Source: Acidobacteriaceae bacterium (GTDB lineage: Bacteria > Acidobacteriota > Terriglobia > Terriglobales > Acidobacteriaceae). From it: a stretch of DNA of 60,500 bases. Below, in pieces: positions 1 through 60,500 of this stretch. A program made the translations under genes and the position numbers. The stretch spans positions 1-60,500 of the forward strand of contig DAHUXR010000012.1 in assembly GCA_027307045.1 (NCBI GenBank). The letters run 5' to 3'. Within the stretch, counting starts at the first letter, position 1; every line of letters begins with the position of its first letter. The notes under the pieces are model-generated. The model saw only the letters and a list, made by a program, of their open reading frames with translations, searched no databases and was not told where the DNA came from.

Positions 1-916
1 CATGCATGGTGCGTGAGAGCGATGGATTCTATTCGTCATGATCGCCGCAGATCACCAGCGTTGGCACATGGATCGTGGAAAGCTTGTCCAGGTATTCCAC
101 CGATTTCAGATTGCCATCAATGACGAACTCTCCGTCCGAGCCCCACATCTCGCGATAGAGGTCCCACGAGGTGCTCGTGTTGCCGGATGCCGGATCGTAA
201 TTCGCGTCCGGTCGCCGCTGATAAAGATAAGGGAAATAGCCATCGCCCCAGGCCAGCTTGGCGTAGTCGTCAGGATAGCGTCCCTTTTCCCAGTCCTTGC
301 CCTTATTAAAGAGGCCGGCTTTTTCCAGAGCTTCCAGTTTTACCAGCGCTTTCGGCGGCATGCTGCGCTTTTCTTCGGCCAGCACTTTGTTCATTTCACG
401 CGTGCTGTAAAACGTTCCGCCCAGCACCAGATGCGTGAGGTTCTGCTGATACTTGAATGCATATGCCTGCGCCAGCACGCCGCCGTAAGAATGTCCCATG
501 AGGCTGATCTTGCCCAGGTGCAGCGCCTGACGGACGCTCTCCACGTCTTCCACCATGTTTTCCACCGTGTATTGCGCGGCGTCTTCCAGCTTTTCTGACC
601 GGCCAGAGCCACGCTCATCGATAAAGACAAGCTTGTTGCCCCGCGCCAGCGGCAGAAGATAGGGCATTAGGTAGTCATGCGAGGCGCCCGGTCCACCATG
701 CACAATCATCAAAGGCGCGCCGTGGCCAATGGTCTGGTAATAGATGAGCACGCCATTGGCATCGACGTAACCTTCTTGTATTGGATAAACGTTGGCCTGA
801 ACCGGTGCGGCTGCGGCTGGCTTCTTTGCCTGAGTGAATGCGGTGATGTATAAAAAAATAACAACCAGAAACAATATGGGTTTCTTCATGCGGAAAATTA
901 TAGTTCCGGGTGTCAA
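1..916 (-). pseudogene. alpha/beta hydrolase (proline iminopeptidase-like), interrupted by TAG
   Basis: The 295-residue reading frame begins with a signal peptide and has alpha/beta hydrolase hallmarks: an oxyanion HGGPGASHD segment, DERGSGRS, and the nucleophile elbow GHSYGG. It stops at TAG (29-31) directly after CGDHDE, the acid-residue strand of the fold. Reading through the stop, the same frame continues NPSLSRTMH to the window edge, which is what proline iminopeptidase-family proteins show after that strand. The gene therefore appears broken by one nonsense codon, or the TAG is a sequence error. The C-terminus with the catalytic His would lie outside the window. TAG is not the selenocysteine codon, so recoding is unlikely. 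Family call is confident; pseudogene status is not. Confidence 0.7.
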
Positions 917-999
917 CCTCAGCAGATGATTGAAAGCATTGGATAAATACTTGAGTCGGCGAGGATGGAAAAGGACTAAAATATAGACAGGGTACCTAT

Positions 1000-1860
1000 A
1001 TGAAACGGCTGGCTTCTTTGGTTGTCCTGTGTACGGCTGCTCTTCTCATTTCTCCTTCACTGTACGCGCAACGGGGAATGTCAGGTCGCGGCGGCGGTGG
1101 CGGCTTCTCGTCGCATGCGGGTGGCGGATTCCGGTCCGGCCCATCTGGCGGGTTCCGGTCAGCAGGCCCTGCGGGATTTCACGCTGCCCCTGGCGGATTC
1201 AGATCAGGCCCAGGCTTCAGTTCCTTCGGCCCGCGGACTCCCGGCCTTTCATCTTTTGCTCCATCGCACCGTGCCTTTTCATCACGGCCTTTTGTATCCC
1301 GCAACCATGTGTTTGTAAATCGTCCTTTCGGGTTTCGCCACTTTCATAATCACCACTTTGGATTTTTCAATGGATGCTTCGGATGCTCCCCGTTCTTGTT
1401 TGGCGGCGGGCTCTTTTTGGGAGCACCCTTCTATTCTTATCCCGGCTTCTACGGCGACTACTTCGGAGATAATTACGGCTATGGTCCGCCGGCACAGCAG
1501 CCTGTTATCGTAAATTCAGACAATGGGAACAGCGCGGAGCTTTCAGCTCAGGTCCAGCAGCTCACTGACGAAGTTTCCGATCTGCGCAGCGAAGAAAACA
1601 GGCGCTATAACGATGACCGGGCCCGTGCCAGCTCTGGCGCAACCTTATCGGCAAGGGAGCCGGACGTAAGCACGATATTTGTCTTCCGCGATGGACACCG
1701 CGTGTCGGCTAAAAGTTACGCCATCGCCGGCCAGACGCTGTGGATCTTCAGCGAGCAGAACGCGCGCAAATATCAAGTTACCGACCTTGACGCCGCTGCA
1801 ACAGAGCAAGCCAACGCCGCGAACGGCGTTGAATTTCATGTTCCTGGGACTACTAAGTAG
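1000..1860 (+). CDS. secreted Gly/Ser/Phe-rich protein
   Basis: This 286-residue protein starts with a clear signal peptide (residues 1-24, ending SLYAQ). A low-complexity Gly/Ser/Phe/His-rich stretch follows to about residue 165, then a short predicted coiled coil (SAELSAQVQQLTDEVSDLRSEEN), and a compact C-terminal beta-rich segment (about 225-283) containing FRDGHRVSAKSYAIAGQTLW. Such proteins are common in Acidobacteriota as exported envelope or surface components, but I do not recognise a function. It is monocistronic, between the broken hydrolase on the other strand and the phosphatase downstream. The real frame is supported by the signal peptide and structured C-terminus; other frames here are shadows. 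Confidence 0.8.
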   Translation: MKRLASLVVLCTAALLISPSLYAQRGMSGRGGGGGFSSHAGGGFRSGPSGGFRSAGPAGFHAAPGGFRSGPGFSSFGPRTPGLSSFAPSHRAFSSRPFVSRNHVFVNRPFGFRHFHNHHFGFFNGCFGCSPFLFGGGLFLGAPFYSYPGFYGDYFGDNYGYGPPAQQPVIVNSDNGNSAELSAQVQQLTDEVSDLRSEENRRYNDDRARASSGATLSAREPDVSTIFVFRDGHRVSAKSYAIAGQTLWIFSEQNARKYQVTDLDAAATEQANAANGVEFHVPGTTK

Positions 1861-1977
1861 TAAAAGCAGTTTGTTGACGATTCTCCGGGAAATCTCTGCT
1901 GGCCGCCAATATGTCTGTTGTTAGTCGCATGGAAGCAGCGCGCGTGATATCCTCGGCGTTCGAGTTTTCAATTCTTA

Positions 1978-2697
1978 ATGAGCAGCCTTTTCCTCGTCCG
2001 TCACGGTCAAGCATCTTTTCTTGAGCGCAACTACGACAAGCTTTCCGCCAAGGGCGAAGAGCAGAGCCGCATGCTGGGCGACTATTGGGCGGGATTGCAG
2101 CTTGGCTTTGACCGCGTGTATTCCGGCCCAAAGGTGCGGCAGCGAGAAACGGCGCGCCTGGTGGGTGAAGCCTACAAACGCGCTGGGCTTCCCTGGCCCG
2201 AACCGGTCGTGCTGCCGGAATTCGATGAGTTCCAGGCTGAGGCCGTGCTGGAACGATCATTGCCGGAGTTGATTGAAAGCGACTCCAATATCCGCAGAAT
2301 GCACCAGGCATTTAAAGATTCACAAACGCGGCCGGAGCAGTTCAAAACGTTTCAGCGGATCTTTGAAGTTGTGATTGGACGTTGGGCGGATGGAAATCTG
2401 CCGCTGGAAGGAATCGAACCTTGGGCAGATTTCAGCGCGCGTGTGCAGCGCGGACTGGCCAGGTTTCCTGAGAACGGAAATCGCGGGCAGAGGATTGCAA
2501 TTTTCAGCTCCGGTGGACCGGTGGGCGTGGCTATGCAGCGGGCGTTAGATCTTTCCACTGAAGCCACGTTGAAGGCCGCGTGGATGGTGCTCAACTGCTC
2601 TTACAGCGAGTTTCTCTTCTCCGCCGGACGGTTTACCCTAAGTTCGTATAATGCTACTCCGCACTTTACTGATCCGGAGTTTCTCACGCATCGGTAA
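1978..2697 (+). CDS. histidine phosphatase family protein
   Basis: The 239-residue protein opens with the phosphohistidine nucleophile motif LVRHGQAS (RHG) near residue 8, the signature of the phosphoglycerate mutase/histidine phosphatase superfamily. RQRETARLVGE supplies the second Arg region and FSSGGPVGVAM sits where the second catalytic His is usually found; here it reads SSGG, so the second His is not evident. It probably hydrolyses a small phosphorylated metabolite in the cytoplasm. The stop lies about 50 bases before the best start of an APH-type kinase gene, so the two are likely co-transcribed as a kinase/phosphatase pair, which suggests phosphorylated acyl intermediates as substrates (inference). 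Confidence 0.85.
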   Translation: MSSLFLVRHGQASFLERNYDKLSAKGEEQSRMLGDYWAGLQLGFDRVYSGPKVRQRETARLVGEAYKRAGLPWPEPVVLPEFDEFQAEAVLERSLPELIESDSNIRRMHQAFKDSQTRPEQFKTFQRIFEVVIGRWADGNLPLEGIEPWADFSARVQRGLARFPENGNRGQRIAIFSSGGPVGVAMQRALDLSTEATLKAAWMVLNCSYSEFLFSAGRFTLSSYNATPHFTDPEFLTHR

Positions 2698-2749
2698 AGT
2701 AAGCGGGATGGACCCGCTGCGAAATCAGCGGAACAAGAGATTGACGCTA

Positions 2750-3847
2750 ATGTCAGCCGAAGCCACAAAGAATATTCCCATCGCCGAAGAGTTGCAGGAC
2801 AGCACAAAGGCTGTCCGCCAGGGTGAGGAGTTGGACCTCACCCGGCTGGAGCCATATCTTCGCAGCCATTTTCCTGACCTCGGCGGCGAGCTGGTGGTAA
2901 AGCAATTCCCCAGCGGACACTCCAATCTGACGTATTCCGTCGCACTGGGTGAAAAAGAAATGGTGTTGCGGCGTCCGCCGTTTGGCAGCAAAGTGAAATC
3001 CGCGCATGATATGGGGCGCGAATATAACGTGCTGTTAAAGCTGCACTTGGCTTATCCCACGCCAAAGCCATTGCTTTACTGCACAGACGATTCCGTGCTC
3101 GGCGCGCCGTTTTATGTGATGGAGCGGGTACGCGGGCTGATCTTGCGGCGGAACCTTCCCGCTGGCTTGGCGTTGCCGCATGAGACAGCAAGGAAACTCA
3201 GCGAATCGTTCATCGACAATCTGGCTGCCTTGCATGGTCTGGATTACACCGCGCTTGGTCTGGGCGAGTTAGGCAAACCGCAAGGCTATCTGGAGCGGCA
3301 AGTACGCGGCTGGACGGAGCGCTATCAGGGATCGAAGACACACGACCTGCCGGAAGTGGAACCGCTTTCCGCATGGTTGCGCGAAAACATGCCGTCACAC
3401 AGCGGCGCAACCCTGATCCACAATGACTACAAGTACGACAACATGGTGCTTGATCCCACGGACATCACGCGCATCAAGGCCGTTCTTGATTGGGAAATGT
3501 GCACGCTGGGCGATCCGCTGACCGACTTGGGCACCGCGCTGGCCTATTGGATTGACCCCGACGATCCTCCGGAGATGCAGATGGTGCGCTGGGGGCCAAC
3601 GATTGTCCCGGGAATGCTACGCCGCGCCGAAATGGCGCAACGCTACGCCGACAAAAACGGACGCGATCTATCTGACATCGTTTTTTATTACGTGTTTGCC
3701 ATGTTCAAGGTAGCGGTGATCATTCAACAGATTTACTATCGCTATTTTCACGGGTTGACGAAGGATGAGCGATTCGCTTCGTTGGGTGAAGTGGCAAAGA
3801 CGCTGATGAGGGTAGGACTGAGCGCAACAAAGAGAGCGGGATTGTAA
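2750..3847 (+). CDS. APH/ACAD10-type phosphotransferase
   Basis: From ATG 2750 the protein has 365 residues; an in-frame ATG at 2708 is possible, but alignment-like features begin after 2750. It carries the aminoglycoside-phosphotransferase/choline-kinase fold: the catalytic loop HNDYKYDNMVLD, the metal-binding DWEMCTLGDPLTDLG, and an N-terminal FPSGHSNLTY nucleotide-loop region. This is the subfamily found as the N-terminal domain of ACAD10/11 and as LvaA of levulinate catabolism, which phosphorylate 4-hydroxyacyl-CoAs rather than antibiotics. Neighbouring acyl-CoA synthetase, MaoC and SDR genes fit such a role. It converges with the MaoC gene. Substrate is inferred, not shown. Confidence 0.85.
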   Translation: MSAEATKNIPIAEELQDSTKAVRQGEELDLTRLEPYLRSHFPDLGGELVVKQFPSGHSNLTYSVALGEKEMVLRRPPFGSKVKSAHDMGREYNVLLKLHLAYPTPKPLLYCTDDSVLGAPFYVMERVRGLILRRNLPAGLALPHETARKLSESFIDNLAALHGLDYTALGLGELGKPQGYLERQVRGWTERYQGSKTHDLPEVEPLSAWLRENMPSHSGATLIHNDYKYDNMVLDPTDITRIKAVLDWEMCTLGDPLTDLGTALAYWIDPDDPPEMQMVRWGPTIVPGMLRRAEMAQRYADKNGRDLSDIVFYYVFAMFKVAVIIQQIYYRYFHGLTKDERFASLGEVAKTLMRVGLSATKRAGL

Positions 3848-3962
3848 CTGCTCTGCCCTCCCGAATCCTGAGTACAGTGGGAGGAAGCCTCTGATCGGTC
3901 GATTCCCCGCTCAGGGACTTTTTACCGGCTTCTTCATGACTGACGGTACATCGAAGTTTATA

Positions 3963-3990
3963 GCGATCACTCGCTGCGCTCGGGATTAAG
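3963..3990 (+). repeat. REP-like GC-rich repeat, copy 1
   Basis: The stretch ending CGCTGCGCTCGGGATTAA is nearly repeated at 4577-4602 (CGCGGCGCTCGGGATTTAA) and in inverted form at about 4467-4492. The copies sit just outside both ends of the MaoC gene. They look like a short dispersed intergenic repeat capable of forming a small hairpin between GCGATCACTCG and CGCTCGGG-type halves. Confidence 0.45.
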
Positions 3991-3991
3991 A

Positions 3992-4459
3992 TCAGCGGTA
4001 ATACCTCACTACCCACTCCGCCACGCAACAGGGCTTCTCGCCGCCTTCCACTTCCACGGTCGCATTGAACAGTGCTTCCATTCCGTCAGGGGGCACGTCT
4101 TTCAATGATTGAAGTACGATGCGGGCGCGGATGTGTGATCCCGCGCGCACCGGCGAGACAAAGCGCACGCGATTCAACCCGTAATTCACGCCCAGGCGGA
4201 TGCCATGTTTGATTTCCAACGCCTGATGCATGAAGTGCGGGAGCAGGGACAACGTGAGAAAGCCATGGGCGATCGGCGCTTTGAAAGGCGATTCCCGTTG
4301 GGCGCGCTCAACGTCAACATGGATCCATTGATGGTCGAGCGTGGCATCGGCGAATTGCCGAATACGTTCCTGCGTAATGTTGAACCAGTCTGTAACGGCG
4401 ATTTCCTGGCCGACAAGATATTTGAGTGCTTCGGGAGAATCGAGTGTGCGTTTGGGCAT
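3992..4459 (-). CDS. MaoC family dehydratase
   Basis: A 155-residue single hot-dog-fold protein when started at the ATG giving MPKRTLDSP; the longer upstream frame overlaps repeat sequence. It contains the hydratase-2 motif as DHQWIHVDVERAQ followed by FKAPIAHGFLTLSLLP, where Asp/His are the catalytic pair of R-specific enoyl-CoA hydratases. It probably hydrates enoyl-CoA or removes water from 3-hydroxyacyl-CoA. It lies downstream of the acyl-CoA synthetase on the same strand but is separated by about 150 bases that include REP-like repeats, so co-transcription is uncertain. Confidence 0.88.
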   Translation of the reverse strand: MPKRTLDSPEALKYLVGQEIAVTDWFNITQERIRQFADATLDHQWIHVDVERAQRESPFKAPIAHGFLTLSLLPHFMHQALEIKHGIRLGVNYGLNRVRFVSPVRAGSHIRARIVLQSLKDVPPDGMEALFNATVEVEGGEKPCCVAEWVVRYYR

Positions 4460-4466
4460 ATTTTTT

Positions 4467-4602
4467 CGTAATCCCGCGCGTAGCGAGGGAAACCCTACGA
4501 TCTTATTCACGGACCACGACAACCAGCTTCAATCAGAAGTTGGTGAAGCCCCCTAACTGCCTCGGTTGCAATAGGGGTCCCTCGCGGCGCTCGGGATTTA
4601 AA
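4467..4602. repeat. REP-like repeats, copies 2 (inverted) and 3
   Basis: Two further copies of the short repeat seen at 3963-3990: an inverted one at 4467-4492 (ATCCCGCGCGTAGCGAGGGA) and a direct one at 4577-4602. The inverted/direct pairing resembles a BIME arrangement. No gene is visible in this 147-base gap. Confidence 0.4.
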
Positions 4603-4606
4603 ACAA

Positions 4607-6214
4607 TTATTTTTTCGTCGCCAGTTCTGGCCGAATACTTTCCGTTCCCGACCAGTATTTCTTGCGCAGCTCTTTCTTGAGCACTTTGCCGGTCCCGGTC
4701 CGCGGCAGCGTATCAAGGAATTCAACCGTGCGCGGGCATTTGTAGTGGGTCAGATGGCTGCGGCAAAATTCCAGAACTTCAACTTCTGTCGCGGTTACGC
4801 CCGGCTTCATCACGACCAGAGCTTTTGGCACTTCGCCCCAGCGTTCGTCTGGTACAGGAATCACGGCCACTTCATAAATCCCAGGATGCGCCAGCAGGGC
4901 CTTCTCAACTTCCAGAGACGAAATATTTTCGCCGCCGCTTACGATGATGTCTTTTTTGCGATCGACGATCAGCGCATAGCCGTTTTCGTCCATGGTGGCC
5001 ATGTCACCGGTGTGGAACCAGCCATTGCGCATGACCTGCGCGGTGGCTTCCGGCTGCTTCCAATAGCCGGCCATTACACCGTCACTGCGGGCAACAATCT
5101 CACCAATGCTTTTGCCGTCACGCGGAACATCATTATCGTCGGGATCGACCACGCGGATCTCGACTCCAGGAATGGCGTGGCCCGTGCTTGCTTGCTTCTC
5201 ATAGCGGGCGCGGCCTTCCCAATCTAATCCGGCTTTCATGCGCGCCGTCGTCAGGACTGGCGCGGTTTCCGTGAGGCCGTAACCGGAATAGCAGGCGCAG
5301 CCCAGCTTTTCTTCCACTTCACGCACCAGTGTGGGAGACGACGCCGCGCCGCCCAGGCTCATGCGCTCAAGGCTCTTCAGATTGAACTTGGGCCGTTCCG
5401 GGCAGTTGACCAGCGCCGTTGCCATCGCAGGGACCACGCTCAAGGACTGCACGCCTTCACGCTCGATCTGTCGAAAGACTTCGGTGGTCTCAAATTTGCG
5501 CATCATTACATGCTTGCCGCCGACATAAGTGAGCGAATGCGCCACGCCCCAGCCGTTGGCGTGAAACAGGGGAATAGTATGCAGCTCCACCGATTCACTT
5601 TTGCTTCCGAAGGCGATCGCGACATTGAGCGCGTGAAGGTAAATGTTGCGATGCGTCAGCATTACGCCCTTGGGATTGGCGCTGGTGCCACTGGTATAGA
5701 AAAGTTCGGCCACGGAATTTTCGTCGATCTGCATCACGTCCGCGCGATACGGCGTGGCTGCGGCCAGCATCTCCTCATAATTCTGCTGTGCCATCCACGG
5801 CTGATTTGGTTTGAAGTCCAATGGGACAAAATGCTTGACCGACTTGAGATCGTTGCGGAATGACTCAACCAGCGGAATAAACTGCTCTTCAAAGAAAAGC
5901 ACATCCGCTTCTGAGTCATTAAGAATGTACGCCAGCTCCTGCGAAGCCAAACGGATATTCAAAGGCAGCAGGATGCCGCCGGCTTCCACCACGCCGTAAT
6001 ATCCCTCAAGCAGGCGATGGCAATTCGCGCCGAGAAACGCGACGCGCTCACCGGACTTGATGCCAAGCGAGCGCAATGCTCCGGCCTGGCGCGCGGTGCG
6101 GTCAGAAAATTGAGCGTATGTGAATCGTTGATCGCCACACACGACGGCCGTGCGCCGGGGAAATTGCTGGCTGGAATAACGCAAGAATCGCAATGGAGTA
6201 AGAGGAATAATCAT
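4607..6214 (-). CDS. fatty acyl-CoA synthetase (AMP-binding)
   Basis: The likely protein is 535 residues from the ATG at 6214 (MIIPLTPLRF), 8 bases after the SDR stop and preceded by a GAGG-like ribosome site; the longer 560-residue frame is less likely. It has all ANL-superfamily motifs in order: YTSGTSANPKGVMLTH (P-loop), GYGLTETAPVL, WFHTGDMATMDENGY, DRKKDIIVSGGENIS and the C-terminal PRTGTGKVLKKELR with the catalytic lysine. It activates a carboxylic acid to acyl-CoA through an acyl-adenylate; substrate is probably a medium- or long-chain fatty acid. Tight spacing with the SDR indicates one operon. Confidence 0.93.
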   Translation of the reverse strand: MIIPLTPLRFLRYSSQQFPRRTAVVCGDQRFTYAQFSDRTARQAGALRSLGIKSGERVAFLGANCHRLLEGYYGVVEAGGILLPLNIRLASQELAYILNDSEADVLFFEEQFIPLVESFRNDLKSVKHFVPLDFKPNQPWMAQQNYEEMLAAATPYRADVMQIDENSVAELFYTSGTSANPKGVMLTHRNIYLHALNVAIAFGSKSESVELHTIPLFHANGWGVAHSLTYVGGKHVMMRKFETTEVFRQIEREGVQSLSVVPAMATALVNCPERPKFNLKSLERMSLGGAASSPTLVREVEEKLGCACYSGYGLTETAPVLTTARMKAGLDWEGRARYEKQASTGHAIPGVEIRVVDPDDNDVPRDGKSIGEIVARSDGVMAGYWKQPEATAQVMRNGWFHTGDMATMDENGYALIVDRKKDIIVSGGENISSLEVEKALLAHPGIYEVAVIPVPDERWGEVPKALVVMKPGVTATEVEVLEFCRSHLTHYKCPRTVEFLDTLPRTGTGKVLKKELRKKYWSGTESIRPELATKK

Positions 6215-6221
6215 AATGACC

Positions 6222-7013
6222 TCAGGCGGACTGGCCTCCATCCACCACCAGCACGTGGCCGTTGACGTAGGCCGATGCGTCCGAAGCAAGAAAGACCGCC
6301 GCGCCTTTCAAGTCATGATCGGAGCCAAAGCGTCGCGCGGGAATGTGGCTGAGCAGGTAATCTCGCTTGTGTTCGATAACTTTGTCAGACATGTGCGTGG
6401 GAAACCATCCTGGGGCAATGGCATTGACCTGGATATTATGCCGCGCCCACTTGACCGCCAGATCGTGAGTAAAGGAAATCACTCCGCCTTTGCTGGCATG
6501 GTACGCAATTGCTTCCACCGTTTCCGGCGGCGCGCCCCTGATTCCCGCGACAGATGCCATATTAATGATCTTGCCGCTTTGCTGCTTGAGCATAATTTTA
6601 CCCGCAGCCTGCGCGCAGAGAAACGTTCCCGTCAGGTTGGTTTCCATCACCTTGTTCCACTCCGCCAGAGTCATTTTTTCCGTGGGAGCGCCCCATGAAA
6701 TGCCGGCATTGTTAATGAGAATATCGATCCGCTTGAACTCTGCCATAGCTCCGGCGATCAACTGCTCAACGCTGGCCTGGTCTTTTACGTCGCAAGCCAT
6801 GGCTACAGCGCGGACGCCGAGCTTTTCCATGTCATGCGCGGCCTGTTCACAGCGTTCTTTCTTGCGCGCACACAAAACCAGATTCGCTCCCATTTCAGCC
6901 AGAGCCTCAGCCATTTGCCGGCCCAGTCCAATCGATCCGCCTGTAATGATGGCTACGCGTCCCTTGAGATCGAAAAGTTGTTTTACGCTCTTGTGGGCTG
7001 ACTGCTCTGGCAT
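6222..7013 (-). CDS. SDR family oxidoreductase
   Basis: A 263-residue classical short-chain dehydrogenase: cofactor motif TGGSIGLGRQM near residue 24, NNAG, the catalytic Ser in NMASVAG and YHASKGG (Tyr-x3-Lys), ending NGHVLVVDGGQSA. ARKKE after the second strand suggests NADP(H) preference (inference). It sits between a TPP enzyme upstream (35-base gap) and the acyl-CoA synthetase downstream (7 bases), so these three form an operon. A 3-oxoacyl/3-hydroxyacyl reductase or gluconate-dehydrogenase-like role is possible; the acyl-CoA context favours the former. Confidence 0.9.
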   Translation of the reverse strand: MPEQSAHKSVKQLFDLKGRVAIITGGSIGLGRQMAEALAEMGANLVLCARKKERCEQAAHDMEKLGVRAVAMACDVKDQASVEQLIAGAMAEFKRIDILINNAGISWGAPTEKMTLAEWNKVMETNLTGTFLCAQAAGKIMLKQQSGKIINMASVAGIRGAPPETVEAIAYHASKGGVISFTHDLAVKWARHNIQVNAIAPGWFPTHMSDKVIEHKRDYLLSHIPARRFGSDHDLKGAAVFLASDASAYVNGHVLVVDGGQSA

Positions 7014-7048
7014 GGGCTTTCAATCTCCTTAAAGGATGGTAAAAAGCA

Positions 7049-8731
7049 TTATGAGCTTTTCTGGGCGATACCGGTTGGGCGTGGAATAGCGCCAACTTCC
7101 CATGGCGCCTTTAACTGCGCGTGCCACTCCAGCAAAGCAGGACCGGGCGCGCTGAGCCACTGCGGAATGCGCTGCCGCAAAGCGTCAATGGAAGTGATGC
7201 GCTCGGCGCGGATGCCATAAGCTTCCGCCACGCGGCAAAAATCCGGGTTCTTGAGAGCGACTTCGTGTGTCTGGCCGAACATTGTCCGCTGCAAAAATGC
7301 GATCACGCCATACGAGTCATCATTGACCAGAAGAATTTTCACCGGTAGATCATACTGCGCCAGAGTGGCCAGTTCATGCTGCGTGTATTGGAAGCCGCCA
7401 TCGCCGGCGATGCAGACGATCTTGCGCGCTTCGCCGGAGCGCCTTATGGCACAGGCTGCGCCGATGGCCGCAGGCAGAGCATAGCCAAGGGTTCCCGATC
7501 CTGAGGGATAAAGAAACGTTCCCGGCTCCAGCACAGGGAAAAAAGCCGATGCCCAGTAATTGAGGATGGATTGATCATTCACCAGCACATCATTACGATG
7601 CATGGCTGCCCGGATCAATTTAAGAGCCGCATAGCTATCCTGTCCCAGCGCTTCCAGCCGTTGCGATTCGCTCGCCTTGATTGCGGCGACATCACACCAT
7701 GATGAACGGGCCGTAACGCCCTGCGCGAATGCCTGAGCGATCTCGGACATTTTCCCCACGATCTTCCTGGAAGGAATTCTATCTCCGGCGTCGCGCGCGT
7801 CTTGAATAACCTGAATGTGTTGTGGAGGGAGTTGCAGGCCGAATCGGCCTGTATCGAATTCGGTGAGACGCGCTCCAAAAGAAATGAGCAGATCGCTTTG
7901 CCCGAGGACCTCCTGTACGGCTCCGAGACGGGAGATGCAGCCCAGAGACAGCGGATGATCGCCGGGAAACATTCCCTTCCCGCTGGTTGTGGTAAAGACC
8001 GGGCATTGTAGAAGCTCGGCAAACTGGCGGACAGCGGCTGCGCTAGCGCGTATACCCGCGCCGATGAGAATTGCGGGGGCGCGGCAGGCGGCAATCTGTC
8101 GGCGAGAGTCTTCTATCTCTTGCGACAACAGCGCCGGATGCGAAGTGGAATTCGGCAGCGCGGGCTTTGACAGATCGACGTTTACGGAGGCAAGAAAAAA
8201 ATCGTGCGGAATCTCAATAAAAGCAGGTCCCGGCAAAGGTCCGTGGAGCACGGCTACAGCTTCGGCGATCGTCTCAATCAGAGCATCAGGGCTGGTGACC
8301 CGCCGCGCAAACCGCGTGAGAGGACGAATAATCTCCAACTGGTCAGGCGTCTCATGCAATGCTCCGCCGGTCTTGCCCAGCATGGAAGATGCAATATTGG
8401 TGCCGATGAGAAGGACAGGAATGTTGTTCTGCAAACTTTCCAGCAGCGGAACCAGCGTGAACAGGTTTCCGGGACCGGTGGAAGCAAAGATGGCGGCTAT
8501 CTGCCCGCTGCGGCGATAAAAGCCGTCAGCCGCATAACCGGCGGCTTGTTCATGGCGAACTACCCAATGGTGAAATTCAGGCGTCTGCCGCAGCGCCTCA
8601 TATACCGCAATGTTGTGAATGCTGGGAATCCCGAAGCCCGCAGTGATACCATGCCGGACCAAAGCAGTGACCACGGCTTGTGCGCCGGTAACCTGGCTCA
8701 AATGGGGCGTGGTTGAGGAAGCAACAGACAT
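7049..8731 (-). CDS. thiamine pyrophosphate-dependent enzyme (acetolactate synthase-like)
   Basis: At 560 residues this has the three-domain architecture of the acetohydroxyacid synthase/benzoylformate decarboxylase family: N-terminal pyrimidine-binding domain with the catalytic Glu in RHEQAAGYAADGFYR, central FAD/ADP-like domain, and C-terminal diphosphate domain with GDGGFQYTQHELATL...NDDSYG, the TPP motif. No ilvN-like regulatory gene or other branched-chain genes are adjacent, so it is probably not the biosynthetic AHAS; a 2-oxoacid decarboxylase such as the 5-guanidino-2-oxopentanoate type is an alternative. It is first in the minus-strand operon with the SDR and acyl-CoA synthetase. Confidence 0.85.
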   Translation of the reverse strand: MSVASSTTPHLSQVTGAQAVVTALVRHGITAGFGIPSIHNIAVYEALRQTPEFHHWVVRHEQAAGYAADGFYRRSGQIAAIFASTGPGNLFTLVPLLESLQNNIPVLLIGTNIASSMLGKTGGALHETPDQLEIIRPLTRFARRVTSPDALIETIAEAVAVLHGPLPGPAFIEIPHDFFLASVNVDLSKPALPNSTSHPALLSQEIEDSRRQIAACRAPAILIGAGIRASAAAVRQFAELLQCPVFTTTSGKGMFPGDHPLSLGCISRLGAVQEVLGQSDLLISFGARLTEFDTGRFGLQLPPQHIQVIQDARDAGDRIPSRKIVGKMSEIAQAFAQGVTARSSWCDVAAIKASESQRLEALGQDSYAALKLIRAAMHRNDVLVNDQSILNYWASAFFPVLEPGTFLYPSGSGTLGYALPAAIGAACAIRRSGEARKIVCIAGDGGFQYTQHELATLAQYDLPVKILLVNDDSYGVIAFLQRTMFGQTHEVALKNPDFCRVAEAYGIRAERITSIDALRQRIPQWLSAPGPALLEWHAQLKAPWEVGAIPRPTGIAQKSS

Positions 8732-8799
8732 TTGCAGTCAAAACGTCGAGATGGTTGAACTGATAGCTAACCGACAGGCAATTTGCAGCTAAAGAGAAA

Positions 8800-8829
8800 A
8801 ACGACGGAGACGATATCGCCTCCGTCGTT
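8800..8829 (-). terminator. intrinsic terminator of the TonB receptor gene
   Basis: Arms AACGACGGAG and CTCCGTCGTT pair perfectly, with the inner palindrome CGATATCG. On the minus strand the hairpin is followed by TTTTCTCTTT. It lies just after the receptor stop codon at 8841. Confidence 0.85.
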
Positions 8830-8840
8830 CAGGTTAAGAG

Positions 8841-11800
8841 CTAGAAGCCGATGCGAATACCAAGTTGCAACTGGCGCATCGGGAAGGCCGAAGTGAATGC
8901 CAACGGCGTGCTGGGTGAAGCCGTGTTAGTGCCGCTAACATTGAAGGTAGTAAAGCCTTGCTGCAGGCCAAAGCTAGGTCCCACCACATTGTTCACGCTG
9001 GCATAGTTAGTGCGGTTTGCCAGATTGAAGCCTTCGGCCAAAAGCTGAAGGTCAGCCCGGTCGCCCATTTTGAATCGGCGGCTGATCCGCATGTCAAAAG
9101 ACATAAAGTCAGGACCTAACCCGGTGTTTCGCGCGGCACCAATGGGACGATCATTTGTACTGTGGCGATCACCGTTTACGTCGGTTCCAGCGAGCAGGTC
9201 AAAGGGATGGCCGCTGTTGTAGCGGAAGATGGGAGCAAGCTGGAAACCAGAGAATAGCCTGCCATGACTGTTCCCAGTATCAACTATAGTGGCAATCACG
9301 ACTTTGTGACGCTGGTCGAAGGTGGATAATGAGCGTTCCGCAGCCAGGTTCGTATTATCAACCGGACCAAAATCACTGTTGAAGTCAGTAGTTGTGTCAA
9401 AGGCTTTGCTGAGCGTGTAATTTGCCAGCACGGAGAAATGCGCGCTGAAGCGTTTCTTTACTTCCAGAATGGCGCCTTCATACAAAGCCGAGCCCTTGGA
9501 TGAATAGACGTCGTTCTGAAGCAGCAGTGGATTGGCAAAGCAGTTGACAATTCCTGCTCCCGCACACTGGGGAGCTGCCCAGTTGCGGAAAGAAACGCTC
9601 TGTCCGTTAGCCAGGGTCACTGTCGTCAAAGGAGCAGGCAAGGCATTTGTATCAATGGCGACCGGCAATCCAATGGTATGAACGTAAATGCCGCTCAACG
9701 ATACAGCCCAGCCCTTGGTAATTTCACGCTCAATGCCGAACTCAGCCTGCTGCGAGTAAGGGTTCTGATAGTTGGGCTGGCCACTGAACAGAACACTCAA
9801 CGGAGGAACTGGGCCGGTATGCGTAATGTTGATGCCGAACTGCGTCAAGTCCGCCGGCGTGATGCAGGCAGCGTTGCCGGCAGCGGGAGTGGTGCATTGG
9901 ATTTTGCCCTGAGCAAACAAAGTCTGGAAGATTGCAGCTGAAGTGAGAGCCGGATTGCCGGGTGCGCCGGTAAGCGGAACAAACGTCTGCGCGATCTGAC
10001 GGACGCCATTGACCAGTCCCAGGGTCTGAACTACATCAGCAATCTGCCCATAAATTGGTGAGTAGAAGATGCCATAGCCCGCGCGGATGACCGTCTTGTG
10101 GTCTTTGAACGGGTCCCAGGCAAATGAGAGGCGCGGAGCAAAGTTGTTCTTGTCTGTGTTCAGTGCGCCGTATTGCGAATCCACTTCATAACGCACGCCA
10201 ACGTTCAGCGTGAAATTAGACGCCATCTGCCACTGGTCTTGTACAAAAGCGGCGGTGAAGGGGCGCGGGTAGTTATAGATGGGATTGCCGAAGCCCTGCT
10301 GATAGAACTGTGGTAAACCCAACGCAGCCGACTGAAGCGAGTCGATGGTGGCTGGACTTGCTGTTAAACCACATGCGACGGGCACCTGCAAACAAGGGCT
10401 AAGAATCCCCCCGGGCAGATTGCCGAACACAAATCGGCCAGGGAAGAATGTGTGCGACTCAGAGTGATTGCCACGATAGAGCTCATAGCCGCCGAACTTA
10501 ATGTTGTGTTTGCCGCGAACTAGGCTTACGTTATCGGCGAACTCATAACGCCGCATAATGGTAAAGCTCGGAAGGAAAATTTGCGTGCCAAGATTGCCAA
10601 AGCCCGGGATATCCAGCCCTGCCTGGCCAGGAGTATTTGGATTAACATCGAAATTTGAGTAGTTCCACTGGACGCGAGCTTCATTCAGAGTGTTGGGGCT
10701 GAACTGGTGGAACCATGATGCGAGCAACGTGTGATCGAAGGCTTTCACCGAGCTGCCGCGCGAGAAGCCCGTCAGTGAAGTCACATCGGGATTCTGTTCG
10801 AGATCGTGCCCAAAGCTATAACGAAGCGCAACCTGATTATGATCACTGAATTGGTGGTCAAGCCGCGTGGAAGCCAAATAAAGGCGGTTGGTGTAAGGGA
10901 ACAACCCACCATTGGATTCAAACTGATTCACGAGATAACTACTAAGAGGATTGGCAGCTGGATTGATAGTAAGGACGTTGGTGAGAATTCCAGCGCACAC
11001 TGCCGCCGGTATCGCAATGCTCCCAGTAATACAAGGGACCGACGGATTGCCAGGAAGTGTTGCCAAGCCGTTTAAAATCGCAACCTGGTTATTCCCTGAA
11101 CCGGCGCCCTGCGGCCGGAAGATGTTGGTATCCGTCAGCAATGGAACGGCGTTCTGCGCATCGCCCAGCAGCCCTTCAAAAGAGCTATAGAGGAAAGTCT
11201 TGTCTTTCTTGATAGGGAAGCCGATCGCGCCGCCAAACTGCTCGCGTGTCAGGCTGTCTTTCACATGGGTGCCTTGAACATCCGGCGCGGCAGGATTAAA
11301 AGTCTGGCCGGGCGCAAGAGCCTGGCTGATGGAGAAAGGATTGGCTGCATCCAGCGCATCATTGCGGAAGTAGCCGAACAGGCTGCCATGAACATCATTG
11401 CCGCCGGACTTGGTAACGATGTTGATGGTCGCGCCGCTGGCGCCGCCGAGGTCGGCTCCGTAATTGCTGCGGTTGATCTGGAATTCCTGCACCGCATCCT
11501 GTCCCATGTTCAGGCGAACGCCGCCTGCATCATCATTCACTTCGCCGCCGTCCACGGTCACGCTGTTGCCGCGACCATTGCTGCCGTAAAAGGAGAGACC
11601 GCTCTGTGGAGTTTGCTTTACGCGGAAGTCCTGGTCAGAAGAGAGCCGGGTGGAATCAGAGACGGCGGGAGCCAGCAACGTAAATGTCAGATAGTCGCGG
11701 CGATTGATAGGCAGGTCGCGGATGGTCTGCTCCGTAACGACGTTGGCCTGCGCGCCTCTCTCGGTTTCAACAACCGGCGGCTCAGCCGTAACTTCCACTT

Positions 11801-12152
11801 GTTCAGAAACCTGCGATACCCTCATGGGAAAATCGACGGTCGAGGTCTGGCCGACGTTCACCACAACATTTTTTGCCAGTTCCGACTGGAAGCCAGGTTT
11901 TGAGACGCTGAGGCTATATGTGGCTGGTTGGAGTCCCGTCAGTCGATATTGGCCATTGGCATCCGTGGCCACCGTGTGCTTGATTCCTTTAGCAACATCG
12001 GTCGCGGTTATATTGGCGCCGGTAACAACCGCGCCGGACGGATCGGTCACCGTTCCCCGGATATCACCCGAGGCGCCGACACCCTGCGCAAAAACCATGC
12101 CGGTAAGCAGCAAGGACGCAAGAAAGATTTTCAACAAATGGATAAACCGCAT
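8841..12152 (-). CDS. Oar-like TonB-dependent receptor with carboxypeptidase regulatory domain
   Basis: An 1103-residue outer-membrane protein with signal peptide (1-22, LTGMVFAQ). Residues about 28-110 form the carboxypeptidase-regulatory-like beta-sandwich (GDIRGTVTDPSGAVVTGANITATD...GQYRLTGLQPATYSL). A plug-like region follows (INRRDYLTF, GSNGRGNSVTVDGGEVND) and a long beta-barrel with many Tyr/Phe-rich strands, ending RQLQLGIRIGF with the terminal aromatic typical of outer-membrane proteins. Acidobacteriota carry many such receptors; the ligand cannot be read from sequence. It stands alone, with a terminator at 8800-8829 and a fatty-acid-regulator-like operator 88 bases upstream, hinting at lipid-responsive control. 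Confidence 0.92.
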   Translation of the reverse strand: MRFIHLLKIFLASLLLTGMVFAQGVGASGDIRGTVTDPSGAVVTGANITATDVAKGIKHTVATDANGQYRLTGLQPATYSLSVSKPGFQSELAKNVVVNVGQTSTVDFPMRVSQVSEQVEVTAEPPVVETERGAQANVVTEQTIRDLPINRRDYLTFTLLAPAVSDSTRLSSDQDFRVKQTPQSGLSFYGSNGRGNSVTVDGGEVNDDAGGVRLNMGQDAVQEFQINRSNYGADLGGASGATINIVTKSGGNDVHGSLFGYFRNDALDAANPFSISQALAPGQTFNPAAPDVQGTHVKDSLTREQFGGAIGFPIKKDKTFLYSSFEGLLGDAQNAVPLLTDTNIFRPQGAGSGNNQVAILNGLATLPGNPSVPCITGSIAIPAAVCAGILTNVLTINPAANPLSSYLVNQFESNGGLFPYTNRLYLASTRLDHQFSDHNQVALRYSFGHDLEQNPDVTSLTGFSRGSSVKAFDHTLLASWFHQFSPNTLNEARVQWNYSNFDVNPNTPGQAGLDIPGFGNLGTQIFLPSFTIMRRYEFADNVSLVRGKHNIKFGGYELYRGNHSESHTFFPGRFVFGNLPGGILSPCLQVPVACGLTASPATIDSLQSAALGLPQFYQQGFGNPIYNYPRPFTAAFVQDQWQMASNFTLNVGVRYEVDSQYGALNTDKNNFAPRLSFAWDPFKDHKTVIRAGYGIFYSPIYGQIADVVQTLGLVNGVRQIAQTFVPLTGAPGNPALTSAAIFQTLFAQGKIQCTTPAAGNAACITPADLTQFGINITHTGPVPPLSVLFSGQPNYQNPYSQQAEFGIEREITKGWAVSLSGIYVHTIGLPVAIDTNALPAPLTTVTLANGQSVSFRNWAAPQCAGAGIVNCFANPLLLQNDVYSSKGSALYEGAILEVKKRFSAHFSVLANYTLSKAFDTTTDFNSDFGPVDNTNLAAERSLSTFDQRHKVVIATIVDTGNSHGRLFSGFQLAPIFRYNSGHPFDLLAGTDVNGDRHSTNDRPIGAARNTGLGPDFMSFDMRISRRFKMGDRADLQLLAEGFNLANRTNYASVNNVVGPSFGLQQGFTTFNVSGTNTASPSTPLAFTSAFPMRQLQLGIRIGF

Positions 12153-12240
12153 AAACCCTCCCAGGTAGCAGTGGCGAAGCGTGAGGAAATGATCTGGCGC
12201 TGTCGTCCGATGGAGTCGGGCGGAAAGGCCAGTGGAAACG

Positions 12241-12258
12241 TGAATGAGTGCTCATTCA
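12241..12258. promoter_or_regulatory. FadR/TetR-type operator palindrome
   Basis: TGAATGAGTGCTCATTCA is TGAATGA-N4-TCATTCA. This matches the outer half-sites of the TetR-family FadR operator known from Bacillus fatty-acid regulons (TGAATGA-MTAN-TCATTCA). It lies about 88 bases upstream of the TonB receptor start, a normal operator distance. No regulator gene is in the window. Confidence 0.6.
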
Positions 12259-12648
12259 TGAAATGAATAGTTCTTCTATCTTTTAATGGCCCAGTATTAT
12301 GCCACATGATTGCGCCGGACGCAGTCTCCTAAAACTAAACTTTGATTGCATATCTGCATCCCGCCCACGGACGCACAGCTTGAAATCGCCCAGACCACAG
12401 ACGCCAAAAAATGGGACGCAAAAATGAGTCAGGGACACTTTATGGCAAAAAACCTGGTCCTGCATCAGATTTCTTGCCGCGTGAACCAGCGAACGCAATT
12501 ATCCATCAATAGAAAATAAGGCGTTGAATTATGTCTCGCCGGGAAGGAATTGTCAAAAGCAGGAATGCTTTTTTCCTTCTTTTCCTAAATGCAATTCAAA
12601 CCGGATTTCGGCCATTTAGTCCTGACTTGCAGCAAGTTGTTCCGCCAA
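12259..12648. other. gene-free intergenic stretch
   Basis: About 390 bases between the receptor operator and the 3' end of the SDR gene. Reading frames here are short and show no family features. Nothing else recognised. Confidence 0.5.
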
Positions 12649-13506
12649 TTAAACAGTTTTCGACGCTCCGGCAGCAGCCTGTGACTTTGGCCCTCTGCGT
12701 TTCTCCAGAAAACTGGCAAACATGGCGCTGGCGCGTGAGGGAAAAAGGCGCTGGATCCGGTCAATGCGGTACGCGTCCGAGCCGATGAGCACGCGGTTCT
12801 TGTTTCCCAGAATGCCCTTGATGATGACTCGCGAAGCTTCTTCCGGCGGAATGGTTGCTACTTTCTTGAAATACTCTTCCGCTTCCTGGCGGGCCGCCGG
12901 GGTCACGCCGCTTCCGGCGCGTGCGGTGTTTGCGATGGGAGTGGCAATGCCCGCCGGATGCACTGACGTGACTTTGATAGAGCTGGTGGCACGAAGCTCT
13001 TCACGCAGTGATTGACTGAATCCATGGACGGCAAATTTGCTGGCAGCGTAGGCGGTCTGCCCGGGCGGCCCGATCAAGCCAAAAATGCTGGAGAGGTTGA
13101 CGATGTGCGCGTCACTCTCACGCTGAAGCAAGGGCGTAAAGAACTTGCAGCCGTGCACCACGCCCCAGAAGTTGATGCCGATCAGCCAGTGCATGTCCTC
13201 TAAGGAAACTTCAGCCAGCGTGCCCATCAGGGCGACGCCGGCATTATTGATTAATAAGGATGCGCGGCCAAAGTCGCGTTGCACGGCCTGGGCGAAGGCC
13301 TCAACGGCAGGCGCTTTGGAAACGTCCACGCTATAGGTGCGCGCTGTGGCATTGCCCAGCAGCGCGCGGGTTTCTTCCAAAGCAGCAACGTTTACGTCGG
13401 CCAGCGCGAGCTGCGCGCCCATTTTCGCCAGATCCACGGCCAGGGCGCGGCCGATTCCTGAAGCCGCTCCGGTTACAACTGCAACCGCACCTTTAATTTC
13501 ACGCAT
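12649..13506 (-). CDS. SDR family NAD(P)-dependent oxidoreductase
   Basis: From ATG 13506 (MREIKGAVAVVTGAASGIG) the protein has 285 residues; the upstream extension of the frame runs through AT-rich intergenic DNA and is not real. It has TGAASGIGRAL, NNAGVALMG, the catalytic Ser in NLSSIFG and YAASKFA. The C-terminal part (VLIGSDAYRIDRIQRLFPSRASAMFASFLEKRR) is longer than minimal SDRs and resembles the acyl/retinol-type SDRs with a membrane-proximal tail. It is divergent from the selenoprotein candidate, sharing a 136-base AT-rich promoter region. Substrate unknown. Confidence 0.9.
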   Translation of the reverse strand: MREIKGAVAVVTGAASGIGRALAVDLAKMGAQLALADVNVAALEETRALLGNATARTYSVDVSKAPAVEAFAQAVQRDFGRASLLINNAGVALMGTLAEVSLEDMHWLIGINFWGVVHGCKFFTPLLQRESDAHIVNLSSIFGLIGPPGQTAYAASKFAVHGFSQSLREELRATSSIKVTSVHPAGIATPIANTARAGSGVTPAARQEAEEYFKKVATIPPEEASRVIIKGILGNKNRVLIGSDAYRIDRIQRLFPSRASAMFASFLEKRRGPKSQAAAGASKTV

Positions 13507-13642
13507 AGGCAAAAAAGAATAGCAAAATTCGAGATTTAAAATTGAAATTTTAAATTTGAAATTTCGCGTTCGCGTAAACCGCGTGCTTAATATATTCGCT
13601 CGCGGCTTGACATCATGAGCGACTGCCAGGAGAATGTCCGGC
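13507..13642. promoter_or_regulatory. AT-rich divergent promoter region
   Basis: The 136 bases between two divergent genes include an AT-rich inverted repeat (ATTTAAAA-TTGAAA-TTTTAAAT) at about 13532-13553. It probably holds promoters for both genes, but no clear -35/-10 pair could be fixed. Confidence 0.35.
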
Positions 13643-14176
13643 ATGGCTGAATCACTCAGCAGCAAGCTCGCCGGAATAACGCTCCCTGACGCCGACGGCA
13701 AAGCGACGCGGCTCGGCTCCCTGTGGGAAGCGGGACCTGCCGTGGTGGTGTTTCTTCGGCACTACGGTTGAATCTTCTGCGGAGAGCACGTCGCGCAGTT
13801 GCGCGAATTTGAAGCTGAGTTCAAGAAGAAAGGCGCGCACCTGGCCGTGGTTGGACTGGGGGACGCGAGCTATGCCAAGTTCTTCCGCGAGAAGACCGGA
13901 ATCCAGTTCCCTCTTCTGATCGATGACAAGCGCGAAGCCTATAAAACCGTTGGCCTGCGCCACGCTTCCCTGCTCCACCTTCTGCGCAAAGACAACTTGC
14001 AGGCGCGCAAACGGGCCAAAGCGGCGGGACACAAGCAGCATCGGCTGGGAAAAGATCCGCTGCAACTTGGCGGCAGCTTTGTGTTTGCGCCTGGGAACAA
14101 AGATCTCTTCGTCCATGTGAGCGAAACTTTTGGCGACAACGCCGCGCCCGCGGACATGCTGAAAGCGATCGCGTAA
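13643..14176 (+). CDS. SelL-related/AhpC-TSA_2 redox protein, probable selenoprotein (UxxC)
   Basis: Reading from ATG 13643 (AGGAG at 13628-13632, ten bases ahead) through a single in-frame TGA at 13769-13771 gives a full-length 177-residue thioredoxin-fold protein. The TGA falls at residue 43 in FLRHYG-U-IFCGEHVAQLR, exactly where this peroxiredoxin-like family has the first Cys of its CxxC; Cys46 is the second. Downstream parts are typical: VVGLGDASYAKFFREKTGIQFPLLID, and GKDPLQLGGSFVF. A hairpin with a GU-containing loop follows the TGA (separate entry). If selenocysteine is not inserted, only the part from about 13799 would be called and the protein would lack its active site. A nonsense mutation or Cys (TGC/TGT) to TGA error is the alternative. 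selA, selB, selC and selD are not in this window. Confidence 0.8.
13791..13806 (+). promoter_or_regulatory. candidate bacterial SECIS hairpin
   Basis: TCGCGC-AGTT-GCGCGA forms a perfect six-base-pair stem with an AGUU loop. The loop G (13798) is 27 bases after the TGA, inside the 16-37 base range described for bacterial SECIS elements, and it is in the second loop position followed by U, as expected. A competing stem CTGCG/CGCAG at 13777-13798 also exists. Confidence 0.55.
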
Positions 14177-14230
14177 AACATCTACCACGGAGACAACTGA
14201 GGATCGCCCGTCGTGAAAAAATCAGATGAC

Positions 14231-14553
14231 GTGCGGCGAACGGCGTGGAACCCCACCCTTGGCAAAAAGCGCGAAGGATTGGTAGCCCTTAAGAGCAGCG
14301 GGGCCGATTCCTCGGGCCTCACCGGAAGCTGCAACGATGATCATGCGGCGTTGATGTTCGGCTCTCGGAACGGCATGTCGTTGTGTGGGCGTTTGGCTTG
14401 GCGTGAGCAGTTTGGTAGCAGGGGACGATGGGGCATTTCAGATCGTGCTTTGTCCGCGCGTCGCGCCATCCCTAGTCGACATGCTGCCCCGAATCCCGAC
14501 GGCGAGCCTTGGTGAGCTGGAGCGGCGAGGGATCCGCTCCGCTGGTCTGTGGG
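14231..14553 (+). repeat. composite hairpin repeat, copy A (modules 1-2-3)
   Basis: Module 1 (14231-14282) holds CCCACCCTT...GCGCGAAGG hairpin arms; module 2 (14283-14463) starts TAGCCCTTAAGAGCAGCGGG and includes GGCTCTCGGAACGGCATGTC; module 3 (about 14467-14546) is centred on GAATCCCGACGGCGAGCCTT. The same modules recur at 15517, 16275, 16913, 17117, 19040 and 25573. No coding potential is evident; short frames here are spurious. Confidence 0.8.
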
Positions 14554-14582
14554 ATTTCAAGTCTGCTCATGGAGGAGCATTG

Positions 14583-14640
14583 TGCAGCGAGCGGTGTGGA
14601 ATTCCACCCTTCGTAAAAAGCGCGAAGAGTGGGACACGAC
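14583..14640 (+). repeat. composite hairpin repeat, extra module 1
   Basis: A second module-1 copy (GTGTGGAATTCCACCCTTCG...GCGCGAAGAGTGGG) immediately behind copy A, in the same orientation. Its arms CCACCCTTCG and CGAAGAGTGG pair imperfectly. It ends about 60 bases before the 3' end of the minus-strand gene. Confidence 0.7.
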
Positions 14641-14699
14641 GGTATTGTGCCAGAAGAAAGAGCGGGCCGCTGGCCAGCGCTCCCGAACTCTTGTGATTC

Positions 14700-15332
14700 T
14701 CAGTGAGGGTGAAAATCAGAATTGTGCAACTTGAGCGCCTCTTGTCTTTTTCTCTCCATCTGAGCTTCGTAGATCTCCTGTTGAGTTATCGTGATATTCG
14801 TGCGTGCCCGGGCAACGTCTTCCGGGCGCGCGGATGCGCTGTTGTCGACCACCCACTGCCACTCTGAAACCGCCTTTTCGTGCTGACCCATTTTGTCCAG
14901 GCAATAAGCGTGGTTCAGCCAGAATAGCGCTTTCAAATTCCCTGCCCGCACCTGTTGATTTTCTGAGCCCACTCCACCGTCAAAGTCGACCGGCAAGTCC
15001 ATGATGGCTTCATTGAAGAGTTTCGCTGCCTCGCTCCACTTTTCTTTGTTCAGGGCGGAATCAGCCTTAACGCCCACTTCGTGGCTCTTTCGCAATTGCT
15101 TGACGTTGTGGTTGTAGGTCCTTATCTGTGAACCGGTGTCGCCATTTGAGCTTCGGCTTCCGCTATTTGAAGAACCTCCTCCGTTGTTTGAACCGCCTCC
15201 GTTACCGTTTGAAGGACGCTGCGGGGTAGTGGGGTGGGAACAATTAACTCCCAGTTGAGCGCAGGCGCTTTGAGCAGATGCGGGCCCGGACGCAACCAGA
15301 CCTAGAAACACAAGCATTAAACATGTTTTCAT
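14700..15332 (-). CDS. secreted TPR-like protein
   Basis: 210 residues with a signal peptide (MKTCLMLVFLGLVASGPASA). Residues about 38-70 are an Asn/Gly/Ser linker, followed by helical repeats: KADSALNKEKWSEAAKLFNEAIMDLP and AGNLKALFWLNHAYCLDKMGQHEKAVSEWQWVVD, which look like TPR units. A scaffold or envelope role is plausible but unproven. It is flanked on both sides by the composite repeats and is monocistronic. Confidence 0.75.
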   Translation of the reverse strand: MKTCLMLVFLGLVASGPASAQSACAQLGVNCSHPTTPQRPSNGNGGGSNNGGGSSNSGSRSSNGDTGSQIRTYNHNVKQLRKSHEVGVKADSALNKEKWSEAAKLFNEAIMDLPVDFDGGVGSENQQVRAGNLKALFWLNHAYCLDKMGQHEKAVSEWQWVVDNSASARPEDVARARTNITITQQEIYEAQMERKRQEALKLHNSDFHPH

Positions 15333-15516
15333 AGAGTTTTTCTTCTTCTAGAAGGTGTCTCACAAATATTGAGAATGGCTCTTGCGAACCCCGAGGGGAT
15401 AGGGCGGTCATCCGACTGATTGAGATAGCTTCTGCTGGATGGTGCCAAAAACCCCTCCAGCGTTTCACTGAAAACGCCGACTTTGCAAATAAAGAGTGGG
15501 CGGGACTGTATCTGCA

Positions 15517-15890
15517 TGCGGCGAACGGCGTGGAATCCCACCCTTTGCAAAAGCGGCGAAGAGTGGGGTAGCCCTTGAAAGCAGCGGGGCCGATTCCTCG
15601 GGCCTCACGGAAGCTGCGCCGGAGATTCAGACTGCATGGATGTTCGGCGCTCGGAACGGCATGTCGTAGTGGGGACATCGTGTTCGGCCTGAGCAGTTTG
15701 TTAGAGGGACACGATGCGGAGATGCAAGATCGTTTCTAGTGCGACGTGCGATCTAGGACGAAATCTACATCACGCTTGACGCGTTGCCCTGAATCGAACA
15801 CCTATCCCTCTCGACCCGCCATCCCGAATCCCGACGGCGAGCCTTGGTGAGCCGCAGCGGTGAGGGAGCGGCTCCGCTGGTCTTTGGGGA
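15517..15890 (+). repeat. composite hairpin repeat, copy B (modules 1-2-3)
   Basis: Complete copy: module 1 at 15517-15570 (GGAATCCCACCCTTTGC...GGCGAAGAGTGGGG), module 2 from 15571 (TAGCCCTTGAAAGCAGCGGG), and module 3 near 15820-15880 (CATCCCGAATCCCGACGGCG). It carries about 75 extra bases between modules 2 and 3 relative to copy A, shared with copy C. It abuts the stop of the GIY-YIG gene. Confidence 0.8.
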
Positions 15891-15900
15891 TTATCAAAGC

Positions 15901-16254
15901 TTAGGATTTCGGAGTTTTCCGCTTGAGCCTGATAAGAGCATCGGGTTCAAGCTTCCAGCCTGGATCTTCTTCCCACTCGCGGCTCAAGTCAGCCCAGTCA
16001 GGGTTTTGCGCGAGAATCAGCTTCAGCTTCTTTGCCCGACGCCAGCCTTTAATCTCGACTTCCCGCATCTTTGCATGGATGATGCTTTCAAAAGGTTGAC
16101 ACCAGACAAGCATGTAGAATTCGTATCGCGCAGTGAAGCTATCAGGATAGAGCTTGTTTTTGTGCTGGAATACGCGATAGGGCAGGTTGCTGGTGAACCC
16201 CACATATAGCCGTCGCGACTTGTTTGACATGATGTAAACCCAGTAGGTCTTCAT
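15901..16254 (-). CDS. GIY-YIG nuclease family protein
   Basis: 117 residues, the full length of stand-alone single-domain GIY-YIG proteins. The opening YWVYIMSNKSRRLYVGFTSNLPYRVFQHK contains the paired VYI...LYVG strands (GIY/YIG variants) with the conserved Arg in the following helix (YRVFQH); a downstream Glu (MREVEIKGW) is the usual metal ligand. This class is of uncertain function; some are mobile-element remnants, others repair-like. It is wedged between composite repeat copies B and C with almost no spacing, which suggests association with the repeat family (inference). Confidence 0.88.
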   Translation of the reverse strand: MKTYWVYIMSNKSRRLYVGFTSNLPYRVFQHKNKLYPDSFTARYEFYMLVWCQPFESIIHAKMREVEIKGWRRAKKLKLILAQNPDWADLSREWEEDPGWKLEPDALIRLKRKTPKS

Positions 16255-16274
16255 GAGGTCGCTCCAGATTGTAC

Positions 16275-16590
16275 ACGCCTTGAGAGCAGCGGAGCAGATT
16301 CCTCGGGCCTCACGGAAGCTGTAATGGTGATTATGCAGCGTTGATGTTCGGCTCTCGGAACGGCATGTCGTTGTGTGGGTGTTGTGTTCGGCGTGGGCAG
16401 TTTGTCAGCGCGAGACGATGTGGATATGCAAGATCGTTGTCAGCGAACGTATCCCGGACGAATCCTGCATCGCGCTCGATGTACCGTCCCTGGTGGAAGC
16501 CTTATCCCCCTCGACAGGCCATCCCGAATCCCGATGGCGAGCCTTGGTGAGCCGAGCGGTGAGGGAGCGGCTCCGCTGCTTTTTAGGATG
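16275..16590 (+). repeat. composite hairpin repeat, copy C (modules 2-3)
   Basis: Lacks module 1. Module 2 begins GAGAGCAGCGGAGCAGATTC and keeps GGCTCTCGGAACGGCATGTC; the extended linker of copy B (CAAGATCGTT...GACGAAT) is present, followed by module 3 (CCCGAATCCCGATGGCGAGC). Confidence 0.75.
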
Positions 16591-16617
16591 TCGAAGCTGA
16601 TCGAAGGACAAGCATCG

Positions 16618-16730
16618 TGCGACGAACGGTGTGGAACCCACCCTTCGCAAAAGCGGTGAAGGATGGGGCACCCACGGCTTCGTGAGTTAAAGAAAAGGCG
16701 GGAAAGGTGGGCCACCCACCGCATTCCAGC
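16618..16730 (+). repeat. composite hairpin repeat, module 1 with GGGCACCC tail
   Basis: GTGTGGAACCCACCCTTCGC...GGTGAAGGATGGGGCACCCACGG followed by GTGAGTTAAAGAAAAGGCGGG and GGGCCACCC. The same tail is found at 16963-17020. Confidence 0.65.
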
Positions 16731-16802
16731 AATCTATTCGCGCTCCGCTGCGCTGCGCGCCAGCCTACGGCGTAAGGAAGAGTTATCTTTTGCATCTTTT
16801 AT

Positions 16803-16863
16803 GGCACGACTACGCAGCCCTTGCTCCCTTAGGTCGCGCCGGGCTGAACGCTAAAGTCGTGCC
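16803..16863. repeat. long inverted repeat (GGCACGACT hairpin)
   Basis: Outer arms GGCACGACT (16803-16811) and AGTCGTGCC (16855-16863) are perfectly complementary, and inner arms AGCCC (16816-16820) and GGGCT (16841-16845) nest inside. It looks like another dispersed intergenic hairpin element. Confidence 0.6.
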
Positions 16864-16912
16864 CTGACACTTGTTTCGACGTGGATGCGTGGCAAGCAAA
16901 GAAATCAGAGAT

Positions 16913-17022
16913 GGGTGCGGCAGACGGTGTGGAATCCCACCCTTCGCAAAAAGCGCGAAGAGTGGGGCACCCACGGTTTCGTGAGTTGAAGAGAAAGCAG
17001 GAATGTGTGGGCCACCCGTCTT
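16913..17022 (+). repeat. composite hairpin repeat, copy D module 1
   Basis: GGTGTGGAATCCCACCCTTC and GCGCGAAGAGTGGGGCACCC form the best-preserved module-1 hairpin (CCCAC-CTTCGC against GCGAAG-GTGGG). The GTGAGTTGAAGAGAAAGCAGG tail matches the copy at 16618. Confidence 0.7.
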
Positions 17023-17116
17023 TGTAGGACTTTGAAAAATGCCGCTTAATCGGCGAGGAGTTTCAAGATTTGACGCGATTTGTTTTCGACCCGGCAGGTA
17101 TGCGCCCGCTCGCATT

Positions 17117-17228
17117 GGTAGCCCTTGAGCCCAGCGGGGCCGATTCCTCGGGCCTCACAGAAGCTATGTCGAGTTTTTATGCAGCGTTGATGTTCGGCTC
17201 TCGGAACAGCAGGTCGTTGTGGGGGCGT
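17117..17228 (+). repeat. composite hairpin repeat, copy D module 2
   Basis: TAGCCCTTGAGCCCAGCGGG, TCCTCGGGCCTCA and TGATGTTCGGCTCTCGGAAC match module 2 of copies A-C. Module 3 is missing. No gene is visible between 16255 and 17840; this span holds repeats and the folded leader at 17396. Confidence 0.7.
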
Positions 17229-17395
17229 TCTAGCCGAAAATGATCTAACGAAACCTAACGTAAACCGCTGAAAAATATGGTCTGGCGACGGCCATCGGCA
17301 CATTCAGAGTCAGTTGCTTTGCCAAGTCCGATGACTATCAGAATTTTCATTCCGCTTATTGACTTCTGTTCGCCTTTCGTTTATTATGCGTTTTA

Positions 17396-17542
17396 GGTTC
17401 TCGCCGGGAGCGGCAGCGGCGAACCGTTACTCACCAGGCAGCAGGAGCTAAGCCGGTGAGTGATGAGGGAATCCCCAAGGTGGAGGCGGGAAACCCAAAA
17501 AGGCCAGCAACCACGCGATCATAGCCGGCCCATCGTTAGGGT
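17396..17542 (+). ncRNA. candidate structured RNA upstream of nuclease gene
   Basis: Dense nested complementarity unlike its surroundings. P1: GGT/TCGCCG (17396-17406) with CGGCGA/ACC (17417-17425). P2: ACTCACC-A-GGC (17429-17439) with GCC-GGTGAGT (17452-17461), ten base pairs with one bulged A. Then GGG-AAT-CCC (17467-17475), GGG-AAA-CCC (17488-17496), GGCC (17502) with GGCC (17527), and ACCC (17493) possibly with GGGT (17539). I do not recognise a known riboswitch, group I intron core or group II domain V. The next gene is a homing-type nuclease, so it may be the RNA part of a mobile element (inference). Confidence 0.4.
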
Positions 17543-17691
17543 CACAGAGAGCGTCGAGACACCAGAACCAGCCATTAGCAATTGGCCATTAGCCAGAGCG
17601 GGGACATCTCGCCTGCGGTAATGGGTAATTGGTACTTGGTATTTGGCTCGGATCAAAGAACCCCGAAAAATTTAAGCAAAGAGCAAATCAA

Positions 17692-17815
17692 AGGCAGGAG
17701 TGTGTCTGCCCGCTCGGCCGCAGGCGAGGGCGGCTGCGCTCCACAATCCATCGCAGGCAGGAGTTTCTCTGCCCACACAGACCAAAACCCCACAGGCAGG
17801 AGTGCCTGTGCCACA
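17692..17815 (+). repeat. three degenerate GGCAGGAGT hairpin repeats
   Basis: GGCAGGAGTGTGTCTGCC (17692), CAGGCAGGAGTTTCTCTGCCC (17755) and CAGGCAGGAGTGCCTGTGCC (17793) each form a small hairpin. Their presence makes the in-frame ATG at 17700 an unlikely start for the next gene. Confidence 0.6.
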
Positions 17816-17840
17816 AAAGCCTTTTAACGGAGCGAAAATC

Positions 17841-18713
17841 GTGACTAAAGAAGAAGTGATTGCTGCCATGAAGGAATGTGCCGTATCCCTGGGCCATGCG
17901 CCCAGTTTCCCGGAACTGAGAAAGCTGACCCAAGTGATCCTGTGGGACATAAGAAAGAATTTTGGAACCTACGGACGGGCACTACAAGCTTGTGACCTGA
18001 AACGCCACGGCGGAGGCTACAAACTGGAGATGAGAACCCTGTTTCAAGAATGGGCGGAAGCCACGCGCAGCCTGGCCAAGGTGCCAACGATGTTTGAGTA
18101 CGAAGAGCAGGGTGGAAGCAGTTGCCGGGCATTGATGCGCCGGTGTGGCGGATGGAGCAATGTTCCAATACGGATGCTGGAATACGCACGGCAGGAAGGC
18201 TTGCAGGGAGAATTTGCCGACGTGTTGGACATTGTTGCGACCCGCCTGCAGTTCCCTACCGGCCGGGGCAGACCTACCAAACTACCAACCAGCATGCCAA
18301 CCAAACCTAAGATTATGGTGGACCAGCCCATGTATGGAGAGCCGCTGCTTGATTCTCCGCTGATGTGCGCTCCGATCAATGAAATGGGAGTGGTGTTGCT
18401 TTTTGGGGCCATGGCGCTGCAACTGGGCTTTTACGTGATCCGCGTGCAACCTGAATTTCCCGATTGCGAAGCGCTACGCCGGGTGGAGCGTGGCCGGTGC
18501 CAGCTAGTGAAGATTGAATTTGAACAGGAAAGCAGGAATTTTCTCGTCCATAACCATCCACCGACGGGCTGCGATTTGATTGTGTGCTGGAGCCATAATT
18601 GGCCGGATTGTCCGCTGGTGGTGATTGAACTGAAGAGCCTGGTGGGAAAACTGGGACTGGGACTGGAGCAGAAATTGATTTTGCCGGAAAAACTTACGGC
18701 TGATGAACGCTGA
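17841..18713 (+). CDS. HNE-repeat PD-(D/E)XK nuclease (homing endonuclease-like)
   Basis: From GTG 17841, preceded by GGAG at 17829 with eight bases spacing, the protein has 290 residues. Two helical repeats (about 3-55, TKEEVIAAMKECAVSLGHAP..., and 63-118, LFQEWAEATRSLAKVPTMFEY...) resemble homing-endonuclease-associated repeats. The C-terminal domain (about 185-270) shows FPDCEALR, IEFEQESRNF, HNHPPTGCDLIVCW and VIELKSL: Asp245 followed by Glu263-x-Lys265 fits a PD-(D/E)XK active site. It probably cleaves a specific DNA site and may drive spread of the surrounding element. The last codons (LTADER) come from a dispersed repeat, so the C-terminus may have been altered. Specificity and mobility are inferred. 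Confidence 0.72.
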   Translation: MTKEEVIAAMKECAVSLGHAPSFPELRKLTQVILWDIRKNFGTYGRALQACDLKRHGGGYKLEMRTLFQEWAEATRSLAKVPTMFEYEEQGGSSCRALMRRCGGWSNVPIRMLEYARQEGLQGEFADVLDIVATRLQFPTGRGRPTKLPTSMPTKPKIMVDQPMYGEPLLDSPLMCAPINEMGVVLLFGAMALQLGFYVIRVQPEFPDCEALRRVERGRCQLVKIEFEQESRNFLVHNHPPTGCDLIVCWSHNWPDCPLVVIELKSLVGKLGLGLEQKLILPEKLTADER

Positions 18714-19136
18714 TGCCACTGATAGGAACGAAGAAAAACATTTTGCCGCAGATTTACGCGGATAAACGCAGATGAAACGGCGGGTGAAGTTTGAGGCGGA
18801 AACCAATTACAATAAAGGATTCCGCCTCACTCGCCGGGACTGCATGGGGCCACGGGCTTGTGGAAGCCATGTCGGAGGAATATTCACCACGGAGGCACGG
18901 AGAAGAGCCACAACCGGAAGAAAGCTCACCGCGGAGGCGCGGAGAAGATACAAGAAATTCTGCCATGATCGCGGTAGACGCAGATCAGAAGCAGGTAACC
19001 AGCTCTTGCGAAAAAAGGCGAGTATTCTGGCTAACGCGTAACGGCAGCGGAGCAGATCCCTCACCTCGCAAGAAGATCGCGCATGACCGATAGAGACGAT
19101 TTGTGCGCGGTTCGGGATGGCATGTCGTGAGGGCGG
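18697..19136 (+). repeat. cluster of dispersed intergenic repeats, no gene
   Basis: The nuclease-uvrA gap holds: CGGCTGATGAACGCTGATG at 18698; GCCGCAGATTTACGCGGAT and AACGCAGATG at 18745-18774; two CACCACGGAGGCACGG-type units at 18884-18900 and 18926-18949; and a worn module-2 copy of the composite repeat at about 19040-19136 (GCAGCGGAGCAGATCCCTCA...GGCATGTCGTGAGGG). Frames here are not credible genes. Confidence 0.65.
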
Positions 19137-19178
19137 GAGTCGAACTAGAGGGTCAATGATTCGAGAAACACGGGAACC

Positions 19179-22100
19179 ATGGCTGTAACTGAAAACAGAT
19201 CGGCGAAAGTAAAGGTCGCGGAGAGCGAAAGCATTGTTGTGCGCGGGGCGCGGGTGCACAACCTGAAGAACATTGATTTTGAGATTCCGCACAATAAGCT
19301 CACGGTGGTGACGGGCGTTTCCGGCAGCGGCAAAAGTTCACTGGCCTTTGACACGATTTATGCCGAAGGCCAGCGGCGCTATGTGGAGTCGCTTTCAGCC
19401 TACGCGCGGCAATTTCTGGAGCGCATTGAAAAGCCCGACGTTGACCTGATTGATGGCATTGCGCCGGCGATTGCCATAAGGCAGAAAAATTCAACGCGCA
19501 ATCCGCGTTCAACGGTGGCCACGGCCACGGAGATCTACGACTATCTGCGGTTGCTCTATGCGCGCGTGGGCCGCACGTTTTGCCGGAACTGCGGGCAGGA
19601 AGTAAAGAAAGATACCGTGGACGAAGTGGCGCAGGTGATTTTGGGTCTTGAAGAAGGCACGCGGCTGAATGTGCTCTTCCCTGTTTCGCCCCAGAACGCG
19701 CAAAACCGGCGCGTCCCGGGGGCCCCGGTGGCAGAAAAAAAAGCACGAGCAAGAAAGTCGGCAAAGGCTGCGGCGATTTCTGAGACGGCAGTGAACGCGC
19801 TGCGCGAACGTTTGTTCGACCTGCGCAAAAAAGGTTTTGGCCGGCTCTTTCAGAATGGACAGATCTTTGAGTTTGCGACGCCGGAGTCGCTGCTGGACAT
19901 TGATTTCAACCAGCCGGTTTATGTGTTGATTGATCGCATCGTTACAGGGCCAGATCAGCGGACAAGAATTGTGGACGCGCTGGAGACTGGATATCGAGAA
20001 GCGGGAGAGACGATCTTCGAATTAGCGCTCCGCGAGCCTTCGGCGCTTCGCGACGAGTTAGTGCCGCGCGAGCCTGCGCCAAGTCGAGAGGCCGAAGCGT
20101 TGGCAGAGGAAAGCACGAACCGCGAGCAAGCCGGACGTCGAGAGCGTGAAGCGATGCGCGTCGAAACTACACCGAGCGAAGGCGAGATGCCGCAGGAGTG
20201 GCGATTCAGCCATCGCTTCGAATGCAAGAACTGCCACATTAAGTATGAAGAGCCGGAGCCGCCGCTGTTTTCATTTAACAATCCTTTTGGCGCGTGCCCC
20301 AGGTGCCAGGGATTTGGCAACACGATAGATTTTGATTTGAACCTGGTGATTCCGGACGTGACGAAGACGCTGAGTGAAGGCGCGATTGAGCCGTTTACCA
20401 AGCCGAAGTATCGTCCGTGGCAGGCGGAGTTGCGGAAGTTTGCGCGGCAGGCTGGCGTGCCGTTTGATGTGCCGTGGCAGGACCTGAGCAAGGAGCAGCG
20501 CGAGCTGGTGATGGAAGGCGAAGGCAAGTTCGCCGGCATACAGGGATTTTTTGCGGCGCTGGAACGCAAGAAATATAAGCTGCATGTGCGCGTGTTTTTG
20601 AGCAGGTATCGCGGGTATGCGGTGTGTCCGGAGTGCGGCGGAGGCAGGCTGCGCGCGGACGCGCTGCAAGTGAAGATTGATGGCAGGAATATCCGCGAAC
20701 TGACGCAGTTGACGGTGGAAGCCGCCGCGGAATTTTTTAAGACGCTGAAACTTTCGCCGGAGAAGACCGAGATTGCCGGAAAAATTCTGGAGCAGATTCA
20801 GGAGCGGCTAAAGTTTTTAAATGATGTCGGGCTCGAGTATCTGACGCTGGATCGGCTGGCTTCAACGCTGAGCGGCGGCGAAGCGCAGAGAATTCAGCTT
20901 GCAACATCGCTTGGATCGCGGCTGGTGGGCGCGTTGTACGTGCTGGATGAGCCGTCGATTGGGCTGCATAGTCGCGACACGGCGAGGCTGGTGTCGATCC
21001 TGCATGAGTTGAGAAATCTGGGAAATACGATTTTGGTCGTGGAGCACGATCCTGAAGTCATGCGCGCAGCAGATTTGATCCTTGACCTGGGCCCCGGCGC
21101 GGGCGAGAACGGCGGACGAGTGATGGCGTCGGCGACGTATGAGCAGATCAAGCAGATGCCGCAGTCGCTGACGGGAAGATACCTGAACCAGGAGCTGCGG
21201 ATACAGATTCCGCGGGACCGTCGAACGCCGGGCGTGCCGATGATAAGGATCGAAGGCGCGCGGGCGCACAATCTGAAAAATATCAACCTGGAAATTCCGC
21301 TCGGCATGCTGGTGGCGATTACGGGCGTGTCGGGATCGGGGAAATCAACGCTGGTGCATGACGTTTTGTATCAGGCGCTGGCTGCGGAAAAAGGCATCAC
21401 CGCAGGCCCCGGCCCCGCCGCGAGCGGATTTAAGCGCGTCACCGGCGGCCAATACATTGCCGATATAATTTTAGTTGATCAAAGTCCCATTGGCCGGACT
21501 CCCCGCAGTAATCCCGTGACTTATATCAAGGCATTTGACGCCATCCGCGAAGTGTTTGCGTCTGTCGCTGAAGCGCACAAGCACGGCTACGGCGCAGGCC
21601 ATTTCAGTTTCAACATTCCGGGCGGCCGATGCGAAACATGCCAGGGTGATGGTACGGTGACTGTGGAGATGCAGTTTCTCGCCGATGTCGAATTAATTTG
21701 TGAAGACTGCAAAGGTACGCGCTATAAGCCGCAGATTCTCGACGTCCGCTATAAAGGCAAAAACATTCATGAGGTGCTGAACCTCACGGTGCGTGAATCG
21801 CTGCAATATTTCGCTGGACATCCCAAGATCACTGACAAGATGCGCGTGCTGGAAGAAGTTGGCCTTGGCTATCTGCGGCTCGGGCAGTCGGCCACCACGC
21901 TGAGCGGTGGTGAAGCACAGCGCATGAAGCTTGCGGCACATCTTGTTCCCACTGGACGCGCGCAGGGTTTTGATCCCGCCACGCCTGAAGAAAAAGAGCA
22001 GCGCAAACGTGCCCGCGCCGGCAAAGGCGCACTCTATATTTTCGACGAGCCTACCACCGGCCTCCATTTTGATGATGTCAGCAAGCTTCTCGCAGCCTTC

Positions 22101-22331
22101 CGCAAGCTCATTGACGCCGGGGGCTCCGTGCTTTGCATTGAACATAATCTAGATGTGATCAAAGTTGCCGATTGGTGCATCGATCTCGGGCCCGAAGGCG
22201 GTGGACGCGGCGGGCAGATTGTTGTGGCTGGATCGCCGGAGACCGTAGAAAAATCCAAGAATTCCCACACCGGAAAGTGGCTGGCACGCATCTTAAAGAG
22301 CGAGAACTCTGGATCGAATGGGCACCACTAA
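19179..22331 (+). CDS. uvrA: excinuclease ABC subunit A
   Basis: UvrA, the damage-recognition ATPase of nucleotide excision repair, here 1050 residues against about 940 in most bacteria. The first ABC module has GVSGSGKSS (46-54) and [16 protein letters not shown]...[12 protein letters not shown]; the second has [15 protein letters not shown] and [16 protein letters not shown]...[12 protein letters not shown]. Cys clusters include FCRNCG, CKNC...[13 protein letters not shown] and [10 protein letters not shown]...CEDCKG. Extra length comes from charged insertions at about 180-200, 284-340 (Arg/Glu/Ala rich) and a Lys/Arg-rich loop before the last Walker B. The final 14 bases overlap the next gene. 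Confidence 0.97.
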
Positions 22332-23625
22332 AATCATCGCCGTTGCGTTGCTGGCAAGCCTCGCTCTGCAAGCGCTTGCGCACGCGCAAACACACCCAAC
22401 TCATAAATCTCATCCGCAAACATCCGCTGAAGGCGACCGCGCCGCCGACGCGCTCAAAGACGCCGAGTCTCTCCTACAAAAACAGCAATACTCTCAAGCT
22501 GAAGAAAAGCTGCAAGCGCTAATCGCCAATCAGTCTGAAAATCCTCAAGCCTGGTTCGATCTCGGATTCGCGCAAAGTCATCTCGGCAAGTCCGCTGAAA
22601 CCATCTCCGCATATAAAAAAGCCGTAGCGCTCTCGCCCAAATGGTTTGAAGCGCAACAAAATCTTGGCCTCGCTCTCGCCAAATCCGGCGACCTCGCCGC
22701 CGCCTCTTCCGCTTTAAAAACGGCAGTCACTCTCAAGCCGACGACCGGCGGACAGCAGGCTCTTGCCGCGGCATGGCTCTCCCTGGCGCAAGTCACTGAA
22801 GAAAGCGCGCCGCAGGATGCGCTCGCGGCCTACCAAAAAGCCGCTGAACTTGATCCCACAAATTCTGAAGCGCAGCTCGGCGCGGCTCGCATGGCAGACC
22901 GCTCTGGTAATACCCCTGCGGCTGAGCAGCAATATCTCAAGCTCGCCGAAGCCGGAAACAATGACAGCGTCGAGCGCCTCATCGGCCTCTATCTCAAGCA
23001 AAAACGCTTCTCCGACGCCGAGACCTGGCTGCACAAATACATTTCTGCCAACCCGCAAAATACAGCCGCACAACTTCAGCTCGGCAAGCTGCTGGCGGCT
23101 GAAGGTAAGACGCAGGAAGCTATCGCCACACTTGAGCCGTTGTACAAAACTTCTCCCGATCCTAAACTCGCACGCGCTCTCGCCGGCCTCTATCTTGAAA
23201 TTAAACAATACCCCGCCGCTGCTGATCTTCTTCGTCCGCTGATCGCGCAGAGCCCCACTGACGCGCAGCTTCATCTCGACTACGGCACCGCCCTCATGCA
23301 CCAGCTCAAATATCCTGAAGCACAAACGGTCTTGCTGAAAGCAGTCCAACTCAACCCAAACCTTGTCCAAGGCTATTCTGATCTCGCTTACGCGGCCGAA
23401 CAAAACAAGAATTATGAACTCACCATCCGCGCCCTGGACGCGCGCGTCAAGCTCCAGCCGGAAACTCCGGCCACATATTTTCTCCGCGCCACAGCGTACG
23501 ATAATCTAAGGATGTACAAACCTGCGGCGGAAAACTATAAGCTCTTTCTGGGGGTCGCTGGCGGCAAGTTCCCAGATCAGGAATTTCAAGCCCGTCACCG
23601 GCTCAAGGCGATTTTACCCAACTGA
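22318..23625 (+). CDS. secreted TPR-repeat protein
   Basis: 435 residues, with a signal peptide ([24 protein letters not shown]). The rest is a run of TPR units, for example NPQAWFDLGFAQSHLGKSAETISAYKKAVALSP, FEAQQNLGLALAKSGDLAAASSALKTAVTL and KYPEAQTVLLKAVQLNPNLVQGYSDLAYAAEQ. It is a periplasmic or outer-membrane scaffold rather than an enzyme. It overlaps the end of uvrA by 14 bases in another frame and is followed after two bases by another exported-protein gene, so it starts a three-gene set of exported proteins. Confidence 0.85.
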   Translation: MGTTKIIAVALLASLALQALAHAQTHPTHKSHPQTSAEGDRAADALKDAESLLQKQQYSQAEEKLQALIANQSENPQAWFDLGFAQSHLGKSAETISAYKKAVALSPKWFEAQQNLGLALAKSGDLAAASSALKTAVTLKPTTGGQQALAAAWLSLAQVTEESAPQDALAAYQKAAELDPTNSEAQLGAARMADRSGNTPAAEQQYLKLAEAGNNDSVERLIGLYLKQKRFSDAETWLHKYISANPQNTAAQLQLGKLLAAEGKTQEAIATLEPLYKTSPDPKLARALAGLYLEIKQYPAAADLLRPLIAQSPTDAQLHLDYGTALMHQLKYPEAQTVLLKAVQLNPNLVQGYSDLAYAAEQNKNYELTIRALDARVKLQPETPATYFLRATAYDNLRMYKPAAENYKLFLGVAGGKFPDQEFQARHRLKAILPN

Positions 23626-23627
23626 CA

Positions 23628-24077
23628 ATGCCAAAACTTTTTTCCATCCTTATTCTGCTCTCACTCGCGCTCGTCGCCGGTGCTGAGCAAAAAACCGTCG
23701 ATCAACTCAAGGCGGAAGCCGAGCATGCTGCAACTGACCAGCAAGGCCGGCTCTACGCTGAAATCGCGGACAAGCTGGTCGCCGTAGCAGACAAGCAATT
23801 TACTGACGGTGAATCCGTCAAAGGTCATGCCACCGTGCAGGAGATTCTGCAATACGCCACCAAGGCGCATGATCTCGCCATCCAGACGCGCAAGAAGATG
23901 AAAGAGACGGAAAAATCTCTTCGTGATTGCCACCGCCGCCTGGAAAACATGAAGCGCACCCTGGCTGCGGAAGACCGGCCAAGGGTTGAGGCCGTGGAAA
24001 AGGAACTGGAAAGACTTACTGAAGAAGTGCTTGAATCCATGTTCGCCCCGCCAGGCAAAAAAGAGGACCACAAATGA
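23628..24077 (+). CDS. secreted helical protein of unknown function
   Basis: 149 residues, signal peptide MPKLFSILILLSLALVAGA, then highly charged helices (TVDQLKAEAEHAATDQQGRLYAEIADKLVAVADKQF; KKMKETEKSLRDCHRRLENMKRTLAAEDRPRVEAVEKELERLTEEVL) likely to form a coiled coil. No family recognised. Its stop overlaps the next start by four bases, indicating translational coupling. Confidence 0.75.
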   Translation: MPKLFSILILLSLALVAGAEQKTVDQLKAEAEHAATDQQGRLYAEIADKLVAVADKQFTDGESVKGHATVQEILQYATKAHDLAIQTRKKMKETEKSLRDCHRRLENMKRTLAAEDRPRVEAVEKELERLTEEVLESMFAPPGKKEDHK

Positions 24078-24622
24078 AAATCGCGACCAGGATAATGTTG
24101 CTGTTGTTGCTGCTGAGCATAGCGGCCTCCGCCAAAAGGCGTGATCCCCTCACTGAATCTGAAGCCGATCAGCTTCGTCAAGTAGCCATGGATCCCTACA
24201 ATCGCATCAAGCTCATGATCAAGTTTACTGAGGCGCGTCTCCTGGCCATTGATCAGGTCCGTCTCGATCCCAAGCAGGCCGCGGACCGCGGCAAGCAGAT
24301 CCATGACCTGCTGGAAGATTTCGCCAGCCTCATGGACGAAATCAACGACAATCTTGATCAATATGAAGGTCGCCCGCTGGATAAAGATACTGTCAAGCAA
24401 TATCACAAAGGGTTGAAGGAGTTGATTGACGCTGACGCGCGCTTTGACCAAAGGCTGAATGCGCTCAAATCAGCCAGTGAAACCGATCCTGTCACAAAAA
24501 AGGAAGCTCCAGATTTCCGCTTTGTCCTGCAGGATGCCATGGATTCACTCAAGTCCAATGCGGATATGGCACGTGAATACATGGAAACCACGCACGATCA
24601 GAAAGGTTCTACTAAAAAATAG
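24074..24622 (+). CDS. secreted helical protein of unknown function
   Basis: 182 residues with signal peptide MKIATRIMLLLLLLSIAASA. The body is alpha-helical and charged (DQLRQVAMDPYNRIKLMIKFTEARLLAIDQVRLD; LLEDFASLMDEINDNLDQYEGRPLD). It starts within the stop of the preceding gene (ATGA overlap), so the two probably act together, perhaps with the TPR protein upstream, as an exported complex (inference). I do not recognise the family. Confidence 0.75.
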   Translation: MKIATRIMLLLLLLSIAASAKRRDPLTESEADQLRQVAMDPYNRIKLMIKFTEARLLAIDQVRLDPKQAADRGKQIHDLLEDFASLMDEINDNLDQYEGRPLDKDTVKQYHKGLKELIDADARFDQRLNALKSASETDPVTKKEAPDFRFVLQDAMDSLKSNADMAREYMETTHDQKGSTKK

Positions 24623-24714
24623 TTGAAGAGATTTAAATTTCCAAAACACTCTTTTGATTTGTTTTATTGATTCGTGTTTATTCGCGTGCATTCGCGGCTA
24701 GTTTCTTGATCCAC

Positions 24715-25413
24715 ATGACCTCCAACCTCACCCAGATTTTTGAGCAGGCATACCGCGACCTGCGCCCTCGCGCCCCTATGCCGGAATTTGAAATTCGTTT
24801 CTATCGCTTCGCCAATATCAATTGCACCATCCGCCTTCGCCAGGGACGCATCTTTGTCCGCCTCTCAGATCTTCTTGAAGGCGCTCCCGAACCAGTGCTT
24901 TATGCCATTCTCCATATCCTCATCGCCAAGCTCCATCGCAAGCCCGTTGACGCGGCCCATGCCGCGCGTTACCGCAAATACACTGGCAGTCATGCCATGG
25001 CGCAGAAGTCGCAACTCATTCGCCAATTGCGCGGACGCAAGCGCATTGAAAGCCCGCAAGGCAAGCATTACGATCTCAACCGGATTTTTGACGATCTGAA
25101 TCTTCGCTTCTTCCACGGCCTTATGGCTCGACCGCAAATGACCTGGAGCGGCAACAAGTCCCTGCGGAGCCTGGGCCACTATGATCCGGCGCATAACACC
25201 ATCGTCGTCAGCCGTGTGTTCGATTCCGCGGGCGTGCCGCTCTATGCCATTGAATATCTCGTCTATCATGAGATGCTGCACCTGCGGCATCCCGTCAAGC
25301 TGCGCGGCAGCCGCCGCGCCGTGCATCCCGCCGCCTTCCGTGAGGAAGAGAAACTCTTTCCGCAATTCAAGGAAGCTCAAGAATTTTTGAAGCGCCTGGG
25401 CACGCTGGACTAG
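24715..25413 (+). CDS. SprT/M48-like zinc metallohydrolase
   Basis: From ATG 24715 (MTSNLTQIFEQAYRDLRP) the protein has 232 residues; a TTG start at 24667 lies in dispersed-repeat-like sequence. YHEMLHL (His185-Glu186-x2-His189) is an HExxH zinc site, with VHPAAFREEEKLFPQF after it offering a third ligand (His204). The mid-region HYDLNRIFDDLNLRFFHGLMARPQMTWSGN matches the substrate-cleft part of SprT-like and YgjP-like proteins (YLVYHEMLH is typical). It is probably a cytoplasmic DNA-linked or protein-processing protease. No signal peptide. Confidence 0.8.
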   Translation: MTSNLTQIFEQAYRDLRPRAPMPEFEIRFYRFANINCTIRLRQGRIFVRLSDLLEGAPEPVLYAILHILIAKLHRKPVDAAHAARYRKYTGSHAMAQKSQLIRQLRGRKRIESPQGKHYDLNRIFDDLNLRFFHGLMARPQMTWSGNKSLRSLGHYDPAHNTIVVSRVFDSAGVPLYAIEYLVYHEMLHLRHPVKLRGSRRAVHPAAFREEEKLFPQFKEAQEFLKRLGTLD

Positions 25414-25750
25414 CGGTAAACTCCCTGAACGTCATCGCAGTTTCCCCAAAGACGAAGCGCTCGTAATGGCATCGTTTTAGAAAAAGGGCAAGACGTCCTC
25501 CACGGTCCCTTATGGGGCGGTGTATTTCTATCCGTGGGTGTGTACTTTCATGAACTAGCGCCCGTCCAACGACATGCCATTCCGAATCCCGACGGCGAGC
25601 CTTGGCAAGCCGAAGCGGTGAGGAACCCGCTCCGCTGCCGCCGCGCGTCAGCCAGTGTGACATCTCGCTGATCAAGTCAAATTGAATCGCCCCCCGCGAG
25701 GCAACACGATCTCTCACGATCTCTTACGACCATGCAAGGCCAGACAGCTC
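25414..25750. repeat. intergenic stretch with composite repeat module 3
   Basis: No gene is visible. At 25573-25640 lies a lone copy of module 3 (CATTCCGAATCCCGACGGCG, then GCGGTGAGGAACCCGCTCCG), about 9 kb from the main repeat zone. The rest shows no recognised features. Confidence 0.65.
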
Positions 25751-26716
25751 TCACACTGCCATCCGCAACTCTCTTCCAGCCGCCGCCAGATGCTCCGCAG
25801 TCGCCCGCACCTTATACAACGCCATCGAATTTGTCGCCAGCCGCATCTTGTAGGGCTGCTCGCCGGTCATGTAATCGCAATCCATTCCTTCTGCAAGAGA
25901 TCGGCGTGTAATCTCAAAAATTAGCGCCAGGGCCGGTGAATGCTTCTCATATTCGGGCGCAAACCATCCTGTATAAAACCGCCGCCACTGGCCATCCCGC
26001 AGCGTCACCACCGCCGCAGCCATCTTCCTACCGTTTTCGAGCGTAAAGACCTCGAACACGTCCGGCATCAAACCAGCGGCGCTCACCATAAACTCAACGC
26101 GCGCGGAATCATGAAATAAACTCGCCTCATCCTGTTGCGCCTTGGCGGTATAAATCGAGCGCAGAAGCTGCGGATTGTTGCCGTCATAGGCCCGCAAAGC
26201 AAAGCCTAGCCGTTCCATCCTGCGCAGATTGCGCGCCAGCCGCGTATGCGCCGCCGCAAAATGTTCCGCTGAAACCTGCGCGCAACTTACACCCGGCGCG
26301 GCGACAAATGGCGTCAGATCCAACTCATCGGTCAGGCCGCCGAGGTCCTCTTCCCGCATGGCCACAATTTCCAGCGGACACGCCAGTTCAGCCAATGCTC
26401 CCACAGCAGCCCGCAAAACCTCGTCGTCTCCGCGATGCGGAAATGTCCGATAGTCAAACAGCTCCTCCCCCAGCAATCGGATAGATCCGTCGCTTCTGCG
26501 CAACACAGCAGGCACAATGGCCGCGCCGCGCTCTGACTCCGCGCACACTACATACGGCTCTTCCCTTTCGGCAAACCGCGCCGCCGCTAGCAGATTCAGC
26601 TCAAAATTCTGAAAAACCGTGTACCGGCCATCCGCACACAGTTCCTCCCACAACGGACGAATCCGCAACATCTCATCGGGTGTTCTGCAAACAGTGATCT
26701 TAGGACGCTGAGTCAC
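25751..26716 (-). CDS. GNAT-type acetyltransferase (CelD/BcsL, Acetyltransf_6)
   Basis: 321 residues. The C-terminal half has the FemAB/CelD-like GNAT pattern: RNLRRMERLGFALRAYDG, FHDSARVEFMV, AAVVTLRDGQWRRFYTGWFAPEYEKHSPALALIFEITRRSLAEGMDCDYMTGEQPYKMRLATN. This matches family proteins that transfer acyl or amino-acyl groups to sugars or peptides, often in exopolysaccharide clusters, but no such cluster is present. Divergent from the hydrolase at 26847. Function beyond acyltransfer is not inferable. Confidence 0.78.
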   Translation of the reverse strand: MTQRPKITVCRTPDEMLRIRPLWEELCADGRYTVFQNFELNLLAAARFAEREEPYVVCAESERGAAIVPAVLRRSDGSIRLLGEELFDYRTFPHRGDDEVLRAAVGALAELACPLEIVAMREEDLGGLTDELDLTPFVAAPGVSCAQVSAEHFAAAHTRLARNLRRMERLGFALRAYDGNNPQLLRSIYTAKAQQDEASLFHDSARVEFMVSAAGLMPDVFEVFTLENGRKMAAAVVTLRDGQWRRFYTGWFAPEYEKHSPALALIFEITRRSLAEGMDCDYMTGEQPYKMRLATNSMALYKVRATAEHLAAAGRELRMAV

Positions 26717-26846
26717 CTAAGGTAAGACGCTGTAATGGGAGTACCGGGATGTTTGGGCATCAGCGTAATGCGCACTTGCTGCGAGTGGATCATGCATTTT
26801 ATCACGCGCATTTACCAGGTTGTTTCTTTACTCTCCGCTCGCCATA

Positions 26847-27623
26847 ATGTGCGACATGGCAGCCGAAAGCATTCACCTCAACGGCATTGAAATGTATTAC
26901 GAAACTGAAGGCGCCGGAGAGCCGCTCCTGCTCTTGCATGGCGGCACTGGCTGCCAGGAAAATTGGGCCCACGCCGGTCGCGACGAATTCGCTCGCCAAT
27001 ACACGCTCATCAAACCCGATGCGCGCGGCCACGGCAGGAGCACCAATCCTGGCAGGACGATTACCCATCGCCAGTGTGCTCTGGATATCCTGGCTCTTCT
27101 GGACCATCTTGGCATCAGGAAGTGCCGCGCCGTCGGTTTGAGCATGGGAGGAAACATTCTTCTTCATATCGCAACCCTGCAGCCGGACCGAATTGAAGCA
27201 ATGGTTCTTGTCAGCTCCACCATGCACTTTCCGGAACAGGCTCGGGCGATCATGGCACGAGTCCCGTCCGCTGCTGACCAGCCCCCGCAGGAGTGGGAGA
27301 TCATGCGCAACCGCCACAAGCACGGCGACCAGCAGATTATGGCTCTCTGGGATTGGGCACGTGATATGAAGGACAGTTATGACGACATGAATTTCACGCC
27401 TCAATCACTTTCCAGAATCACGGCGCCGACCTTGATCGTCTATGGCGACCGCGATCCTCTTTATCCGGTGGAGATGGCGCTGGACTTGTATCGCGTTATC
27501 CCCCGGTCCGCGCTCTGGATTGTGCCCAACGCCGGCCATGGACCGGTCTTCTTTGGCGCTGCGGCCCAGTTCGCCCAAAATGCGCTCGCCTTCTTTCGTA
27601 CGTCGGCGGACCGGCAGCCCTGA
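26847..27623 (+). CDS. alpha/beta hydrolase
   Basis: 258 residues from ATG 26847 (MCDMAAESIHLNG; ATG 26856 also possible). Fold markers: LLLLHGGTGCQENW (oxyanion), PDARGHGRS, the nucleophile elbow VGLSMGGNILL (Ser), YGDRDPLYP (Asp) and NAGHGPV (catalytic His). All three catalytic residues are present, so this one is intact, unlike the hydrolase at the left edge. Esterase, lactonase or haloperoxidase-like activity is possible. Confidence 0.9.
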   Translation: MCDMAAESIHLNGIEMYYETEGAGEPLLLLHGGTGCQENWAHAGRDEFARQYTLIKPDARGHGRSTNPGRTITHRQCALDILALLDHLGIRKCRAVGLSMGGNILLHIATLQPDRIEAMVLVSSTMHFPEQARAIMARVPSAADQPPQEWEIMRNRHKHGDQQIMALWDWARDMKDSYDDMNFTPQSLSRITAPTLIVYGDRDPLYPVEMALDLYRVIPRSALWIVPNAGHGPVFFGAAAQFAQNALAFFRTSADRQP

Positions 27624-27684
27624 CATCTGTAGGGCACATCCCACTTTGCGAGATTAGTATCGAAACATCAAACGGGAGCGAACG

Positions 27685-28410
27685 ATGTCAGTTCTAAGGT
27701 ACGAAAATACTATTCTTGCAGCTGTGATGTTGCTATGCGTTGTTGCTCCACGCCTCCAAGGTCAACGCGAGAAAGACCCACATCGCCCGCCCTGTGCTAC
27801 GGCTCCCTGCCAGAAGGCCGAGTCTTTTTTGCGCTCTCATTTTTGCGGCACATCGCCGTTCGGGAAAGGTCCCAAAAACGGCTGTGATACTCGTTATTCA
27901 AAACCATTGCTAACCGGCGTTAACGTAACCGCGGCTTTCGACTGCGAAACCGACGTAACCACTGGCCGGCCGAAATGCCGCCAGCGCAGTGCGCCATCTC
28001 TCGCAATCCGAAACCTTCTGCTGGGGGAAATGCGTCGGCTCGGCCTGCCAGCAAAGGCGGAAAAGGACATCTACTTTACCGTCTGGCAGCCTTCGTCTGC
28101 GAAATGGTTCCTTGCTGCAGCAGACTACGGCGAGACAAGTGGGACTGATCTAATGCTCTGTCAGATCATTGTTGTTGTTCATTCAGGCGGCCACATCCAG
28201 ACGCTACGAAAAGTGCCGTTCCAAAAAACGAACGCTGACGCGCCCACCGTCACCACTTGGTTCCCCATGGGCATAGCCGACGTGGACGGCGACGGTCAGT
28301 TAGAGATAATCATGGAAGGCGACGCCCATGAGGACCACTGGCTTGAAGTTGACCAGATGCAGACGGGTTCCTTCAGGAAAATCTTTTCTGGCCTGGGCTA
28401 TTACCTGTAG
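27685..28410 (+). CDS. secreted hypothetical protein with DxDGDG motif
   Basis: 241 residues with a hydrophobic signal (TILAAVMLLCVVAPRLQGQ). It has several Cys residues (PPCATAPCQKAE, HFCGT, GCDT, DCETD, KCRQ) likely in disulfides, and near the C-terminus GIADVDGDGQLEIIMEGDAHEDHWLEVDQ, an FG-GAP/EF-like calcium-binding loop. A good ribosome site (GGGAGCG) precedes ATG 27685. It converges with the frameshifted gene. Not recognised. Confidence 0.7.
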   Translation: MSVLRYENTILAAVMLLCVVAPRLQGQREKDPHRPPCATAPCQKAESFLRSHFCGTSPFGKGPKNGCDTRYSKPLLTGVNVTAAFDCETDVTTGRPKCRQRSAPSLAIRNLLLGEMRRLGLPAKAEKDIYFTVWQPSSAKWFLAAADYGETSGTDLMLCQIIVVVHSGGHIQTLRKVPFQKTNADAPTVTTWFPMGIADVDGDGQLEIIMEGDAHEDHWLEVDQMQTGSFRKIFSGLGYYL

Positions 28411-28411
28411 G

Positions 28412-29420
28412 TCAGCACCCGCCGTTGTACTTGTGGCCGGAAAAGTCAAGCAGAAGCCGCGCGGCACCAGCGAACGCCAATACCTCCGGCTCGCGAGATC
28501 CCGTACCCGGACACCATCGCACAACGACGCGATACTGACCACCTTGCCGTCCTTCTAGAATCCAGTCGGCTCCATCCAGACCACGGCGCGGCATTTCCGT
28601 TGGGACGTGCCAATAGTCGGCTTTCGTCAGTATGTCAAGGAATCTACTCACTTGCTCGGCACTGACCGTTCTCGAATCGTCCATTTCTTGCCTGTACCGT
28701 GACGGACTAAGAGCTTTGATCCTCACGGTCCCGGTACCGTCAGGCAATACCGTCAGCCTTACGCTCTTGGGGCCTGAAAAAGCTCCCAGGTGCGTGAAAC
28801 GATACGTTGTCTCCTCGGAGGACTCAGGGGGCCACAACGGCTGTTCTCCAAGTGCATACAACTCGCGCGAATACCAGAAGGTATGCACATAAGCGGTGCG
28901 GCTTGTGAAGGTCTGCGGTGGGAAGTAATTCAGGAACAGTGATGCATTGTTCGTTTCAAGTTGCTGCAAACACTCCTGCGCTATGCTCTTGAGCGGAGAT
29001 GATTGCGGTACGCCCTTTAACGCGGCCCGCAGCGCAGTGAAACGCGGCTTGGTGAGAAGATTGAAAGCCCCTCCGGCGATTCCTATCGCGACCTCTTGTT
29101 GCGCCTTCTCCGGCAGCTGGTTAACGGCTGCAAGGAAGCCATCAGGGTCACTTAACAAAGCCTCGCCGTAGAAGTCAGTCAGGTAGGTGAACTTGGAGCA
29201 GGGCAGGAAGCACTGATTTGTCGCCACCGCGGTATGCGTCAACAAGGATTTGAATGTTCTGCTTCAACTTCCTGCACTGGCGACTGGACACTTCGTTCCG
29301 CCGGAGGCAAGCGCCTACTTTTCTGAGAGCCTGGTCGCGCCGATTTGTCGCGCTGGATTCTGCGCTACAGGAAATGGCTGTGGCCACGGCAAATACAAGC
29401 AGGATCGCAATGTTCTTCAT
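28412..29420 (-). pseudogene. secreted hypothetical protein, frameshifted
   Basis: Two overlapping frames look like one gene. The first starts at ATG 29420 behind GGGAGCGG, with signal peptide MKNIAILLVFAVATAISCSA, and runs to PALLQ before ending VHLPD. The second lacks a credible start and resumes FTYLTDFYGEALLSDPDGFL to the end at 28412. One extra base near 29198 would join them as ...SVLPALLQ-FTYLTDFYGEAL. The C-terminal part has QYRVVVRWCPG and LLDFSGH. No slippery heptamer is seen at the join, so a mutation or sequence error is likelier than programmed shifting. Function unknown. Confidence 0.6.
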
Positions 29421-29508
29421 ATCTGTCCGCTCCCAACCAGAATAACCCTCAATCATTTTTTGTAAACAGGCATTTGCGCGCACAACCTCAAGAAGGCACA
29501 GCAATACC

Positions 29509-29697
29509 ATGAAAATCATTCCCGCCGATGACACCATAGCCGACATGGAGAAGAAAGCTGCCGAATACGAAGCTCAGGTCAGTGAAGCCAGTCAAGAAGA
29601 AGGAAGTACTGCGTATCGACTGAGAGATATAGCTGCACAGCGCCTCCAATGGATCGGCGAACTCAAGAGTGAAAAGTTGATCACTTTGAACAGATGA
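29509..29697 (+). CDS. small hypothetical protein
   Basis: 62 residues: MKIIPADDTIADMEKKAAEYEAQVSEASQEEG..., charged and helical, with an AAGAAGG ribosome site 14 bases ahead. No recognised family. It lies between the frameshifted gene and the iron operon. Plausible but only weakly supported. Confidence 0.4.
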   Translation: MKIIPADDTIADMEKKAAEYEAQVSEASQEEGSTAYRLRDIAAQRLQWIGELKSEKLITLNR

Positions 29698-29827
29698 CCA
29701 GCAGTCATTCACCATGATTGATCTAATCGGGATTGCGCTCATCCACGGAAATCCCTTAAATTCCCATTTCGGTCCTGTATTTTCAATTTGTTGACTGCTA
29801 ACCTACCCACTCGGTACAATTTCTAAT

Positions 29828-29854
29828 TGAAAATGAAATTGAATTTCATTTTCA
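29828..29854. promoter_or_regulatory. 27-bp perfect palindrome upstream of the iron operon
   Basis: Arms TGAAAATGAAATT (29828-29840) and AATTTCATTTTCA (29842-29854) are perfectly complementary around a central G. The inner TGAAATT-G-AATTTCA has the 7-1-7 geometry of Fur boxes, though bases differ from TGATAAT-N-ATTATCA. It ends 19 bases before ATG 29874, where it would overlap promoter or leader. It is probably the operator for a metal regulator. Confidence 0.65.
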
Positions 29855-29873
29855 TAATCGAAACCTTAATCGT

Positions 29874-31133
29874 ATGTTCTCCGCCCTGGTGGTTACATTG
29901 CGGGAAGGCGTGGAAGCCGCATTAATCGTGGGCATCACGCTGGTTTATCTCTCCAAGATAGGCCGCCCTGACCTGCGCCGCACCGTCTATTATGCGCTGG
30001 TTGCGGCCCTGTTTGGCAGCATCGCCGGCGCGGTCGCGCTTTCTTACGCGCCCATCAACCAGGATAAAGTTGAAGGCTGGGTCATGCTGGTGGCCGCCGT
30101 TTTTGTCGTCAGCATGGTCATTTTCATGATGCTCACCGCCCGCAAGCTGAAGGGCGAAATTGAAAACAAAGTCGGATCCCTCGCTGGCACAGGATCCCGA
30201 TTCGGCCTCTTTGCTTTTGTCTTCCTCATGGTCTTTCGTGAAGGCATAGAAACCGTCGCCATTCTGGCCGGCGTCTCGCTCAACTCCACCGAACTCATGA
30301 GCTTCCTGGGGACACTTCTTGGCGTCGCTCTGGCTGTGGTCTTTGGTGTGATGTTCGTCAAGGGTAGTGTGCGCATTGACTTGCGCAAATTCTTTAGAGT
30401 CACCACGGTGATTCTGTTCTTTGTTGCCGCCCAGCTCACGCTCTCCGGTCTGCATGAGCTTTCTGAATCCGGAGTGCTTCCCTCAAGCAAGCGTGAGATG
30501 GCTCTCATTGGCCCCATCGCGCGCAATGATTACTTCTTCCCTGTCACCATGCTGGCGTTGGTCGCCATGATGGTGCTGCTGGAATATCGTCGTCGCAAGC
30601 CGGAAGCCGTGGTCGCCACCCAACCCGTCAGCAAGGCTGAAGAACGCAAGCTCCAGTGGACAGCCCACCGCGAACGCCTGTGGGCAGTGCTGGTTTGCGT
30701 GACCGCCTTTGTCTTTATCACCACCATCACAGCCGAAGTGATTTATGCGGAAGGCCCGCCGCCGCTCTCGCAAGCCACGGAAGTAACCTTCACCAACGGG
30801 AAAATCACAATTTCCACCAAGGACCTGCCGCAGGGCGAGTTGCAGCGCTATGCCGCCAACGTCAACGGCACCCGCGTACGCTTCCTCCTGTATCGCAAAC
30901 CCGACAACAAAATTGCTTCAGTCTTTGACGCCTGCCAGATCTGTGGCGGCATCGGCTTTTACAAGGGCGCAAGCGGCCTTATCTGTAAGAACTGCGCCGC
31001 GCCCATTAATCCGCAGAGCGTGGGCCAGCCCGGCGGCTGCAACCCCATTCCTTTGCAATCAACTCAGGATGGCGATTCCGTTGTGATTTCCATCACTGAC
31101 CTGGCCCAGCAGGTTGGGCAATTCTCAAAGTAA
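29874..31133 (+). CDS. FTR1-type iron permease fused to DUF2318 domain
   Basis: 419 residues. The N-terminal FTR1/FetM membrane part has two REGxE iron motifs (REGVE at 10-14, REGIE at 122-126) and seven or so membrane segments to about 290. The C-terminal periplasmic DUF2318-like part (300-419) has Cys pairs C354-x2-C357 and C371-x2-C374 plus GGC389NP, fitting a metal or Fe-S site. It moves iron across the inner membrane. The order FTR1, permease, permease, ATPase matches the p19/FetMP-type operons of Campylobacter and others; no p19/fetP gene is present. The stop overlaps the next start (TAATG). Confidence 0.92.
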   Translation: MFSALVVTLREGVEAALIVGITLVYLSKIGRPDLRRTVYYALVAALFGSIAGAVALSYAPINQDKVEGWVMLVAAVFVVSMVIFMMLTARKLKGEIENKVGSLAGTGSRFGLFAFVFLMVFREGIETVAILAGVSLNSTELMSFLGTLLGVALAVVFGVMFVKGSVRIDLRKFFRVTTVILFFVAAQLTLSGLHELSESGVLPSSKREMALIGPIARNDYFFPVTMLALVAMMVLLEYRRRKPEAVVATQPVSKAEERKLQWTAHRERLWAVLVCVTAFVFITTITAEVIYAEGPPPLSQATEVTFTNGKITISTKDLPQGELQRYAANVNGTRVRFLLYRKPDNKIASVFDACQICGGIGFYKGASGLICKNCAAPINPQSVGQPGGCNPIPLQSTQDGDSVVISITDLAQQVGQFSK

Positions 31134-32419
31134 TGTTCCTGCGATTGTTGTTTGAATCATTCCGGAGGCAAAAGCGGCGCAAGAGCGTGGCCCTGCTGGC
31201 CATCGCGCTGGGCATGAGCATCGCCACGGCCATGATCGCCGTGGGAAACGATATCGGCGACAAGATCAATCAGGAACTGCGCAGCCTTGGCGCCAACCTG
31301 GTCATCACTCCCATTGAAGATACGCTCGACGTAAACATTGGCGGCGTCAATCTCAAGCCCGCCAGCGAAGGCGCTTTCATCAACGAGCAGGATCTCATCA
31401 AGATCAAGGGCATCTTCTGGGGACACAACATCAAGGGCTACGCGCCATTTCTCAGCGCGCCGCAAAAAATCCAGACGCCCAACGGCGAGATCAAAGCCGA
31501 ACTGGTCGGCACATACTTCGCCCAGCCGTTACGTTATGGCAAAGAAGAATTCACCACTGGCGTTCGCAGCGTAAATCCCTGGTGGAAAGTGGAGGGTGCG
31601 TGGCCGCAGGATTATGGCGACTTCCCTGAGCAGCTTCCGCCGGACGTCTTAGCCGGCAGCAAGCTGGCGCAACAAGCGGGGCTGAATATTGGCGATCAGA
31701 TTGAAATCGGCGGCCGTAAGCTGCGCATTAGCGGCATCTTGAATTCCGGTGGCGATGAAGACCAGGCCATTGTCGCTCCCTTGCACATCGCGCAGATCAT
31801 TCTTCACCAGCCCAACGCTGTACGTCGCGTGAGCGTGAGTGCCCTTACTAAACCGGAAGATGCCTTCGCCCGCAAAGATCCGAGCAAGTTATCGCCGCCT
31901 GATCTCGAACGATGGAGTTGCTCGCCTTACGCCAACTCCATCGCTTATCAGCTGCGTGAAGTGCTGCCCAACGCGCGCGTGGAGCAAATTCGTCAGGTGG
32001 AGCAGAATCAAGGCAAAGTTCTATCTCGCGTTTCCGGACTCATGCTGCTGCTCACGCTCGCGGCGCTTCTGGCTGCTGCGCTTGCGGTCTCTGCCGCCAT
32101 GGCTGCAACCATCCTTGAACGCCGGCAGGAAGTTGGCCTTATGAAGTCTCTGGGCGCGGGAAATTCCGCCGTGGCTTCCCTCTTCCTCACTGAAGCCGCA
32201 TTCCTGGCCCTCGCCGGCGGTCTGATTGGCTTTATTGCTGGCGCGGTTCTGGCGCATCGCATTGGACAAAGCATTTTTGGCTCCGCCATCGTGGTTCATC
32301 CCGTGGTGCTGGTTGTGGTGCTGTTTGCAGCCGTGCTGGTTACATTTGTTGGCAGTGCGGGGGCCGTACGCAAAGCCATGCAGTTTGATCCCGCTGTCGT
32401 CCTCAGAGGCGACGCATGA
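31133..32419 (+). CDS. FtsX-like ABC transporter permease
   Basis: 428 residues with MacB/FtsX architecture: an N-terminal membrane helix (SVALLAIALGMSIATAMIAVGND), a large periplasmic domain (about 45-290) and three C-terminal helices (LMLLLTLAALLAAALAVSAAMAATI; AFLALAGGLIGFIAGAVLAHRIG; VVLVVVLFAAVLVTFVGSAGAV). It starts by TAATG overlap with FTR1 and its stop overlaps the next start. It pairs with the following permease and the ATPase; in such operons the transporter supports periplasmic iron handling rather than iron import itself (family knowledge). Confidence 0.9.
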   Translation: MFLRLLFESFRRQKRRKSVALLAIALGMSIATAMIAVGNDIGDKINQELRSLGANLVITPIEDTLDVNIGGVNLKPASEGAFINEQDLIKIKGIFWGHNIKGYAPFLSAPQKIQTPNGEIKAELVGTYFAQPLRYGKEEFTTGVRSVNPWWKVEGAWPQDYGDFPEQLPPDVLAGSKLAQQAGLNIGDQIEIGGRKLRISGILNSGGDEDQAIVAPLHIAQIILHQPNAVRRVSVSALTKPEDAFARKDPSKLSPPDLERWSCSPYANSIAYQLREVLPNARVEQIRQVEQNQGKVLSRVSGLMLLLTLAALLAAALAVSAAMAATILERRQEVGLMKSLGAGNSAVASLFLTEAAFLALAGGLIGFIAGAVLAHRIGQSIFGSAIVVHPVVLVVVLFAAVLVTFVGSAGAVRKAMQFDPAVVLRGDA

Positions 32420-33510
32420 CCCGCACCCAACTTCTTCTTCGCTTGCTTCTCAAAGCCGCCTGGGTGCGCAAGGACCGCGCTTTCACCGCCCTGGTCTCCG
32501 TTGCCGTAGTTGCCACCATCGCCACCGCAGCTCTTACCATTTATTCCGATCTCGAAAGTAAGCTCAGCCGCGAGTTCCGGGGATTTGGCGCGAACGTGAT
32601 TGTCACAAAAACATCCGGCGCTTTGACTCCCAGCGAATTGGCCGGCATCGGTAAGACCATTGGCCATGCGGGCGAGATCGTTCCCGTTGCCTATGCCATT
32701 GCGACAGAAGCCACCAGCAAATCGAGAATCGTTGTCGGCGGCGCCGATATCGATAAGCTTCGCAAGCTGAACTCGTCATGGTCTTTCAGCAATGCAGGTT
32801 CGGGCAGCGCTTTGGTGGGCGCTCGCGTGGATGAAACGATCACCCACGGCGCGGACCTCCAACTCTCATTTGGAAAAAATGCTGCTGTGATCAAGCCGGC
32901 AGGGTTTTTCCATTCCGGCTCAGACGATGACAGCCGCGTCTATATTCCTCTCGACGATTTCGTACGCCTAACCGGCGTCCACCCCAACACAGCTCTCGTT
33001 CGTATCGAAGGCAAGCCGCGGGATATTCAAGCTGCTATCGCCAGCCTGCGGGCTGCGCTTCCTCAGGCTGAAGCAAAACCTGTCCGCCAGATCACTCAGG
33101 CGCAGACCGCCGTCGTCGGCAAGACCCGCTCGGTCGTTCTCGCCTCTTCCGCCGTCGTCGTGGTCCTGATCATGCTCTGCATGGTAGCCACTTTCACCGG
33201 GTCAGTGCTTGAACGCCGCAAAGATTTTGCCGTGATGAAAGCCCTGGGAGCTTCCGACCGCGTTGTCAACTTTCTCTTCGCTTCTGAGTCCGCTTTGCTG
33301 GCGGTCACAGGCTCTATCGCAGGATACATTTTGGGCTGCGGCATCGCGTTCTGGATCGGCAAAGCCAATTTTGACGCCGCCATTTTGCCGCAGCCGTTGC
33401 TCCTTGTTCCGGTTTTGCTGGGAAGCGTTGTCTTGGCGCTGATCGCGTCCACGGCTCCATTAAGATTGTTGCAGCAGATACAGCCCGCAGGCATCCTGCG
33501 AGGAGAATAA
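32416..33510 (+). CDS. FtsX-like ABC transporter permease
   Basis: 364 residues, the second permease of the pair: N-terminal helix (FTALVSVAVVATIATAALTIYS), periplasmic domain, and C-terminal helices including VVLASSAVVVVLIMLCMVATFTGSVL and LLAVTGSIAGYILGCGIAFWIG. ERRKDFAVMKALGASDR is the typical cytoplasmic loop contacting the ATPase. It overlaps its neighbours by four bases upstream (ATGA) and one base downstream (TAATG), so the operon is translationally coupled throughout. Confidence 0.9.
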   Translation: MTRTQLLLRLLLKAAWVRKDRAFTALVSVAVVATIATAALTIYSDLESKLSREFRGFGANVIVTKTSGALTPSELAGIGKTIGHAGEIVPVAYAIATEATSKSRIVVGGADIDKLRKLNSSWSFSNAGSGSALVGARVDETITHGADLQLSFGKNAAVIKPAGFFHSGSDDDSRVYIPLDDFVRLTGVHPNTALVRIEGKPRDIQAAIASLRAALPQAEAKPVRQITQAQTAVVGKTRSVVLASSAVVVVLIMLCMVATFTGSVLERRKDFAVMKALGASDRVVNFLFASESALLAVTGSIAGYILGCGIAFWIGKANFDAAILPQPLLLVPVLLGSVVLALIASTAPLRLLQQIQPAGILRGE

Positions 33511-34727
33511 TGCCGATAGAACTCAAGAACGTGACCCGTGTGTACAAGAGCAACGTCGAAGTGCGCGCGCTGGATGACGTCTCACTCTCAGTCGCCGCTG
33601 GCGAGTGGCTTGCCGTAATGGGCCCTTCCGGGTCAGGCAAGTCCACACTTGTGAACCTGATGGGCTGCCTTGATCAGCCCACCACCGGCGAAATCTGGAT
33701 GCACGGAACGAACATTTCCAAAATGACTCCGGCGGAGCTGAATCGTTTTCGCGCGGAAAAGATCGGCTTCATCTTCCAGCAATTTCACTTGATTCCCTAC
33801 CTCACGGCCCTTGAGAACATCATGCTGGCGCAATACTTCCACAGCATGACGGACAAAACCGAGGCTCTGGCCGCGCTCGATCACGTGGGTCTAAGGGACC
33901 GTGCAGACCATCTGCCTTCGCAACTTTCCGGTGGCGAGCAGCAGCGCGTTTGTATCGCCCGCGCCTTGATCAACGATCCCCACATCATCCTGGCCGACGA
34001 GCCGACCGGCAACCTTGACGCCGTGAATGAAGAAATCGTGCTGCGCAAGTTGCGCGAAATGCACGCTCAGGGACGCACCATCATCATGGTCACGCATGAT
34101 CCGGTTGTCGCCCGCCTCGCCGATCGCCGGTTGGAACTGCACCACGGCAAAATTGCGGCACAAGAAATCTTCGCTCTTGCGGACGAAGAACAGTTCGATG
34201 AAGTTCTGGAAGAGCTTTGGGTGCTGGCGGAAAATGGCGAGCCTGCAGAGCTAGGTCGCGTTGAGGTTGAAGGCGCGCTGCCCATGCGGTTGGCCTTGGA
34301 GCGCATGCAGAGCATGGGGCTGGTCGATCTCACAGAGCACGCCCTGGAGCCGCACACGCACAAGCAGGTGCTGAACCGCTGCCATGTGGCGTTCCGTCCG
34401 GCTACTGAGCATACAGGCCACGGCGATCACATGATCATCTTCACGGAAAAAGGGCGCAAGCGGGCGGAAGACGTGATTCGCCGCCATCGGCTCGCAGAAC
34501 GCCTCTTCACCCAGACTTTTCACGTGCATGATGAAAATGAAATCGCGGAAGAAGCCTGCAAGTTCGAGCATATTCTTTCGCCGGAAGCCACGGAGCGCAT
34601 CTGCACCTTCCTGGGACATCCGCGCACCTGCCCCCACGGCAGCCCAATTCCCGCAGGCGAATGCTGCATCGCCGCAAAGACAGCCAGCGCCTTGCAGGCG
34701 ACCGTCAGCACGCCCTTGGCAAAGTAA
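33510..34727 (+). CDS. ABC ATPase fused to DtxR-family metal-sensor module
   Basis: 405 residues with two parts. Residues 1-220 are a LolD/MacB-type ATPase: Walker [10 protein letters not shown] (38-46), signature LSGGEQQRV (139-147), Walker B ILADEP (160-165), H-loop VTHD. Residues about 225-290 are a winged-helix-like segment ([48 protein letters not shown]), and 315-386 the DtxR dimerisation/metal domain: [10 protein letters not shown] (His326, Glu330), [13 protein letters not shown] (Cys350, Glu353, His354), [13 protein letters not shown]. Primary-site ligands Cys102, Glu105 and His106 of DtxR are kept; the His98 ligand is replaced by Ala. ECC follows. The fusion suggests iron-sensing control of the ATPase or operon (inference). 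Confidence 0.9.
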
Positions 34728-34894
34728 TAGATAAGTGCATTTTTTTGCAGTTATAGTTTGCATTCCTCTGCACCATGCCGTGAACTTTCCATCCTGGAAC
34801 TATTCATGCAACATCATGCGATTTTTCGGGTTTATTGATCGCAAGAATGTCGTTGTGTTAACACATTATTCCTTGATGGGTCTTTTATCGCGTG

Positions 34895-35283
34895 GGACAC
34901 GCTTACGGTTCGGGCCTTCATTCCTTACGGAACTACTATGCCCTCTGCTGACTTCTGTCGTTGGATCAGGAGGATTTACTCCGTCCTCAGTCACGATTTC
35001 GTGACCAACAACAGATCTCCCGAGGTAAGTTCGACCGCCTTCCGCACGCAACCGCCGGATTTACCACCAGTGCCCTTGATGGATATGGACTTCGTTGTCA
35101 GTTGCCAACTCGTCCGGCACCGTAGGCCTCATCATCCGGTTCTTGCTCATCGGCTCGCGCTTTTGATCCACGCTTCTTTCAGACCCCGCCTCACGGCGAC
35201 GCCCTTGCGCTTCGTTATCACTTCACCTCCATCAGGTTGTGAAGAGGACTTCACCTTCCAGCTGTCGAACATGCTCGGCACAC
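34895..35283 (-). mobile_element. truncated group II intron (5' part only)
   Basis: On the minus strand the element begins GTGTGCCGAGCATG at 35283, as group II introns do (GUGYG), and continues through GGTGAAGTCCTCTTCACAAC and GGTGTCGTTGG-like domain I sequence, ending near 34895 after CCCGAACCGTAAGCGTG. No reverse transcriptase/maturase and no domain V follow; the sequence becomes unrelated AT-rich DNA. It is about 90 percent or more like the element at 48746-49246 over the shared part. The boundary lies directly behind a terminator hairpin, as class C introns prefer. Reading frames on the plus strand here are commonly mistaken for proteins. Confidence 0.78.
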
Positions 35284-35289
35284 AACCAA

Positions 35290-35317
35290 AAAGGAGAGGC
35301 AGGTTCTCCTCTCCTTT
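35290..35317 (-). terminator. terminator of the TonB gene and intron insertion site
   Basis: AAAGGAGAGG (35290-35299) and CCTCTCCTTT (35308-35317) pair over ten bases. On the minus strand this hairpin is followed by TTGGTT and then the intron 5' end at 35283. It ends the TonB gene that stops at 35383. Confidence 0.8.
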
Positions 35318-35382
35318 GTCAGCTCGCCGGGCAGGAAGCTTGCGCGCCTAAGCCGGCTATAAAGTGCTACACAAAAACAAGC

Positions 35383-36609
35383 TTAGTACAGGTGGAATCC
35401 CACCTCTATATTCATTGCCACCGCTACTGGCGTGCCATTTTTCTTGCCCGGTTCAAACAGCCAGCTTTTCACCCGCTCCACAGCTTTCTGATCCAGTCCC
35501 ATTCCCAGGCTGTGTACAACCCTGATGTTGCGCGGCCGGCCATCTGGCCCAATCACCGCAGCCAAAACCACTGTGCCTTCATACTTGGCCCGTCGGGCTT
35601 CTTCAGAAAATTCCGGATCAGGCGTGAACTTAGCTATCGGCGCCGTTACTCCGATATCGCCAAGCTTGTAAGTGCCGCCGCCAAAACCGCCACCCTGTCC
35701 CGGACCATGTCCCGGGCCAGCGCCGGAGCCGATGCCGTTATTGGTGCCAGACCCGATGCCGCCGCCCGTACCGCTTCCATTGGAAGCTGGTCCAGTTACG
35801 CGCGCTGACATGGGATTCCCCAGGTTCGGCATGTTGGGATTGTCCGGCAGTTTCACATTGGCCGGCGCAACCACTGTCGCTTCCACCGCAAGCTTCGGCT
35901 TAGTGTTCAGGATTTCAACTGTTGGGGGCGCAATCTGCTCTGGCGCAACCTTTGGCAAGTGCCCTTTGCTTTCAAAAATCTTTGAAGCGTTGCCGCCGCC
36001 ACCGCCGCCCGCGAGGGCCTTGGGGGCTTCAACCGGCTTCATCACAGGTTGATAATCGGTAAGAGGCGGAGCAATCAGCGTGACATGCTCTTCCGGCTTC
36101 ACCACGGTTGCAGACCGTCCGCCCCAGATGGAAACGGCAATCAGGCCGGCGATAGCAAACGCATGCAAAGTCAGCGACCCTGAGGTCGCTTTCTTGGGGC
36201 GGGCAGTACTCCAGATTTCGCCCACGTTGACAGGGCGCGAAGTGATTCGCAGAGGCGGTAATTTTTCCGGGAAGATCGCTTCCTTGACGTTCAGGAATAG
36301 AGACGTCAGCATCGACTGATGCATCTGCGGAAGGCCGTTGAGCTTGGGAACATCCTTACCGAAGAACTGATTGGGAACGATTACGTGATTCGCCATTGGT
36401 CCGACCCGAGAAACCTTTTCACTACCGGATTCATGTGATCTGCTTACACTCATACCAGATGAGGGATTCGCCTTGTGAGTTGCATTTCTCAGGTGAAGTT
36501 TCTGTGCCTCATCTTCGCCTGGATGCAGCTTCGCCGTCGGCGAGGAATTTTCTTTGGGCAATTCTCTGTCCTCGTGTTCCCTGGGATTCAAAGTGGGCGC
36601 GTTTTTCAT
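35383..36609 (-). CDS. tonB: energy transducer TonB
   Basis: 408 residues with unusual N-terminus: about 145 cytoplasmic residues before the single membrane anchor (LTLHAFAIAGLIAVSIWGG, about 147-165). The periplasmic stretch is Pro/Gly/Asn-rich (GGGGGGN, GSGTGGGIGSG, GPGHGPGQGGGFGGG) and the C-terminal 90 residues are the TonB domain (FTPDPEFSEEARRAKYEGTVVLAAVIGPDGRPRNIRVVHSLGMGLDQKAVERVKSWLFEP). A shorter start at 36396 (MANHVIVPNQF) is possible because upstream residues are low complexity. It would energise receptors such as the one at 8841. ExbB/ExbD are not nearby. Confidence 0.9.
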   Translation of the reverse strand: MKNAPTLNPREHEDRELPKENSSPTAKLHPGEDEAQKLHLRNATHKANPSSGMSVSRSHESGSEKVSRVGPMANHVIVPNQFFGKDVPKLNGLPQMHQSMLTSLFLNVKEAIFPEKLPPLRITSRPVNVGEIWSTARPKKATSGSLTLHAFAIAGLIAVSIWGGRSATVVKPEEHVTLIAPPLTDYQPVMKPVEAPKALAGGGGGGNASKIFESKGHLPKVAPEQIAPPTVEILNTKPKLAVEATVVAPANVKLPDNPNMPNLGNPMSARVTGPASNGSGTGGGIGSGTNNGIGSGAGPGHGPGQGGGFGGGTYKLGDIGVTAPIAKFTPDPEFSEEARRAKYEGTVVLAAVIGPDGRPRNIRVVHSLGMGLDQKAVERVKSWLFEPGKKNGTPVAVAMNIEVGFHLY

Positions 36610-36765
36610 TTAGATTCATATTGTGCCCCAGCGTCTGTAAAGAATTGGTAAATTACGTCGAAACGTTCGTAACGTCGGGCCTAAATGGTCATTGGTCTTT
36701 CGCGTAGGCGGGAACCCTGTATCTTTGACTGTTTATAATGAAGAATTAGCCCACTCGGAGTGAAC

Positions 36766-39600
36766 ATGCGGCAGCCGCTTGAACTTAAGAAGACCCTGAA
36801 TCTTCCTAAAACCGACTTCTCCATGAAGGCAAACCTGCCTCAGAACGAGCCCAAATGGCTTGAGCGCTGGGAGAAGATGGATATTTATCGGAAGATCCGC
36901 GAGTCTCGCCGCGGCGCGCCTAGTTATGTGCTGCATGACGGCCCTCCGTATGCAAACGGAGCTATCCATGAAGGCCATGCTCTCAACAAGTGCCTGAAAG
37001 ATTTTGTGGTGAAGTCAAAAACCATGGCAGGGTTCGATTCGCCCTACGTTCCCGGCTGGGACTGCCACGGTTTACCCATCGAAATCAAGATTGATGAGAA
37101 GCTTGGCCGCAAGAAGCTGGAGATACCGGCCATCGCCGTCCGCCGAGAGTGCCGTGCTTACGCGGAAAAGTTTCTTAATATCCAGCGTGACCAGTTCAAG
37201 CGCCTTGGTATTCTTGGCCGCTGGGAGCAACCGTATTCCACGATGTCAAAGCAGTACGAATCGGTCATCGTTCGCCAGTTGTTTGACTTCATGGAAAACG
37301 GCGCTGTCTATAAAGGCCTGCGCCCGGTCTACTGGTGCATCCATGACAAGACCGCGCTGGCGGAAGCCGAGATCGAATACTCCAACCACACCAGCCCCAG
37401 CGTATGGGTGAAGTACCAGCTCACCAGCGATCCGGCAAAGATCGATCCCGCGTTGGCCGGGAAAAAAGTTTCAACCATTATCTGGACGACGACTCCATGG
37501 ACGCTTCCCGCTTCCATGGCCGTAGCATTCCATCCCGATCTGGAATACGTAGCGCTTGAACACAATGGCGAGCTTTACATCGTCGCAGATGCGCTGGCCA
37601 AAGCGACAATCGAAGCCTGCAAGTTCACGGGTGCGTCGATCGTTGCTCGCTTCCCAGGCCAGAAACTCGAGTACGCAACATTTGCGCATCCGTTTCTTGA
37701 TCGCTCGATTCTTGGCGTGCTGGCCAACTACGTCACCACGGAGCAAGGAACCGGAGCTGTGCACACCGCTCCATCGCACGGTGCGGACGATTTCTATACC
37801 GGCACAAAGTACAAGCTTGATCAGCGGACTAACGTTGATGAAGCTGGCCATCTGCAAAACGGCTTGCCTGAGTATGAAGGTAAAACGGTTTTTCAGGCCA
37901 ACCAGCCGATCATCGAATTGCTGAAGTCGCGCGGCGTTTTGATGGCGGAAGCCAAAATCGAGCACTCGTATCCTCACTGCTGGCGGTGCCACAATCCCGT
38001 GATCTTCCGCGCCACCGAGCAGTGGTTCATCTCCATGGAAGCGCCCGTTGACGGCACCACGTTGCGCCTGCGCTCGCTCGACGAGATCAAGAAAGTAAAG
38101 TGGATTCCGGCCTGGGGTGAAGAGCGTATCAGCAACATGATTGCTACGCGTCCTGACTGGTGCATCTCTCGCCAGCGCGTATGGGGTGTTCCCATTGCTG
38201 TATTTTTCTGCGAAGGCTGCGGCAAGCTGCTGGAATCAAAAGAATCGCACGGCGCGGTCGTCGATCTTTTCGCGCGTGAAGGCGCGGACTCCTGGTACAC
38301 AAAAGATGCCAAAGACATTCTGCCTTCCGGGACCAAATGCTCCGGCTGTAGTGGCTCTGCTTTCCGCAAAGAGACTGACATTATCGACGTATGGTTTGAA
38401 TCAGGCTGCAGCCACGCCGCCGTGCTGGGCCATGAGCCAGACCTGCCCTGGCCCGCCGACCTCTATCTTGAAGGCGGTGACCAGTATCGCGGATGGTTTC
38501 ACTCTTCCCTGCTCGTCGCCGTGGGCACGCGCGGTCACGCGCCCTACCGCGCTGTGGCCACCAATGGCTGGACACTCGATCCCCAGGGCAAAGCCACTTC
38601 CAAGTCACTCGGCAACGGAATCGATCCTATAGAGATCGCCAAGAAGCTCGGCGGCGAGATCATCCGGCTATGGGTCGCGTCGGTCGACTTTCAGGAAGAT
38701 GTTACGGTTTCAGAAGACCTGATGAAGCAGGTTGCTGAAAATTACCGCAAGGTCCGCAATACCTTCAAATATCTGCTCAGCAATCTGCCAGACTTTGATC
38801 CCGCCAAACATGCAATCAAGTTTGATGACCTTCAGGCTCTCGACAAATACTGGCTGCTGCGCACTGCCGACCTGGCAGATCGCGTGCGCGGCTACTACGA
38901 CAGGTTTGAGTTCCACCGCATCTATCATCTGGTCAACGAATTTGCCGTGGATCTGAGCACTGGCTTTATAGACGTGGTCAAAGACCGCCTGTACACTTCC
39001 GCGCCAAACTCGCACGGGCGACGATCAGCCCAGACGGCGACCTGGCGCATTGCCGAAGCCCTGGTGCGTCTGGTGGCTCCTATCATGAGCTTTACCGCCG
39101 ACGAAATATGGGGGTTCCTGCCCAACGTTTCCGGGCGACTGGAAAGCGTGCATCTGGCACACTTCCCCAAAGCTGAAGAGATCACCGGAACCGTAAGCGA
39201 TGCCGCCAGCGGTCAGGCTGTCTGGAAAGACTTTGAGACATTAATGAAGGTCCGCGACACTGCTCTGAAAGCCCTGGAAGGCGCGCGCCAGGAAAAGACC
39301 ATCGGCAGCGCCCTGGAGGCGGTAGTCACCATCTCTGCACCGAGCGAGCTTGTCCCGCTGTTGCAGCGCTATCGCAATGACCTGCGTTTTCTGCTGATTG
39401 TCTCTGGAGTTGAAGTAAAAACCAACTCAGGCGGGAACGGGAGCACGCCTTTGCACGTATCCATACAGAAAGCTCCGGGACAAAAGTGTGATCGCTGCTG
39501 GAATTATTCTACTCATGTCGGCGAAAATGAGCGGTACCCTACGGTATGCGAACGCTGCACTGCGGCCTTGGCGGAGATTGAAAAAGAATTGGTAAGTTGA
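36766..39600 (+). CDS. ileS: isoleucine--tRNA ligase
   Basis: 944 residues from ATG 36766 with CGGAG five bases upstream (GTG 36760 possible). Class I synthetase: HIGH-like HEGH in [18 protein letters not shown], the large CP1 editing domain (about 200-400, [32 protein letters not shown]), and the KMSKS-loop as KATSKSLGN. The C-terminal zinc ribbon is intact ([12 protein letters not shown]...CERC). It charges tRNA-Ile and is followed by two lspA genes, a common ileS-lspA order. The spacing between ileS stop and lspA (39 bases) indicates one operon. Confidence 0.97.
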
Positions 39601-39638
39601 CGGGGTGCCCTGAATCGAGGGGCAGCCATGAGCGTCTA

Positions 39639-40151
39639 ATGGAAACAATGCGGAAGTACCACATCATGATTGCCGCTCTCATCGTCCTCTGTGACAGGAT
39701 GACGAAGTGGCTGGTGTCACAGAAAATCACCCTGCATGACAGCATTGACATTGTCCCCGGCGTCTTCCGTCTGACGCACGTTCAGAACCAGGGCGCGGCC
39801 TTCGGCCTCTTCGCCGAATCGCCCTCTGAATGGCGTGTGGCCATGCTCATCCTGTTTTCTCTGGCGGCTCTGGCCGTGGTCTCTGCCCTGCTTTGGAAGA
39901 ATGGCAATGCGTTAAATACCACCGCTATTGCGCTTTCGCTGGTCTTCGGCGGAGCGCTGGGCAATCTGTGGGACCGAGTGACAAGCGGTCGCGTAATCGA
40001 CTTTATTGATTTTTATCTCGGCTCGCATCACTGGCCGGCCTTCAATATTGCCGATAGCGCCATCGTGGTTGGCGCTCTCCTGCTGTTGAGTGAAATCTTT
40101 CTCACCCCGCAAGAGGAAAAAGCCAGGGAAGAGAAAGTGGCTACCCAGTAA
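39639..40151 (+). CDS. lspA: signal peptidase II, copy 1
   Basis: 170 residues from ATG 39639 (METMRKYHIM). Four membrane helices; catalytic Asp regions NLWDRVTSGRVIDFIDFYL and FNIADSAIVVG are intact, as are NQGAAFGLF and the N-terminal CDRMTKWLV. It cleaves lipoprotein signal peptides at the lipobox Cys after diacylglyceryl transfer. The next gene is a paralog nine bases downstream. The window encodes at least one lipoprotein (46431-46787) that needs such an enzyme. Confidence 0.94.
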   Translation: METMRKYHIMIAALIVLCDRMTKWLVSQKITLHDSIDIVPGVFRLTHVQNQGAAFGLFAESPSEWRVAMLILFSLAALAVVSALLWKNGNALNTTAIALSLVFGGALGNLWDRVTSGRVIDFIDFYLGSHHWPAFNIADSAIVVGALLLLSEIFLTPQEEKAREEKVATQ

Positions 40152-40160
40152 GACAACGTC

Positions 40161-40646
40161 ATGCCCAAGCGCCCTCTGCTGATCGCACTTGCCGTGCTGC
40201 TGCTGGATCGGATTACCAAGTGGGCCGTTGCGCAGACCATTCCTCTGGAAGACGTCATCAATATCATCCCTGGCTTCTTTCGTCTGACTCACCTTGAAAA
40301 TACCGGCGCCGCCTTCAGCCTCTTTGCCGACTCTCCGTCGCCTTTTCGCACAATTTTGCTAATCGCTTTCTCGGTGGCAGCTCTGGCGGTAATTTCTTTT
40401 CTGCTCTGGAAAGACCGCAGCGTTTTTCACGCCGGCACTCTGGCGCTCTCTCTGATTCTGGGCGGGGCCATCGGCAATCTTTGGGACCGAGTGTCAGACG
40501 GTAAGGTCACTGACTTTCTGGATTTCTACATCGGCGTTCACCACTGGCCGCCTTTCAATGTGGCCGATAGCGCCATTGTTGTAGGTGCGCTGCTGCTTTT
40601 CATGCGCATGCTGCGTAAGGATCATCACGCTCAAGCTGCAGCTTAA
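40161..40646 (+). CDS. lspA: signal peptidase II, copy 2
   Basis: 161 residues, clearly homologous to copy 1 along its whole length (VINIIPGFFRLTHLENTGAAFSLFADSPSPFRTILL; GNLWDRVSDGKVTDFLDFYIGVHHWPPFNVADSAIVVGALLL). Both catalytic Asp motifs are present, so it should be active. Roughly half or more of aligned residues match copy 1, so the duplication is not recent. Two tandem lspA behind ileS is unusual; division of labour between different lipoprotein sets is possible (inference). Confidence 0.94.
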   Translation: MPKRPLLIALAVLLLDRITKWAVAQTIPLEDVINIIPGFFRLTHLENTGAAFSLFADSPSPFRTILLIAFSVAALAVISFLLWKDRSVFHAGTLALSLILGGAIGNLWDRVSDGKVTDFLDFYIGVHHWPPFNVADSAIVVGALLLFMRMLRKDHHAQAAA

Positions 40647-40798
40647 AGCTTGTCTCACCCGATTCTGCTGCTCTCTCCTGAGCAGCGCCTATTTTCGCGA
40701 GCTGCTTCCTGTCTTGAACATCTCTTTATAAATTGGCTTCATCTTATCCAGCAATTACACGGTCATTCCGCATACACGCATCGGGGAGCCACTTCAAC

Positions 40799-41278
40799 AT
40801 GCTGCACAAAAAGTTCTGGATTCTTGTTCTTTGTCTCGGGTTTATTTTTCCATTGATGTCGCACGCGCAATCGCGTGATCGTGATGTTGACAAGCGCGAC
40901 CTTCAGGGAATCAGCCCGAAATACCACAAATATATTTTTTCCGTAGCAGGAGGCGCGGCCGTGGGCGCCGGCCTTGGCTTTATTCTGCCGGGAGAAAAGA
41001 CACCTCTAAAACTCATGATGATCGGCGGCGGCGGAGCCAGCACATGGTTTCTGCATACTCACAAGGCGACGCTTGGACCATTTCGCGATTGGGGCATGAT
41101 CGCCTCCAACACCGCGCTGGGATCCGGGATCGGCTGGTTGGGTTGCAATTGCGATGACGGACTCGTCGGCGGCGCGCTTCTAGGTGGAGGCGGGACTGCT
41201 GTCTGGGAAGCGCTTAAGAATGATCATGCGGCGCAAAATACATTTAACAGCGCCAAAAACAGCAACTCACGGAAATAA
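40799..41278 (+). CDS. secreted Gly-rich hypothetical protein
   Basis: 159 residues from ATG 40799 with signal peptide MLHKKFWILVLCLGFIFPLMSHAQ; the longer upstream frame is not credible. It contains hydrophobic Gly-rich stretches (FSVAGGAAVGAGLGFILPG; TALGSGIGWLGCNCDDGLVGGALLGGGGTAVWEAL) resembling glycine-zipper membrane segments. No function recognised. A strong terminator follows at 41297-41333. Confidence 0.75.
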   Translation: MLHKKFWILVLCLGFIFPLMSHAQSRDRDVDKRDLQGISPKYHKYIFSVAGGAAVGAGLGFILPGEKTPLKLMMIGGGGASTWFLHTHKATLGPFRDWGMIASNTALGSGIGWLGCNCDDGLVGGALLGGGGTAVWEALKNDHAAQNTFNSAKNSNSRK

Positions 41279-41296
41279 CCTTTCCTCCGCTGAACG

Positions 41297-41333
41297 AAAA
41301 GAGCGCGGGCCTACGGAAGGCTTGCGCTCTTTT
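41297..41333 (+). terminator. intrinsic terminator
   Basis: AAAAGAGCGC (41297-41306) and GCGCTCTTTT (41324-41333) pair perfectly with an inner GGCC/GGC fold, followed by TTTT-rich sequence. It ends the secreted-protein gene at 41278. Confidence 0.85.
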
Positions 41334-41499
41334 TCCTGCAGGTATTCTCTCAATTTTCGGCCCTTTGTTGATTCTCCAGGGAGAGCCTGGCCGAGAAAAA
41401 CGGCCAGGACTTCTTTAACCCTGTAACCAATCCACCTTTATCTCCTCTATTCATTAGGCACTATTTTTACGTCTACATCATCAAAAGGGAGATAAGTAC

Positions 41500-42060
41500 A
41501 TGAATTGGAAGAAACATTTAGCAGTAGGCAGCATGGCGTTGCTGTTCGCCATGGGTTTTTCTGCTTCGGCACAGGATAAAGACAAGAGCAGCGCTAAGCC
41601 TTCTGACCCGCAGATTGTTGGCGTGGTCACGGCCGCGGACCAGATTGACATCGACACCGCAAAGCTGACGCTCAAAAAGACAAAGAACGATCAGGTCAAG
41701 CAATTTGCGCAGCAGATGATTGATGATCACACCAAGCTGCAGAATTCGGTCAATGATTTAGGTAAAAAGCTCAACGTAAAGCCGGAACCGAGTGACATCA
41801 GCAAGTCACTGAAAACGGCCGCTGCCGCTGAGACGAAGAAGCTGCAGCGACTGAACGGCAAGGCCTTTGACACCGAATACATCAACCATGAGGTGGCATA
41901 TCACCAGCAGGTGCTTGACGCGGCCGGAAATGTCCTGATCCCTAACGCGCAGAACGCCGAGTTGAAGTCCGCGTTAGAGGGCGCAGCGCCCCTGCTTCAG
42001 GGCCATCTGGATCATGCCAAGCAGTTGCAGTCATCGCTGGGCTCGGGAAGCTCTAACTAA
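41500..42060 (+). CDS. DUF4142 exported protein
   Basis: 186 residues, signal peptide MNWKKHLAVGSMALLFAMGFSASAQ, then the DUF4142 ferritin-like helical core: VVTAADQIDIDTAKLTLKKTKNDQVKQFAQQMIDDHTKLQNSVNDL and FDTEYINHEVAYHQQVLDAA. Family members are periplasmic and often stress-induced in Acidobacteriota; biochemical function is not established. The cupredoxin-membrane fusion starts five bases after its stop. Confidence 0.85.
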   Translation: MNWKKHLAVGSMALLFAMGFSASAQDKDKSSAKPSDPQIVGVVTAADQIDIDTAKLTLKKTKNDQVKQFAQQMIDDHTKLQNSVNDLGKKLNVKPEPSDISKSLKTAAAAETKKLQRLNGKAFDTEYINHEVAYHQQVLDAAGNVLIPNAQNAELKSALEGAAPLLQGHLDHAKQLQSSLGSGSSN

Positions 42061-42065
42061 GTCCC

Positions 42066-42968
42066 ATGGCGCTTTTTCTAAGAGCGTGGCGTGTGCGGCA
42101 GGGAGTTGCAGTTCTGGTGCTCCTCAGCGGATCAAGCATCTCAGTCGCACACCCGCGCTTCGGCGTCGCTGCCATGCGGGGAGCAGGGTTAGCTCTCATG
42201 CTCCAGTCCTCTGGAACAGTATCTCAGAACCAGCCTGCTCAGGAACCATCGACGAATGGCCAGGTGATAATGAAAGGCATCCGCTTTCAGCCAGCGGAGC
42301 TTACGGTTCACCCTGGTGAAAGCGTCGAATTTAAAAATGAAGACATAGTCGCTCACACCGTTACCGCCGATGATGGAAGCTTTGATTCAGGACTGATTCA
42401 GCCCGGCAGCTCCTGGAAAATGACCGTTCAGAAGGCCGGCACGCTTGCCTACCACTGCACGCCGCATCCGAACATGAAGGCGATCCTGGTCGCATCAAGC
42501 GGCACGCAAGTGAAGGGACGAGATGGCGACGCACACGGTTTGCCTGGCTTTAGACCGCCTCGCTCGCCACAGGAACTACATCCCATACTCGTCAACTTTA
42601 CTGCTGCGTTGTTGCCGCTAGCGCTGCTCAGCGATCTGCTGGGACGCTGGCTCAAGCGCTCATCACTCCACAGCGCGGCAGCATGGATGGTCCTCTACAC
42701 CGCGATTATTACTCCGCTGACCGGCGCTGCCGGATGGTGGTGGAAGATCAAGTCCGCCAGCACGCTCCCTCCGGAGTTAATTGCCGTCCACCAGTGGCTG
42801 GGAACATCGCTGGCGATGGTCTTTATCGTGCTCGCCGTTTGGCGATGGCGTCTTTACCGGCAAAATGCTGTTCCCACTTTGGCTTATCTGGCATTCGCCG
42901 TGGTTGCTGTGCTCGCACTCGTATATCAGGGAAGTCTGGGTGGAGCTATGGTTTTTGGCCGCCCGTAA
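42066..42968 (+). CDS. cupredoxin domain fused to membrane domain (DUF2231-like)
   Basis: 300 residues. An N-terminal export region to about 50 is followed by a plastocyanin-like domain (60-145): HPGESVEFKNEDIVAHTVTADDGS and GTLAYHCTPHPNMKA give type-1 copper ligands His97, Cys131, His134 and Met137. The C-terminal part (about 170-300) has four membrane helices (NFTAALLPLALLSDLLG; AAWMVLYTAIITPLTGAAGWWW; TSLAMVFIVLAVWRW; LAFAVVAVLALVYQGSLGG), as in DUF2231 proteins. A membrane-tethered copper electron carrier is likely (inference). Confidence 0.85.
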   Translation: MALFLRAWRVRQGVAVLVLLSGSSISVAHPRFGVAAMRGAGLALMLQSSGTVSQNQPAQEPSTNGQVIMKGIRFQPAELTVHPGESVEFKNEDIVAHTVTADDGSFDSGLIQPGSSWKMTVQKAGTLAYHCTPHPNMKAILVASSGTQVKGRDGDAHGLPGFRPPRSPQELHPILVNFTAALLPLALLSDLLGRWLKRSSLHSAAAWMVLYTAIITPLTGAAGWWWKIKSASTLPPELIAVHQWLGTSLAMVFIVLAVWRWRLYRQNAVPTLAYLAFAVVAVLALVYQGSLGGAMVFGRP

Positions 42969-43050
42969 CAAGCGGTGTCATTGCTCGGTTTTCAATCTCT
43001 CTGATGGTTGTTTGGTCGAAGAACAGCGTAGTCAGTTGGTAAACCGACGT

Positions 43051-45324
43051 TCAGCCCTTGGAATACAGCAGCTTGTAAATCACCGCGTTGCGCATGATGG
43101 CTTGCACGTAATCGCGCGTTTCTGTAAACGGGATTGACTCCACAAACTCTTCCACGTCGGCAAAGTTCCCATTCTTGCGCCAGTCATTCACGCGATCTTC
43201 ACCGGCGTTGTAGGCAGCCAGCGCATATTCCACCTGACCATCGTAATGGTCCACAATGTGCCTGAAGTAGCGCGTGCCCAAGCGCAGGTTCGTATCGGCC
43301 ACCAGCAGTTGGTCAGAAGAAAAATGCCTGATCTTCATCTCCTTGGCCATTCCCTTGCCGACCGTGGGAAGCAATTGCATCAGTCCCATGGCGTTGGCAG
43401 GGGAAATGGCGCCAGGATTGAACTCCGACTCCTGACGGATCAAAGACGCAACCAGATGCGGATTGAGCCGGTTGGCCGCCGAGTCGCGCTTCAACTCTTC
43501 CCAGAACGGCCGGGGGAACAGGCTTTCCCAAACAGGCCGGGGAATCTGCGGGATCTCTGCGGCGAAATAGCCGGGGACGGCACGCTTAAGCGTCTCAATG
43601 GCGCGAATGTAGCTGCCCTGCTCGTTGAATATTTCCGCCACTGACTTGGCTTCCCACGGAGGCGATCCCGCACTTGCGGCCTGCATCTCCGCTACGGCAA
43701 AGTCATAGAGTGCGGCATTCGCCAATAGCTGCGCTTTTTGCGCGCGGATGTTGTCCGCCGGCGTGTCCCAGTCGTGTGAAGGCGCGGGAGGGAGCGGCAG
43801 ATTTTCCAACACAGGCGGATCGGCGGCCTCATCGCCCATTTTAGGCAGGCGTTCGCGCGCTAAATTCGCATAGTAGTAATAGCGGAAATTCTCCGCGAGT
43901 TTCTGATAGTAAGCGCGGGCCAGCTTCTTGTCACCCTCCTCCTCCGCCATCCGCCCGCGCCAATAAAGGGCATTGGGAACCTCGGCTGAATTGGGATACA
44001 TGGAAAGCTGCTCTTCAAAAAGCCGTTTGGCCTCATCTTTCTTCCCCATGCGATAGGTAAGCCAAGCCGTTTTCCAATGCGAGTACGGTGAGGTCTTCCC
44101 ATTTTTCTGCCGCTGATAAATCTCGGCATAAAACGGTGTGGCTGTCTCGTAATCACGCCGCAACAGGTACATGTTGCCGGCTGACAACAGCGCACTGCCC
44201 ATCCAGGTGCTTTCCGGCGCCAGTGTGCGCAATTGGCCAACGTAATCCCGGTTCTTCTGTCCATCGTCTTTGTCGCGCGCTATCTCGGCCAGAAAATAAA
44301 GTGTCTCCGCCTTCGCATCCACTGATGCGGACTGGTTCTGCAAAATGCTTTCAAACAGATGCTGCGCGTCATCGCGCTTGTGGTTTCGGTAAAGCGCGGC
44401 GGCAAACTCCACTTGCATGTCGATCATCCGCTCGGGAGGCGCCTGCTCCACTAGAGGACTCAACTCATTCAGCGCGTCCTGGTAGCGTCTGCCCTTCGTC
44501 AACAGCAATACGCGACCGTGCCGTTGATCAAATGTTCCAACAGGCTGAGTCTCACCCTGATTGCGCAATTCTATTGCCGCGGCGTCGGCTTCCGCGCTCG
44601 TCGGTATTTCAAAGTAGAGCTTGTGGAAGATAGCGCTGGCTTTGGTCTTGTCTCCGGCCGCAAGATATGCGCGCGCCAAAGTAATTTCGATATCGGCCTT
44701 CACCGGCTGGCGATGCTTTTCCAGAAACGCCACCGCACGATCGGGAGCGTTCGTCGCCATCAGTGCTGAAGCATACAGCATGGCCGCATCGTGTGACTGG
44801 AGCGAATCCGGATACTTCTCATCAAAGCCATCCAGCGTTTCAAGCACCGCAGCGCGATTATTTTCCCCCTGATAGGCCAGCGCCCGCATGTAAGCAAGAT
44901 AGTCGCCCAGCAGCGGCTCCAGTGATTTCGCGCGGCCCCATGACGAACGCGCAGCCACATAATCCTTATCCAGATAATGCGCATACCCGACGACTACCCA
45001 CGCCAGCGGACCGGCATCGTCTTTTGCGTGCTTCCGTGCATACGCTTCCACACCCTGATAAGCCTGCGGCGTGCGATTCTCCAGAAGCTGCTGCGCCATC
45101 GGGCGCAGATCGGCGGAAGCAACAAACGCCCGTTTGATGTATCCAAGCTTGCGTTTTGCCAGCGCCTTTTTCTTGGCGTCAGCCGCAGCTTTTTTCGACT
45201 TAGCGGACGATGATTTGGCGGACGAGGATTTCTTTTTGGACGTCTGTAGGGAAAAGCCCGCCGGAACTGAGACCAGCAGTATGAGAAATATGGATAAGAG
45301 ACGTCTGACCTGCACTGATTTCAA
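43051..45324 (-). CDS. soluble lytic murein transglycosylase-like protein
   Basis: 757 residues, signal peptide about 1-24, then a Lys/Ala/Ser-rich linker (SKKKSSSAKSSSAKSKKAAADAKKK) and a long helical superhelix of TPR-like units, and the C-terminal catalytic Slt domain: LVASLIRQESEFNPGAISPANAMGLMQLLP with the catalytic Glu in RQESEF, and YALAAYNAGEDRVNDW. It cleaves peptidoglycan glycan strands to 1,6-anhydro products in the periplasm. It overlaps the GAF-protein gene by four bases (ATGA), so the two are co-translated. Confidence 0.92.
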   Translation of the reverse strand: MKSVQVRRLLSIFLILLVSVPAGFSLQTSKKKSSSAKSSSAKSKKAAADAKKKALAKRKLGYIKRAFVASADLRPMAQQLLENRTPQAYQGVEAYARKHAKDDAGPLAWVVVGYAHYLDKDYVAARSSWGRAKSLEPLLGDYLAYMRALAYQGENNRAAVLETLDGFDEKYPDSLQSHDAAMLYASALMATNAPDRAVAFLEKHRQPVKADIEITLARAYLAAGDKTKASAIFHKLYFEIPTSAEADAAAIELRNQGETQPVGTFDQRHGRVLLLTKGRRYQDALNELSPLVEQAPPERMIDMQVEFAAALYRNHKRDDAQHLFESILQNQSASVDAKAETLYFLAEIARDKDDGQKNRDYVGQLRTLAPESTWMGSALLSAGNMYLLRRDYETATPFYAEIYQRQKNGKTSPYSHWKTAWLTYRMGKKDEAKRLFEEQLSMYPNSAEVPNALYWRGRMAEEEGDKKLARAYYQKLAENFRYYYYANLARERLPKMGDEAADPPVLENLPLPPAPSHDWDTPADNIRAQKAQLLANAALYDFAVAEMQAASAGSPPWEAKSVAEIFNEQGSYIRAIETLKRAVPGYFAAEIPQIPRPVWESLFPRPFWEELKRDSAANRLNPHLVASLIRQESEFNPGAISPANAMGLMQLLPTVGKGMAKEMKIRHFSSDQLLVADTNLRLGTRYFRHIVDHYDGQVEYALAAYNAGEDRVNDWRKNGNFADVEEFVESIPFTETRDYVQAIMRNAVIYKLLYSKG

Positions 45325-46298
45325 CTTCGCTGAAAACTGGCGCCCATGAGAGAAGCATCATTGTCCGCCAGAATTCTGATTAATTCCTGTGTAAAGTAGT
45401 CGGCTGAGGCGACAGCGGACTCCGCATAACGCTTGTCATAAGTGGACCGGCTCTTCTCGATATCCACTTTCAAGCGCTCATACAAGTCTTTATGCTGTCT
45501 TCCCTCTTCAACCCTGGGTTGATTGTACAGCTTAATTTCTTCCACCAATAGCTTGGCAAAGCGCCGCGCTTTTTTGTGTAGTTCATCCTCTTCAGGGCCC
45601 GACGCAGCAGGAGCCGGTGCCGGAGCGCTTGCCGCCATGGCAGCCGCAGTAGGCTGAGTAACTTCTTCCGTGGCCGCCGGTCCGCCGGCTTTGCGCAGCG
45701 CCGCCAGTTCCAGCCAGATCGCCGCAAAGAGTGTAAGCGCCTGGAGACCGGAAGAATCCAGAGTGCCGCCCGGGACTGTGCCGGCATCGGCATAAATCAT
45801 GGCCGCGACTTTATCTTTAACGACCAGCGGCAATACCAGACATTGGCCGTCCGCCGGGCCTTTCATCGATTTGACAAACCCAGCATCAAACTCCTGAGCG
45901 GATCCCGCCGCCGGATTCTTTGCCTGAATCGCCTTTCCCACCAGACCGGAGCCGTTTTGAATGTTCAATGTCTTGATGGCGTCGTTCTCTTCAAATCCGA
46001 TTCCTTGCCAGCCGCTGATCGCGTTCCCCTTAACCACAAACAGCGCCACGCGTCCGGCAAAACGGGCCTCACCTTCCAGCAAATGGCGCAATATGTCCGC
46101 CTGCGATCCCGATTCATGGATGGCAGCAGCCGCGGCATTCAGGAGATCACTGGGAGAAGCCCCCGGCGCGGGCGCAAGAGAGTCAACAACCTCCACAGCG
46201 CGGCGCACGATCTCCGAACGCAGCCGGGGCAGGGCCGCGTCAAGCACCTCGGCAACCGCCTCTTCAATGATGTTTTGGATTTCTGTCGGACGTGGCAT
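45321..46298 (-). CDS. GAF-domain protein
   Basis: 325 residues. A helical N-terminus (EIQNIIEEAVAEVLDAALPRLRSEIVRRAVEVVDSL) leads to a GAF-like sensor core at about 65-195 (LLNAAAAAIHESGSQADILRHLLEGEARFAGRVALFVVKGNAISGWQGIGF...CLVLPLVVKDKVAAMIYADAG). An Ala/Pro linker and a charged helical C-terminus follow (KKARRFAKLLVEEIKLYNQPRVEEGRQHKDLYERLKVDIEKSR), a conserved feature of acidobacterial GAF proteins. It probably senses a small ligand or redox state and is co-translated with the transglycosylase. Confidence 0.8.
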   Translation of the reverse strand: MPRPTEIQNIIEEAVAEVLDAALPRLRSEIVRRAVEVVDSLAPAPGASPSDLLNAAAAAIHESGSQADILRHLLEGEARFAGRVALFVVKGNAISGWQGIGFEENDAIKTLNIQNGSGLVGKAIQAKNPAAGSAQEFDAGFVKSMKGPADGQCLVLPLVVKDKVAAMIYADAGTVPGGTLDSSGLQALTLFAAIWLELAALRKAGGPAATEEVTQPTAAAMAASAPAPAPAASGPEEDELHKKARRFAKLLVEEIKLYNQPRVEEGRQHKDLYERLKVDIEKSRSTYDKRYAESAVASADYFTQELIRILADNDASLMGASFQRS

Positions 46299-46430
46299 TC
46301 CTGGCCGCGATTATAAGAGTTCCTGATTCAGTATCAACCCGTTGGATTACCGATGTCTACACCTCTGGCATCTTAGTCGTTACCGGAGTAAGCGCAAAGG
46401 ATCGGCCAAGAGTTTTGCCAAGCGCCAGCC

Positions 46431-46787
46431 CTATTCCACTACCAGCTTGGCCACCATGTCTTCATGGTGCGGTCCGCAGATTATTCCGCAAACGATTTTA
46501 TATTCGCCCTTGGGTGGATGTTTAAGGGTCACGATTGCCGGCTGTCCGGAGCGCACCGGCTCTTTAATGCCCAGGCCAGGCACGTCAAAGCCATGCTGAA
46601 CATCAGCCGAGGATATCTCCAGTTCCGTCACCTGGTTGGATTTAACGTGGATGACGGCTGGTTCTATCGTGTATTTCTTCATCACAACCTGAATATGGGC
46701 GTCCGCGGCTGATTTTGGCTGGTTCCGGCAGCCCAGCGTCAGAACGGCTAAAGTTAAGGCAAATAAAGGAAGTAAGCTTTTATTCAT
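46431..46787 (-). CDS. CuA-site cupredoxin lipoprotein
   Basis: 118 residues from ATG 46787, with lipobox LTLGC (Cys20). The cupredoxin core ends CGIICGPHHEDM, giving Cys100-x3-Cys104-x3-His108-x2-Met111 and an upstream His65 (VQHGFDVPGLG): exactly the binuclear CuA ligand set of cytochrome oxidase subunit II and N2O reductase, without the two membrane helices of subunit II. A periplasmic electron-transfer or copper-delivery role is likely. No oxidase genes are adjacent. Divergent from the ECF sigma gene. Confidence 0.9.
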   Translation of the reverse strand: MNKSLLPLFALTLAVLTLGCRNQPKSAADAHIQVVMKKYTIEPAVIHVKSNQVTELEISSADVQHGFDVPGLGIKEPVRSGQPAIVTLKHPPKGEYKIVCGIICGPHHEDMVAKLVVE

Positions 46788-46914
46788 ATTTGAAATGAGG
46801 GATAGATGTAACAAAAAGTTACGCGCCAAGTCTTATATAAGTCCTGAATTTATTTCGCCCAAAAGCCCATTTGGGGCGCAGAACATAGTAAATTAAATTT
46901 TGAGTCGGAGCGGC

Positions 46915-47544
46915 ATGGAAACCATCCAAAAGAAGGCAGAGGAAGGTATCACCAGTGAACTGGCGCTCGTCCAGGCAGCCAAGAAAGGCGATCTGGAGGC
47001 ATTCAGTGAACTGGTTCGGCGGTATGACCGCAATGTCTTCCGGATAGCCCAGCACATCACGCATAACGAGGAAGACGCTCAGGACGTGGTCCAGGACGCA
47101 TTCCTCAAGGCATATCAGAACCTTGAGCAGTTCCAGGGAAACTCCAAGTTTTATACCTGGCTGGTTCGGATCGCCGTGAATGAAGCGTTGATGCGGTTGC
47201 GCAAGCGGCGCAATGATCGGACCGTTTCGCTCGATGAAGACGTAGAGACGGAAGACGGATCGATCCCGCGGGAAGTAGCGGATTGGAGCCCGAATCCGGA
47301 GCAGCTTTACGGCACGTCAGAATTGGGCGACATCCTGAAGAAAACGATTCAGGGGCTTTCGCCGGGTTTTAGAACGGTGTTTGTGTTACGCGATGTTGAA
47401 GGACTTTCCACGGAGGAGACAGCAGAAATGCTGAATTTGAGCGTACCTGCGGTAAAATCCCGATTATTACGGGCACGCTTGCAGCTCCGGGAACGTCTGT
47501 CCAGGTATTTTAAGAATAAAAAGGGCGGAGACGGCCAACAGTGA
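46915..47544 (+). CDS. RNA polymerase sigma factor, ECF type
   Basis: 209 residues from ATG 46915 behind GTCGGAG. Region 2 (AFSELVRRYDRNVFRIAQHITHNEEDAQDVVQDAFLKAYQNLEQFQGNSKFYTWLVRIAVNEALMRLRKRR) and region 4 (LSPGFRTVFVLRDVEGLSTEETAEMLNLSVPAVKSRLLRARLQLRERL) are complete, as in RpoE-type factors. The next gene encodes its probable anti-sigma factor with overlapping GTGA start/stop, a typical autoregulated unit. Confidence 0.94.
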   Translation: METIQKKAEEGITSELALVQAAKKGDLEAFSELVRRYDRNVFRIAQHITHNEEDAQDVVQDAFLKAYQNLEQFQGNSKFYTWLVRIAVNEALMRLRKRRNDRTVSLDEDVETEDGSIPREVADWSPNPEQLYGTSELGDILKKTIQGLSPGFRTVFVLRDVEGLSTEETAEMLNLSVPAVKSRLLRARLQLRERLSRYFKNKKGGDGQQ

Positions 47545-47798
47545 AATGCACTGAGTTCTTACAAGAGTTGACCGATTATCTTGACGGCAAGATCAGCGAG
47601 AACCTGAAAATCGAGCTCGACGAACACCTTCATTGGTGCAAAGAATGCCACGTGGTAATGAATACCACCAAGAAAACCATTGAAATTTACCGCGATAACG
47701 AGCTTTATGAGCTCCCAGAGAGCCTCCGAACCCGCCTCCACGATGCCATTATGACGAAGTGCCGCGGCAGCAAGTCTGGAAAGAAATCCACCACCTAA
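47541..47798 (+). CDS. zinc-finger anti-sigma factor
   Basis: 85 residues starting at GTG 47541, overlapping the sigma stop. MKCTEFLQELTDYLDG...ELDEHLHWCKECHVVM shows the anti-sigma zinc site (His-x3-Cys-x2-Cys, with the N-terminal Cys3). It lacks a membrane anchor, so it is a soluble, perhaps redox-responsive, ZAS-type anti-sigma factor that would sequester the adjacent ECF sigma. Confidence 0.88.
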   Translation: MKCTEFLQELTDYLDGKISENLKIELDEHLHWCKECHVVMNTTKKTIEIYRDNELYELPESLRTRLHDAIMTKCRGSKSGKKSTT

Positions 47799-48036
47799 AT
47801 AATATTCCATTCATTTCATAAACTTACGCCGGATACGTGTATTTATTACATGATTTGGCGATGAAAATTTATGCTCATTAGACAACGAACCTTTTTCAGC
47901 TACTCCGAATCTAATGTAACAGTACGGCAAGACATGAACTAATGTGTACATTTGGACATGTCCTGTAGTACACTATTGCCTGAGTCGGCAAGTTAAACGC
48001 TTCCATGGGAGACCCGAAGTTTGGGGGTGGTGAATT

Positions 48037-48276
48037 ATGGCGAGTCTGCTCGATGTGCTTTTCGGCTGCAGTCACAAAAATTTCAGCTTTCCAATTACCA
48101 AGCGGCCCGGCCAGCGGCTTTCACCCGCGGCACAGCTCACCGGGACGTATGTGGCCTGTCTGGGCTGCGGCAAAGAGTTCCCGTATGACTGGCATGAAAT
48201 GAAGGTGATCGATGCCATGCCGAAGAATTCAAAGGCTTTAGCTGCAAACGCCGCTGAGTCTTTTGCCGGGAAATAG
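48037..48276 (+). CDS. small Cys-containing hypothetical protein
   Basis: 79 residues (MASLLDVLFGCSHKNFSFPITKRPGQRLSPAAQLTGTYVACLGCGKEFPYDWHEMKVI). CxH near the N-terminus and CxxC in the middle fit a zinc ribbon; YVACLGCGKEFPYDW resembles acidobacterial small proteins with this pattern. GGGGGTGG precedes the ATG. Function unknown. Confidence 0.65.
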   Translation: MASLLDVLFGCSHKNFSFPITKRPGQRLSPAAQLTGTYVACLGCGKEFPYDWHEMKVIDAMPKNSKALAANAAESFAGK

Positions 48277-48509
48277 ACCTATATTTCCATAAGTTAGAAG
48301 CCCAGTCGATATGAGCGGCGGAAGTTCCCAATGCCCCTCCGCCAGCGGTCTTGCAATGAGCTTTGGGGCAATGATTTTGCCGTCGTTTTCCTAACTTCCC
48401 GTTTGCCCGCGAACCCTGGCGATCCTGCCAGAAGTAACCAAAGATTCATTTAAATCCTGTCCTTCTGTGTCATTTTGTGTCATCATTCCTCCAAATTTGG
48501 AGGAATTCC

Positions 48510-48719
48510 ATGAACGCTTCCGGTGGATCCAAAGCTTCTCGCGATTATGGGGTGTTTCGACGGAGCCTCAATCGCCAAAATGCCAGGCTGACAGAGTCAA
48601 CGTGCAAGAATTGCCGTTCCTTTGTGGCTGCCAGTGTGCGCCCGGAACTGCTGGACTTCATTGAGAAGCTCCATTTCTGCATTATGCAAAGCCAGTTCTC
48701 TTCGACCCCGGCGACCTAA
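48510..48719 (+). CDS. small Cys-containing hypothetical protein
   Basis: 69 residues from ATG 48510 with GGAGG seven bases upstream, a strong ribosome site. STCKNCRSFVAASVRPELLDFIEKLHFC contains CxxC and a later Cys. Codon use and the ribosome site support it; no family recognised. The 3' end of the group II intron relic lies just downstream. Confidence 0.6.
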   Translation: MNASGGSKASRDYGVFRRSLNRQNARLTESTCKNCRSFVAASVRPELLDFIEKLHFCIMQSQFSSTPAT

Positions 48720-48745
48720 CTCCGCCACAGCCAAACAAGCTCATA

Positions 48746-49246
48746 ATCGGGATAGGGGGGAACGGTCACCCACTCTCCCCTCCCACACCACCGTACGTAG
48801 GGGTCCGTATACGGCGGTTCCGTAAGTTGAGCCCCGTTGGGCTGGAGGTTCGATTCGCTGCACGCCGTGGGGCTTCGCCGCTTGGATGAGTCTCTGTCCC
48901 GGCTTCACCGTTCCTGTACTCATCAAGCTCAGCCGTAGCTGATTGGCAGGCGCATGGCCACCATGAGATTCGCGTTCTACTACCCACGCTTACGGTTCGG
49001 GCCTTCATTCTTTGCGGAACTACTATGCCCTCTGCTGACTTCTGTCGTTGGATCAGGAGGAATTACTCCCTCCTCAGTCACGATTTCGTGACCAACAACA
49101 GATCTCCCGAGGTAAGTTCGACCGCCTTCCGCACGCAACCGCCGGATTTACCACCAGTGCCCTTGATGGATATGGACTTCGTTGTCAGTTGCCAACTCGT
49201 CCCGCACCGTAGGCCACCTTCCAGCTGTCGAACATGCTCGGCACAC
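48746..49246 (-). mobile_element. group II intron relic with internal deletion, no maturase
   Basis: On the minus strand it starts GTGTGCCGAGCATG at 49246 and runs through the same domain I sequence as the copy at 34895-35283, but lacks about 124 bases of it (35129-35252 of that copy). It continues where the other stops, giving GAACCGCCGTATACGG...CGTACGGTGGTGTGGGAGG (domain V, 48787-48820) and a domain VI-like end near 48746. No reverse transcriptase frame is present. Its 5' end lies nine bases beyond the hairpin at 49256-49271. Confidence 0.82.
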
Positions 49247-49255
49247 AACAACAAA

Positions 49256-49271
49256 CCCGCCTCGCGGCGGG
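49256..49271 (-). terminator. terminator and intron insertion site
   Basis: CCCGCC (49256-49261) and GGCGGG (49266-49271) with TCGC loop, extended by AACAAA/TTGTT-like flanks. On the minus strand it is followed by TTTGTTGTT and then the intron 5' end. It ends the gene at 49279. Confidence 0.8.
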
Positions 49272-49278
49272 TCGTTGT

Positions 49279-49569
49279 TTAGGGGTTTGGGATTTCCTCA
49301 TTGGGTGGCTGTGAGAACCGCTCGCGGTCGCGATCTTCAATGCGGCGCATGGCCCCGAGCAGATGGTAATTGGCGCCTGCGCGAACCTGCTCATGCTGGC
49401 GGCTGAGGAACTGCATCATGAGCGGATCAAAAATGCCGACCTGCTCCAATGCTTCCATGTTTCGATGAACGCGAGCGTATGCTGCGTTGAGACGGTTGAG
49501 GAGATCATAGACGTGCGGTTTGGATACACCGCTGGAATTAGGGACACTGCTAAAATCAGGGGCAGCCAT
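49279..49569 (-). CDS. hypothetical protein
   Basis: 96 residues, mostly helical, charged C-terminus (AAPDFSSVPNSSGVSKPHVYDLLNRLNAAYARVHRNMEALEQVGIFDPLMMQFLSRQHEQVRAGANYHLLGAMRRIEDRDRERF). Its 3' end is followed by a clean terminator, supporting it as a real transcription unit. No family recognised. The 290 bases upstream hold nothing else I can name. Confidence 0.6.
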   Translation of the reverse strand: MAAPDFSSVPNSSGVSKPHVYDLLNRLNAAYARVHRNMEALEQVGIFDPLMMQFLSRQHEQVRAGANYHLLGAMRRIEDRDRERFSQPPNEEIPNP

Positions 49570-49859
49570 GGGTCGCCTTTCTGCTGAAGGTGATTCGTGG
49601 TCAGGGCGCGCCGGTGTGCTAGCACTGGCGTTGCCCGTCTCTAGTTTTATAATCGCGCGGAGAAAGCGGATGCAACAAAATAGCGCAGCGTTTTGAAGAA
49701 ACGCACAAAGTTAAGCAGTGAATTTATTTTATTAAGCGAACATTTTTTCAGGAGCCGCGCTCTTTACTTAGCGCGTGATCAAATCCGCATCAGTACTCAC
49801 GCATTCTCTTTAGCCCCCAAAAAATAAAACGCTTGATGAACGCAGCCCTGATGCACTTC

Positions 49860-51236
49860 TCAGTTCTGTGGCAGCCCGCCATTCCTCAACTGCACTGAAA
49901 TTTTGATCGTTGCCAGCGTCTTGCCGTCCGCGCTTGCCGTACACTCAATTTCCTGCCGCTCTTTCGTCTCCGCTTTCGGCGCGTCCAGCATCACCTGCCA
50001 GTAGTAATCGCTTTGCGGATCAAGAGAGACATTGCCCGCGCCGCTGTCCGTCGTCCAACCTTCCGGCAGTTTCACCGCGATCGTTATGTTTTTCGCCGCG
50101 TCGGTATGATTGTGCAGTTCCAGCGGCACCAGCAAAGCCGCGCCGCGCTTAATCGCGATCTCCGGCTCTTTGGCGTGTGGCAATTTTGTTATTCCATGCG
50201 CGCGCTTGAACTTCTCATAAAATCCCCAGGGCCCGCCCAACTCCACTGAAAGTCCCGCAGGCTGTCCATAGGCCTCTCTTGCCGGCGGCACAAATGCGAT
50301 CGGCCCCGGCGTGATTCCTTCAAAAACGTCTCCGGTCACGCTCCCCGGCACCAGCGATTTGCCAAAGACAAAACTTCCCTCGCCGCCCCAGTTCTTCTCC
50401 TGTTCAGCCATCTGCTTCTCGTCCATCTTTTTCAGCCCTTCAATGAACTTGCGATATTGCGTCAAGTGATACTTGAAAGTCTCAAACCCGGCGCGCCAGT
50501 ACGGAATCCGCAGCGCCTTGGACATGCCGTTGGTCTGGTACGTAGGGCCGGTGCCTTTAAAGATGTCGTCCGCCGAATCGGGAAAGTAATAAAGCTTCTT
50601 GGCCTGCCAGGGCTGCAATCCGTCCAGTAGCGTCTCATTCACTTTTACCGGCCCGGCAAGCTGCGCGGGGAAAATGGTATGATCGCCCGCGCTGTCAAAG
50701 GCCTCGGTCGCCAGCACGCCCGCTGCCTGATGGTCGCCGTGGTTTTCGCCCACAAAAAATCCCGGCATCCACGTGATAATTACCTCAGGACGCGTCAGCC
50801 TCACCATCCTGACAAGTTCTTCCTCCACCTGGCCCTGATGCCAGTTCGCCAACGATTGCAAAACATTTTGGCTGGGCGTATCGCGTCCGCTCAAAAACCA
50901 GACATTATTGATGCCCACGCTTTCCAGCGCGTGCCGCAGCTCCGTCTCGCGCACCGCGCCCAGTGACTGCGCTCGCTCCGGCCCCATGTTGTTGTGTCCG
51001 GCTTCGCCATGCGTTGTGTAGATCACGGCCACATGTTTTTTCTGGTCAATGAGCTGCACAAGATAAGGCACCACGCCCGTCTCGTCATCCGGATGCGCCA
51101 CGATCAGCAGCACATCAACTTTCAATCGCTCATCCGGCTTGAGCAAAGGCGGCGTTGGGCTGGGAGCGGCTGTTTGTGCGGCGATAGTGGCGACAAGCAA
51201 AATCAGCGAGGCCATCAGGCGAAGAATTCTCATCAA
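49860..51236 (-). CDS. PIG-L family deacetylase
   Basis: 458 residues, exported (signal peptide about 1-20, LLVATIAAQ). The N-terminal half has the metal motif AHPDDE (LLIVAHPDDETGVVPYL), GEAGHNN, ERAQSLGAVRETELRHALESVGI and the third ligand region GENHGDHQAAG, as in N-acetyl-sugar deacetylases. The C-terminal 150 residues resemble the beta-sandwich tail of secreted PIG-L proteins (PLELHNHTDAAKNITIAVKLPEGW). It probably deacetylates an N-acetylglucosamine-like substrate outside the cytoplasm. Confidence 0.9.
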   Translation of the reverse strand: MMRILRLMASLILLVATIAAQTAAPSPTPPLLKPDERLKVDVLLIVAHPDDETGVVPYLVQLIDQKKHVAVIYTTHGEAGHNNMGPERAQSLGAVRETELRHALESVGINNVWFLSGRDTPSQNVLQSLANWHQGQVEEELVRMVRLTRPEVIITWMPGFFVGENHGDHQAAGVLATEAFDSAGDHTIFPAQLAGPVKVNETLLDGLQPWQAKKLYYFPDSADDIFKGTGPTYQTNGMSKALRIPYWRAGFETFKYHLTQYRKFIEGLKKMDEKQMAEQEKNWGGEGSFVFGKSLVPGSVTGDVFEGITPGPIAFVPPAREAYGQPAGLSVELGGPWGFYEKFKRAHGITKLPHAKEPEIAIKRGAALLVPLELHNHTDAAKNITIAVKLPEGWTTDSGAGNVSLDPQSDYYWQVMLDAPKAETKERQEIECTASADGKTLATIKISVQLRNGGLPQN

Positions 51237-51321
51237 GCGTCCTTCCAGAAAGCGGAAATGATCTATCGCAGAGTAAATGGCGGGCCATGCGGATTCAAAC
51301 TTTTCTCACGACTAATCACAA

Positions 51322-51353
51322 AAAATGGCCCACCGTTACCGGCGGGCCATTTT
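51322..51353 (-). terminator. intrinsic terminator of the beta-helix gene
   Basis: AAAATGGCCC-A-CCG (51322-51335) pairs with CGG-C-GGGCCATTTT (51340-51353) around TTAC. It lies 21 bases beyond the stop codon at 51374. Confidence 0.85.
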
Positions 51354-51373
51354 GTTTTGTTCATGGCAAGCGC

Positions 51374-53110
51374 TTAGTGGACCACCACGCTCACGCTACC
51401 TGGCGCATTCGGAGGTGTCGACGTTGTCGTACCGCCGACCGCCAGCTCATAAGCGCCAAGGTCAAACGCCGTTCCCTGCGGACGCGGTGTTCCATCCTTG
51501 TCGCGTACCTGGCTTGGATTTGGAACGAATGAGTCTGCTGGAGCAATCGTGAGCCCGGCGTCTTTCGCCGGACTCGTGCTGTTCAAATGCAGATCACCGC
51601 CGCTGCGATTCACAAACAGCGGGTCCACATTCAGGTTATTCGTTGTCTGCGTTGGGCCAGTGCCCACTCCGTACCAAAGGTTATGGTCGCCTTTGATCTG
51701 GCTCAGGCTGCCGTCGATGTAAATCTCGCCGGCATTCTGCTGCACAACATTGTTGCGCAGATTCATCAGCAGCGTTGACGGCCCACCGCCCACGCCGAAT
51801 GCTCCTCGCGAACCGCTGGCGTTGGAAGAGTTGTTGGCCGCGCAATCTGACAGCGTGTTGTTGAACACCTGCACCGTTCCTGTCCCGGGTGTGCCGTTAT
51901 TCGTGATACCCGCCACGTAAATGCAGGAAAAGCTCGCGCCCAGTTGCAGCGGGTCCATCAGCCCAACGTGATAAATCACATTGTTGTAGGCCTCTACCGT
52001 GCCTTTGGATGGATCGACCGTGGCAAAGTTAATGCCGTTACAGTTATCGCCGTGAATCAGGTTGTCATGCACATGCAGGTCGTATTGGTCAAAGCCCGTG
52101 GTATCTCCTGATCCGCACGTGGGACTGCACAGCGGTGAAGAATGAAACTGCAACGCACGGCAGGTGAAATTGTCGTGAATATGGTTCCAGCCCACGTCGA
52201 TATGGTTGGAATCCGTGCTGAAATATACGGCATGGTAGTACTTGGATGAAGTGGGATTGATGCCCGCGTTATGGACTTCATTGCCCCAGAACTTCGCCTG
52301 GTTGGCCCCACTCATCTGGAAGCATCCCACCTGGTCATCCGCATTAGGACACTGCATTTCATTTCCCACAATCTTCCAGCCCGCGCCGCCAATGTCCATG
52401 GCTTGCGTGCCGGCGATGATATGCAGTTGTGAAATCACCCAGTAATCTATGTTCACGCCAATGTTTGGAGTGCGAATGCCGTAATGCAATCCGCCCGCCT
52501 GACCCACCGTAACGGTGGCGTTGGGATAGGCAACCAGCGCCTTGGGCGCCGAGGCCGTACCGGAGTTGCCGGAGCCATTGTTATCCATGCTGAGATAGGC
52601 GGTGAAGTTTTCTTCCGTCGTCTGCGTTACACCGTTCTCGATATAAGCAATGTCGCCGGCGGCTATCGTGTTCTTCGCTTTTGGTATGGTCCGCCACGGC
52701 GCGGCAAACGTTCCGGCATTGGCGTCATTGCCGCTGGTGGAAACAAAAAAGATGTTGCCGGCCCGCACCGTGAATGGAACTCCATTGCTGGCAGCCGAGC
52801 CGACCTTGACAACGATATTGCCTGTCACGGCTCCTGCTCCCAGTTGCACAATGATCTTCCCATCAGACCACAACTCGTAAGCAGCCACAGACCCGCCGCC
52901 CACCGTCACCGATGAAGTTCCCTGGGTTGAGCCAAATCCCTTGCCCCATAGCGTGACGAATGCGCCATTATTGTTTTGGCCTCCCGTGTTCGGTCCGCTC
53001 TCCAGATCGGAATAGAAGAGATGCGGCGTTGCGGTCTGGGCCAACATTACAGTGGAAAAGACCACCATGATGCTTGCGATACTTAGAAACTTGATGAACT
53101 TGGTCCTCAT
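51374..53110 (-). CDS. secreted IPT/TIG plus beta-helix protein
   Basis: 578 residues with signal peptide to about 24. Residues about 30-115 form an IPT/TIG-like domain (FYSDLESGPNTGGQNNNGAFVTLWGKGFGSTQGTSSVTVGG). About 130-540 is a right-handed parallel beta-helix with Asn-rich turns (VSTSGNDANAGTFAAPWRTIPKAKNTIAAGDIAYIENGVTQT; NVIYHVGLMDPLQLGASFSC; NNTLSDCAANNSSNA), typical of polysaccharide lyases or adhesins. DPLFVNRSGGDLHLNSTSPAKDAG and RPQGTAFDLGAYE close it. It is a paralog of the next gene upstream (45-base gap). Substrate unknown. Confidence 0.85.
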   Translation of the reverse strand: MRTKFIKFLSIASIMVVFSTVMLAQTATPHLFYSDLESGPNTGGQNNNGAFVTLWGKGFGSTQGTSSVTVGGGSVAAYELWSDGKIIVQLGAGAVTGNIVVKVGSAASNGVPFTVRAGNIFFVSTSGNDANAGTFAAPWRTIPKAKNTIAAGDIAYIENGVTQTTEENFTAYLSMDNNGSGNSGTASAPKALVAYPNATVTVGQAGGLHYGIRTPNIGVNIDYWVISQLHIIAGTQAMDIGGAGWKIVGNEMQCPNADDQVGCFQMSGANQAKFWGNEVHNAGINPTSSKYYHAVYFSTDSNHIDVGWNHIHDNFTCRALQFHSSPLCSPTCGSGDTTGFDQYDLHVHDNLIHGDNCNGINFATVDPSKGTVEAYNNVIYHVGLMDPLQLGASFSCIYVAGITNNGTPGTGTVQVFNNTLSDCAANNSSNASGSRGAFGVGGGPSTLLMNLRNNVVQQNAGEIYIDGSLSQIKGDHNLWYGVGTGPTQTTNNLNVDPLFVNRSGGDLHLNSTSPAKDAGLTIAPADSFVPNPSQVRDKDGTPRPQGTAFDLGAYELAVGGTTTSTPPNAPGSVSVVVH

Positions 53111-53155
53111 TAATTCCTTCCTGCATAAAATATTTTTCGCATTGAATCTTCCAGC

Positions 53156-55282
53156 CTATGGAGTAGGTATGACCGCCTGCACCTGGCTGGAGAACGAGCT
53201 TTCCGTTCCATCGGCCGCGATAGCCGTGACCACGTAGTAATAAGTGGCTCCCGAGCTCACGGTGTTGTCTGTGTAGGTCAGTCCAGTGATGAGCGTGGAA
53301 TTGATCCTGGAATACGGTCCGCCGCTCAGCGTGCCGCGATAGACGTTGTAACCGGCAACGGTTGATGTGCTCGCTACCCAGTTGATGTCCACTGAGTGCT
53401 GCACCGTCGATCCTGTTCCGGAAAGCGCGACACTCACTGAAGGATTGGAAGCGTTGCTGCCGATTTGCAACGCGCCGGAAACGCTTCCGGAGTTTTGCGG
53501 AGCGAACGTCACCGTAACGCTGCTGCTCTGCCCGGAAGCCAGTGTCAGAGGCAGTGTCGGACTGCTCTGGCTGAAGCCGGTACCGGTAGTTCCAATACTG
53601 CTGACTGTAATAGACGTGCTTGAGCTATTGCTAAGCGTTACCGTTTGTTTGGCACTCGTCCCAATCACCTCATTGCCAAACGCAACCGACAGCGGGTTGA
53701 CTGTCAGCGAGCCTTGCGTCGGCGGAGGCTGCGTTGCTGTTCCAGTGTATTCATACGCGCCAATATCATAAGCAACTCCCTGCGGACGCGGCGTCTGCAT
53801 GATGTCGCGAGAGATACCGTCGTTTGCACCCGCATCCACCGCCGGACTGCCCGACTGTAGTTGGAAGTTGCCGTTGGTCGGGTCAACAAGCTTTGGATCG
53901 GCGTTCAGGCTTGTGGTCGAAAACGATGGCGTCGCTCCAGCGCCGAAAAACAAATTGTTCTTCCCGGAGAAATTTGCCAGTGAAGAATTTGGCGCTGTGT
54001 AAGTTTCTCCGGCAGTCGCGTCCACAATGTTGTCCGTGAGGCTGACGGCCACAGAGGAGGAAACCGCTCCTGAGTCGGCGTTGGCGCGGCGTCCGCAGTC
54101 ATAAAGCGTGTTGCCGGTGATCTGCACCGCCGCTAAACCGCTTCCACCCACATTGATGCAGGCATAATTCGATTCAATGCCGCCAGGCGCCGGCCCCGTC
54201 CCTGCGCGATAGATCACATTGTTGTAGGCCGTCACCGCACCCTGTGACGGATCAATCGTGGCAAAGTTGATGCCGTCGCAACGCGAATCATGAATGGAGT
54301 TGTTGCGGACCTTCACGTTAAAGAGCGGCGTGGTGTCGGAATAAAACTGCAGCGCGCGGCAGGACCGCGTGTTGGCAATCTCGTTCCAGCCAAAGTCAAT
54401 TCCGTTGGCCCCGCCGTCAAACTGTACCGCCTGATAAAGCTTGATGCTGGTGCTGGTGGTGGAACCGTTATCGTGAATGTGGTTGCGGTACAGCGAAAGG
54501 TTCTGGCCGCCGGAAAATCCAACGCAAGCACCCGTTCCCGATCCATTGGGGCAGGAAATGTCAGTGCCGATAACCCGCCAACTGGAAGAACCTGCCACCG
54601 TCAGAGCGCTGAAGGCGCCCCGCAGGTTGATCCCTGCCAGCACCCAGTAGCTGGAGGCCGCTGTCGTACGAATTCCATATTGCTGCCCTGTAGCCGAGCC
54701 AATTGTGGCGCTCGCGCCTGGATACGCGATCATCGCGATCGGCAGGCCGGAAGATCCACTCTTCGCAATCGCCAGAGTTGCGCTGGAACCATCAAGCCCT
54801 GTTTCATTCACTCCATTCATCAAATAAATGATGTCTCCGGCCTGGGCAGAGTTCTTGGCGTGCTTTACTGTGGCCCACGGGGCCGTGAAGCTGCCCGCGT
54901 TTGCGTCGGAACCGCCAGGGGCTACAAAGAAAATCCTTCCGGAACGAACCGTGAAGGGCATGGCATTGCTCGATCCAACGCCTGCTACGTTGACCACAAT
55001 ATTTCCTGTGATAGCAGAGTTGCCGATTTGGAAACTGATCTTGTTGTCAGCCCACAAAAGGAACGCCGCAGGCGCCGCTCCGCCAACCGTCAGCGTGGAA
55101 CTTCCCTGTGTGGCACCAAAGCCAAAGCCATAAATGGTAACAATGGCGCCATGATTGTTCTGTCCGCCAGTGTTGGGGCCACTCTGTAGATCGGTAAAAA
55201 TGGCAGTCGGCTGCGCGGCTCGGGCCAGTGGAACTCCTATGAACAGGCAGCTCCACAAGAAGAGCGTCAAAGCTTTTTTCAT
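53156..55282 (-). CDS. secreted IPT/TIG, beta-helix and Ig/FnIII protein
   Basis: 708 residues, signal peptide about 1-22. It shares the TIG domain and beta-helix of the next gene almost throughout (TDLQSGPNTGGQNNHGAIVTIYGFGFGATQGSSTLTVGG; ADPKLVDPTNGNFQLQSGSPAVDAGAND; RPQGVAYDIGAYEY) and adds a C-terminal choice-of-anchor/ASPM-like Ig domain (SLTVNPLSVAFGNEVIGTSAKQTVTLSNSSSTSITVSSIGTTGTGF) and a FnIII domain (STVAGYNVYRGTLSGGPYSRINSTLITGLTYTDNTVSSGATYYYVVTAI). Tandem paralogs of this build suggest surface carbohydrate-binding or lyase proteins. Confidence 0.87.
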   Translation of the reverse strand: MKKALTLFLWSCLFIGVPLARAAQPTAIFTDLQSGPNTGGQNNHGAIVTIYGFGFGATQGSSTLTVGGAAPAAFLLWADNKISFQIGNSAITGNIVVNVAGVGSSNAMPFTVRSGRIFFVAPGGSDANAGSFTAPWATVKHAKNSAQAGDIIYLMNGVNETGLDGSSATLAIAKSGSSGLPIAMIAYPGASATIGSATGQQYGIRTTAASSYWVLAGINLRGAFSALTVAGSSSWRVIGTDISCPNGSGTGACVGFSGGQNLSLYRNHIHDNGSTTSTSIKLYQAVQFDGGANGIDFGWNEIANTRSCRALQFYSDTTPLFNVKVRNNSIHDSRCDGINFATIDPSQGAVTAYNNVIYRAGTGPAPGGIESNYACINVGGSGLAAVQITGNTLYDCGRRANADSGAVSSSVAVSLTDNIVDATAGETYTAPNSSLANFSGKNNLFFGAGATPSFSTTSLNADPKLVDPTNGNFQLQSGSPAVDAGANDGISRDIMQTPRPQGVAYDIGAYEYTGTATQPPPTQGSLTVNPLSVAFGNEVIGTSAKQTVTLSNSSSTSITVSSIGTTGTGFSQSSPTLPLTLASGQSSSVTVTFAPQNSGSVSGALQIGSNASNPSVSVALSGTGSTVQHSVDINWVASTSTVAGYNVYRGTLSGGPYSRINSTLITGLTYTDNTVSSGATYYYVVTAIAADGTESSFSSQVQAVIPTP

Positions 55283-55677
55283 CCAACCTCACTTTTTGAT
55301 TTTTTCAAGAACGACAGATAACAACCGGGAAAATAGTTGTTTACGCGCTTGCAGATGCGGACGATCGTTTTTGAGTTTTTTTGTTTTGTTTTGTTGCCCA
55401 CAGGAATGCAGCTTGGCTGCCAAAACGAAAACTAAAATTTAACTAAGAATTTAAACAGGATGGTTTGTTGATGCTGGAATTCAGCAACTCACAATCGTGT
55501 AAGGAGTTCACTCTGGAAGGAAATTTTACCGGTGTTCACAATCTGAAGGTTTCGCGTCGAAACGCGGCTTCGCAAGATTTATATCGATGCATATCGATTT
55601 ATCACGCAGTATGAAAATACCGTTTACCCTAAGCGAATTTAAGCTAAACCCCTGAATATCGTCGTACGACATTCTCC
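55283..55677. other. gene-free intergenic stretch
   Basis: 395 bases without a credible gene. The part near 55283-55440 is AT-rich and likely carries the promoter of the beta-helix gene. Two direct copies of ATATCGAT (about 55581-55600, in ATATCGATGC-ATATCGAT) are the only regular feature seen. Confidence 0.45.
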
Positions 55678-56685
55678 TTACTCGAGGATCTTTATCACCA
55701 GCTTGCCTCTCACGTGGCCGGTTTCGCTCAGCCGATGCGCTTCAGCAATCTGATCCAGCGCAAATACTCTTTCCACCACCGGACGAATTCTTCCCGCCTC
55801 AATCAGCGCGGTGATCTTCTCCAGTTCGCCGCCACGCGGCTTCACCCGCGCCATCGACAGTCGTTTGCCGCCAAGCAATCCGCGCACGACGCCGAATGCC
55901 ACGCCGCGAATGGCTGTCGCAAAAAACTTATGCTTGCCGCCTGGCTTTTCTGGAATGGGCACAGTCAAAGTAACCAGTCGGCCTCCCACTTTCAGCGCCC
56001 GCAAAGATTCTGCCCAAACGCTTTGCCCCACGCCATCCAGCACCAGATCAAATTTCGGACGTAGTTTACCGATCTTTTCGCGCGAATAATCAATCGCCTG
56101 GTCTGCGCCCAGTTCACGCAATAGGTCCTGGTTGCGCGCGCTGGCCGTGGCGGCAACGTACGCGCCAAAGGCCTTGGCAATCTGGACCGCCATCACTCCC
56201 ACTCCACCCGCGCCGGCATGAATCAGCACACGCTGCCCCGGCTTGAGCTTTCCCTGATGTATCATCGCTTGCCACGCGGTCAACGCCGCCAGCGGCACCG
56301 CAGCCGCTTCTTGATGGCTTAAAGTTTTTGGTTTCGGCGCAAGCGATTTTTCCGGAGCCGCCACAAATTCCGCGTACGTGCCTCGATATGTCTTGGCTAC
56401 ATAGCCATCTTTCATGCCGTAAACTTCATCGCCCGGTTTGAACAGCGTCACCGATGGTCCGACTTCTTTGACCACACCGGAGAGGTCGCAGCCCCAGATC
56501 ACGGGAAACACCACGGGCATCACGGCATGCAGCAGGCCCTGTCTCAACTTCCAATCCACCGGGTTCACACTGGCGGCGCGCACTACTACCAGGACCCCGT
56601 TCGGGCCAACACGCGGCACGGGCAGATCATCGCTGAGTTCCAGTACCTCAACGCCACCATATTGTTCGGCAATCGCAGCTTTCAT
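55678..56685 (-). CDS. NAD(P)-dependent alcohol dehydrogenase (quinone oxidoreductase type)
   Basis: 335 residues of the medium-chain dehydrogenase family. N-terminal GroES-like part (VVRAASVNPVDWKLRQGLL; DLSGVVKEVGPSVTLFKPGDEVYG) and a Rossmann fold with LIHAGAGGVGVMAVQIAKAFGAYVAATAS. It lacks the Cys/His zinc ligands of classical alcohol dehydrogenases, so it belongs to the zinc-free quinone/enoyl reductase branch, using NADPH. It is divergent from the LysR regulator and probably its target. Confidence 0.9.
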   Translation of the reverse strand: MKAAIAEQYGGVEVLELSDDLPVPRVGPNGVLVVVRAASVNPVDWKLRQGLLHAVMPVVFPVIWGCDLSGVVKEVGPSVTLFKPGDEVYGMKDGYVAKTYRGTYAEFVAAPEKSLAPKPKTLSHQEAAAVPLAALTAWQAMIHQGKLKPGQRVLIHAGAGGVGVMAVQIAKAFGAYVAATASARNQDLLRELGADQAIDYSREKIGKLRPKFDLVLDGVGQSVWAESLRALKVGGRLVTLTVPIPEKPGGKHKFFATAIRGVAFGVVRGLLGGKRLSMARVKPRGGELEKITALIEAGRIRPVVERVFALDQIAEAHRLSETGHVRGKLVIKILE

Positions 56686-56789
56686 GGCAAGACGGGCCGG
56701 CCTCCGCGCCGGATACTAAGGAATCTTTGCCTGCTTTTCCACAGCGGATTTCATGTTATACCGTTCTGAGCCACCAATCAGATATTCCC

Positions 56790-57707
56790 ATGGACTTTGA
56801 TCAGCTGGAAACGTTCCTGGAAGTCGCGCGCCACACCAGCTTTTCCCGCGCGGCAGAGAAGCGCTTTCGCACGCAGCCAGCCGTCTCATCGCAAATCCGC
56901 GCATTGGAAGAAGAAATTGGCGCGCGCCTGTTTGACCGCAGCGGCGGCAAGGTAGCGCTTACCGGCGCGGGCAAAGTTTTCCAGCAATATGCGGAGCACA
57001 CCCTGGACGCCCGCAAAACCATGCTTACGACCGTAGCGGAAATGGAGCGCGTCCCGCGTGGAGAAATCGTTGTTGGAGCCAACGAAGGCACCTGTCTTCA
57101 TATCCTGCCGGAAGTTTTTGCCGAATTCAAAAAGCTTTATCCCAATGTCGGCGTCCAGATCAGCCGGTTGGAACGGGCCAAGATTCTGGAATCGATCATT
57201 GAGAATTCAGTCGACTTCGGGATAGTCTCAGCCCCGGTGGATGACAAGCGCCTGACGGTAGTGCATATTCATCGCGATGAGCTGGTCATCATCGCGCCGC
57301 CCGGACATCCTCTTAGCCTCAAGTCGCAGGCCAGCATTGCCGATGTTGTCCCGTTCCCCCTGCTGCTCCCCAAGCTGGGCCGCACGCGTGACTCAATAGA
57401 AAATCTGTTTGAAGAGCGCCATCTTAAGCCCAGAATCGCCATGGAACTTGATTCCAGTGAGTTGCTCAAGCGCTTTGTGGCTGCCGACGTTGGCGTTGGA
57501 TTCATCGCCCGCTCCAACGTCATGGAAGACGTAAAAGCAGGTGTATTGGTGGCAATTGCCATGTCAGACGCCTCTCTCCGCCGCGATTTAGCTCTCGTCT
57601 TTCGCAAAGACAAAGCCTTGAGCCGCGCCGCATTGGCGTTCATGGAAATTGCAGTCAAGATTAAGCATGCTCCTTTGGCCGCAAAGACACCGCAAACGGT
57701 CGGCTAA
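56790..57707 (+). CDS. LysR family transcriptional regulator
   Basis: 305 residues from ATG 56790 (MDFDQLETFLEVARHTSFSRAAEKRFRTQPAVSSQIRALEEEIGARLFDRSGGKVALTGAG), the canonical LysR winged helix-turn-helix. Residues about 90-295 form the periplasmic-binding-like effector domain (GEIVVGANEGTCLHILPEVFAEFKKLYPNVGVQISRLERAKILESIIENSVDFGIV). It sits divergently to the quinone-oxidoreductase gene over a 104-base gap, the usual LysR target layout. Effector unknown. Confidence 0.93.
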   Translation: MDFDQLETFLEVARHTSFSRAAEKRFRTQPAVSSQIRALEEEIGARLFDRSGGKVALTGAGKVFQQYAEHTLDARKTMLTTVAEMERVPRGEIVVGANEGTCLHILPEVFAEFKKLYPNVGVQISRLERAKILESIIENSVDFGIVSAPVDDKRLTVVHIHRDELVIIAPPGHPLSLKSQASIADVVPFPLLLPKLGRTRDSIENLFEERHLKPRIAMELDSSELLKRFVAADVGVGFIARSNVMEDVKAGVLVAIAMSDASLRRDLALVFRKDKALSRAALAFMEIAVKIKHAPLAAKTPQTVG

Positions 57708-57790
57708 TCTCTTTGGAGTTTCTATATCTCGCATTGGTAGAGAGAAGTGCCACCACGTGCGGCCTCACGCCTTAGCTCTCTGATCGTATT

Positions 57791-57808
57791 TGCACCATAC
57801 TCGGTGCA
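57791..57808. promoter_or_regulatory. inverted repeat TGCACC-N6-GGTGCA
   Basis: Half-sites match the NtrC core (TGCACC/GGTGCA), but spacing is six rather than the usual four or five bases. It lies between the LysR stop and the arginine decarboxylase start, about 140 bases upstream of the latter. Confidence 0.3.
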
Positions 57809-57945
57809 GATGAGAAAAGCTCAAGCCTTTCCGGCGATGCTGTTTTACTGACCTTAAAGTTTTACGCAAATTTTCCACGCTCAACTCTCCGCGTGTGTTA
57901 TTTTTTTTATTCACGAAAAAACCAGCTTTTTTGGAGGCAAGCAAA

Positions 57946-58503
57946 TTGGGTTTAAACATGGTGCCGAAGCGCATCTTCCTGACCAACGGAGTGGGCAAGC
58001 ACAAAGAAAGACTCACATCTTTTGAGTTGGCGCTCAGGGATGCGGGAATCGCGGCGCAGAACCTGGTCCGGGTTTCCTCTATTTTCCCCCCTCACTGCAA
58101 GCTGATCTCACGCAAGGAAGGCGTGAAATACCTGCATCCCGGCGAAGTCACCTTTGCCGTGGTTGCGGAGAACTCCACGCGGGAACCGCATCGGCTCACT
58201 GCCGCCAGCATTGGCCTAGCCATGCCTGCGGACCGCAGCACCTATGGCTACCTGAGCGAACACCATTCATTTGGCGAGGCGGATGACGTAGCGGGCGAAT
58301 ACGCTGAAGAACTGGCGGCAGAGATGCTCGCCACCACTCTCAACGTCGATTTCAACCCTGATACTTCATGGGACGAGAAAAAAGAGATTTACCGGATCTC
58401 CAACAAGATCGTACGCACCACCAACATTACGCAGAGCGGCGTTGGCGACAAGCGCGGCCTCTGGACCACGGTGATTGCGTCGGCCATTTTGATTTTCGAA
58501 TAG
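57946..58503 (+). CDS. pyruvoyl-dependent arginine decarboxylase
   Basis: 185 residues if started at TTG 57946, which has GGAGG (57933-57937) eight bases upstream; the ATG at 57958 lies too far from it. The serinolysis site is seen in [15 protein letters not shown] (Ser44-Ser45), where self-cleavage produces the pyruvoyl group. [21 protein letters not shown] and [25 protein letters not shown] match the family. It converts arginine to agmatine and CO2. With the deoxyhypusine-synthase-like gene nearby it marks a polyamine locus. An AT-rich leader (TTATTTTTTTTATTC) precedes it. Confidence 0.93.
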
Positions 58504-58601
58504 GGCCTTCCCTCTCGAGCGCCGCGAGAGAGCCCTATTGCTCCATAGCTGCGGCAACCTGGCTAGCCGCGCCTCTGACGATCACCTCAGAAAAGTAAAA
58601 G

Positions 58602-58629
58602 CGGGCGGAAAGATTACCTTTTCCGCCCG
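58602..58629. terminator. bidirectional intrinsic terminator
   Basis: CGGGCGGAAA (58602-58611) and TTTCCGCCCG (58620-58629) pair over ten bases around GATTACCT. It lies between the converging decarboxylase and the hypothetical gene and can serve both. Confidence 0.85.
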
Positions 58630-58669
58630 TGAATTTTGATTCGTTACCGCAGTTTTCAAAATCAAGTCT

Positions 58670-59743
58670 TTACCCGGCTTTGTGATGCTTGGATTTTCCG
58701 GCAAATGGCGCCGCCGTAGGCCGTGGCATGCCCGGACCATGGTCCGCATCTGAGTACTGCAGCTGCACGGGAACAGTTGTCTGGCTGTTGGTAAGTTTCA
58801 ATTCTTTGAATACCTGTGTCAAAGGATTGGCTTCAGCAACCGGGAAATCGCCGCATTCTTCTCCCTGTGATGACGTCCAGCCAAGAAACTTCACCGCATT
58901 AGGGCTGTTTCCGGCGTTGATCGCGTCCTCAACATCGGGATCGGTACGGGCTTCATTAAGTTCGTGATAGAAAGTGGCCACCACATTCTTCCACGACTGA
59001 TCGAATACCGGGATGCCGTTCTCGGTGCCATTGGCAAGCTTCTCAGAAAATACGCCGACAGCATAGTAGATGGTTTGGGCCGCGGAACCAGTTCCCAGAT
59101 GCACTGAACCGTGATAACCGCCAAGTCCGTTGGTTGAGTCCTCTTCGTCCTCATGCGGAACCGCCTTTGCCGCTGAAACAGGCGTAGCCTGCTGAGTATT
59201 GGAAGACTCCACATGGCTGGAAACAGCGCCGCTGGTTGGCGCAAGATCGGTGGTCAGCACCGTGCCGCTCGGCAGCATGAAGTTCAATACTGTTGAAGCA
59301 AAGTTGACGCCGCTCAAGGTTCCTGCCTGAAACAGCCGGCGCACCAGGTTTTCTACATCGCCCTGTGAAACTCTGGCGGGCTTTGGCCCCGCCAGAATGT
59401 GTGAACCCTGGAACGTGCTGGTGATATGGCCGGAAGGATAATACTGGCTCATTACATTATTCAGGTTCTTGTCGGACATTGCCGCCGCAAGACCATCATT
59501 GATTGACTGGACATCTGAAGGGTTCCACGCGGCCGATCCGCCCACAAAAAAGTTGACGAAAGTCAGATCCGCTATCGTTTTCCCGCCATGAAAGATCAGG
59601 TCATGTTTCGGACTTGGTGTTATGCCCGGTGCCAGGACCGCCGGCATGGTGGTCCGGGAGCGGACGCTCTTCTCTGCTTTGCTGCCCTTGGCCACAAAGA
59701 CGCGCATTGGACTCACATAGGCATCCTGTTTTTCGGATGGCAT
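58670..59743 (-). CDS. hypothetical protein with HELxEAxTDP-type motif
   Basis: 357 residues, no clear signal peptide. An EXORDIUM-like start (DLIFHGGKTIADLTFVNFFVGGSAAWN) and GLGGYHGSVHLGTGSAAQTIYYAVGVF precede FYHELNEARTDPDVEDAI, with His260, Glu261 and Glu264 arranged as in the HExxE-type sites of secreted metallo-like proteins. The C-terminus is Pro/Lys-rich. The fold is probably an exported or surface hydrolase-like beta protein, but no activity can be claimed. It is transcribed toward the decarboxylase terminator. Confidence 0.6.
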   Translation of the reverse strand: MPSEKQDAYVSPMRVFVAKGSKAEKSVRSRTTMPAVLAPGITPSPKHDLIFHGGKTIADLTFVNFFVGGSAAWNPSDVQSINDGLAAAMSDKNLNNVMSQYYPSGHITSTFQGSHILAGPKPARVSQGDVENLVRRLFQAGTLSGVNFASTVLNFMLPSGTVLTTDLAPTSGAVSSHVESSNTQQATPVSAAKAVPHEDEEDSTNGLGGYHGSVHLGTGSAAQTIYYAVGVFSEKLANGTENGIPVFDQSWKNVVATFYHELNEARTDPDVEDAINAGNSPNAVKFLGWTSSQGEECGDFPVAEANPLTQVFKELKLTNSQTTVPVQLQYSDADHGPGMPRPTAAPFAGKSKHHKAG

Positions 59744-59867
59744 GGTTCTTCCTCCTACAGCGGACTAGCCGCCTAATATACGAGACGGATTATCTCAACA
59801 TTTCCCTGTGCCCGCCGTTCAACTTTTACCTAGCTTGGCCTCTTTGGAGAGCCGTCCTTGGTCTGTA

Positions 59868-60500
59868 TTAAGGCTTTCCTGACTTTAATCTCGGCTTCTT
59901 GTAGCCCTTCCCCAGGCGCTCAAATACCGCCGCGCACATGATCGGCAATCCGACTGTGGCATCGATAAAAACCTCGCCAAAGCGACCACCTTCATCCGGC
60001 GGAACGAACTTACCCCATGAAATAGCCTCTGAATAGGGCGACCCTGAAAGGCCGCCCCAATACACCGGCTCAGGACAGATACGCACGCCGTAGTGATAGC
60101 GCTTGAGTGGGACATCTTCTCCCGCGCGACGCACCCGCAGTTCGCAGTAAGGCCCAAATTGCTGCGCCCAGTTTCGCGGCACGCCGCCGCCAATGGTCAA
60201 GATGCCCAATTTCTTCTGCTGCAACAGCGTTTCCGCAAAGTAGTTCAGGTCAAGAAACGGATCGTAGCGCAACTGCGGCTTGCCTTCTCTGGCGCGCATG
60301 CGATTATTCAGCGCCACATCCAGCCCCATTTCTGAATCGGTAAATGCCGGAACAAAAACGGGAACGTTTTTCTCATACGCCGATTTCAAAATGCCCCGCC
60401 CCTTGGCATGGTGTTTCAGATGGTCGCCTATCGCGCGGTTCAACTTCCATGAACACATGATCTGCTGCGGGTCCCATTTGCCCAGCACTTCTTCCATCAC
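59868..60500 (-). CDS. deoxyhypusine synthase family protein, partial
   Basis: The 210 C-terminal residues are visible; the N-terminus lies beyond the window. NVPVFVPAFTDSEMGLDVALNN, TIGGGVPRNWAQQFGPYCEL, YHYGVRICPEPVYWGGLSG and GRFGEVFIDATVGLPIM match deoxyhypusine-synthase-like proteins, which bind NAD and transfer aminobutyl groups of spermidine. Bacteria lack hypusine, so homologues are thought to make other polyamines such as homospermidine. The arginine decarboxylase nearby supports a polyamine role. The next gene downstream is the HELxEAxTDP protein. Confidence 0.88.
   Translation of the reverse strand: MMEEVLGKWDPQQIMCSWKLNRAIGDHLKHHAKGRGILKSAYEKNVPVFVPAFTDSEMGLDVALNNRMRAREGKPQLRYDPFLDLNYFAETLLQQKKLGILTIGGGVPRNWAQQFGPYCELRVRRAGEDVPLKRYHYGVRICPEPVYWGGLSGSPYSEAISWGKFVPPDEGGRFGEVFIDATVGLPIMCAAVFERLGKGYKKPRLKSGKP

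Follow-up and report, generated by a model that had tools for sequence, protein, structure and literature searches.

We report that a gene interrupted by an in-frame TGA codon in an acidobacterial genome almost certainly encodes an intact redox protein, one in which comparative evidence from DNA and translated protein predicts selenocysteine (Sec, U) at residue 43. The gene lies in a 60,500-nucleotide stretch of contig DAHUXR010000012.1 (Acidobacteriaceae bacterium, assembly GCA_027307045.1, positions 1 to 60,500), which we refer to as the window. Taken singly, its open frame and the hairpin that follows the TGA carry little weight. Long one-TGA frames are frequent in the window, whose six reading frames contain 54 stop-TGA-stop stretches longer than 170 codons; of its 2096 TGAs, 162 (7.7%) pass a simple hairpin test at six or more pairs and 445 at five pairs. 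Because both features are common by chance, frame and hairpin alone would not prove a selenoprotein; what goes beyond chance is that the TGA, the downstream frame and the pairing of the stem are all conserved in relatives.

Results

Gene structure and reading signals

Translation of frame 13643-14176 on the forward strand gave exactly one TGA in 177 residues, in the context FLRHYG-U-IFC, with U as the first residue of a CxxC motif. This agrees with an earlier note on this DNA, which had placed a single in-frame TGA at the first cysteine of that motif and an AGGAG site ahead of the ATG; the AGGAG site is also present (Table 1). A second in-frame ATG occurs at 13634, one base past the AGGAG, and the initial methionine of three relatives (L022, L023 and L024) aligns to residue 1 of the window protein at ATG 13643. 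We also observed a sigma-70-like match (TTGACA, 17, GAGAAT) at 13607-13635, ending 8 bases before that ATG (a single match, where shuffles predict 0.2); if genuine, it would produce a nearly leaderless message, which is at odds with the AGGAG site.

Under translation table 11, the frames of at least 80 residues at this locus are a 125-residue frame that starts at TTG (13799-14176) and, on the antisense strand, one of 178 residues (13652-14188) and one of 80 residues (13939-14181). The expectation that automated callers would report either the truncated 125-residue frame or the long antisense frame was therefore right in substance, the 80-residue antisense frame being an addition to it.

Table 1. 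Features of the predicted selenoprotein gene in the window
Feature	Position	Strand	Description	Evidence
Predicted selenoprotein gene	13643..14176	+	177 residues + TAA stop; UxxC redox protein, SelL-related/AhpC-TSA_2 kind	
TGA, predicted to be read as selenocysteine	13769..13771	+	residue 43, first position of UIFC	
TGC, Cys46	13778..13780	+	sole cysteine of the protein; invariant in 19 orthologue rows	
AGGAG ribosome-binding-like site	13628..13632	+	10 bases before ATG 13643	sequence
Bacterial SECIS hairpin	13791-13806 (loop 13797-13800); counted stem 13790..13807	+	TCGCGC-AGUU-GCGCGA	covariation, hairpin tests

The TGA and the downstream frame are conserved in relatives

We looked for orthologues in a sample of 200 genomes from the family (Acidobacteriaceae). 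Nineteen were full-length, including the window gene, to which the other 18 are 51-95% identical, and all 19 have a single TGA, which occupies the same codon throughout. One further orthologue, the twentieth (G170), is split across two contigs, with the TGA in its N-terminal piece. When 298 genomes of the order were searched, with the best 11 or fewer candidates scored in each, one more (L093) was added, from another family and also with the TGA. Differences per codon position were 0.258/0.194/0.512 after the TGA and 0.217/0.178/0.602 before it. The frame after the TGA evolves as a coding frame under purifying selection, and the decay in relatives that had been raised as a possible outcome is not seen, divergence being dominated by third positions.

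These data bear on two other readings of the locus. The first is that an ordinary Cys redox gene has suffered a nonsense mutation or a sequencing error and is now a pseudogene or an artefact. In a draft contig, a lone TGA considered without relatives could indeed be an error, and one-TGA frames are common in the window (the 54 long stretches above); however, the same codon recurs in 19/19 full-length orthologues from separate genomes, the sequence beyond it has diverged mostly at third positions (0.258/0.194/0.512), and the hairpin described below is conserved, all of which make such an origin extremely unlikely. The second reading takes the antisense frame 13652-14188 as the real gene. Its 178 codons are open, as is the same antisense frame in L030, L031 and L034, but 15 of the 19 orthologues have a stop well inside it. 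Moreover, the protein-family models match the sense strand and it is the third sense position that diverges most, which leaves a coding role for the antisense frame a practically negligible probability.

A covarying hairpin follows the TGA

The earlier note had described a six-base-pair hairpin with an AGUU loop behind the TGA, and we recovered it: the hairpin begins 19 bases after the TGA and its loop after 25, and the 27th base is the loop G at 13798. The outermost pair that we counted (13790/13807) is absent in the window itself and is formed in some relatives only. Published rules for bacterial SECIS elements specify a loop of 3-9 nt, a stem of 4-16 bp, a G at loop position one or two, a spacing of 16-37 nt and a minimum free energy of -7.5 kcal/mol or lower (PMC13188914). 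With a 4-base AGUU loop, a 6-bp stem, a spacing of 25 and -9.4 kcal/mol for the 16-base hairpin, the window element falls inside all of these ranges. A fold of the 60 bases downstream of the TGA, a check suggested beforehand, did reveal the hairpin; as to stability, the segment equals its shuffles (z 0.11), a neutral outcome. Since whole-segment stability was uninformative, we turned to synonymous sites and to covariation.

With codons counted downstream from the TGA, synonymous conservation in the 19 orthologues peaks in the six-codon intervals +7 to +12 and +8 to +13, at 0.87-0.88 observed versus 0.52-0.53 expected. At the hairpin, leucine is encoded by TTG in 19/19 orthologues; elsewhere in the aligned part, TTG accounts for 27 of 278 leucine codons.

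Covariation was measured on 47 gapless rows (set A3), namely the window gene and 46 Sec loci of the phylum, with each gene represented by a single locus and Cys loci excluded. The stem was defined as seven pairs (columns 22-28 with 33-39), and 500 shuffles together with slid versions of the stem served as controls. Pairing was present in 79.0% of 329 cells (68.5% in shuffles), two-sided changes in 29 cells (8.4 in shuffles), and the covariation score was 0.309 (0.132 in shuffles); on each of these three measures 0/500 shuffles were as high. Two-sided change was found in all 7 of the 7 stem pairs, a result also attained by 8/500 shuffles and by the version slid by +3, and on the other three measures all slid versions were lower (at most 23 two-sided cells). 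RNAalifold applied to the 47 rows proposed only three of the seven stem pairs, which we counted against the element; given so short a structure, the hairpin was named and its pairs were counted. Examples of stem variants are TTGCTGC/GCAGCAA in L076, GCGGCGC/GCGCCGC in L073 and GCGGTGC-AGGT-GCATCGC in L064.

The simple hairpin test was passed by 42 of the 46 Sec relatives at five pairs and by 30 at six. Four loci (L033, L049, L059 and L066) failed it at five pairs, three (L036, L067 and L079) passed via a hairpin elsewhere only, and in seven (L037, L038, L068, L069, L070, L072 and L074) the loop measures 5-8 bases. Among the 11 Cys relatives, three passed at five pairs, close to the background rate, and in none did the loop columns read AGTT or AGGT. 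The case for a SECIS element is thus based on the covariation and synonymous-site tests, and the hairpin also accords with the published rules.

The host genome carries a complete Sec system

Selenocysteine insertion would call for selA, selB, selC and selD, which the earlier note had proposed to look for, and all four are present in the host genome (G000; 4.99 Mb, 356 contigs, 93.68% complete, 2.33% contamination) at scores above their curated cut-offs: selC at 73.9 bits (cut-off 47; ARAGORN also calls a tRNA-Sec with anticodon tca), selA at 541.6 bits (267.9), selB at 367.3 bits with its neighbours (242.25) and selD at 364.8 bits (125). In 14 control genomes, matches over the cut-off were obtained in 5 for selC, 2 for selB, 1 for selA and 2 for selD; below the cut-off, selC, selB and selD matched in 14/14 and selA in 4. 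Because sub-cut-off matches also arise in controls, only those over the cut-off were counted. None of the sel genes shares a contig with the window; they are found on short contigs (6.6 to 22 kb) elsewhere in the draft assembly, and we counted this, together with the contamination of that assembly, against the assignment. Across the 200 genomes of the family, selA was found in 20/20 of those with the gene versus 116/200 overall (hypergeometric P = 8.7e-6, relatedness uncorrected). One genome of the same genus (G198) has two over-cut-off selA genes, on contigs C53 and C176, reflecting either duplication or contamination.

Further genes of the host contain in-frame TGAs. The selD gene has one in the context AAG-U-ASK (L018:269-1195, contig C69 of its own genome), and its product, selenophosphate synthetase, is probably itself a selenoprotein. 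TGAs are also found inside three of eight molybdopterin-oxidoreductase match rows, L098 (C311), L102 (C355) and L103 (C233), in the contexts RT-U-HAPS, RV-U-HGPT and RI-U-HSST. The three frames probably encode Sec formate dehydrogenases, to judge from these contexts; those of L102 and L103 carry additional TGAs away from the U-H sites. With the sel genes and these further TGA genes together, the Sec system looks to be in use.

It could also be supposed that UGA is read as cysteine or tryptophan, by a variant code or a suppressor tRNA, and the Cys found at the TGA position in relatives of the wider family is compatible with such decoding. Nevertheless, TGA is the stop codon of 10 of the 27 long window ORFs checked, the genome possesses complete Sec machinery, and a covarying SECIS-like hairpin would serve no role if UGA were decoded in this manner. 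We therefore regard a variant code as very improbable, and selenocysteine remains our reading of the codon.

Sec forms outnumber Cys forms in the sampled Acidobacteriota

To place the gene in its phylum, we searched a sample of 396 genomes, scoring the best eight or fewer candidates in each, a depth at which some Cys relatives may be missed. At E <= 1e-14 the orthologue profile gave at least 29 matches, 26 with a TGA (three of them with two, UxxU) and 3 without (L062, L080 and L081). At E <= 1e-18 the NF040769 search gave at least 66 matches, 46 with a TGA (four of them with two) and 20 without, the position of the TGA having been checked for individually read loci only. Homologues with Cys at residue 43, which had been suggested as a point of comparison, do exist (L044, L045, L047, L062, L080 and L081).

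A midpoint-rooted tree was built from 51 rows, 6 of them Cys; it omits L071, L096 and five distant Cys loci (L042, L043, L046, L048 and L050) with the motif RG(R/E)WCP(F/Y)C. The window gene falls in a clade of 26 rows, all Sec (100/99), within a surrounding group of 44 that includes a single Cys row (100/100), and 5 of the 7 rows on the other side are Cys. As the root was placed at the midpoint, the tree gives no direction of Sec/Cys change.

Two sets of loci show other arrangements. In L073, L074 and L075 there are two TGAs, giving ULPU or ULLU, the UxxU pattern of SelL, and such relatives have one SECIS-like hairpin after both TGAs (in L074, 5 pairs and an 8-base loop). L049 (GUPYC) and L079 (GUTFC) are Sec forms whose neighbours in the tree are mostly Cys rows, and both lack an AGUU hairpin at the usual position; they possibly represent separate Cys-to-Sec changes or use another SECIS.

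We put forward, tentatively, that Acidobacteriota hold a Sec-native branch of the family, in which Sec would be ancestral and hard to replace, one SECIS design (mostly AGUU, 25 bases after UGA) would have been kept phylum-wide, and switches between UxxC and UxxU would have occurred. This branch could be a bacterial counterpart of eukaryotic SelL/PRXL2. A literature search, extending to parts of the sources, found no description of an Acidobacteriota branch that is nearly all Sec; PMC13188914 and PMC9312934 do not contain the string 'Acidobacteri' at all, and none of the papers searched names NF040769. In the portions consulted, one source lists an Acidobacteriota genome with three known selenoprotein genes (PMC12013277) and another attributes to Acidobacteria four selenoproteins of three families (PMC1794560).

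Genomic neighbourhood

When the flanks (mostly 1.5 kb) of 25 relatives and a piece of the window were compared, no neighbour was common to more than four loci and hence no conserved operon partner was found in them. The strongest neighbour group was a divergent short-chain dehydrogenase in L022, L023, L025 and L029 (identified by Pfam for L022 only). The window also has a short-chain dehydrogenase (12649-13509, PF00106), which was left out of this comparison because its stop-to-stop frame overlaps the selenoprotein gene.

Other features of the window were noted. After the selenoprotein gene, region 14231-17224 holds seven diverged direct-repeat families of 55-111 nt in 2-4 copies, with 68-88% identity to the reference copy, and a small GIY-YIG frame (15901-16254) on the other strand. 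At 39597-40646, two tandem signal peptidase II (Peptidase_A8) genes follow an isoleucyl-tRNA-synthetase-like gene.

Protein family and fold

With U read as C, the protein matched Pfam AhpC-TSA_2 (PF13911) at 64.7 bits (gathering 27) over residues 52-161 and AhpC-TSA (pfam00578) at 46.3 bits (cut-off 26) over residues 10-108. NCBIfam NF040769 (SelL_rel_redox) matched the whole length at 126 bits against a cut-off of 120; when the DNA was searched in all six frames and the stop was read through, it scored 116.9 bits, just under that cut-off. NF040769 was also matched at E <= 0.001 by all 43 members of alignment A4, which omits the Sec loci L049, L071, L078, L079 and L096 and the Cys loci L042-L048, L050, L080 and L081.

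A structure model built from a 43-row alignment with U as Cys (pLDDT 95.6, pTM 0.91) matched thioredoxin folds. By both sequence and fold, the closest solved structures were those of human prostamide/prostaglandin F (PGF) synthase, 9usa and 9us9 (9usa: E 4.3e-12, TM 0.81/0.88, 26% identity over the Foldseek alignment), the product of the gene PRXL2B. ResA and Bcp/PrxQ types came next, and U43 aligned to the first Cys of the CxxC in PGF synthase (C44) and in ResA. The label 'SelL/PRXL2-like' given to the protein in the earlier note was well chosen, both by the SelL_rel_redox match and by the nearest structure; one difference is that SelL proper has two Sec, the protein here one Sec and one Cys.

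Discussion

In the mechanism that we propose, SelB would bind the SECIS hairpin just past the UGA and deliver Sec-tRNA, and the ribosome would insert Sec at residue 43 to yield the full 19-kDa protein, a predicted single-domain thioredoxin-fold selenoenzyme. The Sec43 selenolate would attack a peroxide or disulfide substrate; Cys46, likely the resolving residue, would then form an intramolecular Se-S bond with the oxidised Sec43, and reduction by a donor of the thioredoxin or glutathione type would restore the enzyme. A Sec43/Cys46 catalytic cycle of this kind seems probable. Judged from family homology, the role is likely that of a peroxidase or a thiol-disulfide oxidoreductase.

UGA decoding generally competes with termination, and on that ground the codon might instead be a selenium-controlled switch, with a 42-residue product that functions at low selenium and a secondary long form. 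Yet the first 42 residues would form just the start of the thioredoxin fold in the structure model, and conservation extends across the whole protein, so that a functional short product is very unlikely and the full-length selenoprotein is the reading that we retain.

At this locus, gene calling with table 11 misses the enzyme and yields either a shortened frame or a spurious gene on the antisense strand. The analysis adds a selenoprotein with good support to one lineage of Acidobacteriota, together with a set from across the phylum where the Sec form is commoner than the Cys form; its use lies in annotation and in the question of why Sec is kept, and it introduces no new mechanism.

Comparison with known systems, for which the published sources were consulted in part, places the protein among types already described. 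PGF synthase (9us9, 9usa) has its CxxC in the same place, with Cys44/Cys47 there and Sec/Cys here; a prostaglandin substrate would not be expected in this bacterium. Peroxiredoxins proper have a peroxidatic TxxC (TxxU in the Sec form; PMC2398784, PMC13188914, PMC9312934), in contrast to the UIFC found here, whose U aligns with the first Cys of the ResA CxxC. SelL has been described as a Prx-like protein (PMC2398784), and SelL proper as having two Sec residues (PMC3473315); kinship with it is expressed in the family name of NF040769, while UIFC has a single Sec. The tables of selenoprotein catalogues, on which this comparison is based, list an AhpC-TSA_2 selenoprotein with UxxS (PMC9312934, PMC13188914), which differs from the UxxC here. 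The same tables include UxxC and UxxU forms of Prx-like thiol:disulfide oxidoreductases (PMC13188914, PMC9312934), and UxxC Prx-like families were already reported as abundant in ocean metagenomes (PMC2398784). With these catalogued oxidoreductases the protein has in common the UxxC motif, an AhpC-TSA domain and UxxU sister forms; their domain is given as pfam00578, whereas here PF13911 scores higher (64.7 vs 46.3) and its best stretch starts past U. The gene belongs to a known kind, the UxxC/UxxU Prx-like, SelL-related redox proteins.
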